Below, in pieces: positions 1 through 64,000 of a stretch of 64,000 nt of DNA; position 1 is the first letter of the stretch, and every line of letters begins with the position of its first letter. The translations under genes were made by a program, and so were the position numbers. The notes under the pieces were generated by a model that made no database searches, was not told the origin of the DNA, and was given only the letters and a program-made list of their open reading frames with translations. Source of the DNA: Bryobacterales bacterium (GTDB taxonomy: Bacteria; Acidobacteriota; Terriglobia; Bryobacterales; Bryobacteraceae); contig CANFEY010000014.1 of NCBI GenBank assembly GCA_947446025.1, positions 1 to 64,000 on the forward strand, written 5' to 3'.

Positions 1-119
1 CTTCGCTCGGGCTCCCTACGTCCCACCGGCAGCAATACCGCTGGCGCTGGCGCCGGAACCTTATGGTTGTTCATGGATGAAATTCTTTCTCGCCCTGCTC
101 GGTAATTAGCGGTCGAGGA
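1..119. other. Unassigned edge sequence
   Basis: Two forward frames stay open from the window edge and close at 103-105 and 107-109. Either could be the last 34-35 codons of a gene that lies outside the window. Neither tail has a recognisable motif. A GAGGAG purine run sits at 115-119, just before the next remnant. Confidence 0.3.
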
Positions 120-340
120 GTGTCTCACTCATGTTGGCACGGAGGGGCCCCCGCGCAGACGGGGCTGTATTTACCGGCCCAGACCTATTCCACGGCGGTA
201 TTGGACAACTACACAGTAAGAGACATAGCCCACAGCCGGGACATTCCTATTTTGATCCGCTATCCCCTGGGCACCAGCGGGCCGCTGCCGATGATCCTGT
301 GGTCGCACGGTGGAGGCGCCCAGGTGAATGGCAAGCACAA
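120..340 (+). pseudogene. Truncated alpha/beta hydrolase (N-terminal remnant)
   Basis: The reading frame contains DIAHSRDIPILIRYP followed by PLPMILWSHGGG. This is the typical first strand and oxyanion-hole region of dienelactone-hydrolase/PET-hydrolase-like enzymes. Homology stops after about 70 residues. The nucleophile elbow GxSxG, the catalytic Asp and the His are all absent, and the frame runs into unrelated codons before a stop at 483-485. A GTG at 120 with a GAGGAG run just upstream could start it, but the spacing is poor. It is best read as the stump of a deleted gene. A short open stretch in another frame (340-420) looks like the tail of a second gene joined here. Confidence 0.6.
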
Positions 341-416
341 TGCCGCAGAAGCAGATTGTGATCCGCCAAGGGGACGATTTGGCCAACATCACCACCGTGA
401 CGCTCCGGGCGGCGCA

Positions 417-461
417 GTAGGGCGGACTGGCAGTCCGTCGCGGGTTGGCAACCCGCCCTAC
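417..461. repeat. Three-way-junction palindromic element (REP-like)
   Basis: An outer stem GTAGGG (417-422) pairs with CCCTAC (456-461). It encloses two perfect hairpins with the same GGC triloop: CGGACT-GGC-AGTCCG (423-437) and CGGGTT-GGC-AACCCG (441-455). The three arms would fold as a cloverleaf-like junction in single-stranded DNA or RNA. It ends 23 bp before the kinase start. The geometry is like REP/BIME-type elements, but only one copy is visible in this window. Confidence 0.7.
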
Positions 462-484
462 ACTGTCTTGCTAGACTATTCCTG

Positions 485-3127
485 ATGTCACTGGACACGG
501 GAGCGCGGCTGGGGCCGTACGCCATCACGGGAAAGCTGGGTTCCGGCGGCATGGGCGAGGTGTACCGTGCGCACGATTCGCGGCTCAATCGCGAGGTCGC
601 GGTTAAGGTGCTCAAAGAGGAAGTTTCAGGCGACCCGGCCCGCCGCGCTCGGTTTGAGCAAGAAGCCCGGGCTGCCGCAGCGCTGAATCATCCCAACATC
701 GTGTCGCTCTTCGACGTGGGCACGCAGGACGGAGCGCTCTACATCGTCACCGAGCTGGTGCCGGGGGACGGGCTCGACGTCATTCTGCAACAGGGCCAAA
801 TGCCAGTCAAGCGCCTGCTCGATATCGCGGTACAAATCGCCGACGGCATGGCCGCCGCGCACGCTCTACCGCTGACGCATCGGGATTTGAAACCCGCCAA
901 CGTCATCGTCACCCCCGACGGCCGAGCCAAGATCCTGGATTTCGGGCTCGCGAAAATGGGGCGCGGCGAAGGCAAGGGCGAAGACCCCACCCTGACGGCC
1001 GCGCTGACACAAGACGGCCAAGTGCTCGGCACCGTGAACTACATGAGCCCGGAGCAGGCCGTCGGCAAAGACGTCGACACCCGCAGCGACCAATTCTCTT
1101 TCGGGGCGATGCTCCACGAAATGGTGACCGGCAAAAAGCCCTTCGCCCGCGAATCGATAGTGCAGACCATGTCCGCCATCGTCACCGACGACGCCCCCGC
1201 CATCGAGCGCGAAATCCCCGCCCCTCTCAAGTGGATCATCGCCCGCTGCCTGGCCAAGGCTCCCGTCGACCGCTATCAATCCACCCGCGATCTCTTCCTC
1301 GAACTCCGCAGTCTGAAGGAGCACCTCAGCGACCTGTCATCCGTGCAGGTTGCCGCCGTGGAAGTAGTCGCGCCCCCAACTTCGTGGAAGAAGTTAGCAC
1401 TAGGCTTCGCAGCAGGAGCCGCCCTCGTCGCCGCAGCAGCGTTTCTTATGACCCGAGGCGCATCCCCAAAAGCTCAAGCGCTCACCTACACCCCGTTCTC
1501 CTTCCAAGCCGGTGGCAACCAAGCTCCCGTATGGTCTCCCGACGGCAAAGGCGTGGCCTTCGCCGCCCGCCAAAGTGAAACCGATCCCTACCAGGTCTAC
1601 GTCCACTATCTCGATTCTTCCAACGCCACGCAGTTGACCAAGATCCCCGAAGGTGGACTGCCTGTAGCGTGGACCAAAGCAGGGCGCGTCGTGTTTCGCT
1701 CGCCGAAAGAGCCTGCCGGGTTGTGGTCGGTCTCACCCGTAGGCGGCGAACCGGAACCTCTGCTAGCTGTACGGGGCCTCGGTAGCGCGGACGTTTCCCG
1801 GGACGGCTCCGCCGTGGCGTATTACGAGCCCGACAAGAACGGGAATTACAACGTCATGCTCAGTGCTCCCGCTGGATCCCCGGCAACGCCCTATGCCCCG
1901 GCCCCGTTCGTGACCAAGGCTGCGTTCAACGGGTACCAGGTCAAGTTTTCACCCGACCGCAAACAGATACTGCTGCTACGAAATCCGACCACCGGAGAAG
2001 AGGCGTGGCTCATGCCCTACCCACCGGACCCATCGAATCCACCTCACCGGATACTGGAGAAATTCCCTCTGAGTACGTCTACTCCGACCGTTTCGTGGAT
2101 GCCGGACAACCGCCGCGTTGTTCTGGCAATGTCCACCGGAGCCGAGCCCAGTCAACTGTATGTGGCCGACACCGTTTCGGGAGAGTATTCCGTACTCTCC
2201 AGCGGCACCACGGGACAAGGGACTCCGGCGGTGTCGCCCGATGGAAGCCGGTTAGTGTTTGCGGAAGGAGCGCTTGAGTTTGACATTGTCTCCGCTGACC
2301 TTGCGAACGCGGCCGTGACTCCGCTCCTCGCGACGAACCGGAGCGAGGATGCGCCCGCCTGGGCCGGGAACGGCTCGGCCATGGTCTACCTGACAAACCG
2401 GAATGGCGCACCCGAGATCTGGCTGCATAAACCCGGCGAAGGTGACCGCCCGCTGGTAACGAACCGCGATTTCCAGGGCGACAATACCCGCTTCTTAATG
2501 GGCCCTGCGTTATCGCCGGATGGCAACCGAATGATTTACAGGCGAACTGAAAAGGTTGGCCGTGCGCGGCTTTGGATGTCCGCGATATCCGGTGGAAGCC
2601 CTGTAGAGTTGGTCAAAGATGGAAAGGGTACGGAGAACCCCGGTGCCTGGTCTCCGGACGGCGTGTGGTTCGCGTTCTGGGTCACGCTCGACGGGAAGTC
2701 GGATTTGTACAAAGTAAAAACCTCTGGGCAGGCAATCCCGGAGTTGCTAACGCCTAACGTTAAGCGCACCGGCAATTGGGTCCCGGCGTGGTCTCCAACA
2801 GGAGAGTGGATATTGCACTCCGACGGTGGCGTCAAGTTAATTTCCCCTGATGGCAAGACCGAGCGCCAACTCAGCGACAAGACCGCCACAGTGTGCGCCT
2901 TCTCCCGCGACGGAGCCACCGTCTACTGCATCCGCGAGGCCGACTTCATCTCCATCCCCACAGCCGGCGGCCCCGAAAAGCGCATCGGCTCCATCCCCGT
3001 CGCGAATCGTCCAGCCACGAACCTGATCCCCAGCCTGCGCATGACCCTCACCCCCGACGGCAAGAGCTTCACCTACAGCATCCTCAAGCAGTCCTCAAAC
3101 CTGTGGATGTTGAGCGGGATCGAGTAG
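485..3127 (+). CDS. Membrane Ser/Thr protein kinase with TolB/PD40 beta-propeller
   Basis: This is a PknB-type (Hanks) kinase of 880 residues. The glycine loop GSGGMGEVY is at about 19-27, the ATP-binding Lys at 41, the alpha-C Glu near 60, the catalytic loop HRDLKPAN at 132-139 and DFG at 152-154, so the active site is intact. One transmembrane helix (about 303-323) separates the cytoplasmic kinase from an extracytoplasmic region of repeated 'SPDG' PD40/TolB blades (about 340-880). The architecture is very common in Acidobacteriota and suggests that the propeller senses an envelope signal. The ligand and substrates are unknown. The MmgE/PrpD gene follows after 2 bp, so the two may be cotranscribed. 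Confidence 0.9.
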   Translation: MSLDTGARLGPYAITGKLGSGGMGEVYRAHDSRLNREVAVKVLKEEVSGDPARRARFEQEARAAAALNHPNIVSLFDVGTQDGALYIVTELVPGDGLDVILQQGQMPVKRLLDIAVQIADGMAAAHALPLTHRDLKPANVIVTPDGRAKILDFGLAKMGRGEGKGEDPTLTAALTQDGQVLGTVNYMSPEQAVGKDVDTRSDQFSFGAMLHEMVTGKKPFARESIVQTMSAIVTDDAPAIEREIPAPLKWIIARCLAKAPVDRYQSTRDLFLELRSLKEHLSDLSSVQVAAVEVVAPPTSWKKLALGFAAGAALVAAAAFLMTRGASPKAQALTYTPFSFQAGGNQAPVWSPDGKGVAFAARQSETDPYQVYVHYLDSSNATQLTKIPEGGLPVAWTKAGRVVFRSPKEPAGLWSVSPVGGEPEPLLAVRGLGSADVSRDGSAVAYYEPDKNGNYNVMLSAPAGSPATPYAPAPFVTKAAFNGYQVKFSPDRKQILLLRNPTTGEEAWLMPYPPDPSNPPHRILEKFPLSTSTPTVSWMPDNRRVVLAMSTGAEPSQLYVADTVSGEYSVLSSGTTGQGTPAVSPDGSRLVFAEGALEFDIVSADLANAAVTPLLATNRSEDAPAWAGNGSAMVYLTNRNGAPEIWLHKPGEGDRPLVTNRDFQGDNTRFLMGPALSPDGNRMIYRRTEKVGRARLWMSAISGGSPVELVKDGKGTENPGAWSPDGVWFAFWVTLDGKSDLYKVKTSGQAIPELLTPNVKRTGNWVPAWSPTGEWILHSDGGVKLISPDGKTERQLSDKTATVCAFSRDGATVYCIREADFISIPTAGGPEKRIGSIPVANRPATNLIPSLRMTLTPDGKSFTYSILKQSSNLWMLSGIE

Positions 3128-3129
3128 CG

Positions 3130-4413
3130 ATGCACCCCTTAGCGTTGCGCTTGGCCCGAGTGTTTCACTCGGCGCGGTTTTCGGACCTGCCGCCCGACGC
3201 AGTGAAGCACGCGCAGATGATCCTCGCGAGCACCCTCGCCAGCGCAGCCTCCGGCACCAAGATTGAATCGGCCCGCATCATCCGCGACCTCGCGGTGGAG
3301 CAAGGCGGAGCGCCGCAGTGCCGGGTATGGTTTGATACAGCGCGGCTGCCATTGACGCTTGCAGTGCGGGTGAACGCGATGCTCAGCGACGCGGCGGCGT
3401 CCGACGATAGTGATCTGCGCAACGTCGCCCACGTCGGCACGCAGGTCACGGCGATCGGCCTTGCAGTAGGGGAACTGACCAACGCTGTTCCGGAAGACGT
3501 GCTGACCGCGATGGCCGTGGGCTATGAGGCCGCGGGGCGCTTCGGCGACATGGTGCGCGGCGGGCGGCCGGGGCTGCACGCGTCGTTGATTGTGGCTTTC
3601 GGCGGGACGGTGACAGCGGCTCGGTTGTTGGGGCTGACGGTGGAACAGATGGCGCATGCGATTTCGCTCACCGCGTCTTCAATGGGAGGCATCCTCATCG
3701 GCACCGATAGTTGGGATCGCGAGTACATGGCCGGCAACGCCGCGCAGACCGCGGTGCAGACGGCGCTGGCAGCGCAACGAGGGTTCACCGTCAATCCCGA
3801 CATGCTCGAAGCTAAGGGCGGCTTCCTTGACACATTCGGCAATAACAAGGTCGACCTCGATGAAGTAGCGCGCCCGCTGGGCGCGCCGTGGGATATCGAG
3901 CGCTATCTCGCCATCAAGCTGGTCCCGGGCGCTCACGCGCTGCACTCATCGCTCGAAGCCGCTATTGAGGCTTCCAAACAAGCAAGTGACGTCGCCCGCA
4001 TCATTCACTCGGGTCCGCCGAAGACCAGCATCACCTACGAGCCCCGCGTGCCCGAAGACATCGTGGAGGCGATCCATAGCTTGCCCTATTATTTGGCCAC
4101 CGGGGTTGCCGACCGAACCTTCGACTGGAGCCATATCACGCTCGAAAAGATGCGCCGCCCGGAGATCGCGGGCCTGATCGCGCTGGTCGAATACGAACCC
4201 GTGGACCGGCACTACGACTGGAACTGGGGCGGCACGGTCACGCTGGTGACAAAATCCGGGGCGCGCCACACCCACACCGTCGACGCCCCCCGAGGCTCGG
4301 GACCCCGCGGCATCGAGTGGACCGACGTGGACGCAAAATGCCGGGCGCTGATGGGCAAGAGATCGGTGTCAGACACCATAACTCCCGATCTAATGGGGTT
4401 GTTCCGGCGGTGA
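3130..4413 (+). CDS. MmgE/PrpD family protein
   Basis: The protein of 427 residues matches the MmgE/PrpD fold, which includes 2-methylcitrate dehydratase, cis-aconitate decarboxylase and iminodisuccinate epimerase. Supporting segments are the all-helical N-terminal half with GYEAAGRFGDMV, HASLIVAFGGTVTAARLLGL and LTASSMGGILIGTDSWDREY, then GGFLDTFGNN and LVPGAHALHSSLEAA. I chose the ATG just after the kinase stop. The longer open frame upstream lies inside the kinase in another frame. No citrate synthase or PrpB neighbour is present, so the substrate cannot be assigned. The last 24 bp overlap the convergent exonuclease gene. Confidence 0.85.
   Translation: MHPLALRLARVFHSARFSDLPPDAVKHAQMILASTLASAASGTKIESARIIRDLAVEQGGAPQCRVWFDTARLPLTLAVRVNAMLSDAAASDDSDLRNVAHVGTQVTAIGLAVGELTNAVPEDVLTAMAVGYEAAGRFGDMVRGGRPGLHASLIVAFGGTVTAARLLGLTVEQMAHAISLTASSMGGILIGTDSWDREYMAGNAAQTAVQTALAAQRGFTVNPDMLEAKGGFLDTFGNNKVDLDEVARPLGAPWDIERYLAIKLVPGAHALHSSLEAAIEASKQASDVARIIHSGPPKTSITYEPRVPEDIVEAIHSLPYYLATGVADRTFDWSHITLEKMRRPEIAGLIALVEYEPVDRHYDWNWGGTVTLVTKSGARHTHTVDAPRGSGPRGIEWTDVDAKCRALMGKRSVSDTITPDLMGLFRR
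4365..4377. repeat. GGTGTC-A-GACACC palindrome, copy 1
   Basis: A perfect 13-bp palindrome lies inside the last codons of the MmgE/PrpD gene, 13 bp from the stop of the convergent exonuclease gene. The same core occurs in a longer palindrome at 30529-30549, also where two genes converge. Confidence 0.6.
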
Positions 4414-4998
4414 TTCGCACAGCTGCCCGAGCGTTACCCTCCCCACCCGCGCGGCCAGCCGCAACAGGCGCTGAAAAACCAGAGCGGTCATGAACGCATC
4501 GCCCGGTGCCGTATGCCGGTCGTGCGGGATGATGCCGAAGCGCTCGCACAACTCGTCCAGCGAAAAGCTGCGGAACGGAGCCTGATCCGCGAAGGCCCCG
4601 TCGGCCTCCAGGCGCAGCCCCAGTGCCATGGTGTCCAGGCTGCGATTCGGCATTTGCGGTTCACCGTGGCGTTCATAGCCGACGTTGAAGGTGTCCACAT
4701 CGTGGCTGATGTGATGACCCACGATGACGCCGTCCTGCAAGTACTCGCGAAACTGCCGCAGCGCTTCCGGTTCATCAAGACCCGCCCGGCTCTCTTCCCG
4801 CGTGACGCCGTGCACCGTAACCGCGCTCGAGTTGTATTCCACCTTGAGCAGCGCTTCGTAGACATCCTCCACCAGAATCTCGCCGCCGACCACCGCAATC
4901 GCCCCGATGGTGATGATGCGGTCCTTGCGCGGGTCCAAGCCCGTGGTCTCTGAATCGAGCACCACGAAGCGGACCTGGTCTACCGGAGTTTCGTTCAC
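4390..4998 (-). CDS. DnaQ-like 3'-5' exonuclease (DEDDh)
   Basis: A compact 202-residue exonuclease of the DnaQ/PolC-epsilon family. Exo I is LDSETTGLDP (Asp and Glu metal ligands), Exo II is VGHHISHDVDTFN, and Exo III is HTAPGDA with the catalytic His and final Asp, so all DEDDh residues are visible. The start chosen is GTG at 4998, which overlaps the TGA of the upstream DUF294 gene as GTGA, the usual sign of coupling. An upstream ATG at 5013 is possible. Exonucleases of this type commonly sit beside cNMP/CBS/DUF294 proteins, as here. Nothing shows that it is the replicative proofreading subunit; a nucleotide or RNA clean-up role is equally possible. Confidence 0.88.
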   Translation of the reverse strand: MNETPVDQVRFVVLDSETTGLDPRKDRIITIGAIAVVGGEILVEDVYEALLKVEYNSSAVTVHGVTREESRAGLDEPEALRQFREYLQDGVIVGHHISHDVDTFNVGYERHGEPQMPNRSLDTMALGLRLEADGAFADQAPFRSFSLDELCERFGIIPHDRHTAPGDAFMTALVFQRLLRLAARVGRVTLGQLCESPPEQPH

Positions 4999-6821
4999 GC
5001 CGCCTCCAGCCACTCACCGTCCGCCGTGAATTCCAGTAGATCAAGAATCGCGCGGAACCCGCTTTTGAGGATCTGCCGGTCATAGTGGCTCAGCATCGAA
5101 GGCAACAATTCCGAGCCGCTGTTGCGCTGACGAATGCCGGCGCGCGCCTGCTGATAGAGCACAATGCGCATGGTCTCCGACGCTTGCCGAAAGATCGCCT
5201 CACGCTCCGGCAGCAGCGTACGGGCTAGGCGGAAACGCTCCTGCGTGGACCCGCCCAACGCGCGCCCCGCGGCCATGCCGAACACGCGGCCCACGTCCAC
5301 CAGCGGGCGCAGCGCCGACGTCTCCAAATCGAAAATCGCGCTCTCCGCGCCTTCTTCGTCCACCACGGCGTCGCGGAAAAAGGTCAGGGGCGGCAGGCTA
5401 GAAAGACAATCATTGGCCAGCAAGCGGATGAAGACGGGATTCGCCCGCAGGTCGTCCTTTACGCCGGCTTCCAGCGTCCGCCACAAGCCGCGCTCGCCCA
5501 TCACGGCGCGTAAATCGAATAGCGGACGAGCCTGATGGATGGGATGCGCCAGCGGGTCTTTCACCCAACCGGCGTAGCGCTCCCGCCACTCTGCCAGTGG
5601 CGCGACCGAGGCCGCCGGATCAAAGCGCGCATCGCGGGCGATGTAACCGCAGTCGTGCAGAGCATTCTGCATCCGCAGAAACCACGCGGTGAACACCTGG
5701 GCATCCGCGCCTTGCCCCAACAGCAACATGGAACGCGCCGAGAGGGGTGAAAGAAGTTCGCCGCGGCCAGCCGCGCCGTAGTAGCTCCAGCAGTATTCGC
5801 CCGCGGGCGGAGGAACCAGCGCGGCCAGCCGCTGCAGAATCGCCACGTCGGCGCGATGCAGGAAGTCCCCCAACCACTCCACGGCACTGGGCGTGATGAG
5901 CCGCTCCAACACAAACGTCCGGGCCCGTTGTTGCAGGTGACGCAGCTCGTCCATGGACGAAGCCTTGGGGATAGCTTGCAGGATGGCGGAAGGGTGATCG
6001 CCGAAGGCCGGTTCCAGATCCGCCACCATGATCAAGCCGTGCAGTTGGCCGTGCAGTGCCCCGCCCTGCGTCACGGCGGCGACTCCCGTGGCTCCAGCCG
6101 CCAGCGCGCACTCACTCACCGTGACGTCCAGGCCGACAACGGATGGCGTGGCGTCCATGATGCGCTCCACCGGAAGCTGCGCGTCGAAATCCGCTCCCGC
6201 CACTGCGGCCACGATCAACGCCGGGGTGACCACGCCGATGATGTGCCCTTCGCCGTCCACCACCGCCAATGCATCTTCGCCGGCGGCGTGCATGCGCCGC
6301 GCGGCTTGCCGGATCGTGTTGCCCGCCGCGCACACCGGAGGGTCCACGCGCCGCACCACTTCGTAGAGCAGCGTCTCGTGCAGCCCCTTGCGCTGTTCCG
6401 GAGCGTGATACGCCGAAGCCACCGAGTTCTGCGCGGCGATGTAGCGCTGCGCCTGCAGATACTTCCCGAGCAGCTCGCCGAAAAACGCGGCATCCAGCGC
6501 GTAGACCACCACCTCCGCGGCCGACTTGGCCGAATAGAGTACAACGTCGCTGCCGTGAAAGCGGTCCAGGCCCACCATGTCACCGGGGCCGCGTATGTCG
6601 CGGAGTTCTTCGTCCTCCCACAAGGAAACCGTGCCGCGTTGGATGACAAACACGTGTGGCCCATGCGCGGCTTTCTGCCACAGCAGGAATTCGTCAACCT
6701 CGTGAAACTTGACGCGCCCTCGCGAGGCCAAAGCCAGCACGTCCTGTTCGTCCATGTATTGGAACGGAGGGTGTTGCTTGAGGAAATCGGCTACACGATG
6801 AGCAATGGCGGATGTCTGCAT
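4995..6821 (-). CDS. cNMP-binding / CBS-pair / DUF294 putative nucleotidyltransferase
   Basis: This 608-residue soluble protein has an N-terminal cyclic-nucleotide-binding-like beta barrel (about 10-125), a CBS pair (about 155-275), then a DUF294 nucleotidyltransferase-like domain (about 295-430) and DUF294_C (about 440-600, with PLAHPI and PPLTFFR). It resembles GlnD-related proteins that respond to nucleotides. In the family the motif GSxGRxExxxxTDQDN carries the metal-binding Asp pair. Here the first half is kept (GAAGRGE, 349-355), but the second reads SARS at 361-364, so the DxD is gone. The domain is therefore probably non-catalytic. It is translationally coupled to the exonuclease downstream. 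Confidence 0.85.
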   Translation of the reverse strand: MQTSAIAHRVADFLKQHPPFQYMDEQDVLALASRGRVKFHEVDEFLLWQKAAHGPHVFVIQRGTVSLWEDEELRDIRGPGDMVGLDRFHGSDVVLYSAKSAAEVVVYALDAAFFGELLGKYLQAQRYIAAQNSVASAYHAPEQRKGLHETLLYEVVRRVDPPVCAAGNTIRQAARRMHAAGEDALAVVDGEGHIIGVVTPALIVAAVAGADFDAQLPVERIMDATPSVVGLDVTVSECALAAGATGVAAVTQGGALHGQLHGLIMVADLEPAFGDHPSAILQAIPKASSMDELRHLQQRARTFVLERLITPSAVEWLGDFLHRADVAILQRLAALVPPPAGEYCWSYYGAAGRGELLSPLSARSMLLLGQGADAQVFTAWFLRMQNALHDCGYIARDARFDPAASVAPLAEWRERYAGWVKDPLAHPIHQARPLFDLRAVMGERGLWRTLEAGVKDDLRANPVFIRLLANDCLSSLPPLTFFRDAVVDEEGAESAIFDLETSALRPLVDVGRVFGMAAGRALGGSTQERFRLARTLLPEREAIFRQASETMRIVLYQQARAGIRQRNSGSELLPSMLSHYDRQILKSGFRAILDLLEFTADGEWLEAA

Positions 6822-6869
6822 GATGGGTTCCGGTTTCGAGAGCAGACGTGGCTCGGGGAAACAGGTAGT

Positions 6870-7775
6870 TTAGCGCGACAGGAACTCATCGCGGTAGCGG
6901 CTGGACTTCAGGGCTTCCATCGCGTCCTTGGTACCCAGGCCCAAAAGAAACTCCGAGGCTTCGCGTTGTGGGCTGGCGGCCAGAAACGTCAACAGCGCTT
7001 GCTTGAGTTCAGGCGAGAGCAGAGCGCCCCACATCTTCTTTAACGCCTCCACGGCGGCCGGATCGTGGGATTGCGCCAACGCGCTGGCGGCCTCCGCCCG
7101 AACGTCGTCGGCGTGATCGTGCGTCAAAAACCGCCGCGCGAAGGGGACCGAATCGCGGGGCGACATTTGCAGCAAAGAGTGCAGGCATTGGCCGATCACT
7201 TCGGGCTCAGGATCGCCGCTGAGGGCTTTGAAGCGGAGCAACGGCGCGGCCTCCGGAATGCCTGCCCGTGAAAGCGCCACTGCGGCGTCCACTCGAACCG
7301 TTTTTTCGGGGTCCGCCAGCGCGTCGGCCAAATGCGTGAGCATGGAGAGGTCGTCGAGCTGGCAATCGATCAGCGCCAACGCGCAGGTTCCCCGAAGCGT
7401 CGCGGCGGTGTCCACGCTGCCTCCCCAGACAGGCTCTTTCTGAACGTGGTGGAGGCCTTTGAGGTAGACCTCGGCGGCGTGATGCGAAAGATCCTTGAGA
7501 GCCTTGGCGACCGCGTTCTTGGCCCAACATTGGGGGTCAGACTTGGGGCCGTCGGGGAGCGCGCGGTCGAAGGCCGCCAGCAAATCGGGGATCAACCCGG
7601 ACAAAAGCAGATCCCCGGCAAGGCCAGCGGCCTTGGACACTATATAGTTGTTACGATCCGCCAGGGCTTTCCGCAGAGGGGCCGCCGCCGCGTCGGGCGT
7701 GGCCCGTAGCGCCTCCAGGGCGGCGATCTTGGCGTCGAAGGCTTGTTTGCTCATACGTTTGGCCCGGTCTTCCAC
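6870..7775 (-). CDS. HEAT-repeat protein
   Basis: The protein (up to 301 residues) is a solenoid of alpha-helical HEAT/PBS-lyase-like repeats, visible as recurring units such as DPEKTVRVDAAVALSRAG, DPEPEVIGQCLHSLL and HADDVRAEAASALAQS. No signal peptide or membrane helix is seen, so it is probably a cytoplasmic scaffold. The GTG at 7775 gives the longest product. An ATG at 7754 (MSKQAFDAK) is an equally good start, as neither has a clear ribosome binding site. It is on the same strand as the DUF294 gene, 48 bp away, and may be cotranscribed with it. No specific function can be given. Confidence 0.75.
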   Translation of the reverse strand: MEDRAKRMSKQAFDAKIAALEALRATPDAAAAPLRKALADRNNYIVSKAAGLAGDLLLSGLIPDLLAAFDRALPDGPKSDPQCWAKNAVAKALKDLSHHAAEVYLKGLHHVQKEPVWGGSVDTAATLRGTCALALIDCQLDDLSMLTHLADALADPEKTVRVDAAVALSRAGIPEAAPLLRFKALSGDPEPEVIGQCLHSLLQMSPRDSVPFARRFLTHDHADDVRAEAASALAQSHDPAAVEALKKMWGALLSPELKQALLTFLAASPQREASEFLLGLGTKDAMEALKSSRYRDEFLSR

Positions 7776-7838
7776 AAACCGGACGGCTCATTCTATTTCT
7801 AATAGGCTGAACCTATTGCACTTCCTGCCGTTGGGAAC

Positions 7839-7868
7839 TTGACAGCAGTGACCAAAAAGCCCTAAAAT
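7839..7868 (+). promoter_or_regulatory. Sigma-70-type promoter for the TonB receptor gene
   Basis: TTGACA at 7839-7844 and TAAAAT at 7863-7868 are separated by 18 bp, close to the sigma-70 consensus. Transcription would begin near 7875, leaving a leader of about 60 nt before the ATG at 7937. Confidence 0.6.
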
Positions 7869-7936
7869 TCTCTAGATCTTGAGTTTGCCACAGAGCACAC
7901 TTTAGATGCACTCAAAAAGGGGTCAATCCAAACTTA

Positions 7937-10900
7937 ATGCGAACACTACGTCTGTTCTTCGCAACCGTTTTGCTGGCTGCTGCTGTCTATGGACAGGGCG
8001 CCAACGGTACGATTACGGGAACTGTCACCGATCCGAGCGGCGCCATTGTGGCCGACGCGAAAGTTGAAGTTTCCAACGCAGCCACCGGCCAGGTTTATTC
8101 GGCTGTTTCCACCAACACCGGCAACTATACAGTGACGCAACTCCCGGTGAGCGCGTATGACGTGAAAGTTACCGTCGCTGGCTTCAAGGGTTACAACCGC
8201 ACGGGCCTCGATCTCGCCGCAGGCCAGATCATGCGTATCGACATTCCTTTGGAAGTCGGCACGGTGGGCGATTCGGTGACGGTTACCGCGGAAGCGTCGA
8301 TGCTGAGCACGGAAACGGCTGCGGTAGCCCGCAACGTGACCATCGCGCAGCTCAACCAGTTGCCGCTGCTCTCGCCGGGCGGCGCGGGCAATGCCAACAC
8401 CGCCGGCTATCGCGATCCCTACGGGCTCGCCAATCTGCTCCCCGGCGTGCAGTTCGTCGGCAACGGACGCATCGTGGTCAACGGCGCACCGGATGACACC
8501 GTGCAGTTCCGCCTGGAAGGCCAGACGTCGAATGCGATCGGCAACCTAAGGCAATACACCACTATGGGCCAGCCCAGCGCCGAAGCCATCCAGGAAGTCG
8601 CCGTGCAGTCTTCCACCTACGCCCCCGAGTTCGGTGCGGTGGGCGGCGCGGTCTTCAACGCGACGCTGAAGTCCGGCACCAACGGCTTACATGGCAGCGC
8701 GTACGACTATGCAGCCAATGAGATCTTGAACGCGCATACGCCCTACACAGGACTGCGCAATCCCACCAAGCGTCACAGCTACGGCTTCACCATTGGCGGC
8801 CCCATCTTGATCCCGAAAATCTACAACGGTAAGAACAAGTCCTTCTTCTTCGGATCGCTCGAAGAGTTTTACGAAAACGCCAAGGTGAATCCGGCCAATA
8901 CCACGGTGCCCACCGCCGCCTACCGCGCCGGCAACTTCGGCCAGGTCATCACCGGCAACGGCAACGCCGCCGGCCCGCTGAACGTACAGGTCAACGGAGC
9001 CAATTATCTGGATCCGTTGGGGCGCACTACCCAGTCGGGCATGATTTTCGACCAGTTGAGCGAGCGTGCAGTAAACGGCATAGCCACCCGCGATGCGTTC
9101 GTGAACAACACGGTTCCCGTGACGCGGTTCGACCCGGTCGCCGTCAAGGTCATAGGCCTGGTGCCGCTGCCCGCCGGACCGAATCATGACCGCGGCCAGT
9201 TGGGAAACAATTTCCAGACTCCGTGGCTGAGCAAAACGCGCAGCTATCTTCCTTCGCTGAAGCTGGACCACTCGGTCGGCTCCAAGATGAAGCTCTCCGG
9301 CCTCTATCAGGCGACCATGCAGGAAGTGCAATTCTCCACTCCCAACGGCAACATGGAAGGCTTCCCCGCCCCTATCACTGCGGCGCGTGGCAGCTTCATT
9401 TACACCTGGACGTATCGCGCGAACATGGACTACACCTTGACGCCGACCATGCTACTGCATGTGGGCGCGGGCTGGTTTCACTTGAACTTCAACGATCCTT
9501 CGCCCACGTTGAACTATGACGCGGAGAAGGAACTGGGCCTCAAGGGTTCTACCCTGAACCGCCACTTCCCGGTGATCAACGTCGGCTCGGCTGGCGTCGG
9601 CACAGGCGGCATGAATAACCTGGGTCCGGCCAACGCGGGCCAGGCTTCCAGCTATGAGCGCCGTCCTTCGGGCGTCGCGAATATCACCTGGGTGAAGGGC
9701 AACCACACCTACAAGTACGGCGGTGAATGGCGCTTGGAGCGTTATCCCACCCGGACCTTCGGTGCCTCCTCGGGCCTGTATACGTTTGGCTCAAACTCCA
9801 CGCAACAGACTTCGTTGCAGGGCCTGACAACATCACAAGGCGTGACGGGTTTCCCGTTTGCCTCGTTCCTGATGGGCGACGCGACCTCGATCCAGATCAA
9901 CCAACCCGCGACCAGCGCGACGCACAAGACGCAGGTCGGGTTCTTCGCGCAGGACACTTGGAAACTGACCCGCAAGCTGACTTTGGACTACGGCTTGCGC
10001 TACGACTTCGGCCAGTACGCCCGCGAGGATTACGGCCGCAGCGGCAGCTTCAATCCGCTGTTGCCCAACGCATCCGCAGCCGGACATCCTGGCGGCTATC
10101 AGTTTGAAGCCACTTGCAAGTGCGAGTTCGCGAAGAACTATAAGCCGGCCTTCGGTCCCCGCTTGGGCGTCGCCTACCAGCTGAATTCCAAGACCGTGTT
10201 CCGCGGCGGATTCGGCATCGTGTACACGGGAACCGCACTTCCTCCCTCAGGCGGCTTGATCGCCAGCAACGCCTTCACCAGCGTTCCGGGATTTGGCCAG
10301 ACCGTCGGCAAATTTAGGGACGGCATCCCGACCTCGCTCAGGCCCGTTTTCCCGAGCTTCGACTCCAATGTGACGCAGCTTCCGGGCACGATCGTGAACG
10401 CCACTTATATCGACCCGAACGCTGGCCGTCCCGCGCGCCAGTATCAATGGAGCATCGGCTTCCAGCGCGAACTCACCAAAGACATGATCGTGGACGCCAG
10501 CTACATCGGCAACCGCGGCGTTTGGTGGAACACCGCAGGCACGGCGGCTCCCGGCCTCAACATGGTGACCGAGCAGTTGCTCGGCCGCTACGGCTTCACG
10601 CTGGGCAACGCGACCGACTCCACACTGCTCACTCGTCAGATCGGGCAGTTGAGCACGGCGCAACTCGGCACCCTCGCCCAACGCGGCGTGGTCCTGCCGT
10701 ACAGCAACTTCCCCACCAACCAAACGGTGCGGCAGTCGATTCTGCCCTTCCCGCAGTACGGCAACACCATCAACCCCACCGCCGCTGCCGTGGGCAAAAC
10801 CTGGTACGATTCGCTGCAAGTCAACCTGACGCAGCGCTTCTGGCATGGTCTGTCCTTCAACGCCAACTACACCTACTCGAAGAACCTCGACCATCTCAGC

Positions 10901-11644
10901 TCCCCGGACGTCTTCAATTGGGGCCTGGGGAAGAGCTACTCCGGCAATGACCAACCGCATCAGATGCGCTTCTCCGCACAGTATCAACTGCCGGAGTTCC
11001 GCAACAGCTCCGTCGCCGCTCTGCGCAACCCCTTCGTTTCCTGGGTCATCAGCGGCTGGGGCGTCGGTTTCCTCATGCAGTATCAGAGCGCGGACCGCTT
11101 GAACCGTCCCAGTTCCGCCAACGCCCTGCCCATCAGCAACTGGCTCGGCCGCGGTCCTGGCGGCGGCAACGGTGCCGCTCAGATCAAGCTGGACGCCAAC
11201 GGCCAACCGATGAATCCGTGGTCCGTGAACTGGGTCGATTACGACGGTGTCCGTCACACCGATCCGCTGAACGTCAATTGCCGTTGCTTCGATCCCACCA
11301 AGACGCAAGTCCTCAACCCCGCCGCCTGGACCAACATCCCGGACGGACAGTGGGCCAACGGCTTCAGCGCGATCCGCAGCTTCCGCGGCATCCGCTACCC
11401 GGCCGAATCCGGCAACATCAGCCGCAACTTCCGCATCAAGGAAGGCATCAACCTCAACATCCGTGTTGAGTTCCAGAACGCCTTCAACCGCATTCGCCTG
11501 CCGCAGGTTACCTCGGCCGCGAACTTCAACGCCAATCCCACGACGGCCAACGGCCTGTTCAACGGCGGCTTCGGAACCATCGTCCCCATCAGCGGTACCA
11601 CGGGCGCCCGCACCGGCCTGTTTGTCGGACGCATCACGTTCTAA
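7937..11644 (+). CDS. TonB-dependent receptor with carboxypeptidase-regulatory-like domain
   Basis: A 1235-residue outer-membrane receptor of the acidobacterial Oar-like type. A signal peptide (about 1-20, ending VYGQ) is followed by an Ig-like carboxypeptidase-regulatory domain (about 23-112, GTITGTVTDPSGAIVADAKVEV). A plug region follows (about 115-260, with FVVNG/EGQTSNAIGN-type loops and APEFGAVGGAVFNATLKSGTN), then a long 22-strand-type barrel ending in a terminal Phe (GRITF), the signal for BAM insertion. It transports an unknown large substrate, perhaps glycan or peptide, with TonB energy. It has its own promoter and terminator, so it is monocistronic. Confidence 0.93.
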   Translation: MRTLRLFFATVLLAAAVYGQGANGTITGTVTDPSGAIVADAKVEVSNAATGQVYSAVSTNTGNYTVTQLPVSAYDVKVTVAGFKGYNRTGLDLAAGQIMRIDIPLEVGTVGDSVTVTAEASMLSTETAAVARNVTIAQLNQLPLLSPGGAGNANTAGYRDPYGLANLLPGVQFVGNGRIVVNGAPDDTVQFRLEGQTSNAIGNLRQYTTMGQPSAEAIQEVAVQSSTYAPEFGAVGGAVFNATLKSGTNGLHGSAYDYAANEILNAHTPYTGLRNPTKRHSYGFTIGGPILIPKIYNGKNKSFFFGSLEEFYENAKVNPANTTVPTAAYRAGNFGQVITGNGNAAGPLNVQVNGANYLDPLGRTTQSGMIFDQLSERAVNGIATRDAFVNNTVPVTRFDPVAVKVIGLVPLPAGPNHDRGQLGNNFQTPWLSKTRSYLPSLKLDHSVGSKMKLSGLYQATMQEVQFSTPNGNMEGFPAPITAARGSFIYTWTYRANMDYTLTPTMLLHVGAGWFHLNFNDPSPTLNYDAEKELGLKGSTLNRHFPVINVGSAGVGTGGMNNLGPANAGQASSYERRPSGVANITWVKGNHTYKYGGEWRLERYPTRTFGASSGLYTFGSNSTQQTSLQGLTTSQGVTGFPFASFLMGDATSIQINQPATSATHKTQVGFFAQDTWKLTRKLTLDYGLRYDFGQYAREDYGRSGSFNPLLPNASAAGHPGGYQFEATCKCEFAKNYKPAFGPRLGVAYQLNSKTVFRGGFGIVYTGTALPPSGGLIASNAFTSVPGFGQTVGKFRDGIPTSLRPVFPSFDSNVTQLPGTIVNATYIDPNAGRPARQYQWSIGFQRELTKDMIVDASYIGNRGVWWNTAGTAAPGLNMVTEQLLGRYGFTLGNATDSTLLTRQIGQLSTAQLGTLAQRGVVLPYSNFPTNQTVRQSILPFPQYGNTINPTAAAVGKTWYDSLQVNLTQRFWHGLSFNANYTYSKNLDHLSSPDVFNWGLGKSYSGNDQPHQMRFSAQYQLPEFRNSSVAALRNPFVSWVISGWGVGFLMQYQSADRLNRPSSANALPISNWLGRGPGGGNGAAQIKLDANGQPMNPWSVNWVDYDGVRHTDPLNVNCRCFDPTKTQVLNPAAWTNIPDGQWANGFSAIRSFRGIRYPAESGNISRNFRIKEGINLNIRVEFQNAFNRIRLPQVTSAANFNANPTTANGLFNGGFGTIVPISGTTGARTGLFVGRITF

Positions 11645-11668
11645 ACCACCACCAAAAGAGTACCCCTC

Positions 11669-11710
11669 CGGCCCCGGCGCTCTCACGAGTTCCGGGGCCG
11701 TTGTATTTTT
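11669..11710 (+). terminator. Rho-independent terminator after the TonB receptor
   Basis: A perfect 9-bp stem CGGCCCCGG (11669-11677) / CCGGGGCCG (11692-11700) with a 14-nt loop is followed by a T-rich run TTGTATTTTT (11701-11710). It lies 25 bp after the receptor stop. Confidence 0.85.
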
Positions 11711-11724
11711 GAGCCGAAGTTCGC

Positions 11725-11753
11725 TTGACAGCGCCCGTCCTAGGGCGTAACCT
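11725..11753 (+). promoter_or_regulatory. Candidate promoter for the GVW exported protein
   Basis: TTGACA at 11725-11730 is followed, after 17 bp, by TAACCT at 11748-11753. The -35 is perfect and the -10 is weak. It lies between the terminator and the ATG at 11779. Confidence 0.4.
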
Positions 11754-11778
11754 ACATAATCGAGGAGAGTTGGGGACC

Positions 11779-12597
11779 ATGAAGAACTTCCGAGTGTACA
11801 GCGTGTTGGGTGCGGCTTTTGTGGCCTTCGCCGTGATGGTAGTGGACCCGTCGGCCATGATGGGCCAGGATAAGGCAGCCAAGGGCAAGGGGAAAGGTCC
11901 CGCGACTTACCAGAAACCCGTTAAGGGGACGATTCCGCGCACTGCGGACGGCCAGCCTGACCTCAATGGCGTGTGGATGCGCCCGTACACTCCCGACATG
12001 ACCAAGGGCGGCGGGAACGCCTCGCCTTCCACGCTGAACTTTACCGATTGGGGCAAGGGCAAGTGGGACGCCTACGATGCTTCCGCCGGCGACTACGCCG
12101 GCGCGTGCCTCCCGTTCGGCCTGGTGCGCTCCATCAACGCGCCCCATCCGATGCAGATCGTGCAGTCAAAGAACTTCATCGCCTTCCTGCATGAGCAGAA
12201 CACCTGGTTCACCAAGGTCCCCACCGATGGCCGCCCGTTCCCGCCCGCCGCTGAGATCGACCCTTCGTGGTTCGGAACCTCGCGCGGCAAGTGGGATGGC
12301 GACACGCTGATTATTGACACCGTCAACTTCAACGGAAAAACCCGCCTCGACACCATCGGGCATCCGCACTCGGAAAAGATGAGCGTGCATGAAACCTGGA
12401 CGCTGATGAATCCGACGCAGGTGTACTACACCATCGAGATCAACGATCCGCGCACCTATAAAGAACCCATCAAGAGCGAGCGGACTTTCAATCGCGACCC
12501 GAACGGCGACGTGATGGAATACTCCTGCGAAGAGAACAACAAGAGCCTCTTTGAAGGACGCATCAAGCATCCGAACTACGAAGAGTGGCTGAAGTAG
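11779..12597 (+). CDS. Exported 'PDLNGVW' family protein, function unknown
   Basis: A 272-residue protein starting MKNFRVYSVLGAAFVAF, a signal peptide, preceded by a purine-rich GAGGAGAG site. The motif ADGQPDLNGVW (after about residue 60) and the later GKWDGDTLIIDTVNFN, ending in a Cys-containing YSCEENNKS, define a family that is frequent and amplified in Acidobacteriota and some marine proteobacteria. Its role is unknown. A paralogue at 17321-18079 shares the same motifs in the same order. The gene follows the TonB receptor but is separated from it by a strong terminator. It abuts the convergent dehydrogenase gene with no gap. Confidence 0.8.
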   Translation: MKNFRVYSVLGAAFVAFAVMVVDPSAMMGQDKAAKGKGKGPATYQKPVKGTIPRTADGQPDLNGVWMRPYTPDMTKGGGNASPSTLNFTDWGKGKWDAYDASAGDYAGACLPFGLVRSINAPHPMQIVQSKNFIAFLHEQNTWFTKVPTDGRPFPPAAEIDPSWFGTSRGKWDGDTLIIDTVNFNGKTRLDTIGHPHSEKMSVHETWTLMNPTQVYYTIEINDPRTYKEPIKSERTFNRDPNGDVMEYSCEENNKSLFEGRIKHPNYEEWLK

Positions 12598-13836
12598 CTA
12601 CCTTTCTATCCTTAACAGCGCGCCCGCATCTTCGGCCGTTAGAACGTAGAGCCATCCGTCAGGCCCCTGGCGGATATCCCGTATCCGCTGGTGCAGATCG
12701 CGGAAGAGGCCCTCGCGGTGCAGCTCTTCCCATTCACCGTTGAAGTCCAGCCGTTCCATGTGTCCGGACTGCGGAACCTCTCCCTGGCGCATGCCGCCCA
12801 CGAAGAGGTTGTTCTTCCAGCCCGGATACCGGTCGCCGGTGTAGAAAGCCAGCCCGGAAGTCGCAATCGACGGCACCCAGAAGGCGACCGGCGGCTCCAT
12901 GCCCTCGCGGAAGGGATTGGTCGAAACACGCGGCCCGGCATAGAAGCGTCCGTAGCCCACCACCGGCCAGCCGTAGTTCTTCCCCGCCGCCAGGACGTTC
13001 ACCTCGTCACCGCCGTTGGGTCCGTTCTCGCATTCCCAGATGTCGCCCGTCACCGGATTGATCGCGAGCCCCAGGGGTACGCGATGGCCCATGGTGAAGA
13101 TCTCCGGGCGGTACCCCGAGCGCCCTACAAACGGATTATCGGGAGGCACCGTCCCGTCATCTCGCAACCGCAGGATCTTGCCATTGAGCACGCCCGGATT
13201 CTGCGCCAGATCGCCCTGCGGCGGATCGCCGCTCGCCAGCGACATGTAAAGCATGCCGTCCCGCCCGAAGATGATCCGCGATGCGTTGCCATTCGGAATG
13301 GCCGTAAACAGGTCCTGGACCGCCGTCATCGCCGTCCCGTTCCAGCGCCCGCGCCCCAGCGTCACGATGGGCGCCGGAGCCCCTTTGCCGGTCGTGGGCG
13401 GTGCGGCGGGCTTGTGATAGACGAAGTAGACCAGTCCGTTCTCGGCGAAACGCGGGTGCAGCGCCAGATCCATCAACCCGCCCAGCCCCTGCGCCTGGAT
13501 TGCCGGCATCCCCTCAATCGCCGCCTGTTGTAGCGCGCCGTTGCGCACGATCCGCAGCCGGCCCGGACGCTCTGAGATCAGGATCGCGGCATCCGGCAGA
13601 AAGGCCATGCTGAAGGGCTGCACCAGGCCCTTGGTGACCGTGAGGCGCAAGCCGCGCTCAATGCCGGTGTCGAAGGCAATGGGCCCATCCGGGAGTGGGG
13701 GCGACGGCCAGTTGATGCCCTTGGGCGCGGCTCCGGCCTTCGCCGCACCGGCGGGCGGCTGCTGCGCGCTCGCAAGCAAGGTGAGCAGCGCGGCTCCGGC
13801 GGAACCCAACACAACGGACCAGTAACGAGTTTTCAT
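12598..13836 (-). CDS. PQQ-dependent sugar dehydrogenase (GdhB/YliI type), periplasmic
   Basis: A 412-residue exported six-blade propeller. The signal peptide MKTRYWSVVLGSAGAALLTLLASAQ precedes the core. Signature stretches are RLRIVRNGAL, GLGGLMDLALHPRFAENGLVY, NASRIIFGRDGMLYMSLASGD and FTMGHRVPLGLAINPVTGDIWECENGPNGGDEVN, which match soluble aldose dehydrogenases that oxidise sugars with PQQ in the periplasm. No pqq biosynthesis genes are in the window, so cofactor identity is inferred from the family. An in-frame ATG at 13845 would add three residues. The gene is divergent from the TIGR03437 gene, with 51 bp between the starts. Confidence 0.85.
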   Translation of the reverse strand: MKTRYWSVVLGSAGAALLTLLASAQQPPAGAAKAGAAPKGINWPSPPLPDGPIAFDTGIERGLRLTVTKGLVQPFSMAFLPDAAILISERPGRLRIVRNGALQQAAIEGMPAIQAQGLGGLMDLALHPRFAENGLVYFVYHKPAAPPTTGKGAPAPIVTLGRGRWNGTAMTAVQDLFTAIPNGNASRIIFGRDGMLYMSLASGDPPQGDLAQNPGVLNGKILRLRDDGTVPPDNPFVGRSGYRPEIFTMGHRVPLGLAINPVTGDIWECENGPNGGDEVNVLAAGKNYGWPVVGYGRFYAGPRVSTNPFREGMEPPVAFWVPSIATSGLAFYTGDRYPGWKNNLFVGGMRQGEVPQSGHMERLDFNGEWEELHREGLFRDLHQRIRDIRQGPDGWLYVLTAEDAGALLRIER

Positions 13837-13887
13837 GTAGTGCATTGTACTCCAATCAGAGCTACAATCCCCAGAGGAGGGCCTACG

Positions 13888-15237
13888 ATGAATAGGCATG
13901 TCTTTAACCTTGCCCTGCTGTCGTTTCTGGCGGCACAAACGCTGTGCTTCGGACAACCCGTGATCTACGCCCGAGGCATCGTGAACGCGGCGAGTTCGCT
14001 TCCCTCCGGAATACCCGCCGGCGGCATCGCGCGAGGGTCGCTCTTTACTATCTACGGACGGAATCTGGGACCGGCTGCGGGCGTGAGCGCTTCGGCGTAT
14101 CCGTTGCAGACCACTTTGAGCGGAGTCTCCATCACCGCCTCCAACGGACCGGAATCGGTGAACGTCCTGCCGGTGTTTGTTTCCGCTGGACAGATCAACG
14201 CCTTGATGCCGTCGAACGCTCCGTTGGGAGCGCTGTCCCTGCGTGTGCGTGTGGGCACGGCGCAGAGCAATCCGTTGACTATGCGGGTGGCCGCCGCCAG
14301 CCCCGGAATTTTCACCGCGCGTGGGACCGGAGCCGGACCGGGCGTGTTGCAGAATTTCGTCTCCCAAGCCGAACAGCCCGTCAATACTCCCCAATCAGCC
14401 GCAAAACCAGGACAAGTCATAACGCTGTGGGCAACCGGACTCGGTGCGGTCGCCAATGACACCGTGGCACCGGCTGCAGGCGATCTACCAACGCCCGTGG
14501 AAGTCTTCGTGGGCGGAAAGGCCGCCACGAAACTTTACTCTGGACGCGCACCCTGCTGCGCGGGGACAGACCAGATTGTGTTCCAACTGCCGCCGGACGC
14601 AGCTACTGGCTGTTGGGTGCCGGTCTACGTTCGCGCCGGTAGCGTAGTGAGCAACACCGTGACCATGGCGATCACCGCGGAGGGAACCCCTTGCCAGGCG
14701 GGACCCGTCGCCAGTGCCCTGATGCGGGGAGGAAAAATCGGCTTGCTCGCGCCCATGAGGGTGGATATCCGCCAGACGACGGTCGACGGAACTCTAGACA
14801 TGCGGACCGACTTCTTGATGACGCGGCTGGCGAATGAGCGGGCCGGAGTCTTTCCGTTCAACCCGATGCTTTCTTTGCCTCCCGCGGGAACCTGTACCGC
14901 CTACTCCGGCGCGGGAGATTGGTTCACCACCTTTGCGCAGCCTGACCTTCGCCCAGGCATCGGCGTGCTGAACGCCGGCGCGTTCACGGTAGCGGGCGGC
15001 GGGAAGACTTCTTCCTTCCGTGCGGTGTACTCACCGTTGACCTTGGGTCTTCTGGGCGCGCTGAATCCAGCGCTGTCGCAGGCACGGGATACCTCTATCC
15101 TTGCTCCCGGCGCTTTCACGCTTCAGGCTCAAGGGGGCGCAGAGGTTCCCGCATTCAGCGCTTCGTTTACCATGGTTCCGGCATTCACCTGGACGAACCG
15201 GGACCAAATCTCCGTCATCGACCGGCGCAACCCTTGA
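13888..15237 (+). CDS. Exported TIGR03437-domain protein, probably missing its C-terminus by frameshift
   Basis: A signal peptide (MNRHVFNLALLSFLAAQTLCFG) follows a clear GAGGAGG site at 13874-13880. Residues of about 25-265 form a TIGR03437 ('Solibacter') domain: GIVNAASSLPSGIPAGGIARGS, LFTIYGRNLGP, QINALMPSNAPLG, AAASPGIFT and LWATGLGAV. A second beta-rich region follows. The frame ends with WTNRDQISVIDRRNP and a TGA. The next frame continues the protein with LTVTW, which is what related proteins carry at this point. A missing base near 15234 would explain both. Cell-surface or secreted; function unknown. Confidence 0.75.
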   Translation: MNRHVFNLALLSFLAAQTLCFGQPVIYARGIVNAASSLPSGIPAGGIARGSLFTIYGRNLGPAAGVSASAYPLQTTLSGVSITASNGPESVNVLPVFVSAGQINALMPSNAPLGALSLRVRVGTAQSNPLTMRVAAASPGIFTARGTGAGPGVLQNFVSQAEQPVNTPQSAAKPGQVITLWATGLGAVANDTVAPAAGDLPTPVEVFVGGKAATKLYSGRAPCCAGTDQIVFQLPPDAATGCWVPVYVRAGSVVSNTVTMAITAEGTPCQAGPVASALMRGGKIGLLAPMRVDIRQTTVDGTLDMRTDFLMTRLANERAGVFPFNPMLSLPPAGTCTAYSGAGDWFTTFAQPDLRPGIGVLNAGAFTVAGGGKTSSFRAVYSPLTLGLLGALNPALSQARDTSILAPGAFTLQAQGGAEVPAFSASFTMVPAFTWTNRDQISVIDRRNP

Positions 15238-15533
15238 CGGTGACTTGGGCCGGAGCCACGGGACTGGACGTAGCAATCGTAGGCGGGAGTGTTGACCTGC
15301 CAAACAACTCATCCAGTCTATTTGTGTGCGCGGCCAGCGTGGCTGCCGGATCGCTCACGGTACCCGCGGCGGTGCTGGCGAATCTGCTGCCGGGGCGCGG
15401 TAGCGCTCGGGATTCAAAGGCCGTCGTCTTCGTAGTCGCGTCGTCTCCACCTTCGCTGTTCAGCGGCGCAGGCTTGGATTCCGGCTTTCTGATGCCGACC
15501 TACGTTCTGGGAAAGGCGGTAACCGTTCGATGA
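15234..15533 (+). pseudogene. C-terminal part of the TIGR03437 protein in a shifted frame
   Basis: This frame opens with TTG overlapping the preceding TGA (TTGA) and reads LTVTWAGATGLDVAIVGGSV, then SLFVCAASVAAGSLTVPAAVLANLLP. That is the usual C-terminal end of long TIGR03437-associated proteins, where a Cys is followed by a 'tVP..vL..LP' motif. It has no signal peptide or ribosome binding site, so on its own it would not be secreted. Either a single-base loss split the gene, or a -1 slip or coupled reinitiation at TTGA joins it. It overlaps the next gene by ATGA. Confidence 0.65.
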
Positions 15534-16894
15534 GACCGATCCTGCTTGCTCTTCTCTTTACCCTGTTCCTCACCCTTCCGGCGGATGCGCAGGGCATGGC
15601 CGCGGACTCCGATCCGGTGCTGACGCCTGAGGTACTGGAGGCGATGAACGACCTGGGTCCCGGTCCAACGGACGTAGGCTACAACATCGGCGCGCCGACT
15701 ACCGGGTCGGGATTGTGTGAAATCAACATCGACGTTTCCAACCGCACAAGCGGGAGATCCAGGGTGATCAAGACTCGCAGCTACGCCGTGGAATGCAATG
15801 AATTGGCTGTGGACATCAACTACCGCGACAGTTTGCTGTACATCAAGATCACCCTGAAACCGAAGCAGCAGCCCCCCGGGGGAGCAGGTCCGCTGGATCC
15901 GATCAGCGTGGACGATATCCTCAAGGCATTGGATGCCTTGGGTGGAAAGAGCGAGGTTACGGGTCCATCTCCTACCAACCCTGCGCCCATCAAAGGAGTG
16001 GCGGGATACCAGGCTGCCGATGCGGAAGCCGCCGCGGCGCGCTTCGCCAGTAGCGTACCGGAAGTGCTGGATCTACCGCTCGCGCCGCCGTTTTCGCAAG
16101 GTACGGATCTGGAAGCGCTGAACGGCTATGATTCGCTACGCCCACCGGCAATCTACCGCGTGAATCACAACGCCAATACAGTGACCCGCGTCGATGGTTG
16201 CTCTCCAACGCTCACGGCGAATATCCGAGTTGGGTCCCATCCGCTGCAAGCCGTCCTCACGCCCAACGGCAAGACGCTGGTGGTGGCGAGTTTTGACAGC
16301 GTGGTCACCTTCATCGACACCACCACCAATCGCGTCACCAAATCGCTCCCAACGCCTTCCGACTTTCATCCGGCGGGCATCGACATCACGCGCGACGGGC
16401 TGCTGGCCTACATCGTCAGCTTCGACGACGTTCGCCCGGCGCTCATCATCGTGGACCTCACCCGGCAAACGATCCTGGCACGTTTCGCGCTACCGTACCA
16501 ATACCCCAATGGCCTCTTCCTCACGCCCGACGGGACGCAGGCTTACATCACCCATCCGTTGGGGGCGGAAGTGACGGTCTTCGACCTATTGACCAGCTCC
16601 GTGGCAGCCACCCTGTCCATAGGCCAGCCTCACGCCATTGCGTTTAATCGCACCGGGACACGGGCCTATATTTCGGCCTCACGCACGGTGCGGGTATTCG
16701 ACACCTCAACGCTGTTGCAAGTGGACGCCTTTGACTTCCCGGGTGACGCGGGAAACCTGGAATTTTCCGCGGACGGCCAATTCCTGTTCATAGAGGACTA
16801 CGCCTCCACGAGGGTGTACACGCTTCAGCTGAACACCAGGACGTTGCGCTCCGTGGATACCGGCGTAACTTCGCCCGGATTCACGCTGAACTAG
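15530..16894 (+). CDS. Exported YVTN/YncE-type beta-propeller protein
   Basis: A 454-residue secreted protein. It has a signal peptide (MRPILLALLFTLFLTLPADAQ), an N-terminal unassigned region (about 22-200) with a Pro/Gly-rich linker, and a seven-blade YVTN-type propeller (about 205-450). The propeller shows repeats such as NHNANTVTRVDGC, VASFDSVVTFIDTTTNRV, LIIVDLTRQTI and VTVFDLLTSSVAATL. Such propellers bind partners or ligands at the surface; no catalytic role is evident. Its ATG overlaps the preceding stop (ATGA), which suggests coupled translation with the TIGR03437 gene and a shared surface function. Confidence 0.8.
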   Translation: MRPILLALLFTLFLTLPADAQGMAADSDPVLTPEVLEAMNDLGPGPTDVGYNIGAPTTGSGLCEINIDVSNRTSGRSRVIKTRSYAVECNELAVDINYRDSLLYIKITLKPKQQPPGGAGPLDPISVDDILKALDALGGKSEVTGPSPTNPAPIKGVAGYQAADAEAAAARFASSVPEVLDLPLAPPFSQGTDLEALNGYDSLRPPAIYRVNHNANTVTRVDGCSPTLTANIRVGSHPLQAVLTPNGKTLVVASFDSVVTFIDTTTNRVTKSLPTPSDFHPAGIDITRDGLLAYIVSFDDVRPALIIVDLTRQTILARFALPYQYPNGLFLTPDGTQAYITHPLGAEVTVFDLLTSSVAATLSIGQPHAIAFNRTGTRAYISASRTVRVFDTSTLLQVDAFDFPGDAGNLEFSADGQFLFIEDYASTRVYTLQLNTRTLRSVDTGVTSPGFTLN

Positions 16895-16926
16895 GAAGTC
16901 TTTTGCCTCTGAGGTAAACTAACGGC

Positions 16927-17319
16927 ATGAGGCTTGCCTTGATTCTCGGATTGTTCGTGACGTTAGTGCCGCTGCGCGCGCACCATTCTTTCGCCGCCGA
17001 GTATGACGAGAAGCAGCCCGTGAAGGTCACTGGCAAGGTCAGCAAAGTGGAGTGGAAGAATCCCCACATCTGGTTCTACGTGGACGTGACTGACGCGGCC
17101 GGCAAAGTGGCCACCTGGGGATTTTCAGGCGGCCCTCCCGGCATGCTGCTGCGCCGCGGCATCACCAAGGACGTGATCAAGCTCGGCGACGTCATCACCG
17201 TAGCCGGATTCCGCGCGCGCGACGGGTCGAACAACGGCTCTGGCGGCACGGTGCTGTTCGCGAAGGACGGCAAGCAGGTGTTCACGGCCTCAGCAGAAGA
17301 CGCGGTCCCGCAGAACTAA
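16927..17319 (+). CDS. DUF6152 family exported protein
   Basis: A short protein of 130 residues with a signal peptide (MRLALILGLFVTLVPLRA) followed by the family hallmark HHSFAAEYD, then KVTGKVSKVEWKNPHIWFYVDV and GPPGMLLRRGITK. DUF6152 proteins are small periplasmic beta-barrel (OB-like) proteins of unknown role, commonly next to 'GVW' proteins, as seen here with the gene that starts 2 bp downstream. The His-His pair at the mature N-terminus could bind a metal; that is inference. Confidence 0.85.
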   Translation: MRLALILGLFVTLVPLRAHHSFAAEYDEKQPVKVTGKVSKVEWKNPHIWFYVDVTDAAGKVATWGFSGGPPGMLLRRGITKDVIKLGDVITVAGFRARDGSNNGSGGTVLFAKDGKQVFTASAEDAVPQN

Positions 17320-17320
17320 C

Positions 17321-18079
17321 ATGCGCATCCTAGCCGCTGTCTTCTTCTCCGCAGTCATCTTCGGTCAGCAGATCCCGCGTGACGCTTCGGGCAAACCGGA
17401 CTTCACCGGCGTGTGGGCCGGACCAGGTTTCAGTCACAAAGTAGGACCCGGCGATACCGATTCGCCCACCCTCACCCGCTTCGACCGCAAGAAGATGTCT
17501 GACTTCCAACCCGGCGGCCTCGAATTGATGGCCCGCCCCATCACGGGCAACTTGCTCCAAGACGACCCCACGTCGCTCTGCCTGCCCAACGGCCTCTCGC
17601 GGCAGATTCTTTCTCCGTATCCGCAGCAGTTCATCCAAGCTCCGGGAAAGCTCATCATCCTCTATGAGTACATGCACTTCTTCCGCGTGATCCCCATCAA
17701 CGGCACCCACGACAAAGACGCCGAGCCCACCTGGATGGGCGACGCAGTGGGCAAGTGGGACGGCGACACCTTCGTCATCGACACCGTGGGCCTCAAGGAA
17801 TGGATGTTCGACGCCACCCACAGCCAGGACGGCGAAGGCTCGCGCTGGCATAGCAACGCGCTGCACATGGTCGAGCGTCTGCGCTTCACCGACCCGACGA
17901 CGGTGTCGTATCAGGTCACCATCGACGATCCCAAAATCTTTCTATCTGCCTGGACGCAGGATTTTTCCATGAAGCTGCACCCCACGTGGAAACTTCTCGA
18001 GTTCGTGTGCGAGGAAAACAACCGCTGCGAAGGCGGGGTGTGCCAGGTCTCCGACGTGCAAAAAGCAAACAGCAAGTAG
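17321..18079 (+). CDS. Exported 'PDFTGVW' family protein, paralogue of 11779-12597
   Basis: A 252-residue protein with the signal peptide MRILAAVFFSAVIFG, then DASGKPDFTGVW, LCLPNG, GKWDGDTFVIDTVGLKEWMFD and, near the end, VCEENNRC. Motif order and spacing match the GVW protein at 11779, so they are paralogues. It starts one base after the DUF6152 stop, so the two are almost certainly one operon. The conserved acidic KWDGDT motif and paired Cys near the end are the most likely functional sites, but no activity is known. Confidence 0.8.
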   Translation: MRILAAVFFSAVIFGQQIPRDASGKPDFTGVWAGPGFSHKVGPGDTDSPTLTRFDRKKMSDFQPGGLELMARPITGNLLQDDPTSLCLPNGLSRQILSPYPQQFIQAPGKLIILYEYMHFFRVIPINGTHDKDAEPTWMGDAVGKWDGDTFVIDTVGLKEWMFDATHSQDGEGSRWHSNALHMVERLRFTDPTTVSYQVTIDDPKIFLSAWTQDFSMKLHPTWKLLEFVCEENNRCEGGVCQVSDVQKANSK

Positions 18080-18115
18080 CCTGTTCCCGCCGTCTGTGAC
18101 ATCCTAGTAGAAGCT

Positions 18116-19000
18116 ATGATTTTTTCCGAGGAATTCCGTCTTAAGATCGGCTTGGCCGAGATGTTGAAGGGCGGCGTCATCATGGACGTCACCAATGCCG
18201 AACAGGCAAGGATCGCTGAAGACGCCGGCGCGTGCGCGGTGATGGCGCTGGAGCGCGTGCCATCCGACATCCGGCGTGACGGCGGCGTCGCCCGCATGTC
18301 GCAGATCCGCATCATGGAAGACATCATGAAGACGGTGTCCATTCCGGTGATGGCCAAGGCCCGCATCGGCCACTTCATGGAAGCCCGCATTCTGGAAGCG
18401 CTGGCCGTCGACTACATCGATGAGAGCGAAGTGCTCACGCCCGCTGACGAGACGCACCACATCGACAAGAAGTCCTTCAAGGTCCCGTTTGTGTGCGGGG
18501 CGCGCAATCTAGGCGAGGCTCTGCGCCGCATCGCGGAAGGCGCTGCGATGATCCGCACCAAGGGCGAAGCCGGCTCGGGCGACATCGTCGAAGCCGTGCG
18601 CCACATCCGCACCATCGTCAAGGAGATGAAGCATCTCACCATCCTGGGCAAGGAAGAGCTGGTGCATGAAGCGAAAAACCTCGGCGCGCCGCTCGATTTG
18701 GTGGAGTGGGTGGCGGAACACGGCAAGCTGCCGGTCCCTAATTTTTCCGCAGGCGGGATCGCAACTCCGGCTGACGCAGCACTCGTGATGCAGCTCGGCG
18801 CGGAAGCGGTCTTCGTCGGCAGCGGCATCTTCAAGTCCGAAGACCCGGCGGTCCGAGCCAAGGCAATCGTAAAGGCAGCAACGTACTTCAACGATCCCGC
18901 CAAGCTCCTAGAAGCCAGCCGCGACTGCGGCGAAGCCATGCGCGGACTCGACGTGGCGAAGATGGCCCCCGAAGAGCTGCTGCAAACGCGCGGCTGGTAA
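18116..19000 (+). CDS. pdxS: Pyridoxal 5'-phosphate synthase, synthase (lyase) subunit
   Basis: PdxS (294 residues) builds pyridoxal phosphate from ribose 5-phosphate, glyceraldehyde 3-phosphate and ammonia. The TIM barrel is complete, with [31 protein letters not shown] at the N-terminus. The catalytic Asp is at 24 and the Schiff-base Lys at 81 (VMAKARIGH). [33 protein letters not shown] forms the phosphate-binding end. Ammonia comes from PdxT, encoded 82 bp downstream. This is the DXP-independent route, so no pdxJ is needed. Confidence 0.97.
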
Positions 19001-19011
19001 AAGGCGTCTCA

Positions 19012-19070
19012 CGCAAAGTTCGCAAAGTTCGCAAAGTTTTCTTGACGATCTTTGCGAGCTTTGCGCGAAC
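19012..19070. repeat. CGCAAAGTT tandem triplet with facing inverted copies
   Basis: Three perfect tandem copies of CGCAAAGTT occupy 19012-19038. After a short spacer the complementary arm CTTTGCGAGCTTTGC (19050-19064) can pair with 19022-19036, with one G-T wobble, giving a long hairpin with a 13-nt loop. It lies between pdxS and pdxT, where it could temper or terminate readthrough. It lacks a classic T-tract. Confidence 0.65.
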
Positions 19071-19082
19071 TTTTGGAATCCA

Positions 19083-19640
19083 ATGAGCAAGACCATCGGC
19101 GTGCTAGCCCTCCAAGGCGACTTCGAGGCGCATCGCAAGGCAATTGAAGATTCCGGCGCACGCGCCGTGGAAGTCCGCACCGCCGCGGAGATGCACGCCT
19201 GCGACGGACTCATCCTTCCCGGCGGCGAAAGCACCACCATGCTGAAGCTGCTCGATATGGAGCAGCTCACCCAACCTCTGCGCGACTTCGCGGCAACCAG
19301 GGCCGTCTTCGGCACCTGCGCCGGAGCCATCCTGCTGGCCCACCACGTTACGCATCCCGCGCAGACCAGCTTGCAGCTGCTGGACATCGACGTGGAACGC
19401 AACGGTTACGGCCGCCAGATCGATAGCCGCATCGCCAACATCGATACGGCGGAGGGCGTCGTGGAAGCCATCTTCATCCGAGCCCCCATCATCCGCCGCG
19501 TCGGCCCCGAGGCGCGCGTGCTCGCGACTTTCGGTAAGGACCCCGTGTGGGTGGAACAGGGCCGCCACATGGTGACGACGTTTCATCCCGAGCTGTCCGC
19601 CGGGTCGATAGTGCATCGGAGATTTCTCAGCCGGATTTGA
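19083..19640 (+). CDS. pdxT: Pyridoxal 5'-phosphate synthase, glutaminase subunit
   Basis: PdxT (185 residues) is a class I glutamine amidotransferase that releases ammonia into PdxS. Visible are GVLALQGDFEAH at the N-terminus, LILPGGEST (oxyanion strand), the nucleophile in GTCAGAILLA (Cys79) and the His-Glu of the triad in TTFHPELS near the C-terminus. Its length fits the family. It follows pdxS after a repeat-bearing gap. The pair is expected to form a 24-subunit complex. Confidence 0.96.
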   Translation: MSKTIGVLALQGDFEAHRKAIEDSGARAVEVRTAAEMHACDGLILPGGESTTMLKLLDMEQLTQPLRDFAATRAVFGTCAGAILLAHHVTHPAQTSLQLLDIDVERNGYGRQIDSRIANIDTAEGVVEAIFIRAPIIRRVGPEARVLATFGKDPVWVEQGRHMVTTFHPELSAGSIVHRRFLSRI

Positions 19641-19689
19641 TTCAAGCCTGCTTCGCCTAGCCCGATGAGGGTGAACGAGGCATACGGTT

Positions 19690-20592
19690 TTGGACGCAGG
19701 AACCCCGCTAGTTGCAATCCTAAAGGCGCACCAAGAATGGGCGGCGAACCCGTCCACTGGCAAGCGCGCGGACCTCAGCGGGATGACGCTGAACGAGGTC
19801 AAACTGAGCGGGGAGAACCTGCAACGCGCGCTGATGATCGGCGTGACCATGCTGGATGCCGACCTCACCGGCATGGATCTGAGCGGCGTCAATCTGGACC
19901 GCGGTGACCTGCAGCGCTCGAATTTGGCGGGATCGAATCTGACCGGCGCGAACCTGTCCAACACGCGTTTTGCCGGAGCGTGGATGGCCAGCGTGCACCT
20001 CACCGAAGCCAAGGCGGACTCGGCTTCCTTCCGCAAGGCCGTGCTCAAGGGCGGGCACTTTCAGGATTTCGCCGCACACGACACCAGTTTTCTGCAAGCC
20101 ATGTTAGTCGACACGCACTTTCACCAGGCCCGGTTGTATGAGGTGAACTTCACGGACGCCGACATGACCGGCGCGCAGTTTTATCACGCCCGCCTACAGC
20201 ACTGCAAACTCAACGGCGCGCGACTGCTGGGCGCGAACTTCACCGGCGCCAAAGTCGATCACTGCACGTTCCCCTTGGCCAGCCTCACCGACGTGAAATT
20301 CAACCGCGCCGAGATCACCCAGTGCGTCTTCCGCGACGCCGACATGCGCGGCTGCGATTTCCGCGAGGCCCGCATGCGTGGCGGCGATTTCTGCCGCGCC
20401 GTGCTGACGGGCGCGCGGTTCGGGCGGGCGCAGATGATGACGGCGGATTTCCGGGGTGCCAACTTGCAAGGCGCGCGCGAGATGACGCCGGAGAAACTCA
20501 TGCTGTGCCTCACGGATCAAACGACTATCCTGCCCAATGGGAAGAAGGGGCCGTACATGAAAAACTCGGGCGCGGAGAAACCTACTTCTTGA
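19690..20592 (+). CDS. Pentapeptide-repeat protein
   Basis: About 300 residues with a TTG start (LDAGTPLVAIL). Pentapeptide A(D/N)LxX repeats run from about residue 28 to 265 (for example ADLTGMDLSGVNLDRGDL, GANFTGAKVDHCTF, ADFRGANLQGA) and would fold as a right-handed quadrilateral beta helix. A short N-terminal helix and a charged C-terminal tail flank it. There is no signal peptide. Some relatives mimic DNA and protect gyrase, but most have no known role. Several Cys residues sit in the repeats. The last 11 bp overlap the convergent LolA-like gene. Confidence 0.85.
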   Translation: MDAGTPLVAILKAHQEWAANPSTGKRADLSGMTLNEVKLSGENLQRALMIGVTMLDADLTGMDLSGVNLDRGDLQRSNLAGSNLTGANLSNTRFAGAWMASVHLTEAKADSASFRKAVLKGGHFQDFAAHDTSFLQAMLVDTHFHQARLYEVNFTDADMTGAQFYHARLQHCKLNGARLLGANFTGAKVDHCTFPLASLTDVKFNRAEITQCVFRDADMRGCDFREARMRGGDFCRAVLTGARFGRAQMMTADFRGANLQGAREMTPEKLMLCLTDQTTILPNGKKGPYMKNSGAEKPTS

Positions 20593-21247
20593 ACACTTCC
20601 CGCGTCGCATTCGCGGGAGCTACGAAATCGTAGGCCGAATCCGGCAGACTCGGATTCAACTTCGCGTCCGCGTACATCCACAGGTTGTAGTCGCCGTTCG
20701 GCTCGGTGACCTTTTGCTGCACCGCGTAAGTCTGGCCGACGGGAATCCACAACTCCACCATCGATACCAGTTTCTTCGCTTCCTTGTCCTTCGGCACCAG
20801 TTCCAGACGCGTGGCCTTCACCCCGCCCACCGTCTCTTCCCCGCCCTGCTTGAGGTCGTAGGACTTCTTCAACTCCACACCGCTCAGGCCAAAGACCAAC
20901 AGCAGGTATTGGTCGGTCGATTTCGATAACTTCGAGATCTGGTACACCGAAAGCACATTCGCCTTCGGCAGATACTTCTCCCAGTCGTTGCCGGAAAAGT
21001 GCCAGGTAAAAGCAGCAGGTTCTGAGATATCCAACCGGCCCACCACGCGGCCTTTGGATTTCTTGAGCCTCAGTGAGCCGAGCTGCTCGTCAGTGCTCTT
21101 CAATACCTTGGTGTATTCCTGCCACCGCACGTTCGCGGAGAACGAATTGGAGGTTTTCGCGCCGGCGTCCATGCGGGCCAGGATGGCATCAAGCGGCTCT
21201 GCCGCGGCGAATCCAGCAGCCAGAGCAAGTAGTAGAAAACGGATCAT
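20582..21247 (-). CDS. LolA-like outer-membrane lipoprotein-sorting protein
   Basis: A 221-residue periplasmic protein with a signal peptide (MIRFLLLALAAGFAAA) and a LolA/LppX-like half-barrel. It begins with ILARMDAGAKTSNSFSANVRWQEYTKVL and continues with GRVVGRLDISEPAAFTWHFSGNDWEKYLP and TRLELVPKDKEAKKLVSMVELWI. LolA carries lipoproteins from LolCDE to LolB. Acidobacteria often have several LolA-like carriers, so the cargo here is uncertain. It is followed upstream on the same strand by a small membrane protein 9 bp away, probably in the same transcript. Confidence 0.8.
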   Translation of the reverse strand: MIRFLLLALAAGFAAAEPLDAILARMDAGAKTSNSFSANVRWQEYTKVLKSTDEQLGSLRLKKSKGRVVGRLDISEPAAFTWHFSGNDWEKYLPKANVLSVYQISKLSKSTDQYLLLVFGLSGVELKKSYDLKQGGEETVGGVKATRLELVPKDKEAKKLVSMVELWIPVGQTYAVQQKVTEPNGDYNLWMYADAKLNPSLPDSAYDFVAPANATREVFKK

Positions 21248-21256
21248 GGAGCCTCT

Positions 21257-21589
21257 TTACGGCGTAGTGAACGCCATGTAGCCGGTAAGCGCGTCTTCAT
21301 CAAACACAGCCTCTACATGATGTACGACGGCTGGCGTCTTAAAACGTTTCTGGACAAGCGTTGTGGCCGTGGTGGCGCGCTGTTCCGCCGGGATACTTTC
21401 GAGCAGGCTCGGCTCCAGCAGATAGCCCTGGTTGGCTGGCAACATCACGATGCTCGCGGCCTTGGGCTGATCCTTGAAGATATCGCGCGGCGTCAGGAAG
21501 ATGAACGCCAGGATGCCCGCCACAGCCAGATCGTACGGCCAGCTGGCGCGCGGGAAGTCCCACAAAATCAATCGAGCGAAGCCCTTCAT
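21257..21589 (-). CDS. Small single-span membrane protein, unknown function
   Basis: A 110-residue protein with a cytoplasmic N-terminus (MKGFARLILWDFPRASWPYD) and one membrane span (about 19-36, LAVAGILAFIFLTP). The extracytoplasmic tail contains VQKRFKTPAVVHHVEAVFDEDALTGYMAF. The spacing to the LolA-like gene (9 bp) suggests cotranscription and a possible envelope role. I do not recognise a named family. Confidence 0.6.
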   Translation of the reverse strand: MKGFARLILWDFPRASWPYDLAVAGILAFIFLTPRDIFKDQPKAASIVMLPANQGYLLEPSLLESIPAEQRATTATTLVQKRFKTPAVVHHVEAVFDEDALTGYMAFTTP

Positions 21590-21623
21590 CGCCCTCTAGT
21601 GTACCAACTCAACGCCAGACTCG

Positions 21624-22217
21624 TTACCGCCGTACAAGCGCGAGGAACTCATCCCGCGTCGCCTTGCTGGAACGGAAATGGCCCAGCATGTTGCTGGTCA
21701 CCGTGCTCGAATGCTGCTTCTCGACGCCGCGCATCATCATACAAAAGTGGCTGGCTTCCACCAGCACGCCCACGCCGCGCGGGGAGATGACCTCAGACAC
21801 AGCCTCCGCCACCTGCTGCGTCAGCCGCTCCTGCAATTGCAGCCGCCGGGCGAACATGTTGACGATGCGCGGAATCTTGCTGAGTCCGATCACCTTATCC
21901 TTGGGCAGGTACGCCACGTGGACCTTGCCGAAAAACGGCAGCAGATGGTGTTCGCACATGCTGAAGAACTCAATGTCCTTGACGATCACCATTTCGTCGC
22001 AGTCCACGGTAAACACAGCGCGGTTGACGATGTCCTGCAGGTTGGTCTGGTAGCCGCTGGTGAGGAACTTCATGGCGCGCTCATAGCGCTCCGGCGTGCG
22101 CGCCAAGCCTTCGCGCTTAGGATCTTCGCCCAAGTCCAGCAATACGTCACGGACGTGAGAAGCGATCAGGCCGTCCTGCGGAGGCATCACCTTCACTACT
22201 GCTTTGTTTTTCTTCAT
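21624..22217 (-). CDS. folE: GTP cyclohydrolase I
   Basis: FolE (197 residues) converts GTP to 7,8-dihydroneopterin triphosphate, the entry to folate, queuosine and biopterin routes. Key parts are [21 protein letters not shown], the zinc Cys-His in [45 protein letters not shown] and the second zinc Cys in [13 protein letters not shown]. The start at 22217 has GGAGG 5 bp upstream and overlaps the preceding PTPS stop by ATGA. It is the last gene of a three-gene operon with two PTPS/QueD-like genes. Confidence 0.96.
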
Positions 22218-22618
22218 TGAGCCTCCCATACGAAGGTGTTTCTTTGTGTTTCCGAAATGCGGACGCGCACCAGTTTGGCCGGCAGCGTCCAAGCCGCGGT
22301 GAGATAATCGCGGACCAGCATCGCCAGGTTTTCCGTGGTGGCCACGACGCCGGTAAATTCCGCCACATCCACGTTCAGGTTCTTGTGGTCTAACTTGTCG
22401 ATCACCGCGCTACGCACTACGGCATCAAACGCCGCGCGGTTCACCACCAGACCATCCCCGTCCACGGGACCATCCACAGTCACGTCCAAAATATAGTCGT
22501 GCCCATGACCGAACGGGTTGTTGCACTTGCCGTACAGCTTGCGGTTCGCCTCGGGACTCAACGCGGGCGTGTCCAAACGATGCGCGGCCGCGAAGCGGTA
22601 GCGGCTAGTGACCTGCAC
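22214..22618 (-). CDS. 6-pyruvoyl-tetrahydropterin synthase / QueD-like enzyme, Cys-containing copy
   Basis: This 134-residue T-fold enzyme acts on dihydroneopterin triphosphate. The zinc triad is visible (AAAHRL and NPFGHGHDY), and the catalytic Cys is kept in [13 protein letters not shown]. The LDHKNLN and TTEN motifs and the final Glu in ISETQ complete the site. The GTG at 22618 is preferred because it minimally overlaps the previous gene's TAG. GTG 22624 and ATG 22630 are alternatives. The queuosine (6-carboxy) and biopterin (6-pyruvoyl) products cannot be told apart from sequence alone. Confidence 0.85.
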
Positions 22619-23027
22619 CGGCACCCCCATAGTCCACGAACAGGTCCGCGGTTTCATACACGCGTACGTTGTACAGCCGCGCGTTCGGACGGCGCACAGC
22701 GGGTTCCAGGCGATGCCAAATCTCGGCCGCGATGTTTTCGGTGGTCGGTACCACGCGGTCGAACGGCGGCACTTCGCGGTTCAAATAGCGGTGATCCATG
22801 GGATCGACCACTTCGCGGTTCAGGATCTCTTTCAACTCGCGCAGGTCGAACACCATGCCGGTGACGGGGTCGGTATCGCCCTCCACCGTGACCTCCAGCA
22901 AATAGTTGTGGCCGTGGCCGTTGGGGTTGGCGTTGTTGCCATAGACCTCCTGGTTGCGCTCAGGCGACCATGCGGGGTTGACGCAGACGTGGGACGCGGA
23001 GAATTCAGCTTTGCGGGTCAGTAACAT
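22605..23027 (-). CDS. 6-pyruvoyl-tetrahydropterin synthase / QueD-like paralogue lacking the catalytic Cys
   Basis: A 140-residue T-fold protein, first gene of the operon. The zinc His residues are present (FSASHVC and NPNGHGHNY), as are MDHRYLN, TTEN and VRVYET. The catalytic Cys of the GKCNNPNGHGH motif is missing: here it reads VYGNNANPNGHGH. PTPS variants without this Cys are known to make other pterins (for example PTPS-III, where Glu replaces Cys), so this copy may catalyse a different step or be a regulatory partner. A tandem duplication with divergence is the simplest origin. Confidence 0.85.
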   Translation of the reverse strand: MLLTRKAEFSASHVCVNPAWSPERNQEVYGNNANPNGHGHNYLLEVTVEGDTDPVTGMVFDLRELKEILNREVVDPMDHRYLNREVPPFDRVVPTTENIAAEIWHRLEPAVRRPNARLYNVRVYETADLFVDYGGAGAGH

Positions 23028-23110
23028 TTTCGGGAAGATTTGGCCTCTGGATACAGTCTCTCAAGTATTGGATGCAGCGAGGAAGGGCTGCGATCCTCTA
23101 AAATGATAGC

Positions 23111-23629
23111 GTGAAGAGCACAACAGATCGAATTCTGGCCGGATTGATTGTCGTCCTGGTCGGGGCGCTGGGTTGGGTGATCTCCGGATCGCTCGAAGAA
23201 CCAGTCACCAAGGTCGGCGACCGGGCCCCCCAGTTCAGCGTGAAGACGGAAACAGGCAAGACGCTCACGGAAACCAAGTTCGGCGGCAAGCTGCTGGTGC
23301 TGAATTTCTGGGCCGCATGGTGCGCTCCTTGCGTTCAGGAAGTGCCTTCCCTCGAGGCGTTCCAGCAGGCCTTCGGCGACAAGGGAGTGGTGGTGCTCGG
23401 CGTCAGCGTGGACACCAACCCGGCGCTCTACCAGCGTTTCCGCGAACAGTTCAACGTGAGCTTTGAGACCTCGCGCGATCCGCAATGGGACATCGCCGCC
23501 AAGTACGGCACCTTCCAGCTGCCGGAGACTTACATCATCGACGCCAACGGCAAGGTGGTGCAGAAAGTGATCGCCGCGCAAAATTGGATGGACCCGGCGT
23601 TCGTCGAAAGCGTCAAGAAACTTTTGTGA
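23111..23629 (+). CDS. TlpA-like membrane-anchored thioredoxin
   Basis: A 172-residue protein with an N-terminal membrane anchor (about 8-26) and a TlpA/ResA-type thioredoxin domain outside. APQFSVKTETGKTL leads to the active site WCAPC (Cys71 and Cys74), followed by GVVVLGVSVDTNP and the cis-Pro region LPETYIIDANGKV. It would reduce periplasmic disulfides, for example in cytochrome c maturation. The start is GTG, and the stop overlaps the next gene (TGATG), which shows coupling to the exported unknown downstream. Confidence 0.88.
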   Translation: MKSTTDRILAGLIVVLVGALGWVISGSLEEPVTKVGDRAPQFSVKTETGKTLTETKFGGKLLVLNFWAAWCAPCVQEVPSLEAFQQAFGDKGVVVLGVSVDTNPALYQRFREQFNVSFETSRDPQWDIAAKYGTFQLPETYIIDANGKVVQKVIAAQNWMDPAFVESVKKLL

Positions 23630-24261
23630 TGCGGACACGGCTCATCTTCGGTGTGTTGCTGGCCATCTGCGCATGGGCCGCAGATAAGAGCCTGCCCAAC
23701 CAGGCCGGCAATGCGAAGCTGAGCCTCAGCGGTACCGCCATCACCGACCGTAAGCTGGTCACCGAACTCATGGGCATCGACCTGGGCGAAGGCTACATGG
23801 TGGTGAAAATCCGCGCCGTCCCCCAAACGCTGCAGCCCCTCCGCCTCAGCATCGACGACTTCACGCTGATCTCTCGCAAGAACGGCGAAAAGTCCGGAGC
23901 CATGGCCCCGCACGCCATCGCCGGCTCCGGCGCCATGATCGTGCTGGGAACCAAGTCGCAATCCGGCCAAGGCATCGGCGCGCAGAACAGCCCCATGGGC
24001 ATCCCCGGCATGCCCAATAGCGGCGGCGGCATCGGCAACACCGGCAGTGTCGACGGCGGCATGGCCGATATCCGCACGGAGCGCCGCAGCACTGCGGATC
24101 CCCGGCTGCCGTTTCTCGAGGCCAAAGTCTTCCCCGACCGCGAAACGCTGGAGCCTGTGGAAGGGCTGCTCTACTTCAACCTCGCCGGCAAGCTCAAACC
24201 CGAACACGTAGGACTGATCTACACAGGCCCCGCTGGACGGCTTGTGATCGATTTCAAGTAG
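23629..24261 (+). CDS. Exported glycine-rich protein, unknown function
   Basis: A 210-residue protein with the signal peptide MRTRLIFGVLLAICAWAADK. A beta-sandwich-like N-terminal part (GYMVVKIRAVPQTLQPLRLSIDDFTLI) is followed by a Gly/Pro/Asn-rich linker (about 110-150) and a C-terminal strand segment ETLEPVEGLLYFNLAGKLKPEHVGLIYTG. It resembles the exported protein at 29934 in layout and in the 'E..eGllYF' plus 'YTG' ending, so they may be paralogues. It is translationally coupled to the TlpA-like gene. Confidence 0.65.
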   Translation: MRTRLIFGVLLAICAWAADKSLPNQAGNAKLSLSGTAITDRKLVTELMGIDLGEGYMVVKIRAVPQTLQPLRLSIDDFTLISRKNGEKSGAMAPHAIAGSGAMIVLGTKSQSGQGIGAQNSPMGIPGMPNSGGGIGNTGSVDGGMADIRTERRSTADPRLPFLEAKVFPDRETLEPVEGLLYFNLAGKLKPEHVGLIYTGPAGRLVIDFK

Positions 24262-24263
24262 CC

Positions 24264-24997
24264 ATGCCACCGTCCGCAATGTTCGCCAGTTCGGCCAAGA
24301 GAGCCGCGATGCTTCAGTGGTGCGCCCGTTTCCGGCAGCGCATTCCCCTCCCGGTGGAGGACGCCGTGGTGCAGACTTCCTTCGGCGCAACCCACTTACT
24401 GATCGCGGGCCCCAAAGATGCGCCGCCGATGGTGATGTTGCACGGCGCGCTTGCTTCCTCAGGCCACGTCCTGCCGGAACTTGGACCACTGCTGCATACC
24501 CGGCGCGTCTACGCGCTGGACGTGATCGGGCAATCGCAATGCCCGCGCATGTGCGGCGTCTGGCGCTCATGGTGCCTGCTGGAGTCGTGAGCAATTCCCC
24601 TTGGCCCAGCCTCCGGGACGCGGGCTTTGCCATCCTGGCCTACCGCGCCTTTCCTTCCCCGGCACGCTTGGATCGGGCGCTACGCTCCCAATTCACGACC
24701 CTCGATCCGGACTGGTCCGCCTATTTTGGCGAGGCTCTCTTCGCCTACAAGCTGAACATGCGCATCCCGCCGCTGCTCACGGCCGAGGATGCGCGCAAAG
24801 TCCGATGCCCTGTCCTGGTATTCGCCGCGGAACGAGACGCCAGCTTTCCGGGACGTGCCTTGATCGACCGAATGCGCGAACTATTCCCGAACTGTCAAAC
24901 CGAGTGGATCGCTGGTTCCAAACACTGCCCCCCTTTGACGGATGAGTTCCGCAAGTGGATGGCGGCACGAACGGACCATTTCCTCAACGCGACGTAG
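24264..24997 (+). pseudogene. Alpha/beta hydrolase with internal deletion and frameshift
   Basis: The first frame gives a good hydrolase N-terminus with the oxyanion motif MLHGALASSGHVLPEL and YALDVIGQSQ. It then shifts frame near 24540. The second frame resumes at PAHVRRLALMVPAG, which in this family lies after the nucleophile elbow, and runs to LVFAAERDASFPG and GSKHCPP at the C-terminus. The whole middle block with GxSxG is missing, so no active enzyme can be made. The deletion also changed frame. It overlaps the convergent SGNH esterase by 14 bp. Confidence 0.8.
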
Positions 24998-25724
24998 ACT
25001 TACTCGGATCACCCGTCGCCGGCGGAGCATGGTCGGACGCGGCGGGCGCACCCAGCAACTCCGTGAAGATCCCCTTCAACGCATCCGCCCACACCTGATA
25101 CCCCGGCAACGCTGGATGCAGCTTATCCGAGTTCATCGTCCCCTCGAAAAGCCTCCCCTGCCGATCCGCAAGCTTACTATTGATATCCAGGTAACGGACG
25201 CCTTCCAGCACCGAAAGGTCGGCGTTGATCGACTGAATCGCCGGTAGTAGCGCCATGTTGTCATTACGAGGAAAGATACCAGTGACAACGATCACCGCGC
25301 CCGGAGCCTTGGCCTTCATCAATTCGACCACAGCCTTCAAGCCGCTGAAAATCTCCTCGGGCGTAGAGCTTCCCAGATTGTTCGTCCCAGCCTGCAGCAC
25401 GATCACCTTCGGATTCACTCCGTCCAACTCACCGTTCTCCAGCCGCCACAGGATGTTCTCCACCCGGTCCGCGCCCCACCCGAAATCAGCCGCGTTCCAG
25501 CCGAAGAAATTCTTCCGCCAATTCGCCAGCAACTCCGGATAGTCCGTCGCCCCCCAGCGCCGCGTGATCGAATCGCCCTCGAAGTAGATATCGATGCCGC
25601 CCTTGTCAGCCTTTTCGAGCAACTGCTGATGCGCCGCCAGCGAGTTCGCATCCGTACGCGCCGCGGCCACATTCGGCTGCCCATACAACGCAGCGGCGCA
25701 CAGCAGTAGTAGCAGCGTCCTCAC
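24984..25724 (-). CDS. Exported SGNH/GDSL-type esterase
   Basis: A 246-residue secreted hydrolase with the signal peptide MRTLLLLLCAAALYGQ. Block I is IYFEGDSITRRWG with the catalytic Ser. Block III holds GTNN (LQAGTNNLGS), and block V holds the Asp-His pair DKLHPALPGYQVW. The layout resembles the platelet-activating-factor acetylhydrolase branch, often acting as carbohydrate esterases that remove acetyl groups. Its ATG overlaps the stop of the upstream CE15-like esterase by 4 bp, so the two are coupled and probably attack the same plant glycan; the substrate is inferred. Confidence 0.88.
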   Translation of the reverse strand: MRTLLLLLCAAALYGQPNVAAARTDANSLAAHQQLLEKADKGGIDIYFEGDSITRRWGATDYPELLANWRKNFFGWNAADFGWGADRVENILWRLENGELDGVNPKVIVLQAGTNNLGSSTPEEIFSGLKAVVELMKAKAPGAVIVVTGIFPRNDNMALLPAIQSINADLSVLEGVRYLDINSKLADRQGRLFEGTMNSDKLHPALPGYQVWADALKGIFTELLGAPAASDHAPPATGDPSKSTSR

Positions 25725-27091
25725 TTCTTCAATCCGAGCATCTTATCCGCCCACGGAATAAAGTACTTCCAGTTCGGACCATCCGTGTGCCCCCCGTCGT
25801 GCTGCCGCCAGGCGAGTTCCCCATCCATCATGCTCACGTTCACCGCAGGCATCTTCTCATTGCGATAGTCACCCGACCCGATCGCCTTTGCGCCCAGCAG
25901 CCGGTACACCGGACCCGCCGCCACCGCAGCCATGTAGCTGCCCTGGTGATCCAGCCAATGCGCGTCGCCCTTCTCGGGAACACCGTAGCTCACCAACGCC
26001 AGGCGCGGCGCGCACAGAGCGATCAGATCATGCGCGTCCACCGGAATGTCGCCGGCATTCTTGCTGCCGAAGGTCGCCTCAGACGCGCCGTACTTCAGGA
26101 AGTTGCCCGCCATCCAGTGATACTCGCCGGAGCCGGTCAAATTCTCCACCGCCTCACCCCAATTGCGCCGATGTAGCTTCGCGCCGCCTTCGCCGGAGGA
26201 TCCAATCAGCACCACCGCGAAGCGCGTATCGTAGGCCATGGTGACAAGCGCGGCTTTCCCGTAGCGCGACACGCCCTCAATGCCGACGTGCTTTGCATCC
26301 ACGGCCTTGTCCGTCTCCAGATAATCGAGGCCACGCGATGCGCCCCACGCCCACGCCCGCAGCGCGCCCCAATCTTCCGGCTTGCGGAACTGGCCCTTGT
26401 TCACCAGCCCGATGACGCCCTTGGTCAGCCCCCCTCCGTTATCCGCCTGCACGCTGCCCGGATTGATGTAGGCGTAGCCCCAACCGTCCGCTAGCAACTG
26501 CTGCGTCGCCGGAGCATCCGCATTCGGATCCGCCTTGCCCTTGGCTGCGGGAGCCGTTTCGCCCGGAGCCAACGGCAGAGCTCCACGCCCGAACAGCATC
26601 ATCAAGGGCACCTTGCCCCTGGCATTCGCCGGGGTTACCACCGTCATCTCAATCTCCACGCTGATCGCCGGGTAGGCGGAGTTGTCCACATGCCCCACCA
26701 CTTGCTTGCCCAGCGCCGCATGCGGACCCACCGTGCCCGTCACTGTCTTGGCCACCGACCAGGTCACCTTAGGAGCATTCTTCGGGACCCGGCCCAGCAC
26801 CTCCCGGTCAAAGTCCTCGATAATCTCCGCGCGCCGCTGCTTGTTCCACACGTCCGCTGAGGTAACTTTCTTGCCGTTCTTCAACGTGAGCGGGTCCGGC
26901 AACACGGGAAACGGATTTGCCGTGGCTTCATCGTAGTTGGCATGGTTCGGCGCGGACTCATTCCCGCTGGGTCCAGGGCGCAGGGCTGTGATGCCCAGCT
27001 GCTCCATCATCTTCTTGTGGTCTTCAGCCGCGGTCTGTGCCAGCAGACCTGCCGCACCCAACAGCGCGGGCACCCAGAGTTTGAATCGCAT
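25721..27091 (-). CDS. CE15-like glucuronoyl esterase family protein, exported
   Basis: A 456-residue secreted alpha/beta hydrolase. It has the signal peptide MRFKLWVPALLGAAGLLAQ and DVWNKQRRAEIIEDFDREVLGRVP, typical of bacterial CE15 proteins. The nucleophile elbow GVSRYGKAAL has Ser275. GSSGEGGAKLHRRNWGE and a likely catalytic His in DAHWLDHQGSY (about 378) follow. CE15 enzymes cleave ester links between lignin and glucuronoxylan. The start at 27091 has AGGA upstream; a longer open frame has no such site. It forms an operon with the SGNH esterase, suggesting plant-wall breakdown. Confidence 0.85.
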   Translation of the reverse strand: MRFKLWVPALLGAAGLLAQTAAEDHKKMMEQLGITALRPGPSGNESAPNHANYDEATANPFPVLPDPLTLKNGKKVTSADVWNKQRRAEIIEDFDREVLGRVPKNAPKVTWSVAKTVTGTVGPHAALGKQVVGHVDNSAYPAISVEIEMTVVTPANARGKVPLMMLFGRGALPLAPGETAPAAKGKADPNADAPATQQLLADGWGYAYINPGSVQADNGGGLTKGVIGLVNKGQFRKPEDWGALRAWAWGASRGLDYLETDKAVDAKHVGIEGVSRYGKAALVTMAYDTRFAVVLIGSSGEGGAKLHRRNWGEAVENLTGSGEYHWMAGNFLKYGASEATFGSKNAGDIPVDAHDLIALCAPRLALVSYGVPEKGDAHWLDHQGSYMAAVAAGPVYRLLGAKAIGSGDYRNEKMPAVNVSMMDGELAWRQHDGGHTDGPNWKYFIPWADKMLGLKK

Positions 27092-27146
27092 GTGGTTCCT
27101 CTCCACAAAGGATAGTGGCATTGCCGGAGCGCCGCAAGGCGCGAAG

Positions 27147-27698
27147 TCAGCGATACAGTCCGTGCTCCCGAATATAGCCGGCCACCGCGTCCGGCAAGCC
27201 AGCGGGGCTCTGCGATTCCCGGATCGCGGCGCGAATGCCGGAGGACGACTCAGGCAATGCCAGATCATCCAATCTCAACACCCGAGCCCCCCGCGGAGTC
27301 TCGTAGGTGTGCCCTGGCCGCGTGACCACGATGAACTCGACTGCCTCGATCACGTCCCGCGCCCGGTACCAACTCTGAATCTCCGCGAACGCGTCCGCGC
27401 CGATGATAAAGAACAGCTCGCCGCCCTCCGCCTTCAGCCGCTCAATGGTGTGGATGGAGTAGCTCTTGCTCTGCCCCTCTTCAATCCGCGACGGCACCAG
27501 CCGGGGATCACCCGCACAGGCGAGTTCCACCATGCGGTAGCGTTCTTCGTAGGGAGTCCCCGTGCCCTTGTGAGGAGGCATCGCCGCCGGGATCATCAGT
27601 ACCTCATCCAACGCGAACCGGCCCGCCGCCGCCCGCGCAATTGCGATGTGCGCGTTGTGGATGGGATCAAACGTCCCGCCGAACATTGCTCTCTTCAT
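27147..27698 (-). CDS. nadD: Nicotinate-nucleotide adenylyltransferase
   Basis: NadD (183 residues) adenylates nicotinate mononucleotide in NAD synthesis. The nucleotidyltransferase motif GGTFDPIHNAH is at 7-17, PPHKG in the substrate loop, SYSIHTIERL and FFIIGADAF in the core, and ESSSGIRAAI as the C-terminal (S/T)xxxxR signature. The length fits. It overlaps the waaA-lpxK fusion gene by 4 bp (ATGA), so it is the last gene of that transcript. Confidence 0.95.
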   Translation of the reverse strand: MKRAMFGGTFDPIHNAHIAIARAAAGRFALDEVLMIPAAMPPHKGTGTPYEERYRMVELACAGDPRLVPSRIEEGQSKSYSIHTIERLKAEGGELFFIIGADAFAEIQSWYRARDVIEAVEFIVVTRPGHTYETPRGARVLRLDDLALPESSSGIRAAIRESQSPAGLPDAVAGYIREHGLYR

Positions 27699-29905
27699 TG
27701 CCGCCCCTCAATCAAGCGCAGCAGCTGATCTTCATTATCGATCTCCACGGAGATCCGCACACACTCGATGGCTGTGGAGAATCCGGCAGGCAGGTTCATC
27801 CAGTCCTTTTCCGTGGTCACCAGCGTCGCCCCGCCAGCCTTCTCCCCGAAGGCTTCCAGCTCGGCGAGGGAGTAGCGGTGGTGATCCGGGAACGCGGCGC
27901 GCTCTACGATTTCGAGGCCCAAGTCCTCCAGCGTACGCCAGAACGCAGCCGGGGAGCCGATGCCGCAGAACGCAGCCACTTTGCGCGACGCACCCGTCCA
28001 CGGCTCCGGGACCATGCGCGAACGGAAAATGGGGCAGCTGGTGTGCCGGCGCAGCACCCGCTCAATGCCGGTAGTCGGGACTCCCTTGGGCACCCGCGTC
28101 AGCAGAATCGCGGTAGCCCGCCCCAGCGCCTCCAGCGGTTCGCGGCGCAGACCCACCGGGAACAGGCCGCCCCCCCAGGGACGGGTCGCATCGATCAGCA
28201 CGATGTCGGCATCGCGCCGCAAGCGAACGTGCTGGAACCCGTCGTCCAAAAGGAAGACCGCCGGCTTCAGTTGCGCCTCCAGCAGCCGCCCGGTTTCATA
28301 CCGGTCCGCGCCGATGCCAACGTGGGCGATGTGACGCCGCACAAACATCTGCGCCTCGTCACCGGTCTGCGCGGCGGGAGCGTGGGTGCCTCGGGGGACG
28401 ATCAGCGGCGCGCCCGCATTCTGCCTCCGGTAGCCGCGCGTGAGGATCGCCGGGTCCGCCAGGCGTGCGGCCAAGTGGGCCACCACTGGCGACTTGCCCG
28501 AGCCTCCCATGGTCAGCCCGCCGATGCTCACCACGCGCGTAGAAAGTGAGCGTGCAGAACGAGTTCCGCGCGCAACATTCATCCGATGGCTGAAGGCCCA
28601 CAGACACGCGAGAGGGCGCAGCAGTGGCCTGCCTGGGTCGGGTACGCCGTCTTCGAGAGCCTGAAGCACGCGCGCGGCCACCCGGTGCACAACGCCGCGT
28701 TTCGCCAGCGCCAACTGCTGGGCGATCTCCCCAGCGCGCCCTGGAGCATCCAACGCGCGCCGCACAGCGGAACCCAAGGACGGCGCGTCCTGAATCCGGA
28801 TCAAAGCCCCGGCGGCGGTGAACTCGGCCGCCATTTCCGCGAAGTTCTCCATGTGCGGACCGGCGATCACGGGCTTGGCGAAAAACGCCGGCTCCAGGAC
28901 ATTGTGCCCGCCCCGGCTGGCCAGCGTCCCACCCATAAAGACCACCGTGGCCCGCTCAAAGACGGCGGCCAGTTCTCCGATGGAGTCCAAGAGCAAAACT
29001 CCCGGCAACGCCAAGCGTCCCGGCTGCGAGCGGCACGCAAAGGCCAGGCCCGCAGCGCGCAATTTCTCCGCCACCGCGTCGAACCGCTCCGGTCGGCGTG
29101 GCGCAAGGATCAACAACAGTCCCGGACGCCGCAACTCCTGAAACGCGGCGATCACCGCGTCATCTTCATCGGGATCGCCGGTCTGCGCCGGAGGCATGGT
29201 GCTCGCCGCCACCCACACCTCGGGTGCGTTCAGCCGATCCAAGAACGCCGCCAAATCCGCCGCAATCGCCCGAGGCGGCTGAAAGTCATACTTTAGATTT
29301 CCAGCGGAAACAACACGACTAGCAGGCGCTCCCGCCAGAAGATAGCGCTCCGCGTCCTGCGGCGATTGGACCCAAATCTCATCCGCCAATTCCAGACACC
29401 CGCCGAAGAACCAGCTCCAGCGCCGGTAGCGCGGCAGCGCGCGGTCGGAGATCCGGCCATTAACGACCAGCAGCGCGGCCCCGGACCGCTTGGCCTCCCG
29501 GTACAAGTTCGGCCAAATCTCCGTCTCCATCACCACCAGAGCGGCCGGTCGGATGCGCCGCAGCACGCGCCGCACCGCGCTGCGGTAATCGAGCGGAGCA
29601 TAAAACACGCCGCGCACCAACCCGGCCAGACGCTGCTCTGCCGTTACCCGTCCAGCCAATGTAGCGGTGGAGACGAAGATATCCACATCCGGACGCGCCG
29701 CACCTACCCGCCGGATCAATTCCACCGCGGAGAGAACCTCACCCACTGAGACCGCGTGTAACCACAACGATCCCATCCCCGTCGAATGGAATGTGGCTGG
29801 CAGGAACCCCAGCCGCTCTTCCATCCGAGCGAAGTATGCGCGATTGCGCAATCCCCGGTAGAGTAGATAGAGGGCCAGCGCCGGACTCAGCGCAATCTGG
29901 AGCAC
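27695..29905 (-). CDS. Kdo transferase - lipid A 4'-kinase fusion (WaaA-LpxK)
   Basis: One open frame (736 residues) joins two lipid A enzymes. The first part has a membrane anchor, then HAVSVGEVLSA (catalytic Glu about 56), METEIWPNL, and GGTLASRGGHNVLEPA of the GT-B C-domain; this is WaaA/KdtA. From about residue 455 it is LpxK: the P-loop GGLTMGGSGKSP (462-473), LTRGYRR, LLDDGFQH and LVTTEKDWMNLP. Sequential Kdo transfer and 4'-phosphorylation would be tethered at the inner membrane. GTG 29905 gives an N-terminus like other WaaA proteins. A TTG at 29989 would add 28 residues but invades the divergent gene. Confidence 0.85.
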   Translation of the reverse strand: MLQIALSPALALYLLYRGLRNRAYFARMEERLGFLPATFHSTGMGSLWLHAVSVGEVLSAVELIRRVGAARPDVDIFVSTATLAGRVTAEQRLAGLVRGVFYAPLDYRSAVRRVLRRIRPAALVVMETEIWPNLYREAKRSGAALLVVNGRISDRALPRYRRWSWFFGGCLELADEIWVQSPQDAERYLLAGAPASRVVSAGNLKYDFQPPRAIAADLAAFLDRLNAPEVWVAASTMPPAQTGDPDEDDAVIAAFQELRRPGLLLILAPRRPERFDAVAEKLRAAGLAFACRSQPGRLALPGVLLLDSIGELAAVFERATVVFMGGTLASRGGHNVLEPAFFAKPVIAGPHMENFAEMAAEFTAAGALIRIQDAPSLGSAVRRALDAPGRAGEIAQQLALAKRGVVHRVAARVLQALEDGVPDPGRPLLRPLACLWAFSHRMNVARGTRSARSLSTRVVSIGGLTMGGSGKSPVVAHLAARLADPAILTRGYRRQNAGAPLIVPRGTHAPAAQTGDEAQMFVRRHIAHVGIGADRYETGRLLEAQLKPAVFLLDDGFQHVRLRRDADIVLIDATRPWGGGLFPVGLRREPLEALGRATAILLTRVPKGVPTTGIERVLRRHTSCPIFRSRMVPEPWTGASRKVAAFCGIGSPAAFWRTLEDLGLEIVERAAFPDHHRYSLAELEAFGEKAGGATLVTTEKDWMNLPAGFSTAIECVRISVEIDNEDQLLRLIEGRQ

Positions 29906-29933
29906 CCAATAGGCAGAAATGCCGAGGAGAAAA

Positions 29934-30530
29934 ATGAGACGCGTCTTAATCGTTTTATTGAGTATAACCGCGGCGTGGGCAGTGGACAAGAAGGGCGGCT
30001 TCGCCCCGGCCCCAGCGGACTCCTACCCCGGCCACGTCACGGCCGACAAAATCACCATTGCCGCCAAGCCCTACAACACCGCCGAACTCGCGGCTACCGC
30101 GTTCGGCAAGGTGAAACCGCATGAGCGCGGCATTCTCCCCGTGCTGGTGGTGATCCGGAACAACACCGGCAAGGCGCTGCGTCTGGACCTCAAGACCGAG
30201 TTCGTGACGGCGGACGGGCAGCACCTGGAAGCCATCTCGCCCGACGATGTGATCCGCTACCAGGGCATCCAGCGCAGGCCGGGCACCAAGTCGTCGGCGC
30301 CGCGCATTCCGGGCATTAATAGCGGCGCTCCCAAGGGTCCGCTGAATACGCCGGAGATTGAGGGCCGCGCGTTTCTGGTGAAGCTGCTGCCACCTGGCGA
30401 ATCCGCCAACGGCTTCTTCTACTTCGAGGCCAGCGAACTCAAGGGCGCGCAACTCTACCTGACCGGCATCAAGGACGCCGCATCCAACCAGTCCTATTTC
30501 TACTACGAGCTACCGCTGGACGCGCGCTAA
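29934..30530 (+). CDS. Exported protein, unknown function
   Basis: A 198-residue protein with the signal peptide MRRVLIVLLSITAAWAVDK. The start at 29934 has GAGGAG at 29923-29928; the ATG at 29919 has none. The mature part is beta-rich (LPVLVVIRNNTGKALRLDLKTEFV) with ISPDDVIRY and a C-terminal LLPPGESANGFFYFEASELKGAQLYLTGIKD. Its layout echoes the exported protein at 23629. It is divergent from waaA-lpxK, and its stop lies in a palindrome shared with the convergent ferredoxin gene. Confidence 0.65.
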   Translation: MRRVLIVLLSITAAWAVDKKGGFAPAPADSYPGHVTADKITIAAKPYNTAELAATAFGKVKPHERGILPVLVVIRNNTGKALRLDLKTEFVTADGQHLEAISPDDVIRYQGIQRRPGTKSSAPRIPGINSGAPKGPLNTPEIEGRAFLVKLLPPGESANGFFYFEASELKGAQLYLTGIKDAASNQSYFYYELPLDAR

Positions 30531-30549
30531 ATGGTGTCAGACACCATTT
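30529..30549. repeat. 21-bp perfect palindrome between convergent genes (GGTGTC-A-GACACC, copy 2)
   Basis: Two 10-bp arms, AAATGGTGTC and GACACCATTT, flank a central A with no mismatch. The element contains part of the TAA of the exported protein (30528-30530) and the TGA of the ferredoxin (30537-30539). It could act as a bidirectional terminator or be a dispersed repeat; its inner 13 bp recur at 4365-4377. Confidence 0.75.
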
Positions 30550-30947
30550 GACTTCGGCACCGGGATCGCTGAGCCCAGGTTCATGGACCCGCCGCCCTCG
30601 CTCACGTAGTTCCGATTCCACGCCGGCAACTTCACCGTAACATCGCCCGTCACCACCGCCATGCAGGCGAGCCGCGAGTGGATTGTTAGATCCGCAGCCG
30701 TGTCCAGGCGGTCCATCTCATCGTCGTCGGCTTCGGAGAGGTTCGCTTCGCCCGCCGTCACGATGACGTGGCAGGTGGTGCAGGCGCACTTGCCGCCGCA
30801 GGCGTGTTCCACCGGAATCTTGAAATGCATGGCGACATCCAGGATGGACTCGGGCTTCCCGTGTTCATCGTACGGCAGCTTCCCGTGTTCAAATTCGACG
30901 GTCTTATCGCCTTCTGCTCCGAAATTCGTGAACGTTACCTTTGGCAC
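30537..30947 (-). CDS. Adrenodoxin/Isc-type [2Fe-2S] ferredoxin
   Basis: A 136-residue electron carrier. The cluster ligands are in HACGGKCACTTCHVIV (C-x5-C-x2-C), with the last Cys in HSRLACMAVV. LSEADDDEMDRLD is the acidic helix for partner docking, as in Fdx/adrenodoxin. The start is GTG at 30947, giving the normal N-terminus VPKVTFTN. AGGAG lies only 1 nt before it, unusually close, so the site is worth checking. An ATG at 30989 would add 14 unusual residues and overlap argS. The partners are unknown; iron-sulfur assembly or a P450 system are possible. Confidence 0.9.
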   Translation of the reverse strand: MPKVTFTNFGAEGDKTVEFEHGKLPYDEHGKPESILDVAMHFKIPVEHACGGKCACTTCHVIVTAGEANLSEADDDEMDRLDTAADLTIHSRLACMAVVTGDVTVKLPAWNRNYVSEGGGSMNLGSAIPVPKSNGV

Positions 30948-30980
30948 ACTCCTATTGTAGCTGGCATACTGAAGGATTCC

Positions 30981-32924
30981 ATGTTTCATCTACTAGAAAA
31001 GCGAATCGCGGACGCCTTTGCCGCGCATGTGCCCCGCCCCGTGCAGACTGAGCAGCCGAAGCAGACCTCGTTCGGGGAGATCGCCGTACCGGCGGCCTTT
31101 CAGCTGGCGCGGACCCTCAAGAAGCCGCCCAAGGTCATCGCGGCGGAGTTGGCGGAGGCTGTGGGCAAGATTCCCGGCGTAGCCTCGCTCGAAATCGCCG
31201 GCAACGGCTATATCAACGTGCGCTTGGATCGCGGAGCTTACGCCGTCGCCGCGCTGAAGCAAGAGGCCTCGGCGGGGAGCGGCACCGCGGATAAGGTGAT
31301 TGTCGAACACACCAACATCAACCCCAACAAAGCCGCCCACATCGGACATCTGCGCAACGCCGTACTGGGCGATACCTTCGTGCGTATGCTGCGCGCCACC
31401 GGGCAGACCGTGGAAGCGCAAAACTACATCGACAACACCGGCGTGCAAGTGGCCGACGTCGTAGTGGGCTTTGAACATCTGGAGCACAAGTCCGCCGCCC
31501 AGGTCCATGCTCTCATCGCCGACCCCGCGGTCCGCTTCGACTACCTGTGCTGGGATCTCTACGCCCGCACCTCGCAATACTACGCCGCGCATCCCGAAGC
31601 CATTGAGTGGCGCAAGGACACGCTGCATAAAATCGAACACGGCGAAGGCGAAACCGCCACCCTGGCGCACACCGTGGCCGACGCCATCGTCCGGGCCCAC
31701 CTCACCACCATGTACCGGCTCAACATTGAGTACGACGTGCTGCCCCGCGAAAGCGAAATCCTGCACCTCCAGTTTTGGGCCACCGCCTTCGAACAACTCA
31801 AGGAACGCAAGGCGATTTACCTTGAAACCGAGGGCAAGAATAAAGGCTGCTGGGTGATGCCATCGTCCGCATTCCGCCAGGGCGTGGAGGATGAGGCCTC
31901 AGCCGAAGACAGCAAGGTCATCGTGCGCTCCAACGGCACCGTCACCTATGTGGGCAAGGACATCGCCTATCAGCTATGGAAGTTCGGTCTGTTGGGCAAG
32001 GACTTCTTCTATCGCTTGTGGCACACCTATCCGGACGGGCACAAAGTGTGGGCCTCGACCACGGAGGCGCAGACGGGTGCGCCGAACTTCGGCGGCGGCA
32101 CCCGCGTCTACAACGTGATCGATTCGCGCCAGTCTTACTTGCAGGATGTGGTGGTCGCCGGCCTCAACGCTCTTGGCTACGCCGCGCAGGCCGAAGCCAG
32201 CATCCACTTCTCCTACGAAATGGTCGCCCTCTCCCCGCGCACCTGCATTGAGATGGGCATCGAACTCTCCGATGAAGACAAGAAGCGCCCCTACGTCGAA
32301 GTCTCCGGCCGCAAGGGCCTGGGCGTCAAAGCCGACGACTTGATTGACACCCTGATTGCCAAAGCGTTCGACGAAGTCTCCTCCCGCAATGCCGAACAAT
32401 CCGAAGCCTCCCGCCGAGCCGTGGCCACGCGCATCGCCATCGGCGCGCTGCGCTACTTCATGCTGAAGTACACCCGCAATTCCGTCATCGCCTTCGACTT
32501 CGGCGAAGCCTTGGCCTTCACCGGGGAAACCGGCGTCTACGTCCAGTACGCCACCATCCGCACCCGCAAGATCGTGCGCAAATTCCTAGATAGCGGCCAA
32601 GCCATGCCGGACTTCGCGTCGGTACTCACCGCCGAAGCTATGGCCCGCCAATTGGCCGACGAAACCTGCTGGCAGTGCCTGCTGGACGCCTCGAAGATGG
32701 AAGCCGCCATCGAACGCGCCGTCGCCAGCGGCGAGCCGTCGCACGTGGCCCGCTACGCCTTCCAACTCGCGCAATCCTTCAGCGGCTTCTACGACAAGTT
32801 CCAAGTGGTCACCGAACCCGACGCCGAAAAACGCGCGTTCCTGCTGTGGCTGACTACCTACTTCAACCAGCAGTTGGAACGCACGCTGCAAGTGCTCGGC
32901 ATCGAAGTGCCGGACTACATGTAA
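30981..32924 (+). CDS. argS: Arginyl-tRNA synthetase
   Basis: ArgS (647 residues) charges tRNA-Arg. An N-terminal Add-1 domain precedes the class I catalytic core, with [16 protein letters not shown] (HIGH at 120-123) and [22 protein letters not shown]. The KMSK-equivalent loop is [14 protein letters not shown], and a DALR anticodon-binding domain forms the C-terminus (VRKFL...[24 protein letters not shown]). AAGGA precedes the ATG at 30981. Only 33 bp separate it from the divergent ferredoxin start, so their promoters must overlap. Confidence 0.97.
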   Translation: [647 protein letters not shown]

Positions 32925-32931
32925 ACTCCCA

Positions 32932-33759
32932 CTACACGTCCACCCTAACCCGCATAAACGTCGCCGGGATCGACACGCCCGTCCCGCTGGTGTTCTGCGA
33001 CTTTGCCAACACAATCAACTGCGCCCGCAATTCTTCCACCTTGCCGTTTTTCTCCGCCGCCTCGAACGCATTCATCGTGGGACCGTAGAACTGCCGGAAC
33101 AGGTCGATCAGCTGCTCTGGGCCGCGATCCGGGGATGTGAACAGAAACGTATCTTTCACCATGGAGATCTTCTCCGCAGCTATCCCGGCCTGCCCGAACC
33201 GCTCCACGATGCTCGCTTCCACACCCCACGTCATCGGGCTGATGAAACCCTCCGGCGGCGGAGGCGTGAACGCCGAGCTGATCTTCAGCAACTGCGACAC
33301 GAACGACGTCGGATCATTCGGGATCCAGTTGCCCATAACGATCCGCCCGCCCGGCTTCGTCACACGCACCATCTCCTTCGCGACGTCGAACGGTTTGGGT
33401 GCGAACATCGCCCCGAACACCGACAGCGTCAAGTCGAACGCGGCATCCCCGACTCTAATCAAGTTGCACGCGTCGCCCTCCTCAAAGTGGAGATTGCGCA
33501 ACCCCAATTCTTCGGCGCGCCCATTCCCCGCCTCAACAAGGTTCCGCGCGATGTCGACCCCCGTCACGTCCGCCCCCGACTGCGCCAGCGGCACCGCCGT
33601 CGTCCCATCGCCGCAGCCTAAGTCGAGCGCCCGCAGCGGCGGCTTCACGCCCAGCGACTGCACCAACGCCTCGCCCGATTCACGCATCATTGCCGCGATC
33701 GCAGTGAAGTCGCCTTTTTCCCACAACGCCTTATTCGGATTCGCGATACTTGCCTGCAT
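32932..33759 (-). CDS. Class I SAM-dependent methyltransferase
   Basis: A 275-residue methyltransferase. Motif I is ALDLGCGDGTTAVPLA, followed by VTGVDIARNLVE (acidic residue binding ribose), FEEGDACNL and VTKPGGRIVMGNWIP. The fold matches UbiE/Methyltransf_25-type small-molecule enzymes. AGGAG lies upstream of the ATG at 33759. The substrate is unknown. It is divergent from the AraC-type regulator gene about 100 bp away, so that regulator may control it. Confidence 0.85.
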   Translation of the reverse strand: MQASIANPNKALWEKGDFTAIAAMMRESGEALVQSLGVKPPLRALDLGCGDGTTAVPLAQSGADVTGVDIARNLVEAGNGRAEELGLRNLHFEEGDACNLIRVGDAAFDLTLSVFGAMFAPKPFDVAKEMVRVTKPGGRIVMGNWIPNDPTSFVSQLLKISSAFTPPPPEGFISPMTWGVEASIVERFGQAGIAAEKISMVKDTFLFTSPDRGPEQLIDLFRQFYGPTMNAFEAAEKNGKVEELRAQLIVLAKSQNTSGTGVSIPATFMRVRVDV

Positions 33760-33863
33760 AATTTGCTCCTGTCCTGCTTCAGGTCTACAATTATGCAGTA
33801 GGCGTTCCTGCGGCACCATGCCCGCGCGTCGCCAAGACTTGCTCCACCGTCCACAACTCTTTT

Positions 33864-34844
33864 ATGGATGCGTTTTCCGAAATCTTGAACGGGGTGAAAC
33901 TCAACGGCGCGGTCTTCTTCAACGCCGAGTTCTCCGCGCCCTGGGGAATTTCCGCGCCCAATTCCCGGGAACACGCCGCGCTACTCGCACCGGCAGCCGA
34001 GCGTGTGGTCATGTTCCACCTCCTCACCGAAGGCCACGCAGTGGCCCAATTATTCGACGGGCGCGCTGAACAACTCGGCCCCGGTGACATCGTGATCTTT
34101 CCGCACGGCCACCCGCACCACATCGCCGATAGCCGCTCCACGCCGCGGCCCTTCCCCAACTACTGCATCGAAGAAAAGGTGAGAGCCGGCGATCTCAGCC
34201 CTCTCATCGCCGGCGGCGGCGGTCCGGCAACACGCTTCGTATGCGGCTACATGACCTGCGACCCATTCCTCAGCCGCCCTATCCTCAGCGGTCTGCCCGC
34301 ACTCTTCAAAGTCAACATCCGCACGGACCGCTCTGGCCACTGGCTCGAAAACTCAATCCTCCACTTAGTTGAGGAAGCCGCGTCTGGCACGGTAGGCAGC
34401 GAAGCCTTGCTAGCCAAACTCTCCGAGGCTCTGTTCGTCGACACGCTGCGCCGCTATGTGGCCGCCCTGCCCGAACAACAGACCGGCTGGCTCGCCGGCT
34501 CGCGCGACCCCATCGTCGGCAAGAGCCTCGGCCTGCTGCACTCCCGCGTTGCCCACCCCTGGACCATCGCCGATCTCGCCGAGCAAGTCGGTATCTCCCG
34601 CTCTGCCCTGGTCGAACGCTTCACCAAATACCTCGCCGAGCCGCCCATGACCTATCTCACCCGCTGGCGCATGCAGCTCGCCGCGCGATCACTTGAAAAA
34701 ACTTCCCGAGGCGTCGCCGAAATCGCTGCCGACGTCGGCTACGAATCTGAAGCCGCCTTCAACCGCGCCTTCAAACGCGAATACGGCCAGCCCCCTGGCC
34801 GCTATCGCAGCGGACAAAGAGACATCCCGTGCGAATCAGCCTAA
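33864..34844 (+). CDS. AraC-family regulator with cupin sensor domain
   Basis: A 326-residue regulator. An N-terminal AraC-type cupin (Cupin_6; LGPGDIVIFPHGHPHHIAD at about 73-91) probably binds a small effector. The C-terminal region carries two helix-turn-helix units (IADLAEQVGISRSALVERFTKY and GVAEIAADVGYESEAAFNRAFKREYG) for DNA binding. It overlaps the racemase-like gene downstream by 16 bp and faces the divergent methyltransferase, both of which are natural targets. The effector is unknown. Confidence 0.9.
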   Translation: MDAFSEILNGVKLNGAVFFNAEFSAPWGISAPNSREHAALLAPAAERVVMFHLLTEGHAVAQLFDGRAEQLGPGDIVIFPHGHPHHIADSRSTPRPFPNYCIEEKVRAGDLSPLIAGGGGPATRFVCGYMTCDPFLSRPILSGLPALFKVNIRTDRSGHWLENSILHLVEEAASGTVGSEALLAKLSEALFVDTLRRYVAALPEQQTGWLAGSRDPIVGKSLGLLHSRVAHPWTIADLAEQVGISRSALVERFTKYLAEPPMTYLTRWRMQLAARSLEKTSRGVAEIAADVGYESEAAFNRAFKREYGQPPGRYRSGQRDIPCESA

Positions 34845-35458
34845 TCCACGCCCTGCGCCAATCCATCGAGCCCATCGAAGCTGCCTTCGCGCGCCTGTGG
34901 CCCGAAGCCAAGCTGCAAAACCTCATCGACGACAGCCTCTCGCGCGACCTCGCCCGCACCGGCACCCTCGATGAAAACATGGTGCTGCGCTTCCTCACCC
35001 TGGGCCGCTACGCCAAAGCCACCGGAGCAGACGCCATCCTCTTCAGTTGCTCGGCGTTCGGACCCGCAATTGACGCCGTCGCACGCGACCTCTCGCCCTT
35101 GCCCGTCCGCAAGCCGAACCAAGCCATGATTGCGCAAGCGGTCGAGCACGGCGGCCGCATCGCCATTGTGTCCAGCTTTCAGCCCACGCTCCATTCCATC
35201 CCCGCCGAGTTTCCCGCAGGCACACAACTGGTCCCCATCTTCGTAGAAGACGCAATGGCCGCCCTCGCTGCGGGCGACACCTCCACCCACGACCGTCTAG
35301 TGGCCGAAGCCTGCCACGACGCCGACGCCGACGTCTTCGCCCTCACCCAATTCAGCATCGCCCGAGCCGCCCATGCAGTCGCCGCCGCTACCCGCAAGCC
35401 CGTCTTCACAACTCCAGACGCCGCCGTCCTCGACATCAAGTCAGCCGTAGTATCATAA
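34829..35458 (+). CDS. Asp/Glu-racemase-family protein
   Basis: A 209-residue protein of the aspartate/glutamate racemase superfamily with a GTG start inside the AraC gene. The first catalytic position is kept as ILFSCSAFGPA (Cys). The second loop reads ALTQFSIARAA with no Cys, unlike true racemases that use two. One-Cys members include decarboxylases and isomerases such as arylmalonate decarboxylase-like enzymes, so a racemase name would be unsafe. The overlap with the regulator implies coupled expression. Confidence 0.75.
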   Translation: MRISLIHALRQSIEPIEAAFARLWPEAKLQNLIDDSLSRDLARTGTLDENMVLRFLTLGRYAKATGADAILFSCSAFGPAIDAVARDLSPLPVRKPNQAMIAQAVEHGGRIAIVSSFQPTLHSIPAEFPAGTQLVPIFVEDAMAALAAGDTSTHDRLVAEACHDADADVFALTQFSIARAAHAVAAATRKPVFTTPDAAVLDIKSAVVS

Positions 35459-35463
35459 ATTCC

Positions 35464-36288
35464 ATGCAAACCCGCCGTCAGATGCTCGCCTTCGCCGCCG
35501 CTTCCCTGCTGACCACCCGCGCGCGCGCCCAGCAGAAACTGCTTCCCCTTAGGAACTCCGGCCTCGACCATATCTCCATCACCGTCCCCGACGCCGTCAA
35601 GGCCTCCACCTTCTATGGCCGCATCTTCGACCCGCAAGTCTTCCACGAACGCACCGGCGTCCAGCGCTTCTACGTCCGCCTAGGCTCCGCCTACATCGCC
35701 TTCGGCCCGCAAGCCAACGCGACTCCCTACATCGACCACATCGCCGCCGGCGTCATCGACCTCCAGGAAGACAAATTCGGCGACCCCTCGGTCAAAGCCG
35801 AATTCACCGCCGCCGGCATGGTCGCCCCTCCCGGTGCCATCACCCTGGTGCCCGATCCCGACAACCTGCGCACGCAACTAGTGAACGCAACACACGGCCT
35901 GTTCGATACGCTGATGCCCGGAGGCCGCGTCACCACTGACCCCGCCGCCCTCATCCCCATCGGCCTCGACCACATCATGATCTCCGTCACCGACGTAGAA
36001 AAATCCGCCGCCCACTACCGCAAGCTGCTGGGCCCGGAAGCCTCCACCGAACGCAACCCCCAACGCGTGTGGTTCAAACTAGCCGACACCCGCATCGGCC
36101 TCGAAGCCGCCCCCGCCGGCCAAAAACCCAGCTTCTCTCACTACGGCGTCAAGGTAGCCGGCTTCAACAAATCCCAAGCCACCGCGCGCCTCGAAAAGCT
36201 CGGCATCAAAGTGGAACCCGGTGCAGAAAAAGACACCCTCCGCTTCCGCGACCTATACAACCTGTCGGTCGAAGTCATCGGCGGCTGA
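35464..36288 (+). CDS. Exported VOC-superfamily protein (two glyoxalase-like modules)
   Basis: A 274-residue protein with a Tat-like signal (MQTRRQMLAFAAASLLTTRARA), though the twin Arg lacks the full SRRxFLK motif. Two VOC modules follow: LDHISITVPDAVKASTFYGRIF (about 34-150) and GLDHIMISVTDVEKSAAHYRKLLG (about 165-270). VOC pairs bind a metal and carry out isomerase, dioxygenase or lyase chemistry; the metal-binding His (LDHI) repeats in both modules. It is 5 bp after the racemase-like gene and probably in the same transcript. Confidence 0.8.
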   Translation: MQTRRQMLAFAAASLLTTRARAQQKLLPLRNSGLDHISITVPDAVKASTFYGRIFDPQVFHERTGVQRFYVRLGSAYIAFGPQANATPYIDHIAAGVIDLQEDKFGDPSVKAEFTAAGMVAPPGAITLVPDPDNLRTQLVNATHGLFDTLMPGGRVTTDPAALIPIGLDHIMISVTDVEKSAAHYRKLLGPEASTERNPQRVWFKLADTRIGLEAAPAGQKPSFSHYGVKVAGFNKSQATARLEKLGIKVEPGAEKDTLRFRDLYNLSVEVIGG

Positions 36289-36297
36289 TCCCTCAGC

Positions 36298-36681
36298 ATG
36301 ACGACCGCGTCCCTTGGGAACACCTTCGCGGTTTGCGCAACATTCGCATCGTTCTTCCAACTCGCACTTGTGTGCGGCGCGCCATGGGGACGATTAACAT
36401 TGGGAGGCAAATATCCCGACCGCTTGCCTGTGCGCCTCCGCTTCGTCGCGGCGTTCTCGGCAGTTCTGCTCGCGGTGTTCGCCCTGGTCGTCGAAGTCCG
36501 TGCGGGAGTGATCGGTGCGCCGTGGCAAGCCCTATCGCGGAATCTCATCTGGGTGGTGGTGGCGTACTGCGCCCTCGGAACGCTGGCCAACGCGATCACC
36601 CCTAGCAAGTGGGAGCGTGTCCTGTGGCTTCCCGTTGTGCTCGTCTTGCTGATTACAAGTCTTCGCGTTGCGGTTAGTTGA
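36298..36681 (+). CDS. Four-span membrane protein, unknown function
   Basis: A 127-residue hydrophobic protein with predicted spans near 10-27, 48-68, 80-98 and 107-125. A conserved-looking SLGNTFAVCATFASFFQLAL start and PSKWERVLWLP loop are visible. It follows the VOC gene by 9 bp on the same strand and may close that transcript. No family name can be given. Confidence 0.6.
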   Translation: MTTASLGNTFAVCATFASFFQLALVCGAPWGRLTLGGKYPDRLPVRLRFVAAFSAVLLAVFALVVEVRAGVIGAPWQALSRNLIWVVVAYCALGTLANAITPSKWERVLWLPVVLVLLITSLRVAVS

Positions 36682-36692
36682 TCGGCCGCCTC

Positions 36693-37244
36693 CTACCGGA
36701 CCCCAGCTTCCTCAATCTTGCTCTTCAGCGTAACCAAGTCCTGCTCCAGCTTAGGCGTCGAGGAGGGCGTGGCCACCGGCTCCAGCAAACGCACCATCCA
36801 CATCGTGTAGTGAATCCGGCTCTCCAACTGCACCCGCGTAAGCCCGCCTCCAAGGTCCGTCAACTGGTAGCTTTGCGACCCCGTGAAGAATCCCGGAAGA
36901 GCAACGTCAGCGGAGAAATGCCTCGGCGGATCATACGCCGTCGACACCGATTCGATCCGAACCAACTCCGACGACCCCGGCTCGTTCATCAACACCACCG
37001 TCTTGCGCCCAACGCCGTTGACCTCGGAATTGAGCACCTCAACGCTCGTCACCCATCCTACCCATTGCTTGAACTTGTCCGGCTCCTCGATCCATCGCCA
37101 TACTTGCTCGGTAGGCGCGCTAATCTCAATCGAGGCGAGAGAGAGGCCGGCGTCTTCGCGCTGTCCCATCAGCGCCAACACCGCCACCAAGAGCACAAGC
37201 ACTCCGACGGTGCCTGCGAGAACGCGAACCAACCACTTCTTCAT
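36693..37244 (-). CDS. Membrane-anchored SRPBCC-family protein
   Basis: A 183-residue protein with an N-terminal membrane helix (MKKWLVRVLAGTVGVLVLLVAVLALMG), then a START/SRPBCC fold: LASIEISAPTEQVWRWIEEPDKFKQWVGWVTSVEVL, RIESVSTAYDPPRHFSADV and GGGLTRVQLESRIHYT. This fold binds hydrophobic ligands. The ATG at 37244 overlaps the preceding stop (ATGA). It is the third gene of the PadR operon, which suggests induction by a small molecule sensed by PadR. Confidence 0.8.
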   Translation of the reverse strand: MKKWLVRVLAGTVGVLVLLVAVLALMGQREDAGLSLASIEISAPTEQVWRWIEEPDKFKQWVGWVTSVEVLNSEVNGVGRKTVVLMNEPGSSELVRIESVSTAYDPPRHFSADVALPGFFTGSQSYQLTDLGGGLTRVQLESRIHYTMWMVRLLEPVATPSSTPKLEQDLVTLKSKIEEAGVR

Positions 37245-37723
37245 ACGGCCGCCTTTCTGCTTTGCGCCAACACCATTCCGGCTGGAAGAGCCATTACTCC
37301 TGCGATGAGGTGTGGAAACGCACGTGACCCTTCCAACACTGCGGCGCACCCCAGCACTCCAAGCGCGCACAAAGCGAAGCCCCGCAAGCGCTGCCGTGAC
37401 AGCATCGCGCCTATCAACAAGGAGGCAACGTTGCCCGGATAGAATCCCGGTACAGGCTCCACGCACAACCAGTCGAACAGGAAGCTCCACAACCAAAACA
37501 TCGCAACCGCAGAGGGAGCCAACAGGACAGCCGTGCTCGCCGCGCCCTTGAGTAGCCGCCACCCGACAGAGCGCGCAAGCTGGCTCGCGTACCACCACCA
37601 GGCATGCGCAACACCAACCTCACGCCGACGCAAACTGAACTCCTCACGCAGGTCCCCTGCAACGCACTCGGCATCCGCGTGCCCCGCCAACAGGAAAAGC
37701 ACATGGGAGAAAGATCGCGTCAT
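37241..37723 (-). CDS. Membrane protein with permease-prefix-like N-terminus
   Basis: A 160-residue protein. The start (FLLAGHADAECVAGDLREEF with WWWYASQLARSV) is like the 'permease prefix' segment that precedes FtsX-type ABC permeases in Acidobacteriota, where such genes usually follow PadR regulators. Here no permease follows; instead there are four hydrophobic spans (about 58-75, 85-100, 108-125 and 130-150). Both ends overlap neighbours by ATGA. It may be a stand-alone remnant of such a transporter or a distinct small membrane protein. Confidence 0.65.
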   Translation of the reverse strand: MTRSFSHVLFLLAGHADAECVAGDLREEFSLRRREVGVAHAWWWYASQLARSVGWRLLKGAASTAVLLAPSAVAMFWLWSFLFDWLCVEPVPGFYPGNVASLLIGAMLSRQRLRGFALCALGVLGCAAVLEGSRAFPHLIAGVMALPAGMVLAQSRKAAV

Positions 37724-38058
37724 CCGATCACCTCCGGCAGCGGGTACGCCAATCCCTGGGTCATGCGCGCCATTTCGCCGCGTGTCCGGTTCAACGCCTG
37801 AACCCCAGCGCCCGTTACCCGAAACGTCCGTTTCGCGCGCCCGCCGCGTTCCGGCGTTGCATCGCCGAGTTCGGACGTAACCAACTCCTTCGCAGCCAAC
37901 CGCTCCAACGTAGTGTAAACAGCGCCGATGGTGACATCCCGCCCCGTGCGTGCAGCAATCTCACGCCGCACCCGCATGCCGTACGCATCGTCCCTGAGCC
38001 TCACAATCGCAAGCAGCACCAGGTGCTCGAATTCCCCTAATGTATCGCCCTTCGCCAC
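37720..38058 (-). CDS. PadR-family transcriptional regulator
   Basis: A 112-residue winged-helix repressor (MAKGDTLGEFEHLVLLAIVRLRDDAYGMRVRREI, then TIGAVYTTLERLAAKELVTSELG). It is the short PadR-s2 type with a dimerising C-terminal helix. It starts with GTG and overlaps the next gene by 4 bp, so it probably controls its own operon. The start codon lies only 9 bp after the -10 box, with no ribosome binding site, so the mRNA is probably leaderless. Confidence 0.92.
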   Translation of the reverse strand: MAKGDTLGEFEHLVLLAIVRLRDDAYGMRVRREIAARTGRDVTIGAVYTTLERLAAKELVTSELGDATPERGGRAKRTFRVTGAGVQALNRTRGEMARMTQGLAYPLPEVIG

Positions 38059-38067
38059 TGTTTCTAC

Positions 38068-38096
38068 ATAATAGATAAAATGCCCCGGCGCGTCAA
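38068..38096 (-). promoter_or_regulatory. Promoter of the padR operon
   Basis: On the minus strand TTGACG (38096-38091) and TATTAT (38073-38068) are 17 bp apart, a strong sigma-70 layout. Nine bases later comes the GTG at 38058. Confidence 0.6.
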
Positions 38097-38443
38097 TATG
38101 ACCTCGTCGACCGGAACGCCGATCACCACAAATCGCAAATCCAAAGCACCCGCGCCGTCAGTCACATACCACTCTCATCCACACCCATCCCCGCTCCCGC
38201 GCGTTACCCTCCAACCAAGCAACCGGGTGTTGGTCTTGCACAGTACCGGTTGGCCAAAGCCGCCAAGTCCTAGGAAACGACGCGTGCACGGTAAAAGTCC
38301 TCGGGCACGAGGGCACTGAATGATTCAAGTCGAGCGGTGTCAGCGAAAGGATACCTCGAGTAGGGGCGATCACCTCTACAAAACAGTGCGCGCACTGAAA
38401 AGAACGAACTTGGGGCGAAACAAAAGGGCGGACGAAGGCGAAC
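38097..38443. other. Gene-free stretch between padR and lhgO
   Basis: About 350 bp holds no convincing gene; a short forward frame inside it has Pro/Lys/Thr-rich codons and no homology I recognise. There is no tRNA-like fold. The only structured part is the palindrome at 38384-38397. Confidence 0.5.
38384..38397 (-). terminator. Candidate terminator after lhgO
   Basis: CAGTGCGCGCACTG is a perfect palindrome that folds as a 5-bp stem with a CGCG loop. On the minus strand it is followed by TTTTGT and sits about 46 bp after the lhgO stop. The stem is short, so this is tentative. Confidence 0.4.
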
Positions 38444-39640
38444 CTAAGCCCCCATCCGCCCCGTCACCATCTCCGCCAACTCCGCTCCGATCGCCAGCGA
38501 GGACGTCGCCCCAGGACTCGGCGCATTCACCACGTGCAGTTCGCCCTCGCCTTCCACGAAGTCGAAGTCGTCCACCAGCGTGCCGTTCGGAGCCATCGCC
38601 TGCGCCCGCACTCCTGCACCTCCCGGCATCAGATCTTCCTCGCGAATCTCCGGCACCAGCTTCTGCAACGACTCGCAAAACATCCGGCGGCTGAAGCTCC
38701 GCCGCGATTCGTCCCAACAGGTCCGCCCATACTTCCGCAGGAATCGCCACAGCCCCGGATAGAGCAGCGCATCCGCCGTATCCGCCACGCTGACGATGCC
38801 CTTCCGATACCCCTCGCGCGCCAGCGCCAGCACCGCGTTCGGACCCGCTTCAATCCCGCCGCCTATCCGCCGCGTGAAGTGTACGCCCAGGAATGGCAGC
38901 CCAGGATCGGGCACGGGGTAGATCAAGTGCTTCACCAGAAACTGCCGCTCCGGCCGGATGAGGAAATACTCGCCGCGAAACGGCACGATGCGCGACGCCC
39001 GAGGCCGCCCCGTCAACGCCGCCACCCGGTCCGAATGCAGCCCCGCACACGTCACCACGAAATCCGCCGCCGCAGTCCCCTTCGTGTGCTCGATGCGCCA
39101 CTCCGCCCCATCGCGACGGATCGCCGTGACCTCGGCCCCGGTCGTCACGCTACCCACCAGCCGAGCCAACGTCGCGCACACCGCCGGATAATCCGCGATG
39201 CCCTCCTGCGGCACCGCAATCGCGGCCAGCCCCGCGGCATGCGGCTCGATTTCGCGCAACGCTTCCTGACCCAGCAGCCGCAGCCCTTGCAGCCCGTTCC
39301 GCTGACCGCGTTCAAACAGCGCCTGCAACCTGGAGACCTCATCAGCCTCGGTCGCAACCACCAGCTTGCCGCAAATCTCGTGCGCGATCCCATGCTCGGC
39401 GCAGAACTCCGTCATCTGCCGGATGCCCGTTACCGCCAGCCGCGCGCGCCGCGAACCGGGCTTGTAGTACAAGCCGCAATGCAGCACGCCGCTGTTGTGT
39501 CCACTCTGGTGCCTCCCCACGCCGTCTTCTTTTTCGAGCAGCGTAACCTCGGCTCCCGGCAGCCGCTGCTGCAATCGCCAAGCCGTGGCCAACCCGACGA
39601 TTCCCCCGCCCACTACAACGATTCGCTTCACACTATTCAT
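38444..39640 (-). CDS. lhgO: L-2-hydroxyglutarate oxidase family FAD enzyme
   Basis: A 398-residue DAO-fold flavoenzyme. The dinucleotide site is IVVVGGGIVGLATAWRL, followed by LLEKEDGVGRHQSGHNSGVLHCGLYYKPGSRRA, a signature of LhgO/YgaF. GEYFLIRPER, LIYPVPDPGLPFLGVHFTRRIGGGIEAGPNAVLA and APSPGATSSLAIG near the C-terminus confirm the family. It removes L-2-hydroxyglutarate, feeding electrons to the respiratory chain. It is just downstream (1 bp) of the MFS transporter and likely cotranscribed. Confidence 0.93.
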   Translation of the reverse strand: MNSVKRIVVVGGGIVGLATAWRLQQRLPGAEVTLLEKEDGVGRHQSGHNSGVLHCGLYYKPGSRRARLAVTGIRQMTEFCAEHGIAHEICGKLVVATEADEVSRLQALFERGQRNGLQGLRLLGQEALREIEPHAAGLAAIAVPQEGIADYPAVCATLARLVGSVTTGAEVTAIRRDGAEWRIEHTKGTAAADFVVTCAGLHSDRVAALTGRPRASRIVPFRGEYFLIRPERQFLVKHLIYPVPDPGLPFLGVHFTRRIGGGIEAGPNAVLALAREGYRKGIVSVADTADALLYPGLWRFLRKYGRTCWDESRRSFSRRMFCESLQKLVPEIREEDLMPGGAGVRAQAMAPNGTLVDDFDFVEGEGELHVVNAPSPGATSSLAIGAELAEMVTGRMGA

Positions 39641-39641
39641 C

Positions 39642-40826
39642 TTAGCCGGACCGGGGTTTCCAGAACCTCAAAGCCAAACCGACCGTGAGCAGTTGCACGC
39701 TCACGATGAACGCCGCGCACGCCGCCCATCCATGCCAGTTCCAAAAGAACCCCGGCAACACCGCACCGGCGCTGCCGCCCAAATAGTAGAAGCTGGCGTA
39801 CAACCCCACCGCCAGTGCACGATTGCCCCGCGCCGCCATGCCGACGAATCCGCTGCCCGCCGTCTGCGCCGCGAACACTCCTGTCGAACAAATTGCCAAC
39901 CCCACGCCCACCGCCCATAGATTCGGAACAAACGTCAGCGCCACCCCCGCTACACCCGCCGCAATGCTCACCGTCAGCACCGCGCGCGCTCCAAACTTGT
40001 CGATCGCGCGCCCCGCAATCGGATTCACGGCCGCGCCCACAAGGTAGACGAAGAAGATCGAGCCTATCTCCGCCGGCTCCAAATGAAACGGCGGCGCGGC
40101 CAGATAGAAGGTGACGTACGTGAAAATCGCCACCAGTGAGAACAACACGCAGAAGCCCACCAGATAGGTTGCCAGCAACAACCGGTTGCGAAGGTGAGCC
40201 ATCACGGCAGCGGGAAAGCCCGCCAGGTCCAGCGGCGCGCGGACCGGGTTCCGCTCCGGCTTCAGCAACACGCTGATCGCCGCCGCGCCCGCCAGGCTCA
40301 GCACGCCCAGCACCACGAAGCTCCATCGCCAGTCGACGCGCGATGCCACTTGCCCCGCGATGAAGCGGCAGGAGAATCCACCCAGCACCGTCCCGCTCAC
40401 GTAGGCGGAGAGTGCCTTGCCCAGACCCTGCTCCGCCCACTCGTCGTTGATGTAGGCCACCGTTACCGAAAACACTCCGGGCGTGAACACGCCTTGCAGC
40501 AGCCGCCAGAAAAGCAGCGTGTACAAACCCTGAGACGTCGCCGCCAGCAGCCCGCACAAGGCCAGCAGAAACGCTGACCACACGATCACGGGCTTGCGCC
40601 CCAAGCGGTCCGCCAGCAACCCCGCGAACGGTGCAGATAGGGCGACGCCCAGCGCCGCTACGGTCACGGTGAGGCTCACCTCAACCGCGCCCACGTGGAA
40701 GACACTCTGCAGCAAAGGCAGAATGGGTTGGGTTGCGTAAAGCTGAAGAAACGCGCAAAACCCCGCGACAATCACGCCGAGGGTCCGCACGGAATTAGGA
40801 GTGGGTTTTGTCCCAGGGCCGCGCAT
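39642..40826 (-). CDS. MFS transporter (YnfM-like)
   Basis: A 394-residue 12-span major-facilitator protein. The motif-A-like loop is GLLADRLGRKPVIVWSA after the second span, with a matching GRAIDKFGARAVLTV in the second half. N-terminal TQPILPLLQSVFHV resembles the YnfM arabinose-efflux-like branch. The substrate is unknown. The ATG at 40826 overlaps the upstream gene by 32 bp. A GTG at 40790 would remove the overlap and still keep all spans. It precedes lhgO in one operon. Confidence 0.9.
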   Translation of the reverse strand: MRGPGTKPTPNSVRTLGVIVAGFCAFLQLYATQPILPLLQSVFHVGAVEVSLTVTVAALGVALSAPFAGLLADRLGRKPVIVWSAFLLALCGLLAATSQGLYTLLFWRLLQGVFTPGVFSVTVAYINDEWAEQGLGKALSAYVSGTVLGGFSCRFIAGQVASRVDWRWSFVVLGVLSLAGAAAISVLLKPERNPVRAPLDLAGFPAAVMAHLRNRLLLATYLVGFCVLFSLVAIFTYVTFYLAAPPFHLEPAEIGSIFFVYLVGAAVNPIAGRAIDKFGARAVLTVSIAAGVAGVALTFVPNLWAVGVGLAICSTGVFAAQTAGSGFVGMAARGNRALAVGLYASFYYLGGSAGAVLPGFFWNWHGWAACAAFIVSVQLLTVGLALRFWKPRSG

Positions 40827-41238
40827 GCGCCACGGCGTCGCGATCTTTCACGCGGTCATACAGGTGGTCGTCGCAGGTGGTGCCCAGGGCTTTGTTGTAC
40901 AAGCTGGTCATGCCCAGCCCTTCGCGCAAGTCCTCGTCGAACGCATGCAGCGCCTTCAACTGTTCAGCCTGCGCCGGCAGTTGCTTGCCCGAAGCGGTCT
41001 TCAAGAACATCTGGTAGCCGCCGTGGACCAAGTGGGCGATCTCACTGCCGACAAGAATCCCGGCCTTGCCGATGCTCACCTTCCCCCCGCCCGCGTCCTC
41101 GACGTTGGCGGCACAGCCATTACGCGTAGCCAGCGGCTTACCCGCGGCATCGCGACCGGTTTCAAACCCGAATTGCTTCAAGTTCGCCAGGCGGCTGTCT
41201 AAAGTGTATTCTTGCGGTTTTTCTCGGCGGAAGAACAT
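40795..41238 (-). CDS. Conserved hypothetical protein
   Basis: A 147-residue soluble protein, MFFRREKPQEYTLDSRLANLKQFGFETGRDAAGKPLATRNGCAANV onward, with no signal peptide or membrane span. VSIGKAGILVGSEIAHLVHGGYQMFLK and LREGLGMTSLYNKALGTTCDDHLYDRVKDRD look conserved, and the paired Cys/His/Asp in the tail could bind metal, but I know no function. AGGAAG lies 5 bp before the ATG. It is the first gene of the MFS-lhgO transcript. Confidence 0.7.
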   Translation of the reverse strand: MFFRREKPQEYTLDSRLANLKQFGFETGRDAAGKPLATRNGCAANVEDAGGGKVSIGKAGILVGSEIAHLVHGGYQMFLKTASGKQLPAQAEQLKALHAFDEDLREGLGMTSLYNKALGTTCDDHLYDRVKDRDAVAHARPWDKTHS

Positions 41239-41260
41239 AGGAACTTCCTAGTATAACCCG

Positions 41261-42613
41261 TTAGCCGCCCAACTCCACCCGGATCGCTTCGGCGATGCCG
41301 TGCGCCCAATGATCCACGCGGTCCTGCGTGGGACCTTCCACCATCACCCGTGCCAGCGGCTCGGTGCCGGAGAAGCGTACCAACACCCGGCCGGCGTCTT
41401 TGAGCTCGCCTTCCGCCTCCGCGATCAGCGCCTTCACTCCAACCAGTTCCTCCAGAGGACGCCGCTGCTTCACCCGCACGTTGACCAACAGCTGCGGGAA
41501 AATCTCCAGTTCCGCCGTCAGCGCATCCAGGTCCTTGCCGGACTCGCGCACAATCTGGCAGATACGCAGCGCCGTCAGCAGCCCGTCACCGGTCGTCGCG
41601 AACTCGCGGAAAATCACGTGCCCGCTCTGCTCCCCGCCCAGCGGTGCGTTGCGCTTGATCATCTCTTCCAGTACGTATTTATCGCCCACCGGCGTGCGCA
41701 CCATCTCAATGCCGTGCCGCGCCAGCGCGATCTTCAGGCCGATGTTCGACATCACCGTCGCGATCACTTCCTTGAGGCCCTGCGTCTTCTTCAGCCAAAT
41801 CCCTGCCAGCAGCAACACCGCATCGCCGTCGACCGTCTTGCCCGAACCCGAGACAAACATCGCGCGGTCCGCGTCCCCGTCGAACGCCACGCCCAAGTCC
41901 GCGCCCGTTTCCAGTACGCGCGCCCGCAACGATTCCAAATGTTGCGAGCCGCAGTGCAGATTGATGTTGCGCCCGTCCGGATGATTGTGGATGCAGTCCA
42001 CCGTCGCGCCCAGCCTTCCAAACAGTGCGGGAGCCAGGTGCGTCGCCGCGCCATTCCCCGGATCGACGACAATCCTGATTCCAGCCAGCCCCCCCGGCAG
42101 CGTATCCGCCAAGTGCTCCACATACGCATGGTCCAAGCCTTCATCCACGCTCAGCAGCATCGGCGAGGGCTGTTGATCCGAAGCCGCCCACTCAAAAACG
42201 TGCGCCTCCAGCAAATGCTCCTGTGCATCCGGCAGCTTGAAGCCGGAATGATCGAAAATCTTGACCCCGTTATCGTGGTACGGATTGTGTGACGCCGAAA
42301 TCATCACGCCCGCCGCAAACGGGCCTTTGGCCGCCACGTAGGCGAGCCCTGGAGTCGAGATCAATCCCGCGAACCGCGCCTTCACGCCGCCTTGCGCCAG
42401 TCCACCCGCAACATGCTCCGCGATCCACGGACCCGATTCGCGCGTGTCCATACCGATCACCACCTCCGGGTCATCCGGATTTGGGCCAACATGGTTTGTC
42501 CCAATCCACTTCGCCAACGCAACGCCGGCCGCGAACATGGTCGCCCGGTCCAGCGGATACTCGTCCGCCCGCCCCCGGATTCCATCGGTGCCAAATAACT
42601 TTCGTTCACTCAT
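41261..42613 (-). CDS. glmM: Phosphoglucosamine mutase
   Basis: GlmM (450 residues) interconverts glucosamine 6- and 1-phosphate for peptidoglycan and LPS precursors. The phospho-Ser loop is MISASHNPYHDNGVK (Ser108), the magnesium site is DGDADR, the sugar loop is GGEQSGH, and the phosphate-binding tail is VRFSGTEP. It follows cdaA with a tiny CdaR-like frame between. In many bacteria CdaR and GlmM both bind and restrain CdaA, so this order is meaningful. Confidence 0.97.
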   Translation of the reverse strand: MSERKLFGTDGIRGRADEYPLDRATMFAAGVALAKWIGTNHVGPNPDDPEVVIGMDTRESGPWIAEHVAGGLAQGGVKARFAGLISTPGLAYVAAKGPFAAGVMISASHNPYHDNGVKIFDHSGFKLPDAQEHLLEAHVFEWAASDQQPSPMLLSVDEGLDHAYVEHLADTLPGGLAGIRIVVDPGNGAATHLAPALFGRLGATVDCIHNHPDGRNINLHCGSQHLESLRARVLETGADLGVAFDGDADRAMFVSGSGKTVDGDAVLLLAGIWLKKTQGLKEVIATVMSNIGLKIALARHGIEMVRTPVGDKYVLEEMIKRNAPLGGEQSGHVIFREFATTGDGLLTALRICQIVRESGKDLDALTAELEIFPQLLVNVRVKQRRPLEELVGVKALIAEAEGELKDAGRVLVRFSGTEPLARVMVEGPTQDRVDHWAHGIAEAIRVELGG

Positions 42614-42618
42614 AGTGT

Positions 42619-42738
42619 TCAGACCAGATTATCGGCATAAATCAGCCACAGCCATAGCAGCGCCGCCACGCCCAGACAGAGCAGTTTCCACGCGAAATTG
42701 TGGGTAAATAGGCGCTGCACAGTACGGGGCACGGCCAC
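42619..42738 (-). CDS. 39-residue CdaR/YbbR-like membrane anchor remnant
   Basis: This short frame begins with GTG 2 bp after the cdaA stop and ends 5 bp before the glmM start. It reads VPRTVQRLFTHNFAWKLL followed by CLGVAALLWLWLIYADNLV. That is the classic YbbR/CdaR N-terminus: a short cytoplasmic segment 'F..N..lKllsL' and one membrane helix with LLWLW. The periplasmic YbbR domains that normally follow are absent; glmM starts at once. It is either a translated micro-regulator or a leftover. No ribosome binding site is obvious, but coupling to cdaA is possible. Confidence 0.6.
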   Translation of the reverse strand: MAVPRTVQRLFTHNFAWKLLCLGVAALLWLWLIYADNLV

Positions 42739-42740
42739 GA

Positions 42741-43574
42741 TTACGCGTTCCCCAATTGCGCCTGAGCCGCGTCCTCGCGCACCTGAGGCGTTCCCGCAGA
42801 ATGGTGCGAAAGCCGCTCGCGCAGCCGGTCCAGCCATACATCCGCTTCCAATTCCCCGCGCCATGCAATCGAGATCGCGCCCGTCTCCTCGGATACAACC
42901 ACAGCCAAGGCGTCCGTACCCTCCGTCACGCCGATCGCCGCCCGGTGCCGCGTGCCCATCTTGCGCAGGGCCATGCCGTGCGCGCCGGCCGGGTTGATAT
43001 GCAACGGCAGGAAACACGCCGCCGCCGCGATGCGGTCCCCTTGCAGGATCACCGCCCCGTCATGCAACTGCGCGCCCGGATGGAAAATTGCCAGCAGCAC
43101 ATCGCGCGAGACCACAGCATCCAAAGTGATGCCGCTCTCGATGAAGGTGCGCAGGCCGATATCCCGCTCCATCACAATCAGCGCGCCGACCCGTTTCTCC
43201 GCCATGTTCTCAACCGCGGAGAGGATTTCGTCCACGATCTCGCGCCGCTCCAGCCGGCCGCTTAGGCTGACGCGTCGCGCCCAGCGCACCCGTCCCAGCC
43301 GCGTGAGAAAACCCCGCAGTTCAGACTGGAACATCACGATCAAGGCGATGATGGCGTAGGGCGCCAGAGTTGCCAGCAGCGTCCGCAGCAGACGCATGCC
43401 CAGCCACCCCGCGGCCAGATACATCAGCACCAGCACGGCCATGCCGCTGAGCACGGACATCGCCCGCCGCCCGCGCAGCACCAGCACGAAGTTGTAGAGC
43501 AGCACCGCGACAACCACGATGTCGAGCACGGTGCGCACCGTGAGCATCGGATTGTCCGGCCAGGCAAAGGGCAT
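42741..43574 (-). CDS. cdaA: Diadenylate cyclase CdaA (c-di-AMP synthase)
   Basis: A 277-residue membrane enzyme that joins two ATP into c-di-AMP. Three N-terminal spans lie at about 15-33, 38-57 and 66-83. The DAC domain has the signature LHDGAVI (DGA at 172-174), and MGTRHRAAIGVTE (RHR at 209-211) contacts ATP. The C-terminal tail after 235 is charged. It is followed by the CdaR-like micro-frame and glmM, a compressed version of the cdaA-cdaR-glmM operon. Confidence 0.95.
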   Translation of the reverse strand: MPFAWPDNPMLTVRTVLDIVVVAVLLYNFVLVLRGRRAMSVLSGMAVLVLMYLAAGWLGMRLLRTLLATLAPYAIIALIVMFQSELRGFLTRLGRVRWARRVSLSGRLERREIVDEILSAVENMAEKRVGALIVMERDIGLRTFIESGITLDAVVSRDVLLAIFHPGAQLHDGAVILQGDRIAAAACFLPLHINPAGAHGMALRKMGTRHRAAIGVTEGTDALAVVVSEETGAISIAWRGELEADVWLDRLRERLSHHSAGTPQVREDAAQAQLGNA

Positions 43575-43584
43575 GCAGCTCGGC

Positions 43585-44130
43585 TTACTTAGCCTTGCCT
43601 TTCGCGGGCGCGGCCGGCTTAGCAGCGGCGGCCACGGGACCAGGAGCGCCCTTCATGGCCGAATCCCAGTGCTCCGCCACTTTGCCGTCGGTAATACGGA
43701 ACATATCAAACCATGTGGTGGTGTAGCGCTTCCCGGCCGCGGCCGGATCGTCGTATTCGCGCACGAAGGACATCGTCACGTAGTCGCCTTCAGCCTGCAC
43801 CGCCACCAGCCCGGTCAACGTATCGGGAATGGGTTGCGGCCCGCCCGGCAGCGCCGAGAAGTACGCCTTGAAGCCCGCGATCCCGGTATCCGCGTTGGGA
43901 TTGTGCTGCATATAGTCGTTGTGCATGAACTGCTCGCACAGATCCAGGCGCCGCCCTTGCAGCACAATGCGGAAAAAATCGTACGCTACTTTCTTATTGA
44001 CCGCCAGTTTCGGATCGTCACTCTTCAGTAACTCTTTCTGTCTGCTGGCAGCGACCGGAACCACCGGTAATGCGGCAAACAGCGGCGCGCTGAACGCCAG
44101 TAGGCCCGCGGCAACTACAAGTTTCTTCAT
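43585..44130 (-). CDS. Exported SnoaL/NTF2-like protein
   Basis: A 181-residue protein with the signal peptide MKKLVVAAGLLAFSAPLFA. The SnoaL-like cone fold is recognised from AYDFFRIVLQGRRLDLCEQFMHNDYMQHNPNADTGIAGFKAYFSALPG and TTWFDMFRITDGKVAEHWDSAM. Such proteins are polyketide cyclases, isomerases or ligand-binding proteins. The His/Asn pair in YMQHNPN is the usual active-site position. A low-complexity Ala/Pro/Lys tail follows. No partner is evident. Confidence 0.8.
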   Translation of the reverse strand: MKKLVVAAGLLAFSAPLFAALPVVPVAASRQKELLKSDDPKLAVNKKVAYDFFRIVLQGRRLDLCEQFMHNDYMQHNPNADTGIAGFKAYFSALPGGPQPIPDTLTGLVAVQAEGDYVTMSFVREYDDPAAAGKRYTTTWFDMFRITDGKVAEHWDSAMKGAPGPVAAAAKPAAPAKGKAK

Positions 44131-44159
44131 GGTCGTATAAATCTCCTTGTCTTGCTATT

Positions 44160-45238
44160 CTAACGCGCCCTCCACGCCCGGAACCGCCGGTACGCCAACG
44201 CGAACCCCGTCCACCCCAGCAGAGCCCCGCCAGCCGACGCGATCCCCGCCACCGTTTGGCCCACCACTCCGTAATATTCGCCCGTGTGAACGAAGCGCAT
44301 CCAGCTCCGGGCCCTCTGGCCGGCGTTCTGATCCGCGAAACCGGTCGCGCGCAAAACTTCTCCATTCCCGCGATCCAGCGTCAGCGTCGAACGCTTTTGC
44401 GGCTGCCCCCCATTTCCTTCATCAATGTTGAACGTGACAGGCGCGGCGTCGCTGTTTGGAACCTGAAGGCTGATCGTTCTCCACTCGGGCACGAGCTTCT
44501 GAACCTTGGCAACCAATGCGTCCAGCCGTACCGTGGAACGTCCTTGTTGCCGGGCCGGAGGTCCGCCTTTGCTTTTCCCCCGGGCCGGCGGCGCTACCCC
44601 GCTCGCCCGGTACACCAGATCGCAGGCCCAAGGATACGAAATGACCACCCCGCTCAGCACCACAAAGAACAAAGGCACGCAGCACCAGAAACCGGACGTA
44701 TTGTGCCAGTTAAAATCCCGCGCCTTACCCTGCAACCCGCCGCGGAACCACAACACCGCCCGAACACTTGGCCAAGTCCACTTGCGCGGTAGCCACAGGT
44801 ATAACCCGCTCACCACCAAGAACAGAAACAGCAGGTTTGAGGCTCCCGTAACCGCTCGCGCCGCCGCCCGGTTCGGCCCGCTGGCACCGAGCCAACGGTG
44901 CCAGTCCGTGACGGATCGAAAGAAGGCCTGCACCTTTGCTCCAGACCGCCCCAACTCCCTCCCCGTCTGCGCATCTACCACGCTAGTTCCCTCCGGCATC
45001 GTCAGGCTGACCGGCTGAGCGGCATCGGCTCGTATCGTGATGCTAGAGGCTTCTGGAAAGTTCTCCAGCAGCGCCTCTAGACCGATTGCCGGTCCTTCGA
45101 TTACCGTATCCGCTCCGTCCAAGCCAGGATCTGCTTTTCATAGGTCAGCAGGGTGCCGGTCACGCTCATCACCAACACAACCGATCCCGCCACGATGCCC
45201 GCGGCAAGATGCGCCCAGAACAAAGTCCGCCGCAGCAT
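44160..45238 (-). pseudogene. PepSY-associated membrane protein split by a frameshift
   Basis: The start at 45238 overlaps the siderophore receptor stop (TGATG) and reads MLRRTLFWAHLAAGIVAGS then VVLVMSVTGTLLTYEKQILAW, the typical first helix of PepSY-TM iron-uptake proteins, before a stop at 45101-45103. The rest continues in another frame from about 45122 (DGADTVIEG, then DWHRWLGASGPNR, LYLWLPRKW, HNTSGFWCCVPLFFVVLSGVVISYPWA, and WMRFVHTGEYYGVVGQTVAG). One missing or extra base near 45110-45125 explains it. Intact relatives probably act as heme-binding ferric reductases beside TonB receptors. A sequencing or assembly error cannot be excluded. Confidence 0.8.
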
Positions 45239-47310
45239 CAGAACCTCACCGTCAAACTAACCCGCATCGCGCGCGGCGAACCGGGCAGGATATTGTTGTT
45301 GCTGTGCGCCGTCGCGTAGTAGGTCCGGTCAAAGAGATTTTCCACGTTGGCCTGTAGGCTCATCGCTTTGGTAAGCGAATAAGACAAGGCTGCGTCGATT
45401 CGGGTGAACCCGGGCAACCGCACAGTGTTATCGATCGCCGCGAACATCCCCGTTTGCCGGATCACGCCCAACCCCGCCCCTATGCGCCTGGGGAACCGGT
45501 AGTGGTTCCACAACGAAACCGTGTGGTGCGGAACCAACGCAACTTGCGCACCCGCCGCCGCAGCGGAGGTTCGGGACGTCACATAAGCATTCTGGAACGC
45601 ATAGCCGCCGGAAACCTGCCAGGCGCGGGTTACGCTGCCACTGAGTGCGGTTTCAAACCCATTGGTCCTTTGCGCGCCCGTCTGGACGATGCGGCTAGGA
45701 TCATTCGGATCGACGCTCCGCGTGTTGGTGCGATTCAACCGGTACGTCGCCGCCGTCACCGTGAGCGAAGGGCGGATATTCCACTTCGCGCCGACTTCGT
45801 AATTCGTAAACTGCTCTGGCTTCAGCGCCTGCGTCGTCGCATCCAGCGAGGCAAACTGATCGCCGGCGCTGGGCAAATACGACACGCTATAGGTCCCGTA
45901 GAACGACACCGCATCGATCGGTTTGACCACAACTCCGACCCGTGGCGAGATCAAATTGTCTCTCCGTCCAAGCCGCATAGCACTCCGGTTGTCACGATAG
46001 CCGAGATCGAAGGATTCATAACGCAAGCCAGCGATCACCTGCACATGACGCGAAATCTCCACCTGATCCTGGGCGTAAACAGAAGCCACGCGCACATTCA
46101 CGGAGTTGTCCCGCGAGTTCCGCGAAAAATCCACGGCAGTGAAGTCCGTAGGGTTCGCAGACGGAACGCGCAGCAATACGGCACCGCCCGCAAACACTCC
46201 GTCGTAACGCGAATTCGCTGTCTTCTGCCGGCCAAACTCGGCTCCGTGGAGAAGTGTATGCCGCGCGCGCCCCGTCTGGATCGAATAGACCACATTGGTC
46301 TGATTGAAAATGTTGTCGCGCAGCGCCGCGTCCCGATATCCCGACAACGTCACCTCGGTTCCGGCCACATTCACCGCGCCAGGAAACACGTTCTGGTAGC
46401 TCTTGTCATAGTGTGCAGACAAAGCTTGATTGCGCACCACCGCGCGACCCATTTGCTGCTCCAACACCACCGAGCCCAACCGCACCTTCGCCCCCGCCCC
46501 GCTCGCATCCGGATTGCCGAAAAACGTCCGGATGTCCGCCGGCACAACACGGCCCTGGTAGGATGGCAACCCCCGGTCCACCACCCGGTCATCATGGAAT
46601 GCCTCATACGCCGCCCGCAGCCGCGTACGCGAATGGGGAGCGTACGTCACGCTGGGGTTCACCCCATACCGCTCCACGTTGGCGTAACGCCGGAATCCGT
46701 CTGAGTTCTCATACAACCCGTTAAAGCGGAACGCGAACTTCGGATGCAGCGCCTGCCCGAAATCGGAAGTGAAACGCCGGTTCAGGAACGACCCGCCTTG
46801 GAAGGTCACCTCGCGCAGCGGCATCCAGATCGCCTCCTTCGTCACGCGATTTAACACGCCCCCTCCCCCGCCCCGTCCGAACACCATCGCATTGGAGCCT
46901 TTCAGCGCCTCCACTCGATCCACGTTGTACAGGTCGCGAAAATACTGCGCGTCATCGCGCATGCCGTCCACAAAGAGGTCGGCTGTCGAGTGATTGCCCC
47001 GTATCACCGGAGCATCGCGGTGTCCCTCCCCCTGCGCCATGCTGATTCCGGGCATGTATCGCACCACATCCGTCATTTGCTGCATCCCCTGATCCCGAAT
47101 AAGTTCCTGCGTGACGATGGAGATCGATTGCGGAGTGTCCCGCAATGCAGTGGGGGTCTTCGTCGCGCTGCTCAGCGCCTTGACTTGGTACCCCGCCGAC
47201 TGCGGGGCCGAAACCTGGACGCGGAATAGAACTTCTTCCTCCTCGGGCGGTGCCTCTTGCCCCATCGCCGCGCGAGCAACCGCAATTAAAAAAAACAGTT
47301 TTGAACTCAT
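45238..47310 (-). CDS. TonB-dependent siderophore receptor
   Basis: A 690-residue outer-membrane receptor. A short signal peptide (MSSKLFFLIAVARAAMG) is followed by the plug: ALRDTPQSISIVTQELIRDQ, MTDVVRYMPGISMAQGEGHRDAPVIRG, FVDGMRDDAQYFRDLYNVDRVEALKGSNAMVFGRG. A 22-strand barrel ends in a terminal Phe (SLTVRF). The layout matches FhuA/FepA-like catecholate or hydroxamate receptors; the exact ligand is unknown. There is no N-terminal signalling (STN) domain. It is coupled to the PepSY gene downstream and preceded by an AT-rich control region. Confidence 0.93.
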   Translation of the reverse strand: MSSKLFFLIAVARAAMGQEAPPEEEEVLFRVQVSAPQSAGYQVKALSSATKTPTALRDTPQSISIVTQELIRDQGMQQMTDVVRYMPGISMAQGEGHRDAPVIRGNHSTADLFVDGMRDDAQYFRDLYNVDRVEALKGSNAMVFGRGGGGGVLNRVTKEAIWMPLREVTFQGGSFLNRRFTSDFGQALHPKFAFRFNGLYENSDGFRRYANVERYGVNPSVTYAPHSRTRLRAAYEAFHDDRVVDRGLPSYQGRVVPADIRTFFGNPDASGAGAKVRLGSVVLEQQMGRAVVRNQALSAHYDKSYQNVFPGAVNVAGTEVTLSGYRDAALRDNIFNQTNVVYSIQTGRARHTLLHGAEFGRQKTANSRYDGVFAGGAVLLRVPSANPTDFTAVDFSRNSRDNSVNVRVASVYAQDQVEISRHVQVIAGLRYESFDLGYRDNRSAMRLGRRDNLISPRVGVVVKPIDAVSFYGTYSVSYLPSAGDQFASLDATTQALKPEQFTNYEVGAKWNIRPSLTVTAATYRLNRTNTRSVDPNDPSRIVQTGAQRTNGFETALSGSVTRAWQVSGGYAFQNAYVTSRTSAAAAGAQVALVPHHTVSLWNHYRFPRRIGAGLGVIRQTGMFAAIDNTVRLPGFTRIDAALSYSLTKAMSLQANVENLFDRTYYATAHSNNNILPGSPRAMRVSLTVRF

Positions 47311-47518
47311 TCCGGTCCGGCCTTTCTTGATAAGGATGGATCCGGCCCGTAGAATGGGATGTTGCGAACCTTCGGGTTTTCGATCCACCGGGTCGCGGCT
47401 CTGTCGGCCAAGATAGGAGCTGCGATCCGGCTATTAGACAGACTGTTGCAGAACAAGATCCAGAGAGAACTAACATCCTGTCCAAAACAATCAGCAAACA
47501 GTCAAGTAATACACGACC

Positions 47519-47572
47519 AGTATAGTCTTAGATGCAAATTACTGTCAACTAGAAAATACAAATCATTTGCAT
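47519..47572 (-). promoter_or_regulatory. Promoter with flanking inverted repeat upstream of the siderophore receptor
   Basis: On the minus strand TTGACA (47548-47543) and TATACT (47524-47519) are 18 bp apart, a near-consensus promoter. An 8-bp inverted repeat has one arm, ATGCAAAT (47532-47539), within the spacer, and the other, ATTTGCAT (47565-47572), just upstream of the -35. The arms bracket the -35, as expected for a repressor site. The predicted leader is about 200 nt, in a notably AT-rich stretch. An iron-responsive repressor is a natural guess but is not proven; the arms are not a standard Fur box. Confidence 0.5.
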
Positions 47573-49077
47573 GTCCAGCCGCCGCCGCCCGGTGTCTGGA
47601 TCTCCAGTAGATCGCCCGCGCGGATCTGTATATGAGTCTTGGAATGAATTGGCTTGCCATTCAGCGTGTCCCGGCCGCACGCGCCATTTCCCGGAGCAAT
47701 CGTCCGCCGGTCCGCGATCAGCGTCACCTCAGCGTCCCTGAGAAAACGGAATGCGCGCACAATGCCGTCCCCGCCGCGATGCTTCCCTGCCCCGCCCGAG
47801 CCTCGGCGCACGCGGTAGGTCTCGATGCGTACCGGATACTGGTGCTCAAACGCCTCCACCGGCGTGTTCCAGCTGTTGGTCATGTGGGTGTGATGCACGC
47901 TCAGTCCCGGCCCCGCGGCGGATGCCCCCGCTCCACCGGCGATGGTTTCGTAATAGGCCCAGCCGGATGCGCCGAAGCTCACGTTGTTCATCGTGCCGCA
48001 GCTGGGCGCGGGGATGCGCTCCGGTGCCGCCTTCGCCAGCGCGCCCAGCAGTACATCGGTGATGCGCTGCGAGGTCTCCACATTGCCCGCGGCCATGGGA
48101 GCAGGAGCCAACGCATTCACCACCGTGCCCTCCGGCGCGATCACCCGAATGGGCCGCAGGATGCCGCTGGTGAACGGCACATCCTCGCGAATCAGGCAGC
48201 GGAACACATACGCAGTGGCCGCCAGCGTCACCGCGTAGTTCGCGTTCATGGGACCAGCCACTTGGCGCGCGGAGCCTGTGAAGTCCACCTCCGCCCCGCC
48301 GTTACCCAGCGTAATCCGCACGCGGATGCGCACCGGCGCGGCCGTGATGCCGTCGTTGTCCAGGAAATCTTCAAAGCTGTAGACGCCTTCGGGCAACGCG
48401 CGCAGTGTGGACCGCATCATGCGCTCGCTGTAATCCTGCAAGCCTCGCACGCCGGCGTTCAACCGAGCCGCTCCGTACTTCGCCGACAGCTGGCGCAGCC
48501 GGGCCGCACCGCGTTCGATGGACGCAAGTTGCGCCGCTAGGTCGCCTTCGCGCTCCACAGGGGTGCGCACGTTCGCGAGAATCAAACGCAGCAAGGCGCG
48601 ATCCAACTTGCCGCGCCGCTGGATCAGAATCGGCGGAATGCGCAGCCCCTCCTGATAAATCTCGCGAGCTAAGGGCATGGACCCCGGGCTCATCCCGCCC
48701 ACGTCCGAATGATGCGCCCGGCTGGCCACATAATACGCAGGCCTCTGGCCACCAATGAACACAGGAGCCACCGCCGTGATGTCCGGCAGATGCGTGCCCC
48801 CTTGAAAGGGATCGTTGACCAACGCGACATCGCCCTGCTCCAGCCGCAGCGAGTCCATCACCGCCCGCACCGATAGCGGCATCGCGCCCAAGTGTACCGG
48901 CATGTGGTCACCCATGGCGATGGTCTCCCCACGGGCATCATACAGAGCGCAAGAGTAGTCGCGCCGCTCCTTGATGTTGGCCGAGTACGACGACTTGCGC
49001 AGCACCGCGCCCATCTCCTCGGCAATAGAGACCAGCAAGTGGCGGAAGAGCTCAAGTTGAACGGCGTCCATGGCCAC
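47563..49077 (-). CDS. Hydantoinase B/oxoprolinase family protein (HyuB-like)
   Basis: A 504-residue protein of the HyuB/N-methylhydantoinase B family. Typical parts are LRKSSYSANIKERRDYSCALYDARGE, GDHMPVHLGAMPLSV, VNDPFQGGTHLPDITAVAPVF, SRAHHSDVGGMSPGSMP, DFTGSARQVAGPMNANYAVT and the Gly-rich end TPGGGGW. Family members are ATP-driven amidohydrolases or acetone-carboxylase subunits that need a HyuA-type ATPase partner. No such partner is adjacent, which is unusual. The start abuts the stop of the acyltransferase gene, so the two share a transcript. Confidence 0.88.
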   Translation of the reverse strand: MAMDAVQLELFRHLLVSIAEEMGAVLRKSSYSANIKERRDYSCALYDARGETIAMGDHMPVHLGAMPLSVRAVMDSLRLEQGDVALVNDPFQGGTHLPDITAVAPVFIGGQRPAYYVASRAHHSDVGGMSPGSMPLAREIYQEGLRIPPILIQRRGKLDRALLRLILANVRTPVEREGDLAAQLASIERGAARLRQLSAKYGAARLNAGVRGLQDYSERMMRSTLRALPEGVYSFEDFLDNDGITAAPVRIRVRITLGNGGAEVDFTGSARQVAGPMNANYAVTLAATAYVFRCLIREDVPFTSGILRPIRVIAPEGTVVNALAPAPMAAGNVETSQRITDVLLGALAKAAPERIPAPSCGTMNNVSFGASGWAYYETIAGGAGASAAGPGLSVHHTHMTNSWNTPVEAFEHQYPVRIETYRVRRGSGGAGKHRGGDGIVRAFRFLRDAEVTLIADRRTIAPGNGACGRDTLNGKPIHSKTHIQIRAGDLLEIQTPGGGGWTCK

Positions 49078-49902
49078 TTATGCCTCCTTGGCAGGCTGCG
49101 TCTTCCAACGGCGGTGAATCCACAACCATTGGTCAGGATACTCCCGGATGACGCGCTCCAGCACGGCGTGGACAGCTTGGGTATCGGCCTGCACGTCGCC
49201 GGTCATCGGGACCTCAGGGTAAAAGTGGATCGCGTAGCGCTGTTCGGCCTCATGCCACAGCGCGAAACCGGGGACCACCGCCGCCCCGGTGCGATGGGCA
49301 AACTTCACGAACGCCGCATTCGCGCACGCCTTGCGACCGAAGAAATCGATAAACACGCCTTCCTCCGGTGACGAATTCTGATCGATCAGAATGCCCACGG
49401 ATTCGCCCGCGTGCAACGCCTTGAAGATCGCACGCGCGGCCTCCTTCTTGCGGATGATGGGATTGCCGGAGCGCGCGCGGCGCTGCTCCACGAAAGCATC
49501 GATGCGCGGGTTGTCCAGCGGGCGCACCACAATGTTCATCGGTCCCGTCATGTAAGCATGCGCGAAGGCGCTGAGCTCCCAATTGCCCAGGTGTGCAGTC
49601 GCCACGAGCACGCCTTTGCCCCGGGCCATCGCAGCGGTGAAATTCTCCAGACCCTCGTAGCCGATCCACCGCTGCATGTTTTCCCGATTCATCGACGGGA
49701 ACCGTGCAAAGGCAGCAATCAAGCGAGCGATGGAGCGGAACACGCCGTCAATGACCGGCTCGGGATCAATGTATCCGGCTTGCGTGAGATTCTCGCGAGC
49801 GATCTTGCGATAGCGCGGCACGGCGAGGTCCAGCAGCTTCGCGAACAGTGGCGCAGCCGAAGGCACTGCAAGCACAAACCGCACCAGCAGGTAGGCGAGC
49901 AT
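49078..49902 (-). CDS. LpxL/HtrB-family lipid A acyltransferase
   Basis: A 274-residue inner-membrane acyltransferase with an N-terminal span (MLAYLLVRFVLAVPSAAPLF). The catalytic H-x4-E site is ATAHLGNWELSAFAHAY. MNIVVRPLDNPRIDAFVEQRRARSGNPII and GESVGILIDQNSSPEEGVFIDFFGRKA match LpxL-type enzymes that add a secondary acyl chain to Kdo-lipid A. YPDQWLWIHRRWKT is the usual end. It overlaps mnmA by 1 bp. Confidence 0.9.
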   Translation of the reverse strand: MLAYLLVRFVLAVPSAAPLFAKLLDLAVPRYRKIARENLTQAGYIDPEPVIDGVFRSIARLIAAFARFPSMNRENMQRWIGYEGLENFTAAMARGKGVLVATAHLGNWELSAFAHAYMTGPMNIVVRPLDNPRIDAFVEQRRARSGNPIIRKKEAARAIFKALHAGESVGILIDQNSSPEEGVFIDFFGRKACANAAFVKFAHRTGAAVVPGFALWHEAEQRYAIHFYPEVPMTGDVQADTQAVHAVLERVIREYPDQWLWIHRRWKTQPAKEA

Positions 49903-50987
49903 TACTCGATCCAGCCGCCTCCCAGCACCAGTTCTCCGCGATAAAACACCGCGGCCTGGCCGGGAGTCAAGGCGCGCTGCGGCTCGTCGAAGACAACTTC
50001 TTTGCCGGTGATGGTCGCGGGCGCGGCGTTGTGCCGGTTGCGGATTTTCACCTCCGCGCGGATCGGCTCGGACGGCTCGGCGATGGAAATCCAGTTGATG
50101 TCCGCCACACGCATTCCGGTGCGCAGCAGTTCATCGTTGCGGCCGATCGTTACACGCTGGGTGGCCGGCTCGGTGGAGATGACATACAACGGCTCCCCCG
50201 CCGCGATGCCCAGGCCCCGGCGCTGGCCCACGGTAAAGCGGTGGACGCCTTCATGCTCGCCCAACACTTCGCCATCGGGCGTGACGAATTCGCCGGTGGC
50301 ATCCGGCGGCGCGATGCCCTGCTCCTTTGAATAAGCTGCGATGAAGCCCGCGTAGTCGCCGTTCGGAACGAAACAAATCTCCTGGCTATCCGGCTTCGAC
50401 GCCGTTGGAATGCCCAACTGCGCCGCAAGCTCGCGCACCGCGCTCTTCTGCATTCCGCCCAGCGGGAACAGCGTGCGCGAGAGCTGATCCTGCGTGAGCC
50501 CGAACAGGAAGTAGGTCTGGTCTTTACTGTGGTCCACGCCGCGCAGCATTTCCCAGCGGCCTGACTCTGCATTGTGGCGGATCTGCGCGTAGTGCCCCGT
50601 CGCGATTTGCTCCGCGCCCACGCCCTCCGCCATGTCCAGGAACTGATCGAACTTGATGAAGTTGTTACACAGCGTGCAAGGGATCGGCGTGCGCCCCGCG
50701 AGGTATTCGCTCACGAAGGGCTTGACTACCTGTTGCTCAAAACGGTCCTCGAAGTTGAGTACGTAATAAGGAATGCCGAGCAGCTGCGCGACTCCCCGCG
50801 CATCGTACACGTCGTCGAGCGAGCAGCAGCGGCCCGTGGCTTTATCCGATTGCAGCTCCGGGAGGCGGCGCTGATTCCATAGCTGCATAGTCAGGCCGAT
50901 GACGGCTTCGCCGCGTGAGTGCAGCAGACCCGCGACAACGGAGCTATCCACGCCGCCGGACATAGCCACCGCGATGGGTTTAGACAT
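49902..50987 (-). CDS. mnmA: tRNA-specific 2-thiouridylase
   Basis: MnmA (361 residues) adds sulfur at U34 of tRNA-Glu, -Gln and -Lys. The PP-loop is AMSGGVDSSVVAGLL. The first catalytic Cys is in IPCTLCNNFIKFDQFL, RDQTYFL-like KDQTYFLFGLTQDQL follows, and the second Cys lies in DSQEICFVPNGDY. The C-terminal barrel carries FTVGQRRGLGIAAGEPLYV. Sulfur is relayed from IscS, whose gene overlaps it by 8 bp upstream, a functional pairing. Confidence 0.96.
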   Translation of the reverse strand: MSKPIAVAMSGGVDSSVVAGLLHSRGEAVIGLTMQLWNQRRLPELQSDKATGRCCSLDDVYDARGVAQLLGIPYYVLNFEDRFEQQVVKPFVSEYLAGRTPIPCTLCNNFIKFDQFLDMAEGVGAEQIATGHYAQIRHNAESGRWEMLRGVDHSKDQTYFLFGLTQDQLSRTLFPLGGMQKSAVRELAAQLGIPTASKPDSQEICFVPNGDYAGFIAAYSKEQGIAPPDATGEFVTPDGEVLGEHEGVHRFTVGQRRGLGIAAGEPLYVISTEPATQRVTIGRNDELLRTGMRVADINWISIAEPSEPIRAEVKIRNRHNAAPATITGKEVVFDEPQRALTPGQAAVFYRGELVLGGGWIE

Positions 50988-52074
50988 AGGCGGGCGACAA
51001 CTTTCTGAGGTGCGTGACGGACTCCGCCAGCGCTCCCACCAACGCGTCCACTTGGTCCGCCGTGTTGCCCCGACCGAGCGAAAAGCGAATGCTGGAGCGG
51101 GCCTGTTCGCGCGTCAGCCCGATCGCCAGCAGCACATGCGACGGCTCGGGCGCGCCGCTGGAACACGCTGCACCGCTCGATACGGCGAACCCGCGCAGGT
51201 CCAGCGCGATTAGCAAAGCGTCGCTGTCGATCCCGTCAAAACGGATGTTCGTAGTATTCGGAATGCGCGGCGACCCAGCGGCGTTCACGTGCGCATCAGG
51301 AATGTCACGCAGGACGGCATGCTCTAGCCGGTCGCGTAGCGCCTCGGTGTCCACATGGGTCTGCATCGCGCGCGCCAGAGCAACCGCGCCCGCAACGTTT
51401 TCCGTGCCTGCGCGGCGCTCACGTTCATGGCGTCCACCGAACTGCCGCGCTTTCAGCTTGGTGCCCTTGCGGACGTACAGTGCGCCGATGCCCTTCGGGG
51501 CACCGACTTTGTGGCCGCTGATCGAATACATCGCAACTCCCAACTCGCGCACATTCACCGGGATCTTGCCCAGTGCCTGCACGCCATCGGCATGCACGGG
51601 CACGCCTAACTTCACGATCTCCGCCAGCGGCTGAATCGTGCCCAGCTCATTGTTCGCATGCATCACGCTGATGAGCGCCGTATCGGACTTAAGCGCCTTC
51701 CGCACGTCGTCTGGATCGACAACTCCGCTCGGCCCCACCGGCACGCAGCTCCATCCAGCAAGCCGTCCCGCAGTCTGAAGCACCGCCGGATGCTCGATTG
51801 CGGTGGTGACCAAGTGCCCGCCCGCAGCGCCGCCCAGCAGCGCCAGATTGTCAGACTCCGTGCCGCCGCTGGTGAAGACGATCTCCTCCGCGCTCGCCCC
51901 CAGCGCATCCGCCACCTGCTTGCGGGCTTCGTCAAGCAGGTGCCGCGCGGCTTGCCCAAAGTGATGGATGCTGGACGCGTTGCCGTAGATTTCCGTGAAC
52001 GCAGGCAGCATGGCCTCCAAAGCTTCGCGGGAAACCGGAGTGGTGGCGTTGTGATCGAAGTAGTAGCGCTGCAC
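50980..52074 (-). CDS. iscS: Cysteine desulfurase (IscS/NifS)
   Basis: A 364-residue PLP enzyme that removes sulfur from cysteine. The start YYFDHNATTPVS, TSGGTESDNLAL (PLP phosphate loop), HADGVQALGKIPV and the PLP Lys in SISGHKVGAPKG (Lys189) are visible. The sulfur-accepting Cys is in AVSSGAACSSGAPEPSHVL. It is class I with the longer Cys loop, so it can reach partners such as IscU or TusA-like proteins and, here, MnmA directly. Confidence 0.95.
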   Translation of the reverse strand: MQRYYFDHNATTPVSREALEAMLPAFTEIYGNASSIHHFGQAARHLLDEARKQVADALGASAEEIVFTSGGTESDNLALLGGAAGGHLVTTAIEHPAVLQTAGRLAGWSCVPVGPSGVVDPDDVRKALKSDTALISVMHANNELGTIQPLAEIVKLGVPVHADGVQALGKIPVNVRELGVAMYSISGHKVGAPKGIGALYVRKGTKLKARQFGGRHERERRAGTENVAGAVALARAMQTHVDTEALRDRLEHAVLRDIPDAHVNAAGSPRIPNTTNIRFDGIDSDALLIALDLRGFAVSSGAACSSGAPEPSHVLLAIGLTREQARSSIRFSLGRGNTADQVDALVGALAESVTHLRKLSPAYV

Positions 52075-52081
52075 GGGACTC

Positions 52082-52552
52082 TTACAAGTCTACCGTGAAC
52101 GCGTGTTTCTTCAGCGTTTCATCGATGAACGCTTGCCACACCGCATCGGGTTCCCACACGCTGCGCACCAGATCGAAGGCGGCCTCGCGATCCCACCCCA
52201 ACCGGATCACGCGATACAAACCTACGAACGCAGAGACCCGCTTGTTCAGCGCGCAGTGTACGAACCGCCTGCGGCCGGCGTGGGCGTCCATCGCGTGGCA
52301 GAACTGCGCTAGGTCCACCCCCGTGGGATTGTTGAAGTTCACGGCGATGTGAACATAGATGAGCCCCAAGCCCCGCACGATGTCCGCCTCGCCGGCGAGT
52401 GAGTAAGGAGGACTGTTGTCGAGCGCAAGGTTGATGACTACTTGAAATCCATGCTCGGCCAGCGAGCGCAGTTGATCTTCCGTTGGCAGGCCGGCGGTGG
52501 AGAGCAACTCATCCACGGCCCGGTAGTTCATCATCTCCTCGAACGCGGCCAT
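52082..52552 (-). CDS. Protein-tyrosine-phosphatase-like protein
   Basis: A 156-residue cytoplasmic protein with a DSP/BLH-type phosphatase fold. The N-terminus LSTAGLPTEDQLRSLAEHGFQVVINLALDNSPPY is typical of the DUF442/BLH-like branch. The P-loop reads VHCALNKRVSAFVGLYR, that is HC-x4-R, one residue shorter than the classic HC-x5-R. The subgroup with HCaxNkRvsaF is recurrent, so the shorter loop appears to be a family trait and not damage. The substrate is unknown. It lies 7 bp upstream of iscS on the same strand. ATG codons at 52534 and 52531 are alternative starts after a GAGGAG run. Confidence 0.7.
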   Translation of the reverse strand: MAAFEEMMNYRAVDELLSTAGLPTEDQLRSLAEHGFQVVINLALDNSPPYSLAGEADIVRGLGLIYVHIAVNFNNPTGVDLAQFCHAMDAHAGRRRFVHCALNKRVSAFVGLYRVIRLGWDREAAFDLVRSVWEPDAVWQAFIDETLKKHAFTVDL

Positions 52553-52584
52553 ATTCCACTCTACTCAAATCGCGCGCCTATCCG

Positions 52585-52794
52585 TTACAGGTCTTCTGGG
52601 CTCAGTCCGGTCCTCTTGCGATTTGGGATAGCAAGCCCTTGCCGATTTCGTCTCGATCATAAAAAGCAAGGGTGTAGTTCGGCCAACCTGGACGAGTGAG
52701 ACGACTGTGAGAACCCGACTGCTACGCAACAGTCCAACCGATTCTGAGTAATGCGGCCAGCAATTGCTTCGCCTTGACGGCGCGCCAATCTCAT
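52585..52794 (-). pseudogene. Decayed HicA-type toxin gene
   Basis: Pieces of HicA can be read in three frames. VKAKQLLAALLRIGWTV is followed by an in-frame TAG (52722-52724) where the family has Arg or Lys. QSGSHSRLTRPGWPNYTLAFYDRDEIGKGLLSQIAR comes next, then a further shift to RTGLSPEDL and a TAA. The catalytic-type GSH is still present. The ATG at 52794 overlaps the hicB stop by ATGA, the normal hicBA arrangement. At least three lesions make it non-functional. Confidence 0.8.
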
Positions 52795-53032
52795 GTGGTC
52801 GAAAATACTTTAGCAAACGGCTCGGGGACTTCTTCGCCGTGATCAATGCAATCGGCCGCGACACGTAGCGCCAGCGCCTGGACTGCGGCGAGAGCTGCTT
52901 CACGGGTAGTCGCGTAGCCATCACTCCGGGCATGGCCTCAATATCAGCCCACCAGCGGCCATCATCCTCACGGCCCAGCACCACTGGAATGGACTCGGCG
53001 GTGATTGTTTCCATAGCGACGTTTCGCTTCAT
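52791..53032 (-). pseudogene. HicB-type antitoxin gene with a frameshift
   Basis: The first frame gives ESIPVVLGREDDGRWWADIEAMPGVMA, the start of the partial RNase-H-like HicB fold. A one-base loss near 52915-52919 shifts the frame. The rest then reads YATTREAALAAVQALALRVAADCIDHGEEVPEPFAKVFSTT, normal HicB to a TGA at 52791. Starts at 53032 or 53014 are possible. The antitoxin would be truncated after the shift. Confidence 0.85.
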
Positions 53033-53042
53033 TATATGCCCG

Positions 53043-54299
53043 TTAGAAGAATCCCCGCGCCGCGTCCACCGTCGCCCGGATGTCCGCTTCACTGTGCGCA
53101 GCGCTCACGAACCCCGCTTCAAATTGACTGGGAGCGAGGTAGACGCCTTGCTCCAACATGTGATGGAAGAACTTCCCGAAGCGCGCGGTGTCGCATTGCT
53201 TCGCCGTGTCCCAATCCGTGACCGGACTCTCCGTGAAGAAGAACGTGAACATGGAACCGACGCGGTTGATGGTCACGCCGGGCGGAGTCCATGCAGTGAG
53301 CTGGGCGGCTCGGGCTTCCAGCTGCGTGTAAATCTCCGGATGCGCGATCAACTCGCGCAGCATCGCCAGTCCCGCGCTGACGGCTAGCGGATTGCCGGAT
53401 AACGTGCCTGCCTGATAGACGGGCCCCAGCGGAGCCACCTTGTGCATGATGTCGGTCCGGCCGCCGTAAGCAGCAAGAGGCAGGCCGCCACCAATGATTT
53501 TGCCGAAGGTGCTCAGGTCCGGATGAATGCCGAAGAGGGCCTGCGCTCCGCCCAGAGCGACGCGGAAGCCCGTCATCACTTCGTCGAAGATCAACAGAGC
53601 GCCGTGACGCGCAGTGAGTTCGCGCATCGCCTCCAAGAACCCCGGCAGCGGCGGAACGCATCCCATGTTGCCCACCACAGGCTCCACGATGACCGCTGCG
53701 ATTTGATCGCCGCGCTCTTTGAACGCCTGCTCCAACGCCGCGATGGAGTTGTAGGGCAACACCAGCGTCGTCTCCGCGAACGCCTTCGGCACACCAGCCG
53801 CATCGGCGATCCCGAGGGTCGCCATACCGGACCCGGCCTTCACCAATAGGGAATCGACGTGGCCGTGGTAGCAGCCTTCAAACTTGATCGTCAGGTCGCG
53901 GCCCGTGAAGCCGCGCGCCAGACGCAACGCGCTCATGGTGGCTTCAGTGCCGGAATTCACCAGCCGGAGCATCTCCATGGAAGGCACGGCCTGCCGGATC
54001 AGCTCCGCCAGTTCGGCTTCGCGCTCGGTGGGTGCGCCGAAGCTGGTGCCGCTGTCGAGCACCGCACGCAACGCCTCGATCACAGCGGGCGCGCGATGGC
54101 CCAGCAGCAGCGGTCCCCAGGAACCCACGTAGTCGATATAGGAATTGCCGTCGATATCAAAAATGCGGCTGCCTTCGCCGCGCTCAATGAAGCGGGGAGT
54201 GCCGCCCACTCCGCGGAAGGCGCGGACCGGCGAGTTGACGCCTCCGGGGATGACTTTCTGGGCGCGGGCAAAAGCGGATTCGGAGCGGGTGGTTTGCAT
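53043..54299 (-). CDS. hemL: Glutamate-1-semialdehyde 2,1-aminomutase
   Basis: HemL (418 residues) makes 5-aminolevulinate for tetrapyrroles by the C5 route. The start region [72 protein letters not shown] and the PLP Lys in [12 protein letters not shown] (Lys267) are all present. The ATG at 54299 starts [10 protein letters not shown], typical of the family; the longer frame upstream overlaps the divergent SDR region. It uses PLP made by PdxST. Confidence 0.96.
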
Positions 54300-54413
54300 G
54301 TGGGCTGATCCAGACGAAGGCTGTTTTCGTATTCTATCGTGCTGGCACAATTCCGCGCGCGGAGGAATGCGCGCAAGCGGTCACTCGGCTGCGCAAATCG
54401 CTACAATGACCGG

Positions 54414-55172
54414 GTGACTCACAAAGAACTCAAGGGCCGCACCGCGGTCATCACGGGCGGCAATCGCGGCCTAGGCAAGGCCATCGCCACTGCATTAGGA
54501 TCTGCGGGAGCCAACATCGTGCTTGTGGCCCGCGACAAATACGTCCTCTCCTCCGCTGCGGAAGAGGTACGGGCCACAGGTGCGGAAGTTTCTGCATTCC
54601 CCGCCGATGTTACCGATGAGAAGCAGGTCTTTCAGCTTGCACAGGACATCCGGGGACGCATTGGCACCGTGGATATCCTGGTGAACAACGCCGGCATCAA
54701 CGTCAGAAAATCCGTGGAACAGTTCACGCTGGCGGAATGGAATTCCGTCCTGGCCACCAACTTGACCAGCGCGTTTCTCATGTGCCGCGCGTTTATTCCG
54801 GGCATGAAGGGGCGCGGCTACGGGAGAATCTTGAACCTGGCATCGATGATGGGACACGTCTCCATCCCAGGCCGTGCCGCGTATTCAGCCAGCAAGGCCG
54901 GGTTAATCGGATTCACCAAGGCGCTGGCGCTGGAGCTGGCTCCCGATGGAGTCACCGTCGTTGCCATCAGCCCCGGACCGTTTGCCACCGAAATGAACAC
55001 GCCGCTGATGAATGACCCGCAGGTGAGCAGCCAGTTCACTTCTCGCATTCCGCTGGGGCGATGGGGTGATCCCGAAGAGATCGGCAAGCTGGCGGCCTAC
55101 CTCTGCTCCGAACACGCCGGCTTCATCACCGGCACGGACATCCTGATCGACGGAGGCTGGACCGCGCAGTAA
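54414..55172 (+). CDS. Short-chain dehydrogenase/reductase (SDR)
   Basis: A 252-residue classical SDR with a GTG start. The cofactor motif is TGGNRGLGKAIA, with NNAG (LVNNAGINVRKS), the catalytic Ser in LNLASMMGHVS, and YSASKAG (Tyr-x3-Lys). ISPGPFATEM and the end GTDILIDGGW are typical of FabG-like oxidoreductases. NAD or NADP preference and substrate are unknown. It is divergent from hemL and stands alone on its strand. Confidence 0.92.
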   Translation: MTHKELKGRTAVITGGNRGLGKAIATALGSAGANIVLVARDKYVLSSAAEEVRATGAEVSAFPADVTDEKQVFQLAQDIRGRIGTVDILVNNAGINVRKSVEQFTLAEWNSVLATNLTSAFLMCRAFIPGMKGRGYGRILNLASMMGHVSIPGRAAYSASKAGLIGFTKALALELAPDGVTVVAISPGPFATEMNTPLMNDPQVSSQFTSRIPLGRWGDPEEIGKLAAYLCSEHAGFITGTDILIDGGWTAQ

Positions 55173-55173
55173 C

Positions 55174-56160
55174 TCACCAAGCCATCGCGTCCACGCCCAA
55201 ACCCGTGCCTTCAAACACCAGGTTCGTGCTCGCCGGAGCATTTGAGCGCACCAGCACCTCAAAGCGCAGGGCGCGGAACTTGTCGAGCAGCGCCTGGTTG
55301 CCGGGATAGGCGGATACGTAGATCACGTGATCCATGGTGACCCGCGCCGATTGCACCGCAGTTTGCAGGCTGGCCAGCGCGACGCGCACGCCGGCATCGT
55401 CACTCGATGTGCTGGCGAAGGCCGAGGTGAACAGAATTCGCGGAGCGTTCACCACCGCCGCCTGCGCGAAGGCGGCCTGAGTGGGATTGATCAGCCGCAC
55501 CGCTTGGGCAGGCTTGGCATTGAGCCGCGCCACCGCGTCACACTCCACAAACTGGCTCGTGGGTGTCCGTTGGATTTGCATCACACTCACGTCGGCCCTG
55601 GCGAAGCTGGCCAGCACAGCCGCGCGGACCTGCGCGTGATCCTCCAGCGAACTCGAATAGCAGTTGACGCGCAATACGTCTTCGGCCCGAACATCCATGC
55701 CGCCGGCGATCATGCTCAGGTTCGCCAGGGAACGCTCCACCAAAGGCGCAATCGCTCCGGAAGGGGCCTGCGTAAGCTGCCCGGAAATGAAGACCAAGCC
55801 GTTCGGATTCTCGATATTGGTCGCCGTCAACACCGCTTCCACCAGCACCGATGCGGCGGCATCCGGCAGCCGCGCAATCTGGATCACGCTCACCACCGGC
55901 CGCATTTTCGGTGGGAACGCTTTGGCGACGGCCTCGCCCACGGCCTTGAGTTCCGCCGCCGGAGTGGCGAATACGCGGACCTTGATCGGCAGCCCGGACT
56001 TCTTCAGATCCTTAACCGCGTCCTCAATCTGGCGGCCAACCGAGCCACCCCGCAACGGTGCCGACCGGAACAACAAGTGGGCGGTCTCCCCGGCGACGAT
56101 GGAAGTTTGTGCAAACAAAGTGGCGCTGGTCAGGACCAACGCGAGCAACGATACCTTCAT
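55174..56160 (-). CDS. Exported RidA/YjgF-like protein (tandem modules)
   Basis: A 328-residue protein with the signal peptide MKVSLLALVLTSATLFA. Two YjgF-type modules can be traced. One carries LVFISGQLTQAPSGAIAPLVERSLANLSMIAGGMDVRAEDVLRVNCYSSS. The other is RILFTSAFASTSSDDAGVRVALASLQTAVQSARVTMDHVIYVSAYPGN. A degenerate N-terminal one may also exist. RidA proteins deaminate enamines in the cytoplasm; exported tandem versions have no known role. It overlaps modA by 4 bp (ATGA), so it is coupled to it. Confidence 0.7.
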   Translation of the reverse strand: MKVSLLALVLTSATLFAQTSIVAGETAHLLFRSAPLRGGSVGRQIEDAVKDLKKSGLPIKVRVFATPAAELKAVGEAVAKAFPPKMRPVVSVIQIARLPDAAASVLVEAVLTATNIENPNGLVFISGQLTQAPSGAIAPLVERSLANLSMIAGGMDVRAEDVLRVNCYSSSLEDHAQVRAAVLASFARADVSVMQIQRTPTSQFVECDAVARLNAKPAQAVRLINPTQAAFAQAAVVNAPRILFTSAFASTSSDDAGVRVALASLQTAVQSARVTMDHVIYVSAYPGNQALLDKFRALRFEVLVRSNAPASTNLVFEGTGLGVDAMAW

Positions 56161-56888
56161 GGGTTTGATTGTACGACGTAACCATTCTGGATGAGAATGG
56201 CCCGGCCCTTGGGGCCAAGCACGAAGGCAGCGAATTTCCTGGCATCGTCAGCCCGCAGGCTGGCGGCGACCACGCCGAGCGCCTGGTCGATGGGAGCATA
56301 CAAAGACGGGTCTATGAGCTGCACAGTGCCGGGTTCGCGGAACACCAGTGAATACGCCGTGAGCGCGACATCCGCATTGCCCGTCGCCGCGAGTTGTTTG
56401 GCCTGGCTCACGCTGCCCGCGTACACCAGCTTGGGCTGCACCGCATCCCACTGCCCGGACCCGCGCAACGCCTGGACCGCAGCTTCGCCATAGGGAGCAA
56501 GCTCAGGCTGCGCGATGGCGACAAATTTGACTTCGGGCCGGGTGAGATCCTTCAAAGTCTTGAGGGACGCGTCCCGTGACCACAGTGCCAATTGTCCCCG
56601 CCCATACACGGCATGGTGGACGATCTTCCGCTTCAGCACCAGATGCGCGATGTGTTCGGTGTCCGCCGCTGCGAAAACGTCCACAGGCGCGCCTGCGTCC
56701 ACCTGCTGGGCGAGTGCCGCGGTGGAGCCGTAGGTGAAGACGACCTCGATCCCGGTCTCTTCGGTGAAGGCCCGGCCGATCTCATCGAAGACTCCGGTGA
56801 GATTGGACGCTGCGGCCACGGTAAGGCGCGGGGGCGCGCCGCACCCGGCAAACGCCAACATCCCCAAGATGGCAGTCGCTACTTTCAC
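56157..56888 (-). CDS. modA: Molybdate/tungstate-type substrate-binding lipoprotein (ModA)
   Basis: A 243-residue ABC-type periplasmic binding protein with a lipobox-like LAFAGC at the N-terminus. Type II PBP motifs match ModA: VAAASNLTGVFDEI, FTYGSTAALAQQVDAGAPVDVFAAAD, QPELAPYGEAA and SVSQAKQLAATGNADVALTAYS. It should bind molybdate or tungstate. There is no modB or modC nearby. The start is GTG at 56888, only 26 bp from the divergent TonB receptor start. Confidence 0.88.
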   Translation of the reverse strand: MKVATAILGMLAFAGCGAPPRLTVAAASNLTGVFDEIGRAFTEETGIEVVFTYGSTAALAQQVDAGAPVDVFAAADTEHIAHLVLKRKIVHHAVYGRGQLALWSRDASLKTLKDLTRPEVKFVAIAQPELAPYGEAAVQALRGSGQWDAVQPKLVYAGSVSQAKQLAATGNADVALTAYSLVFREPGTVQLIDPSLYAPIDQALGVVAASLRADDARKFAAFVLGPKGRAILIQNGYVVQSNP

Positions 56889-56908
56889 TGCTGCTATGGT
56901 ATGTATAA

Positions 56909-56921
56909 AAGACAGTGTCTT
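56909..56921. promoter_or_regulatory. Palindrome at the modA/TonB receptor divergent start
   Basis: AAGACA-G-TGTCTT is a perfect 13-bp palindrome centred on the first base of the receptor GTG (56915). TATAAA lies just before it (56904-56909). It is well placed to be an operator for both divergent genes; the regulator gene at 59791 encodes a plausible binder. Confidence 0.4.
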
Positions 56922-59791
56922 GCAACCGGGTCATCCTATTTCTGCTGGCCGCCGCTGCCTGGGGACAGGCGTCGTTGCAGGGAACGGTGATGGACCCCTC
57001 GGGCGCGGTGATTCGCGGCGCCAGCGCCGTGCTCACCCGGACGGACACGCCGGTTCAAACCTCCACCACCGGCATCGTGGGAGAGTTCCAGTTTCCGGCC
57101 CTCACCCCCGGTCTCTATGACCTAAGGATAGAGGCGAAGGGATTCAAGACCTATACCCGCGTCGGCTTGAGCATCGAGACCGGAACCAACCGCCTCAACG
57201 TTTCTTTGGAACTCGGCGTCGTCACCGGGGACGTCTTCGTCGACCTCAGCATGGAGAAGACCGCCGTCAGCTTCAACCTGGACCAGAAGGAGATTCCCGC
57301 GCTGCCGCTCGACGGGCGCAACTTCATTCCGCTCCTGGCCCTCTCTCCCGGCGTGTCCCTGCCCCCAGGCAGCACCCTGCCGCGCTTCAACGGCAGCCGC
57401 CCCCGCACCTCCGAATACATCTACGACGGCATCAGCGTTCTTCAGCCGGAGCCGGGCCAGGTCCCGTTCTTCCCCATCATCGACGCGATCCAGAACATCC
57501 AGGTGCAAACCAGCAACGCTCCCGCCGAATATGGCCGCTCCAACGGCGGCGTCATCGTGGTCAACCAAAGGGCCGGCACCAATGACCTGCACGGCTCGCT
57601 GTTCGAATTCTTCCGCAATGAGGCGCTCAACGCCCGGAACCTTTTTGCAACCACCGGCTCGAAGCCTGGCTTCCGCCGCAATCAATACGGTTTCGTTCTA
57701 GGCGGACCCATCCGCAAGGACAAGACATTCTTCTTCATCGATTGGCAAGGCACCCGGCTGAATACAGGAACTGTCCGCACAAGCACCGTGCCGACGCTGG
57801 CGCAGCGAACACTGTTCGGGAGCTTTGACTCCATCGCGCTTTCGCTGCTGAACCGGTATCCCTTGCCAACATCGAGCAACACCGCCAACAACTACCAGCG
57901 CGTGGCCACGGATTCCTCCGCGCAGGACCAGTTCGATCTTCGCCTGGATCACGCCTACGCCACTCAGCGCGTGTTCGCGCATTACACGTTCCTGCGCGAC
58001 GACGGGCGCATCGGAGCACCGCTGGCGGAGGCCAACTCCACCGCGTTGACGCGGGCGGACGCGCTCGCCCTCAATCACACGTGGAGCATCCGGCCCGCCA
58101 TGCTCAACGAAGTCCGCTTCGGATTCACGCGCCGATCCTTTGACCGCAAGTCTCTCGCCTCGCCGATCTACGACATCGCAGGCTACCAGTCCTTGGGCCC
58201 AGCAGCGGGCAGCATCGGCAGCACCGGAACCTCCGTCACGCAATTTGTCGACAACTTCACCAGCAACATGGGCCCGCACAGCATCAAGATCGGAGCCGAC
58301 ATCCGGCTCCAGCATCTCAATGCCTTGCAGCCCGCGCTCCCCAAGGGCCAATTCCAATTCAACAGCTTCAGCGCCTTCCTGCAAGGTCAAGTCAACCGCT
58401 ACAACATCGACATCCAATCTGAAACGCTACGGCCGCGCGCCACCATCGCGGAGTTTTTCGCGCAGGACGACTGGTCGCCCATGCGCCGGCTGAAGGTGAA
58501 TGCGGGACTGCGCTACACACTCAACATGCCGTCCACCGTCGTGGGCGACCAAGGCGCGGTGTTCAACCTCAACACACAGCGCCTGGACTTCCTGGGCAAA
58601 GCCGGCTTCCCCCGCAGCGCGCGCAATCTTGAGAAAAGCAACTTCGGGCCGCGCGTGGGCTTCGCCTACTTGCTCACGGAATCGCTGGTGTTGCGGTCCG
58701 CGTACGGGCTCACGTGGTTTGAACAATCCGGCATCACCACTCCGTTCACCACCCCGCTCTATCCGTTCATTCAAACGCTGACGCAGCAATCGCGCGACGG
58801 CACAGCACCGGCGTTTCTGCTTTCGCAAGGGCCCAGCGTGCAACCCGGCAGCCTGGGACAGAACGTCTTCGGCGTGCAGCGCGACAACGGCAGCGGGTAC
58901 GCACAACAGTGGAACTTCAGCCTGCAGAAATCCTTCCGCACGGCGTGGAGCTTTGAAGCCGGATACGTCGGCTCCAAACTCACACGCCTTGGAGTGCCCG
59001 ACGTGAACCTCAACCAGCTCACAGTGGAGCAGTTGAAGACAGGCGGCACCCGCCCCTATCCGAACTTCAACAACGTCGCCTTGTACCGCAACAACGTGGG
59101 CCACTCCACCTATCATTCGGTGCAGGGGCGCGTGGAGCGGCGCTTCTACAAGAAGTTTTCGCTCAATCTGGCCTACACCTTCTCCCGGCTCATCGACGAT
59201 GCAGGCGCAGTGTTCGACTCGGCCACGCTGTCCTCCCCAGCGGCAACCTTCAACGTCGCCGACAGCCACAACCGGCGCCTGGAAAAGGATGCCTCCACCG
59301 GCAACGTCCCGCACATCTTCAGCGCGGGTTTCGTGCTCGACCTGCCTCTTGGCCTGCAACTCGCCGGCATCGCCCGCGCCCAATCCGGCAGCCCGCTCGC
59401 CGTCACCCAGGCAGTCAATTCGAACGCCTTCGCGGGCTTCGGAATTCAGCGCCCCAACCGCGTGGCCGACCCTGCCCTTCCCTCCGAAGCACGCACCACC
59501 GGACGCTGGTTCAACACCGGCGCGTTCACGCAAGCTCCGCAGTTGACCATCGGCAATAGCTCGCGCAATCCAGTAAGGGGTCCGGGATTCCGCACCGTGG
59601 ATCTGATGCTGGGGAAAACGTTCCAAATCACCGACCGTGCCAAACTCGAACTGCGCGCGGAAGGTTTCAACATCACCAACACGCCCGGCTTCGGCGCTCC
59701 CAACACCAGCTTCGGCAGCGCCGCGTTCGGATCCATCACCACCGCCTCTGACCCGCGCGTGTTTGAACTGGTGGGGAAGGTCCACTTCTAG
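56915..59791 (+). CDS. TonB-dependent receptor with carboxypeptidase-regulatory-like domain
   Basis: A 958-residue outer-membrane receptor. The signal peptide is MSCNRVILFLLAAAAWGQ, followed by the Ig-like regulatory domain (SLQGTVMDPSGAVIRGASAVLTRT), a plug with SRPRTSEYIYDGIS and APAEYGRSNGGVIVVNQRAGTN, and a barrel ending in VGKVHF. It is divergent from modA and followed at once by a regulator with a ModA-like domain, so oxyanion or metal-complex import is the best guess. No periplasmic partner other than ModA is adjacent. The start is GTG at 56915; no ribosome binding site is visible. Confidence 0.9.
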   Translation: MSCNRVILFLLAAAAWGQASLQGTVMDPSGAVIRGASAVLTRTDTPVQTSTTGIVGEFQFPALTPGLYDLRIEAKGFKTYTRVGLSIETGTNRLNVSLELGVVTGDVFVDLSMEKTAVSFNLDQKEIPALPLDGRNFIPLLALSPGVSLPPGSTLPRFNGSRPRTSEYIYDGISVLQPEPGQVPFFPIIDAIQNIQVQTSNAPAEYGRSNGGVIVVNQRAGTNDLHGSLFEFFRNEALNARNLFATTGSKPGFRRNQYGFVLGGPIRKDKTFFFIDWQGTRLNTGTVRTSTVPTLAQRTLFGSFDSIALSLLNRYPLPTSSNTANNYQRVATDSSAQDQFDLRLDHAYATQRVFAHYTFLRDDGRIGAPLAEANSTALTRADALALNHTWSIRPAMLNEVRFGFTRRSFDRKSLASPIYDIAGYQSLGPAAGSIGSTGTSVTQFVDNFTSNMGPHSIKIGADIRLQHLNALQPALPKGQFQFNSFSAFLQGQVNRYNIDIQSETLRPRATIAEFFAQDDWSPMRRLKVNAGLRYTLNMPSTVVGDQGAVFNLNTQRLDFLGKAGFPRSARNLEKSNFGPRVGFAYLLTESLVLRSAYGLTWFEQSGITTPFTTPLYPFIQTLTQQSRDGTAPAFLLSQGPSVQPGSLGQNVFGVQRDNGSGYAQQWNFSLQKSFRTAWSFEAGYVGSKLTRLGVPDVNLNQLTVEQLKTGGTRPYPNFNNVALYRNNVGHSTYHSVQGRVERRFYKKFSLNLAYTFSRLIDDAGAVFDSATLSSPAATFNVADSHNRRLEKDASTGNVPHIFSAGFVLDLPLGLQLAGIARAQSGSPLAVTQAVNSNAFAGFGIQRPNRVADPALPSEARTTGRWFNTGAFTQAPQLTIGNSSRNPVRGPGFRTVDLMLGKTFQITDRAKLELRAEGFNITNTPGFGAPNTSFGSAAFGSITTASDPRVFELVGKVHF

Positions 59792-60876
59792 TGCCGGTTA
59801 CCACTCAACTCGGACAGGTCCGCAAATCGCGCGCCCTCAGCGCGGCGGACCTTGCGGCCAAGTCGGGCGTTAGCAGGCAGACTATCTACGCAATCGAAGC
59901 TGGCACCTACGTCCCGAATACCGAGGTCACGCTCCGTCTGGCGCGCGAACTTCAAGTCTCCGTGGAAGAATTGTTCTCACTCCCCGAAGAATCCGCCGCG
60001 CCGCAAGCACTCGCGGCGGACGTACTGAGCAGCGCCGCCGCGCTCAAAGGCCAGCCAGTACGTTTGGCACGCGTCGGCAACCGCCGCGTTGGAATTCCCG
60101 TCAGCGCCCGGCCCTACTTTCTTCCCGACGCCGACGCCGTGGTGACCGGTCGCGCCAGCGTGCGCGCGTTCACCACGGACGATCCGTCGCGCAAGCAACT
60201 GGTCCTGGCAGGCTGCGACCCAGCCACCAACCTGCTAGCCCGCATGGTGGAACGCACGGGCGTGGATCTCATCCCCGCGGCCGCATCCAGCAAGCTTGCA
60301 CTGCGCTGGCTGCATGAAGGCAAAGTCCACATGGCTGGATCGCACCTGGAAGATCCCGCCACCGGCGAATTCAACTTGCCCTACCTTAAAAGCGAATTCC
60401 CGCGTGAAGATTTCGCCGTGGTCACCTTCGCGCGCTGGGAAGAGGGACTCGTAGTGGCCAAGGGCAATCCCAAAGGAGTCCGTGGTGTCGCGGACCTGGC
60501 GGGCGTGCACTTCATCAACCGCGAACCGGGTTCCGGCAGCCGCGCGCTGCTCGATCAGCGGCTGAAGCAAGCCCGCATTCCTTCAAAGAGCATCGCAGGC
60601 TACGAACGCACCGCCCACGGCCACCTTGCCGCCGCCTACGCGATCGTTTCCGGCGAAGCTGACTGCTGCCTGGCCACGCGTTCCGCCGCCCGCACCTTTG
60701 ACCTCGACTTCATCCCGCTGCACAACGCACGCTATGACCTGGTGCTGCGCAAAACCACGCTGGAGTTGCCCGCCACGCAGGCCTTCCTGAACGTGCTACA
60801 ACGAGCGTCCCTGCGCCGGCAACTGGAAGCGCTTGCCGGGTACGACACCTCCCAAACAGGCAGCCTGCGGGCTTGA
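59791..60876 (+). CDS. XRE-type regulator with molybdate-PBP-like sensor domain
   Basis: A 361-residue regulator with an N-terminal Cro/C1 helix-turn-helix (about 7-61, ADLAAKSGVSRQTIYAIEAGTYVPN) and a C-terminal periplasmic-binding-protein-like domain (about 120-350). The latter has LVLAGCDPATNLLARMVERTGVDL, GSHLEDPATGEFN and FINREPGSGSRALLDQRL. The PBP-like domain (PF12727 type) is usual in molybdate or tungstate regulators and molybdopterin proteins. It overlaps the receptor stop by one base, so it is cotranscribed. It probably senses the same oxyanion that ModA binds. Confidence 0.85.
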   Translation: MPVTTQLGQVRKSRALSAADLAAKSGVSRQTIYAIEAGTYVPNTEVTLRLARELQVSVEELFSLPEESAAPQALAADVLSSAAALKGQPVRLARVGNRRVGIPVSARPYFLPDADAVVTGRASVRAFTTDDPSRKQLVLAGCDPATNLLARMVERTGVDLIPAAASSKLALRWLHEGKVHMAGSHLEDPATGEFNLPYLKSEFPREDFAVVTFARWEEGLVVAKGNPKGVRGVADLAGVHFINREPGSGSRALLDQRLKQARIPSKSIAGYERTAHGHLAAAYAIVSGEADCCLATRSAARTFDLDFIPLHNARYDLVLRKTTLELPATQAFLNVLQRASLRRQLEALAGYDTSQTGSLRA

Positions 60877-60888
60877 TATCCTCTGTTG

Positions 60889-61746
60889 GTGTCCTACACT
60901 ATACGTCAAGCCAGACCCGAAGACGCCCCCGTAGCGGGCGCGATTTGTTTTGAAGCCTTCCGCAAAATCAACACCGACCATAATTTCCCGCTCGACATCC
61001 CCAACGCGGAAATGGCGATTGGCTTCTGTACGGAACTCTTCCGCCATCCCAAGTTCTACAACGTGGTTGCCGAGGCGGATGGCAAAGTCATCGGCAGCAA
61101 CTGCCTCGACGAACGATCCGTCATCTCCGGCATCGGCCCCATCACCATCAATCCCACTTCGCAGAATCGCGGCGTAGGCAAGGCGCTGATGCTCTCCGTC
61201 CTTGATCGCGTGCGCGAGCAGGGCGCACCCGGCGTGCGTCTGGTGCAGGCGGCGTTCCACAACCGGTCGCTGTCTCTGTACACGAACCTGGGCTTCGCGG
61301 TGCGTGAGCCGCTGACGGTGGTAAACGGCACCACCGTGATCCGCCAGATCGATGGATGCGCTGTGCGTCCCGCCGCGTCCGGTGACCTGGAAGCCTGCAA
61401 CACCCTCTGCCAGAAAATCCACGGCCATCATCGCGGCGGCGAATTGAGCGACGGCATCGCCCAAGGCACCGCGTTTGTCGTCGAACGCCTGGGCCGCATC
61501 ACCGGCTACACCTCGGTCATGGGATTCTTCGGCCACAGCGTAGGCGAAGCGAACATCGACCTCATGGCGCTGATCGCCGCAACCCCGCAGTTCCACGGCC
61601 CCGGCATCTTCGTCCCATCGCGCAACACCGAACTGTTCCGCTGGTGCCTCGGGCAAGGCCTGCGGGTTTCGCAGCCGATGACGCTGATGAGCGTCGGGCT
61701 CTACAACGAACCCACCGGCCCATTCATGCCGTCGGTGACGTTTTAG
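60889..61746 (+). CDS. GNAT-family acetyltransferase (double domain)
   Basis: A 285-residue protein. The first GNAT module has IRQARPEDAPVAGAICFEAF, GIGPITINPTSQNRGVGKALMLSVLDRV (the acetyl-CoA loop Q/RxxGxG/A) and NRSLSLYTNLGFAVRE. A second degenerate module (about 150-285) begins GCAVRPAASGDLEACNTLCQKIHG. The substrate is unknown. It starts 12 bp after the regulator and may share its transcript. GTG 60889 or the TTG three bases upstream are possible starts. Confidence 0.82.
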   Translation: MSYTIRQARPEDAPVAGAICFEAFRKINTDHNFPLDIPNAEMAIGFCTELFRHPKFYNVVAEADGKVIGSNCLDERSVISGIGPITINPTSQNRGVGKALMLSVLDRVREQGAPGVRLVQAAFHNRSLSLYTNLGFAVREPLTVVNGTTVIRQIDGCAVRPAASGDLEACNTLCQKIHGHHRGGELSDGIAQGTAFVVERLGRITGYTSVMGFFGHSVGEANIDLMALIAATPQFHGPGIFVPSRNTELFRWCLGQGLRVSQPMTLMSVGLYNEPTGPFMPSVTF

Positions 61747-61750
61747 TAGT

Positions 61751-62174
61751 TCACCACGGATTGAAAATCTCAAGCCCAAGACCGGTGAAGTCTGAAACGT
61801 TTCGTGTGACGACGGTCAACCCATGTTCGGCTGCAGTCGCAGCGATGAGTCCGTCCGCCATGCTGAGTGAATGGCCTTGTTCCCGGCGAATTCCCGCGAA
61901 CACACCCCACCAGCGGTCAGCAATCGGTTACGTCACCGGAAGTACACTGCCTTCAACCGAGGGCAACAGGAAATTCTCAAACCAGTCCTCCAGTTGCGCG
62001 CGGCGCTTGCCGACGGGCATGGAGCGCAGACCCTTGCGTAGCTCTCCAGTGGTGATGACACCTGAGGAACAGCTATGGTGGAGCCTATTCGGAAAGCCAA
62101 GCGGCCACCTTCGGCTCGGGATTAGCACGGATTAGTTCAGATGGAATATTCGTATCGAGCAGGTAGCCGCTCAC
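61751..62174 (-). pseudogene. Decayed PIN-domain (VapC/FitB-like) toxin gene
   Basis: A GTG at 62174 overlaps the antitoxin stop (GTGA) and reads SGYLLDTNIPSELIRANPEPKVAAWLSE, the PIN N-terminus with the first acidic residue, then stops at 62085-62087. Another frame resumes with VITTGELRKGLRSMPVGKRRAQLEDWFENFLLPSVEGSVLPVT and meets an in-frame TAA (61928-61930). PIADRWWGVF then continues to MADGLIAATAAEHGLTVVTRNVSDFTGLGLEIFNPW. Homology spans the whole gene, but one frameshift and one nonsense codon break it. Confidence 0.85.
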
Positions 62175-62284
62175 AGAGCGATATCACGGCCCGGTGACGG
62201 ATCCCGCGAAAAGTCAACGTCCTCGGCCAAGCCCCTCACCTTTGCAAACACCTGACACTGTTCTGTTGGCTTCCCGTTGCGCAC
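62171..62284 (-). pseudogene. Antitoxin remnant upstream of the PIN pseudogene
   Basis: The last 37 codons of an antitoxin-like frame remain. They end VRGLAEDVDFSRDPSPGRDIAL and a TGA that overlaps the toxin GTG. The N-terminal DNA-binding part is not recognisable upstream (62285-62368), where frames are closed. This is consistent with a decayed FitA/VapB-type gene. Confidence 0.5.
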
Positions 62285-62368
62285 GGAAAGACGATGAAGC
62301 AGTCAATTCTTCCCTGGTTTTCCTGCAAGGAATACGGAGAGGACCGCGACATGCTGGCGCTAGCTTTG

Positions 62369-63658
62369 CTACTTCCCGTTACCGCGATAACTCACGCGCC
62401 AAATGATCTTTGCGCCATCATCGGTAACCAGCAGCGACCCATCCGCAGCTGTCGTCACACCCGATGGACGGCCCCAAGGGTTGCCATTCGCGTCGAGGAA
62501 GCCGGTGAGGAAGTCCTGATACACGCCGCTGGCCTTGCCGTTGTCGAGCGGGATGCGGATGACTTCATGGCCGGCCTTGATGGACCGGTTCCAGGACCCG
62601 TGCTCCGCGGCGAATGCGTCGTTGCGGTACTCCGCCGGAAATTGCGTGCCGGTGTAAAAGCCCATGCCCACCGAGGCACTGTGGGCCTGCACCAGCACGT
62701 CGGGCACAATGACCTTGCTCTTAAATTCAGGGTGCGCGCCCATCAGACGGGCATCCGGGTTGCCGCCGATGTAGAAGTACGGCCAGCCGTAGAAGCCGCC
62801 CTTTTCAACGTGCGTGACGTAGTCGGGAACCAGGTTGTCGCCCAGGTTGTCACGCTCATTGATGGACGTCCACAATTCACCCGTCGTGGGATGAATCGCC
62901 AACCCGACAGGATTCCGGATGCCCGATGCGTAGATCCCGACGAACGTTCCGTCGGGCTTGTACTCCAGGATGTTGGCACGGTGAAACTCCGCCGGGTGCG
63001 TGTCGGGATCGTCAATGTTGGATGCCGAGCCTACGGCCACGAACATCGATTGGCCATCGCGCGAGAACACCACGTCGCGCGTCGAATGCCCTCCCGACGG
63101 CAACTGCGCGATGATTGTCTCCGCCGCGCCGCGCGCTTTCATGTCGCCGTTGCGGTAGGGGAAGCGCACCACCGAGTTGGTGTTGCCCACATAGACGAAC
63201 TGCGGGTCGCCGCCGATGGGATAGAAGTTGATGCCAAACGCGCCGGTGAGTCCCGTAGCGAACGTCTCGGTCTGCGCCGCTCTGCCCTCCGCGGTTAACC
63301 CGCGGTAGACCGACACCGAACCCTGCTGCGAATTGACAACGAACACGTCGCCATTCGGAGCCGCACGGATCTGGCGGGGTAAGTTCGCGCCAGTCTCGGC
63401 ATAGATCCCCACTGTGAATCCGGCAGGCGCCTTGGGCATAGCTCCGGCCGGACGCTCCACCTGCTTCTGTTTGCCGGGAGTCCCGACCCCGGGGGCGGGC
63501 AGATCCTTGACCGTGATCTTGCGTGCGGTACCGGGGACAAGTTTGGCAGAATCGGGCCATGCATTCTGGCCGGTGAGAACAGTCCAGCTATCAGGCTTAG
63601 CGGCATACAGCAGCACTGCCACGGAGAGAAAAAGAGGGATCCAGCGCAAGTGTTTCAT
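62369..63658 (-). CDS. PQQ-dependent sorbosone-dehydrogenase-like protein, exported
   Basis: A 429-residue propeller with the signal peptide MKHLRWIPLFLSVAVLLYAA. Typical signatures are GFTVGIYAETGANLPRQIRAAPNGDVFVVNSQQG, VFSRDGQSMFVAVGSASNID, ASGIRNPVGLAIHPTTGELWTSINERDNLGDNLVPDYVTHVEKGGFYGWPYFYIGGN, and AEHGSWNRSIKAGHEVIRI. It belongs to the L-sorbosone dehydrogenase/glucose-sorbosone group, which uses PQQ in the periplasm. It is a different branch from the protein at 12598. No pqq genes are near. Confidence 0.87.
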   Translation of the reverse strand: MKHLRWIPLFLSVAVLLYAAKPDSWTVLTGQNAWPDSAKLVPGTARKITVKDLPAPGVGTPGKQKQVERPAGAMPKAPAGFTVGIYAETGANLPRQIRAAPNGDVFVVNSQQGSVSVYRGLTAEGRAAQTETFATGLTGAFGINFYPIGGDPQFVYVGNTNSVVRFPYRNGDMKARGAAETIIAQLPSGGHSTRDVVFSRDGQSMFVAVGSASNIDDPDTHPAEFHRANILEYKPDGTFVGIYASGIRNPVGLAIHPTTGELWTSINERDNLGDNLVPDYVTHVEKGGFYGWPYFYIGGNPDARLMGAHPEFKSKVIVPDVLVQAHSASVGMGFYTGTQFPAEYRNDAFAAEHGSWNRSIKAGHEVIRIPLDNGKASGVYQDFLTGFLDANGNPWGRPSGVTTAADGSLLVTDDGAKIIWRVSYRGNGK

Positions 63659-63687
63659 AGCGCCTCTAATGATATCAGCGCGGGCGG

Positions 63688-64000
63688 CTACTTGCGGCTC
63701 AGCATCCCCTCGATGATACTGAGCAGGTTCTTCTCGATGTTCGAGTTCAAGAGGGGATCCTCACCGGCCATCTGCAGCCGTATGATGTTTGATGTATCCA
63801 CGAACATCAGAATCGGAACGAACGGATGGTCGCTGATTCCGAAATCGGCCACGCGCCGCGTGTTGTCCTGGCTCATGGTGCCGATCGAGAATGAAGGTTT
63901 GGTCTTGGCCACGAATTTGGGCAATTGCTGCGGAGCTTCCTCATCCACCAACGCTCCGTAAATCCGGAGCCCGCGGGCGCGGTACTTGCGTTCCAAAGTG
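63688..64000 (-). CDS. Thioredoxin-like (TlpA/AhpC-type) protein, C-terminal part
   Basis: Only about the last 100 codons are in the window; the gene continues past 64000. The frame reads ERKYRARGLRIYGALVDEEAPQQLPKFVAK, then PSFSIGTM, ADFGISDHPFVPILMFVDTSNIIRLQMAGEDPLL. The cis-Pro (HPFVPILMFVD) and the 'G.l.de....' region are those of TlpA/AhpC-TSA-type folds. The CxxC region, if present, would lie outside the window. Confidence 0.7.
   Translation of the reverse strand, partial: TLERKYRARGLRIYGALVDEEAPQQLPKFVAKTKPSFSIGTMSQDNTRRVADFGISDHPFVPILMFVDTSNIIRLQMAGEDPLLNSNIEKNLLSIIEGMLSRK

Follow-up and report, generated by a model that had tools for sequence, protein, structure and literature searches.

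A conserved 39-codon frame between cdaA and glmM in Bryobacterales encodes a predicted anchor-only form of CdaR

Introduction

Can CdaR, the protein encoded between cdaA and glmM, be cut down to its membrane anchor and still serve the diadenylate cyclase CdaA? The question is raised by a locus in the window, the whole 64,000-nucleotide stretch of a Bryobacterales contig (CANFEY010000014.1) that was analysed here, in which only a very short frame separates the two genes. A preliminary description of this DNA proposed that the frame either encodes a minimal intramembrane regulator or is an unused stretch that leaves CdaA free of CdaR.

The literature on CdaR leaves room for such a form. CdaR is reported to bind CdaA through the transmembrane parts (PMC10243994, PMC6368335) and has been reported as both an activator and a repressor (PMC8573169); its mode of action on CdaA is described as unclear, with conflicting reports of activation and inhibition (PMC8573169, PMC5207132). 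The level of c-di-AMP is reported to be raised in a cdaR mutant of P. gingivalis (PMC9259658) and in S. aureus with an insertion in ybbR (PMC11520302); deletion of ybbR in S. aureus is reported to leave it unchanged when growth is standard (PMC5207132). B. subtilis CdaR is reported to raise c-di-AMP in E. coli (cited in PMC8316131), and one S. aureus study is reported to have reached no conclusive regulatory role for CdaR (PMC6368335). The assumption with which this locus was first described, that CdaR normally restrains CdaA via periplasmic YbbR domains, is stronger than these reports, in which the contact is transmembrane and the sign disputed (PMC10243994, PMC6368335, PMC8573169).

Results

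Layout of the locus

On the minus strand of the window, cdaA (43574-42741, stop codon TAA) is followed by the short frame (42738-42619) and then by glmM (42613-41261). The cdaA product is a 277-aa membrane diadenylate cyclase (CdaA_N and DAC domains) that scores above the TIGR00159 cut-off and contains the DGA and GTRHR motifs; glmM encodes a 450-aa phosphoglucosamine mutase above the TIGR01455 cut-off. In an alignment with B. subtilis GlmM, the residues at D151, E154, and D195 appear, by eye, as E, D, and R in the window protein. The short frame comprises 39 codons and a TGA stop, its GTG start lies 2 nt past the cdaA stop codon, and it ends 5 nt ahead of the glmM ATG at 42613. Shine-Dalgarno-like pairing ahead of the short-frame start was estimated at -5.5 to -8.7 kcal/mol, which is unremarkable when compared to random 20-mers (median -4.4, 10% point -8.5 kcal/mol). 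The product, MAVPRTVQRLFTHNFAWKLLCLGVAALLWLWLIYADNLV, has a single hydrophobic stretch at residues 19-35 (LLCLGVAALLWLWLIYA; 42634-42684, minus strand), with a Kyte-Doolittle value of 2.34 over 17 aa, and the net charge is +3 before this helix and -1 after it, so that an N-in/C-out orientation would be expected from the charge distribution. No Rfam model matched within the window at gathering scores, and the c-di-AMP riboswitch (RF00379) was absent from each of six genomes of the genus that were searched.

Conservation and selection

The genus sample comprised 23 genomes, 20 of which encode CdaA; the three without it are 65-82% complete. The cdaA-glmM interval was readable in 19 of the 20, with the remaining locus (L030/L089, genome G005) cut by a contig end. 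Three of the 19 readable loci, those of the window's genome (G000), G014, and G007, carry the anchor-only frame in intervals of 127-136 nt. The frames of the two other species (39 codons in L002, again as L031, and 38 codons in L003, again as L032) occupy the same place, so that the length is 38-39 codons in all three species, with the same aligned start position (GTG, GTG, and ATG in G000, G014, and G007, respectively) and the same cdaA-frame-glmM synteny. An assembly error is an unlikely source of this arrangement, as the layout is the same in three genomes, two of them from differently named MAG records. One of the deposited sequences (L031, CALQCC020000044.1) is titled Bordetella parapertussis, which seems to be a misnomer given to a metagenome bin: its cdaA shares 80% identity with the cdaA of the window, and the cdaA-glmM locus agrees with the one in G014.

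Codon-level conservation among relatives had been put forward in the preliminary description as one way to check the proposal, and the frame proved to be kept in three species under purifying selection on its amino acids. The peptides share 27/39, 17/38, and 21/38 identical residues in the three pairs. Silent sites have diverged widely (pS 0.57-0.86; dS is 1.07 for one pair and too high to estimate for the other two), and pN/pS is 0.34-0.43. A maximum-likelihood codon fit to the three species gave an omega of 0.087 (LRT 34.1 against omega = 1, p = 5e-9), a rough value that is probably too low because silent change is high, although omega = 1 is still rejected under the model; the only estimable species pair gives a dN/dS of about 0.2. 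When five alternative frames over the same bases were treated identically, each contained a stop in at least one species and omega was at least 1 in four; the other, an antisense frame, also had a low value (omega 0.20, LRT 19.8), but the signal was weaker than that of the real frame. The peptide changes faster than its neighbours in the same pairs, with pN of 0.19-0.35 compared to 0.13-0.17 for CdaA and 0.08-0.12 for GlmM, and pN/pS of 0.36-0.40 compared to 0.19-0.26 for CdaA and 0.14-0.17 for GlmM. These comparisons draw on three sequences, the full set from which the conserved anchor-only form is known. A chance frame is rejected by its retention in three species together with the codon fit, and the proposal of an unused stretch that leaves CdaA free of CdaR is not favoured, given that omega = 1 is rejected. 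As judged from these sequences, the anchor-only CdaR is very probably translated.

Selection on a frame might also reflect a need for ribosomes to pass from cdaA to glmM, with the peptide itself inert. The short frame either overlaps cdaA by 4 nt or follows it by 2 nt, it ends 3-14 nt before the next ATG, and two of the three anchor-only species have no clear ribosome-binding site ahead of that ATG, all of which would suit a relic of translational coupling. We nevertheless consider this explanation unlikely: any open frame would suffice for coupling, yet omega = 1 is rejected and the K, W, and N residues of CdaR are kept (see below), and in genome G002 glmM lies past cdaA with no CdaR-like frame in between.

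Descent from CdaR

To place the peptide, we aligned 30 CdaR N-termini of the family, including the three anchor-only forms; these rows, like the 13 longer-CdaR rows used below, were hand-picked from the loci at hand with near-duplicates excluded. All 30 rows have K18 and W29, at least 90% have N14, and the N-terminal membrane anchor of the 39-residue peptide is homologous to the CdaR anchor. A profile of the 30 anchors finds the window frame at E = 3e-14, a value that measures fit and not discovery because that frame is one of the 30 rows; the profile of 13 longer CdaRs, which does not include the frame, finds it at E = 1e-4. Across the family, the anchor profile matches 198 of 237 genomes (E <= 0.1), and DAC domains are found in 207 of the 237. 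Searches of the 39 residues against Pfam and NCBIfam gave no match at E <= 1.

We then asked what else of CdaR these genomes encode. The YbbR domain (PF07949) was not detected in the window's genome at E <= 0.001, and the same search returned nothing for G014 or G007. Because PF07949 can overlook a CdaR, as it did the short one of G020, a second search was made with the 13-CdaR profile, which gave no additional hit at E <= 1 in either G014 or G007 and a single one in G000 (E = 0.14) that was taken as chance. The preliminary description, whose range of 42613-43574 takes in the short frame plus cdaA, is upheld in what it observed: the classic cdaA-cdaR-glmM order is kept, with the TIGR00159 and TIGR01455 proteins flanking a gene on the same strand; that gene encodes a 39-residue, CdaR-like N-terminal segment with one helix; and the full-length ybbR elsewhere in the genome that would have told against it was not detected by either PF07949 or the 13-CdaR profile.

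The three anchor-only peptides also share a cysteine (Cys21) and a P-R pair at positions 4-5 that occur at those positions in none of the other 27 rows. Such clade-specific residues could mean that the peptide has become a small membrane protein with a new partner and no longer acts on CdaA, and a variety of membrane partners is reported for short proteins with a single helix (PMC10903887). This explanation is somewhat less probable than translational coupling, as the cdaA-cdaR-glmM order is retained and the residues common to the peptide and full CdaR are those of the CdaR membrane segment.

A series of shortened forms within the genus

The 19 readable loci of the genus fall into four CdaR states: full family length in 11 (intervals of 626-684 nt, CdaR of about 220 aa), one-domain length in four (406-447 nt, about 140 aa), anchor alone in three, and none in one. 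The "two-domain" (11) and "one-domain" (four) classes were assigned by length and alignment; PF07949 itself reports two domains in six and one in five of the former, and one domain in three of the latter with none in G020. One locus (L023) was assigned from its interval together with two YbbR hits. Another (L008/L090, G016) has a full-length cdaR with the frame broken after the first YbbR domain, either by a sequencing error or by a recent break, and was classed as full length from its interval. In G002 (L088, 94% complete), cdaA and glmM are 58 nt apart with no CdaR, and the 13-row profile gave no other CdaR hit in that genome. G002 is apparently a natural cdaR-null, and CdaR would therefore be dispensable in some species that keep CdaA.

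In a tree of CdaA plus GlmM from 29 genomes, the anchor-only clade has support of 100/100 and is joined to the one-domain clade (100/99) inside the two-domain relatives. The four CdaR states require three changes on this tree, the minimum possible, with the direction of change taken from the wider family and not from an inferred root. The G002 state is a separate loss. A path in which the second domain was lost before the first fits the tree and was perhaps the one taken; we infer this order, since separate losses from a two-domain ancestor cost equally many changes. A decaying gene, on its way to loss as in G002 and with a helix that persists for want of time, is the least probable of the three alternatives: the shortened forms, the complete loss, and the faster protein change relative to the neighbouring genes are in its favour, yet the frame is intact at 38-39 codons in all three species despite their silent divergence, and the three-species codon fit weakens it further.

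Distribution beyond the genus

Two additional family members show shortened forms. G134 (genus g42, locus L084) has a 47-aa anchor-only frame that spans a 129-nt cdaA-glmM interval, and G160 (genus g47) has a one-domain CdaR in a 376-nt interval. When both were added to the tree, the starred branches forced two origins each for the anchor-only and one-domain states, and a single clade of the four anchor-only genomes was rejected (p-AU 8e-14). The anchor-only frame of G134 arose independently; this independent case comes from a single genome, and that genome encodes a fused CdaA-CdaR at another place as well. Two such fusions were seen, each joining CdaA (membrane part plus DAC) to a CdaR anchor and one YbbR domain (L099, minus strand 629-1810, in G024; L100, minus strand 1458-2603, in G134), and both genomes have a separate cdaA-glmM locus as well.

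The anchor profile matched 179 of 399 genomes in a class-wide draw (E <= 0.1) and 203 of 396 in a phylum-wide draw (E <= 0.01). Among the best-scoring matches, which are those listed, inspection by eye showed open frames shorter than 129 aa (class) or 142 aa (phylum) in G014 and, for the class draw only, in G110, where a contig end cuts the frame. The window's genome appears in these draws as 146 aa with an internal stop, and because lengths run from stop to stop, an anchor-only frame could escape them if the sequence ahead of it stays open for long. Ten loci from outside the family were picked for short frames, and in nine of them the gene between cdaA and glmM encodes a CdaR of one-domain length, judged by a length of 133-155 residues from stop to stop (L110 was not counted). 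From the reported four YbbR domains in lactic acid bacteria (PMC10243994) to none here, the number of domains varies while the anchor stays. The family also includes a genus (g30, G084-G100) with 17 genomes listed as lacking a match in the DAC search and no member among the matches listed; the 14 of these genomes that appear in the anchor-profile listing also have no CdaR anchor match. The c-di-AMP synthesis module has apparently been lost in this genus.

Insertions in CdaA of the anchor-only clade

Alignment of the cyclases revealed two insertions in the anchor-only species. One comprises residues 99-101 of the window protein (43272-43280, minus strand), is five residues long in the two sister species, and lies in the linker that connects the last membrane helix to the DAC domain, and the other adds five residues, 199-203 (42966-42980, minus strand), to the loop before the GTRHR motif. 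Both are found in the three anchor-only species and in none of the 26 other CdaAs aligned. None of 12 further loci, G134 and G160 included, has the insertion before GTRHR, and the linker insertion is absent from G134 and G160, the two further loci with a readable linker. The independent anchor-only genome G134 thus has neither, and any link between the insertions and the loss of YbbR may be a coincidence because both insertions arose on one lineage. The solved CdaA structure 9g69 aligns without a gap to the longer linker of the window protein, indicating that linker length varies, and it lacks the insertion before GTRHR. In a predicted CdaA structure (23 sequences, mean pLDDT of 72.8), both insertions lie in or beside low-confidence loops, so the model is uninformative on their effect.

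The window's genome has a second, weak DAC-like frame on contig C98 (L101, plus strand 832-1872; PF02457 E = 7e-5) with DGAVV and GTRHRSA stretches. It is possibly another c-di-AMP enzyme or sensor.

Discussion

The results are consistent with the 42738-42619 frame being a real, translated anchor-only CdaR, and we regard it as the probable explanation that the product is an intramembrane partner of CdaA with no outside sensor. The gene between cdaA and glmM would have been shortened with loss of the extracytoplasmic YbbR domains, perhaps in two steps, and the 39-residue product would be inserted in the membrane N-in/C-out and packed against the CdaA membrane helices, as is reported for the transmembrane part of full CdaR. 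Because the part that was kept is the part that makes contact, we infer that the peptide may act as a constitutive intramembrane subunit that stabilizes CdaA or sets its activity in the absence of periplasmic input. The cyclase may in turn have been retuned by its two insertions; such retuning after YbbR loss has a precedent in S. aureus, where suppressors of a ybbR deletion are reported to include one that alters the third membrane helix of DacA (PMC5207132).

The pattern suggests that the work of CdaR is done by the anchor. Extended to CdaR in general, the proposal would be that the anchor alone is a self-sufficient cyclase partner, that the core role of CdaR is intramembrane with the YbbR domains (four to none) an add-on, and that a 39-residue CdaA subunit exists with matching changes in its cyclase; we consider the case for and against this broader proposal to be evenly balanced. 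In this clade the outside half of CdaR is gone and the inside half is under selection, so that the question of CdaR function splits in two and becomes testable: a 39-residue peptide gives access to the membrane contact, and close relatives that have more YbbR sequence, less of it, or none give access to the role of the YbbR part.

Our literature search, which covered titles and the openings of abstracts and had some key Listeria work outside its reach, found no report of an anchor-only CdaR. Within the same search, nothing joined CdaR, c-di-AMP, and Acidobacteria, nor CdaA, c-di-AMP, and a small membrane protein.

The predicted peptide can be compared to several known systems. Like CdaR (YbbR) of B. 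subtilis, L. monocytogenes, and S. aureus, it is encoded between cdaA and glmM and has a single N-terminal helix, whereas CdaR of Firmicutes carries extracytoplasmic YbbR domains, reported as three or four in lactic acid bacteria (PMC10243994), and the window peptide has none. It shares a homologous anchor and the same operon with the longer CdaRs found in Bryobacteraceae and elsewhere in the phylum, and those of its own genus are the nearest relatives of the anchor-only form on the tree; the longer proteins of the family and phylum, however, keep about 130-230 residues with YbbR sequence past the anchor, and the peptide does not. The CdaA-CdaR fusions, reported in some streptococci (PMC10243994) and seen here in G024 and G134, likewise represent CdaR rebuilt around CdaA, but they are joined and retain a YbbR domain, whereas the peptide is separate and lacks one. 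Finally, the peptide resembles CydX, AcrZ, and MgrB (PMC10903887) as a very short protein with one helix and a predicted role as partner of a membrane enzyme, those proteins being partners of a membrane enzyme, pump, or kinase; we claim no common ancestry with them, and the window peptide differs in its descent from a larger regulator.
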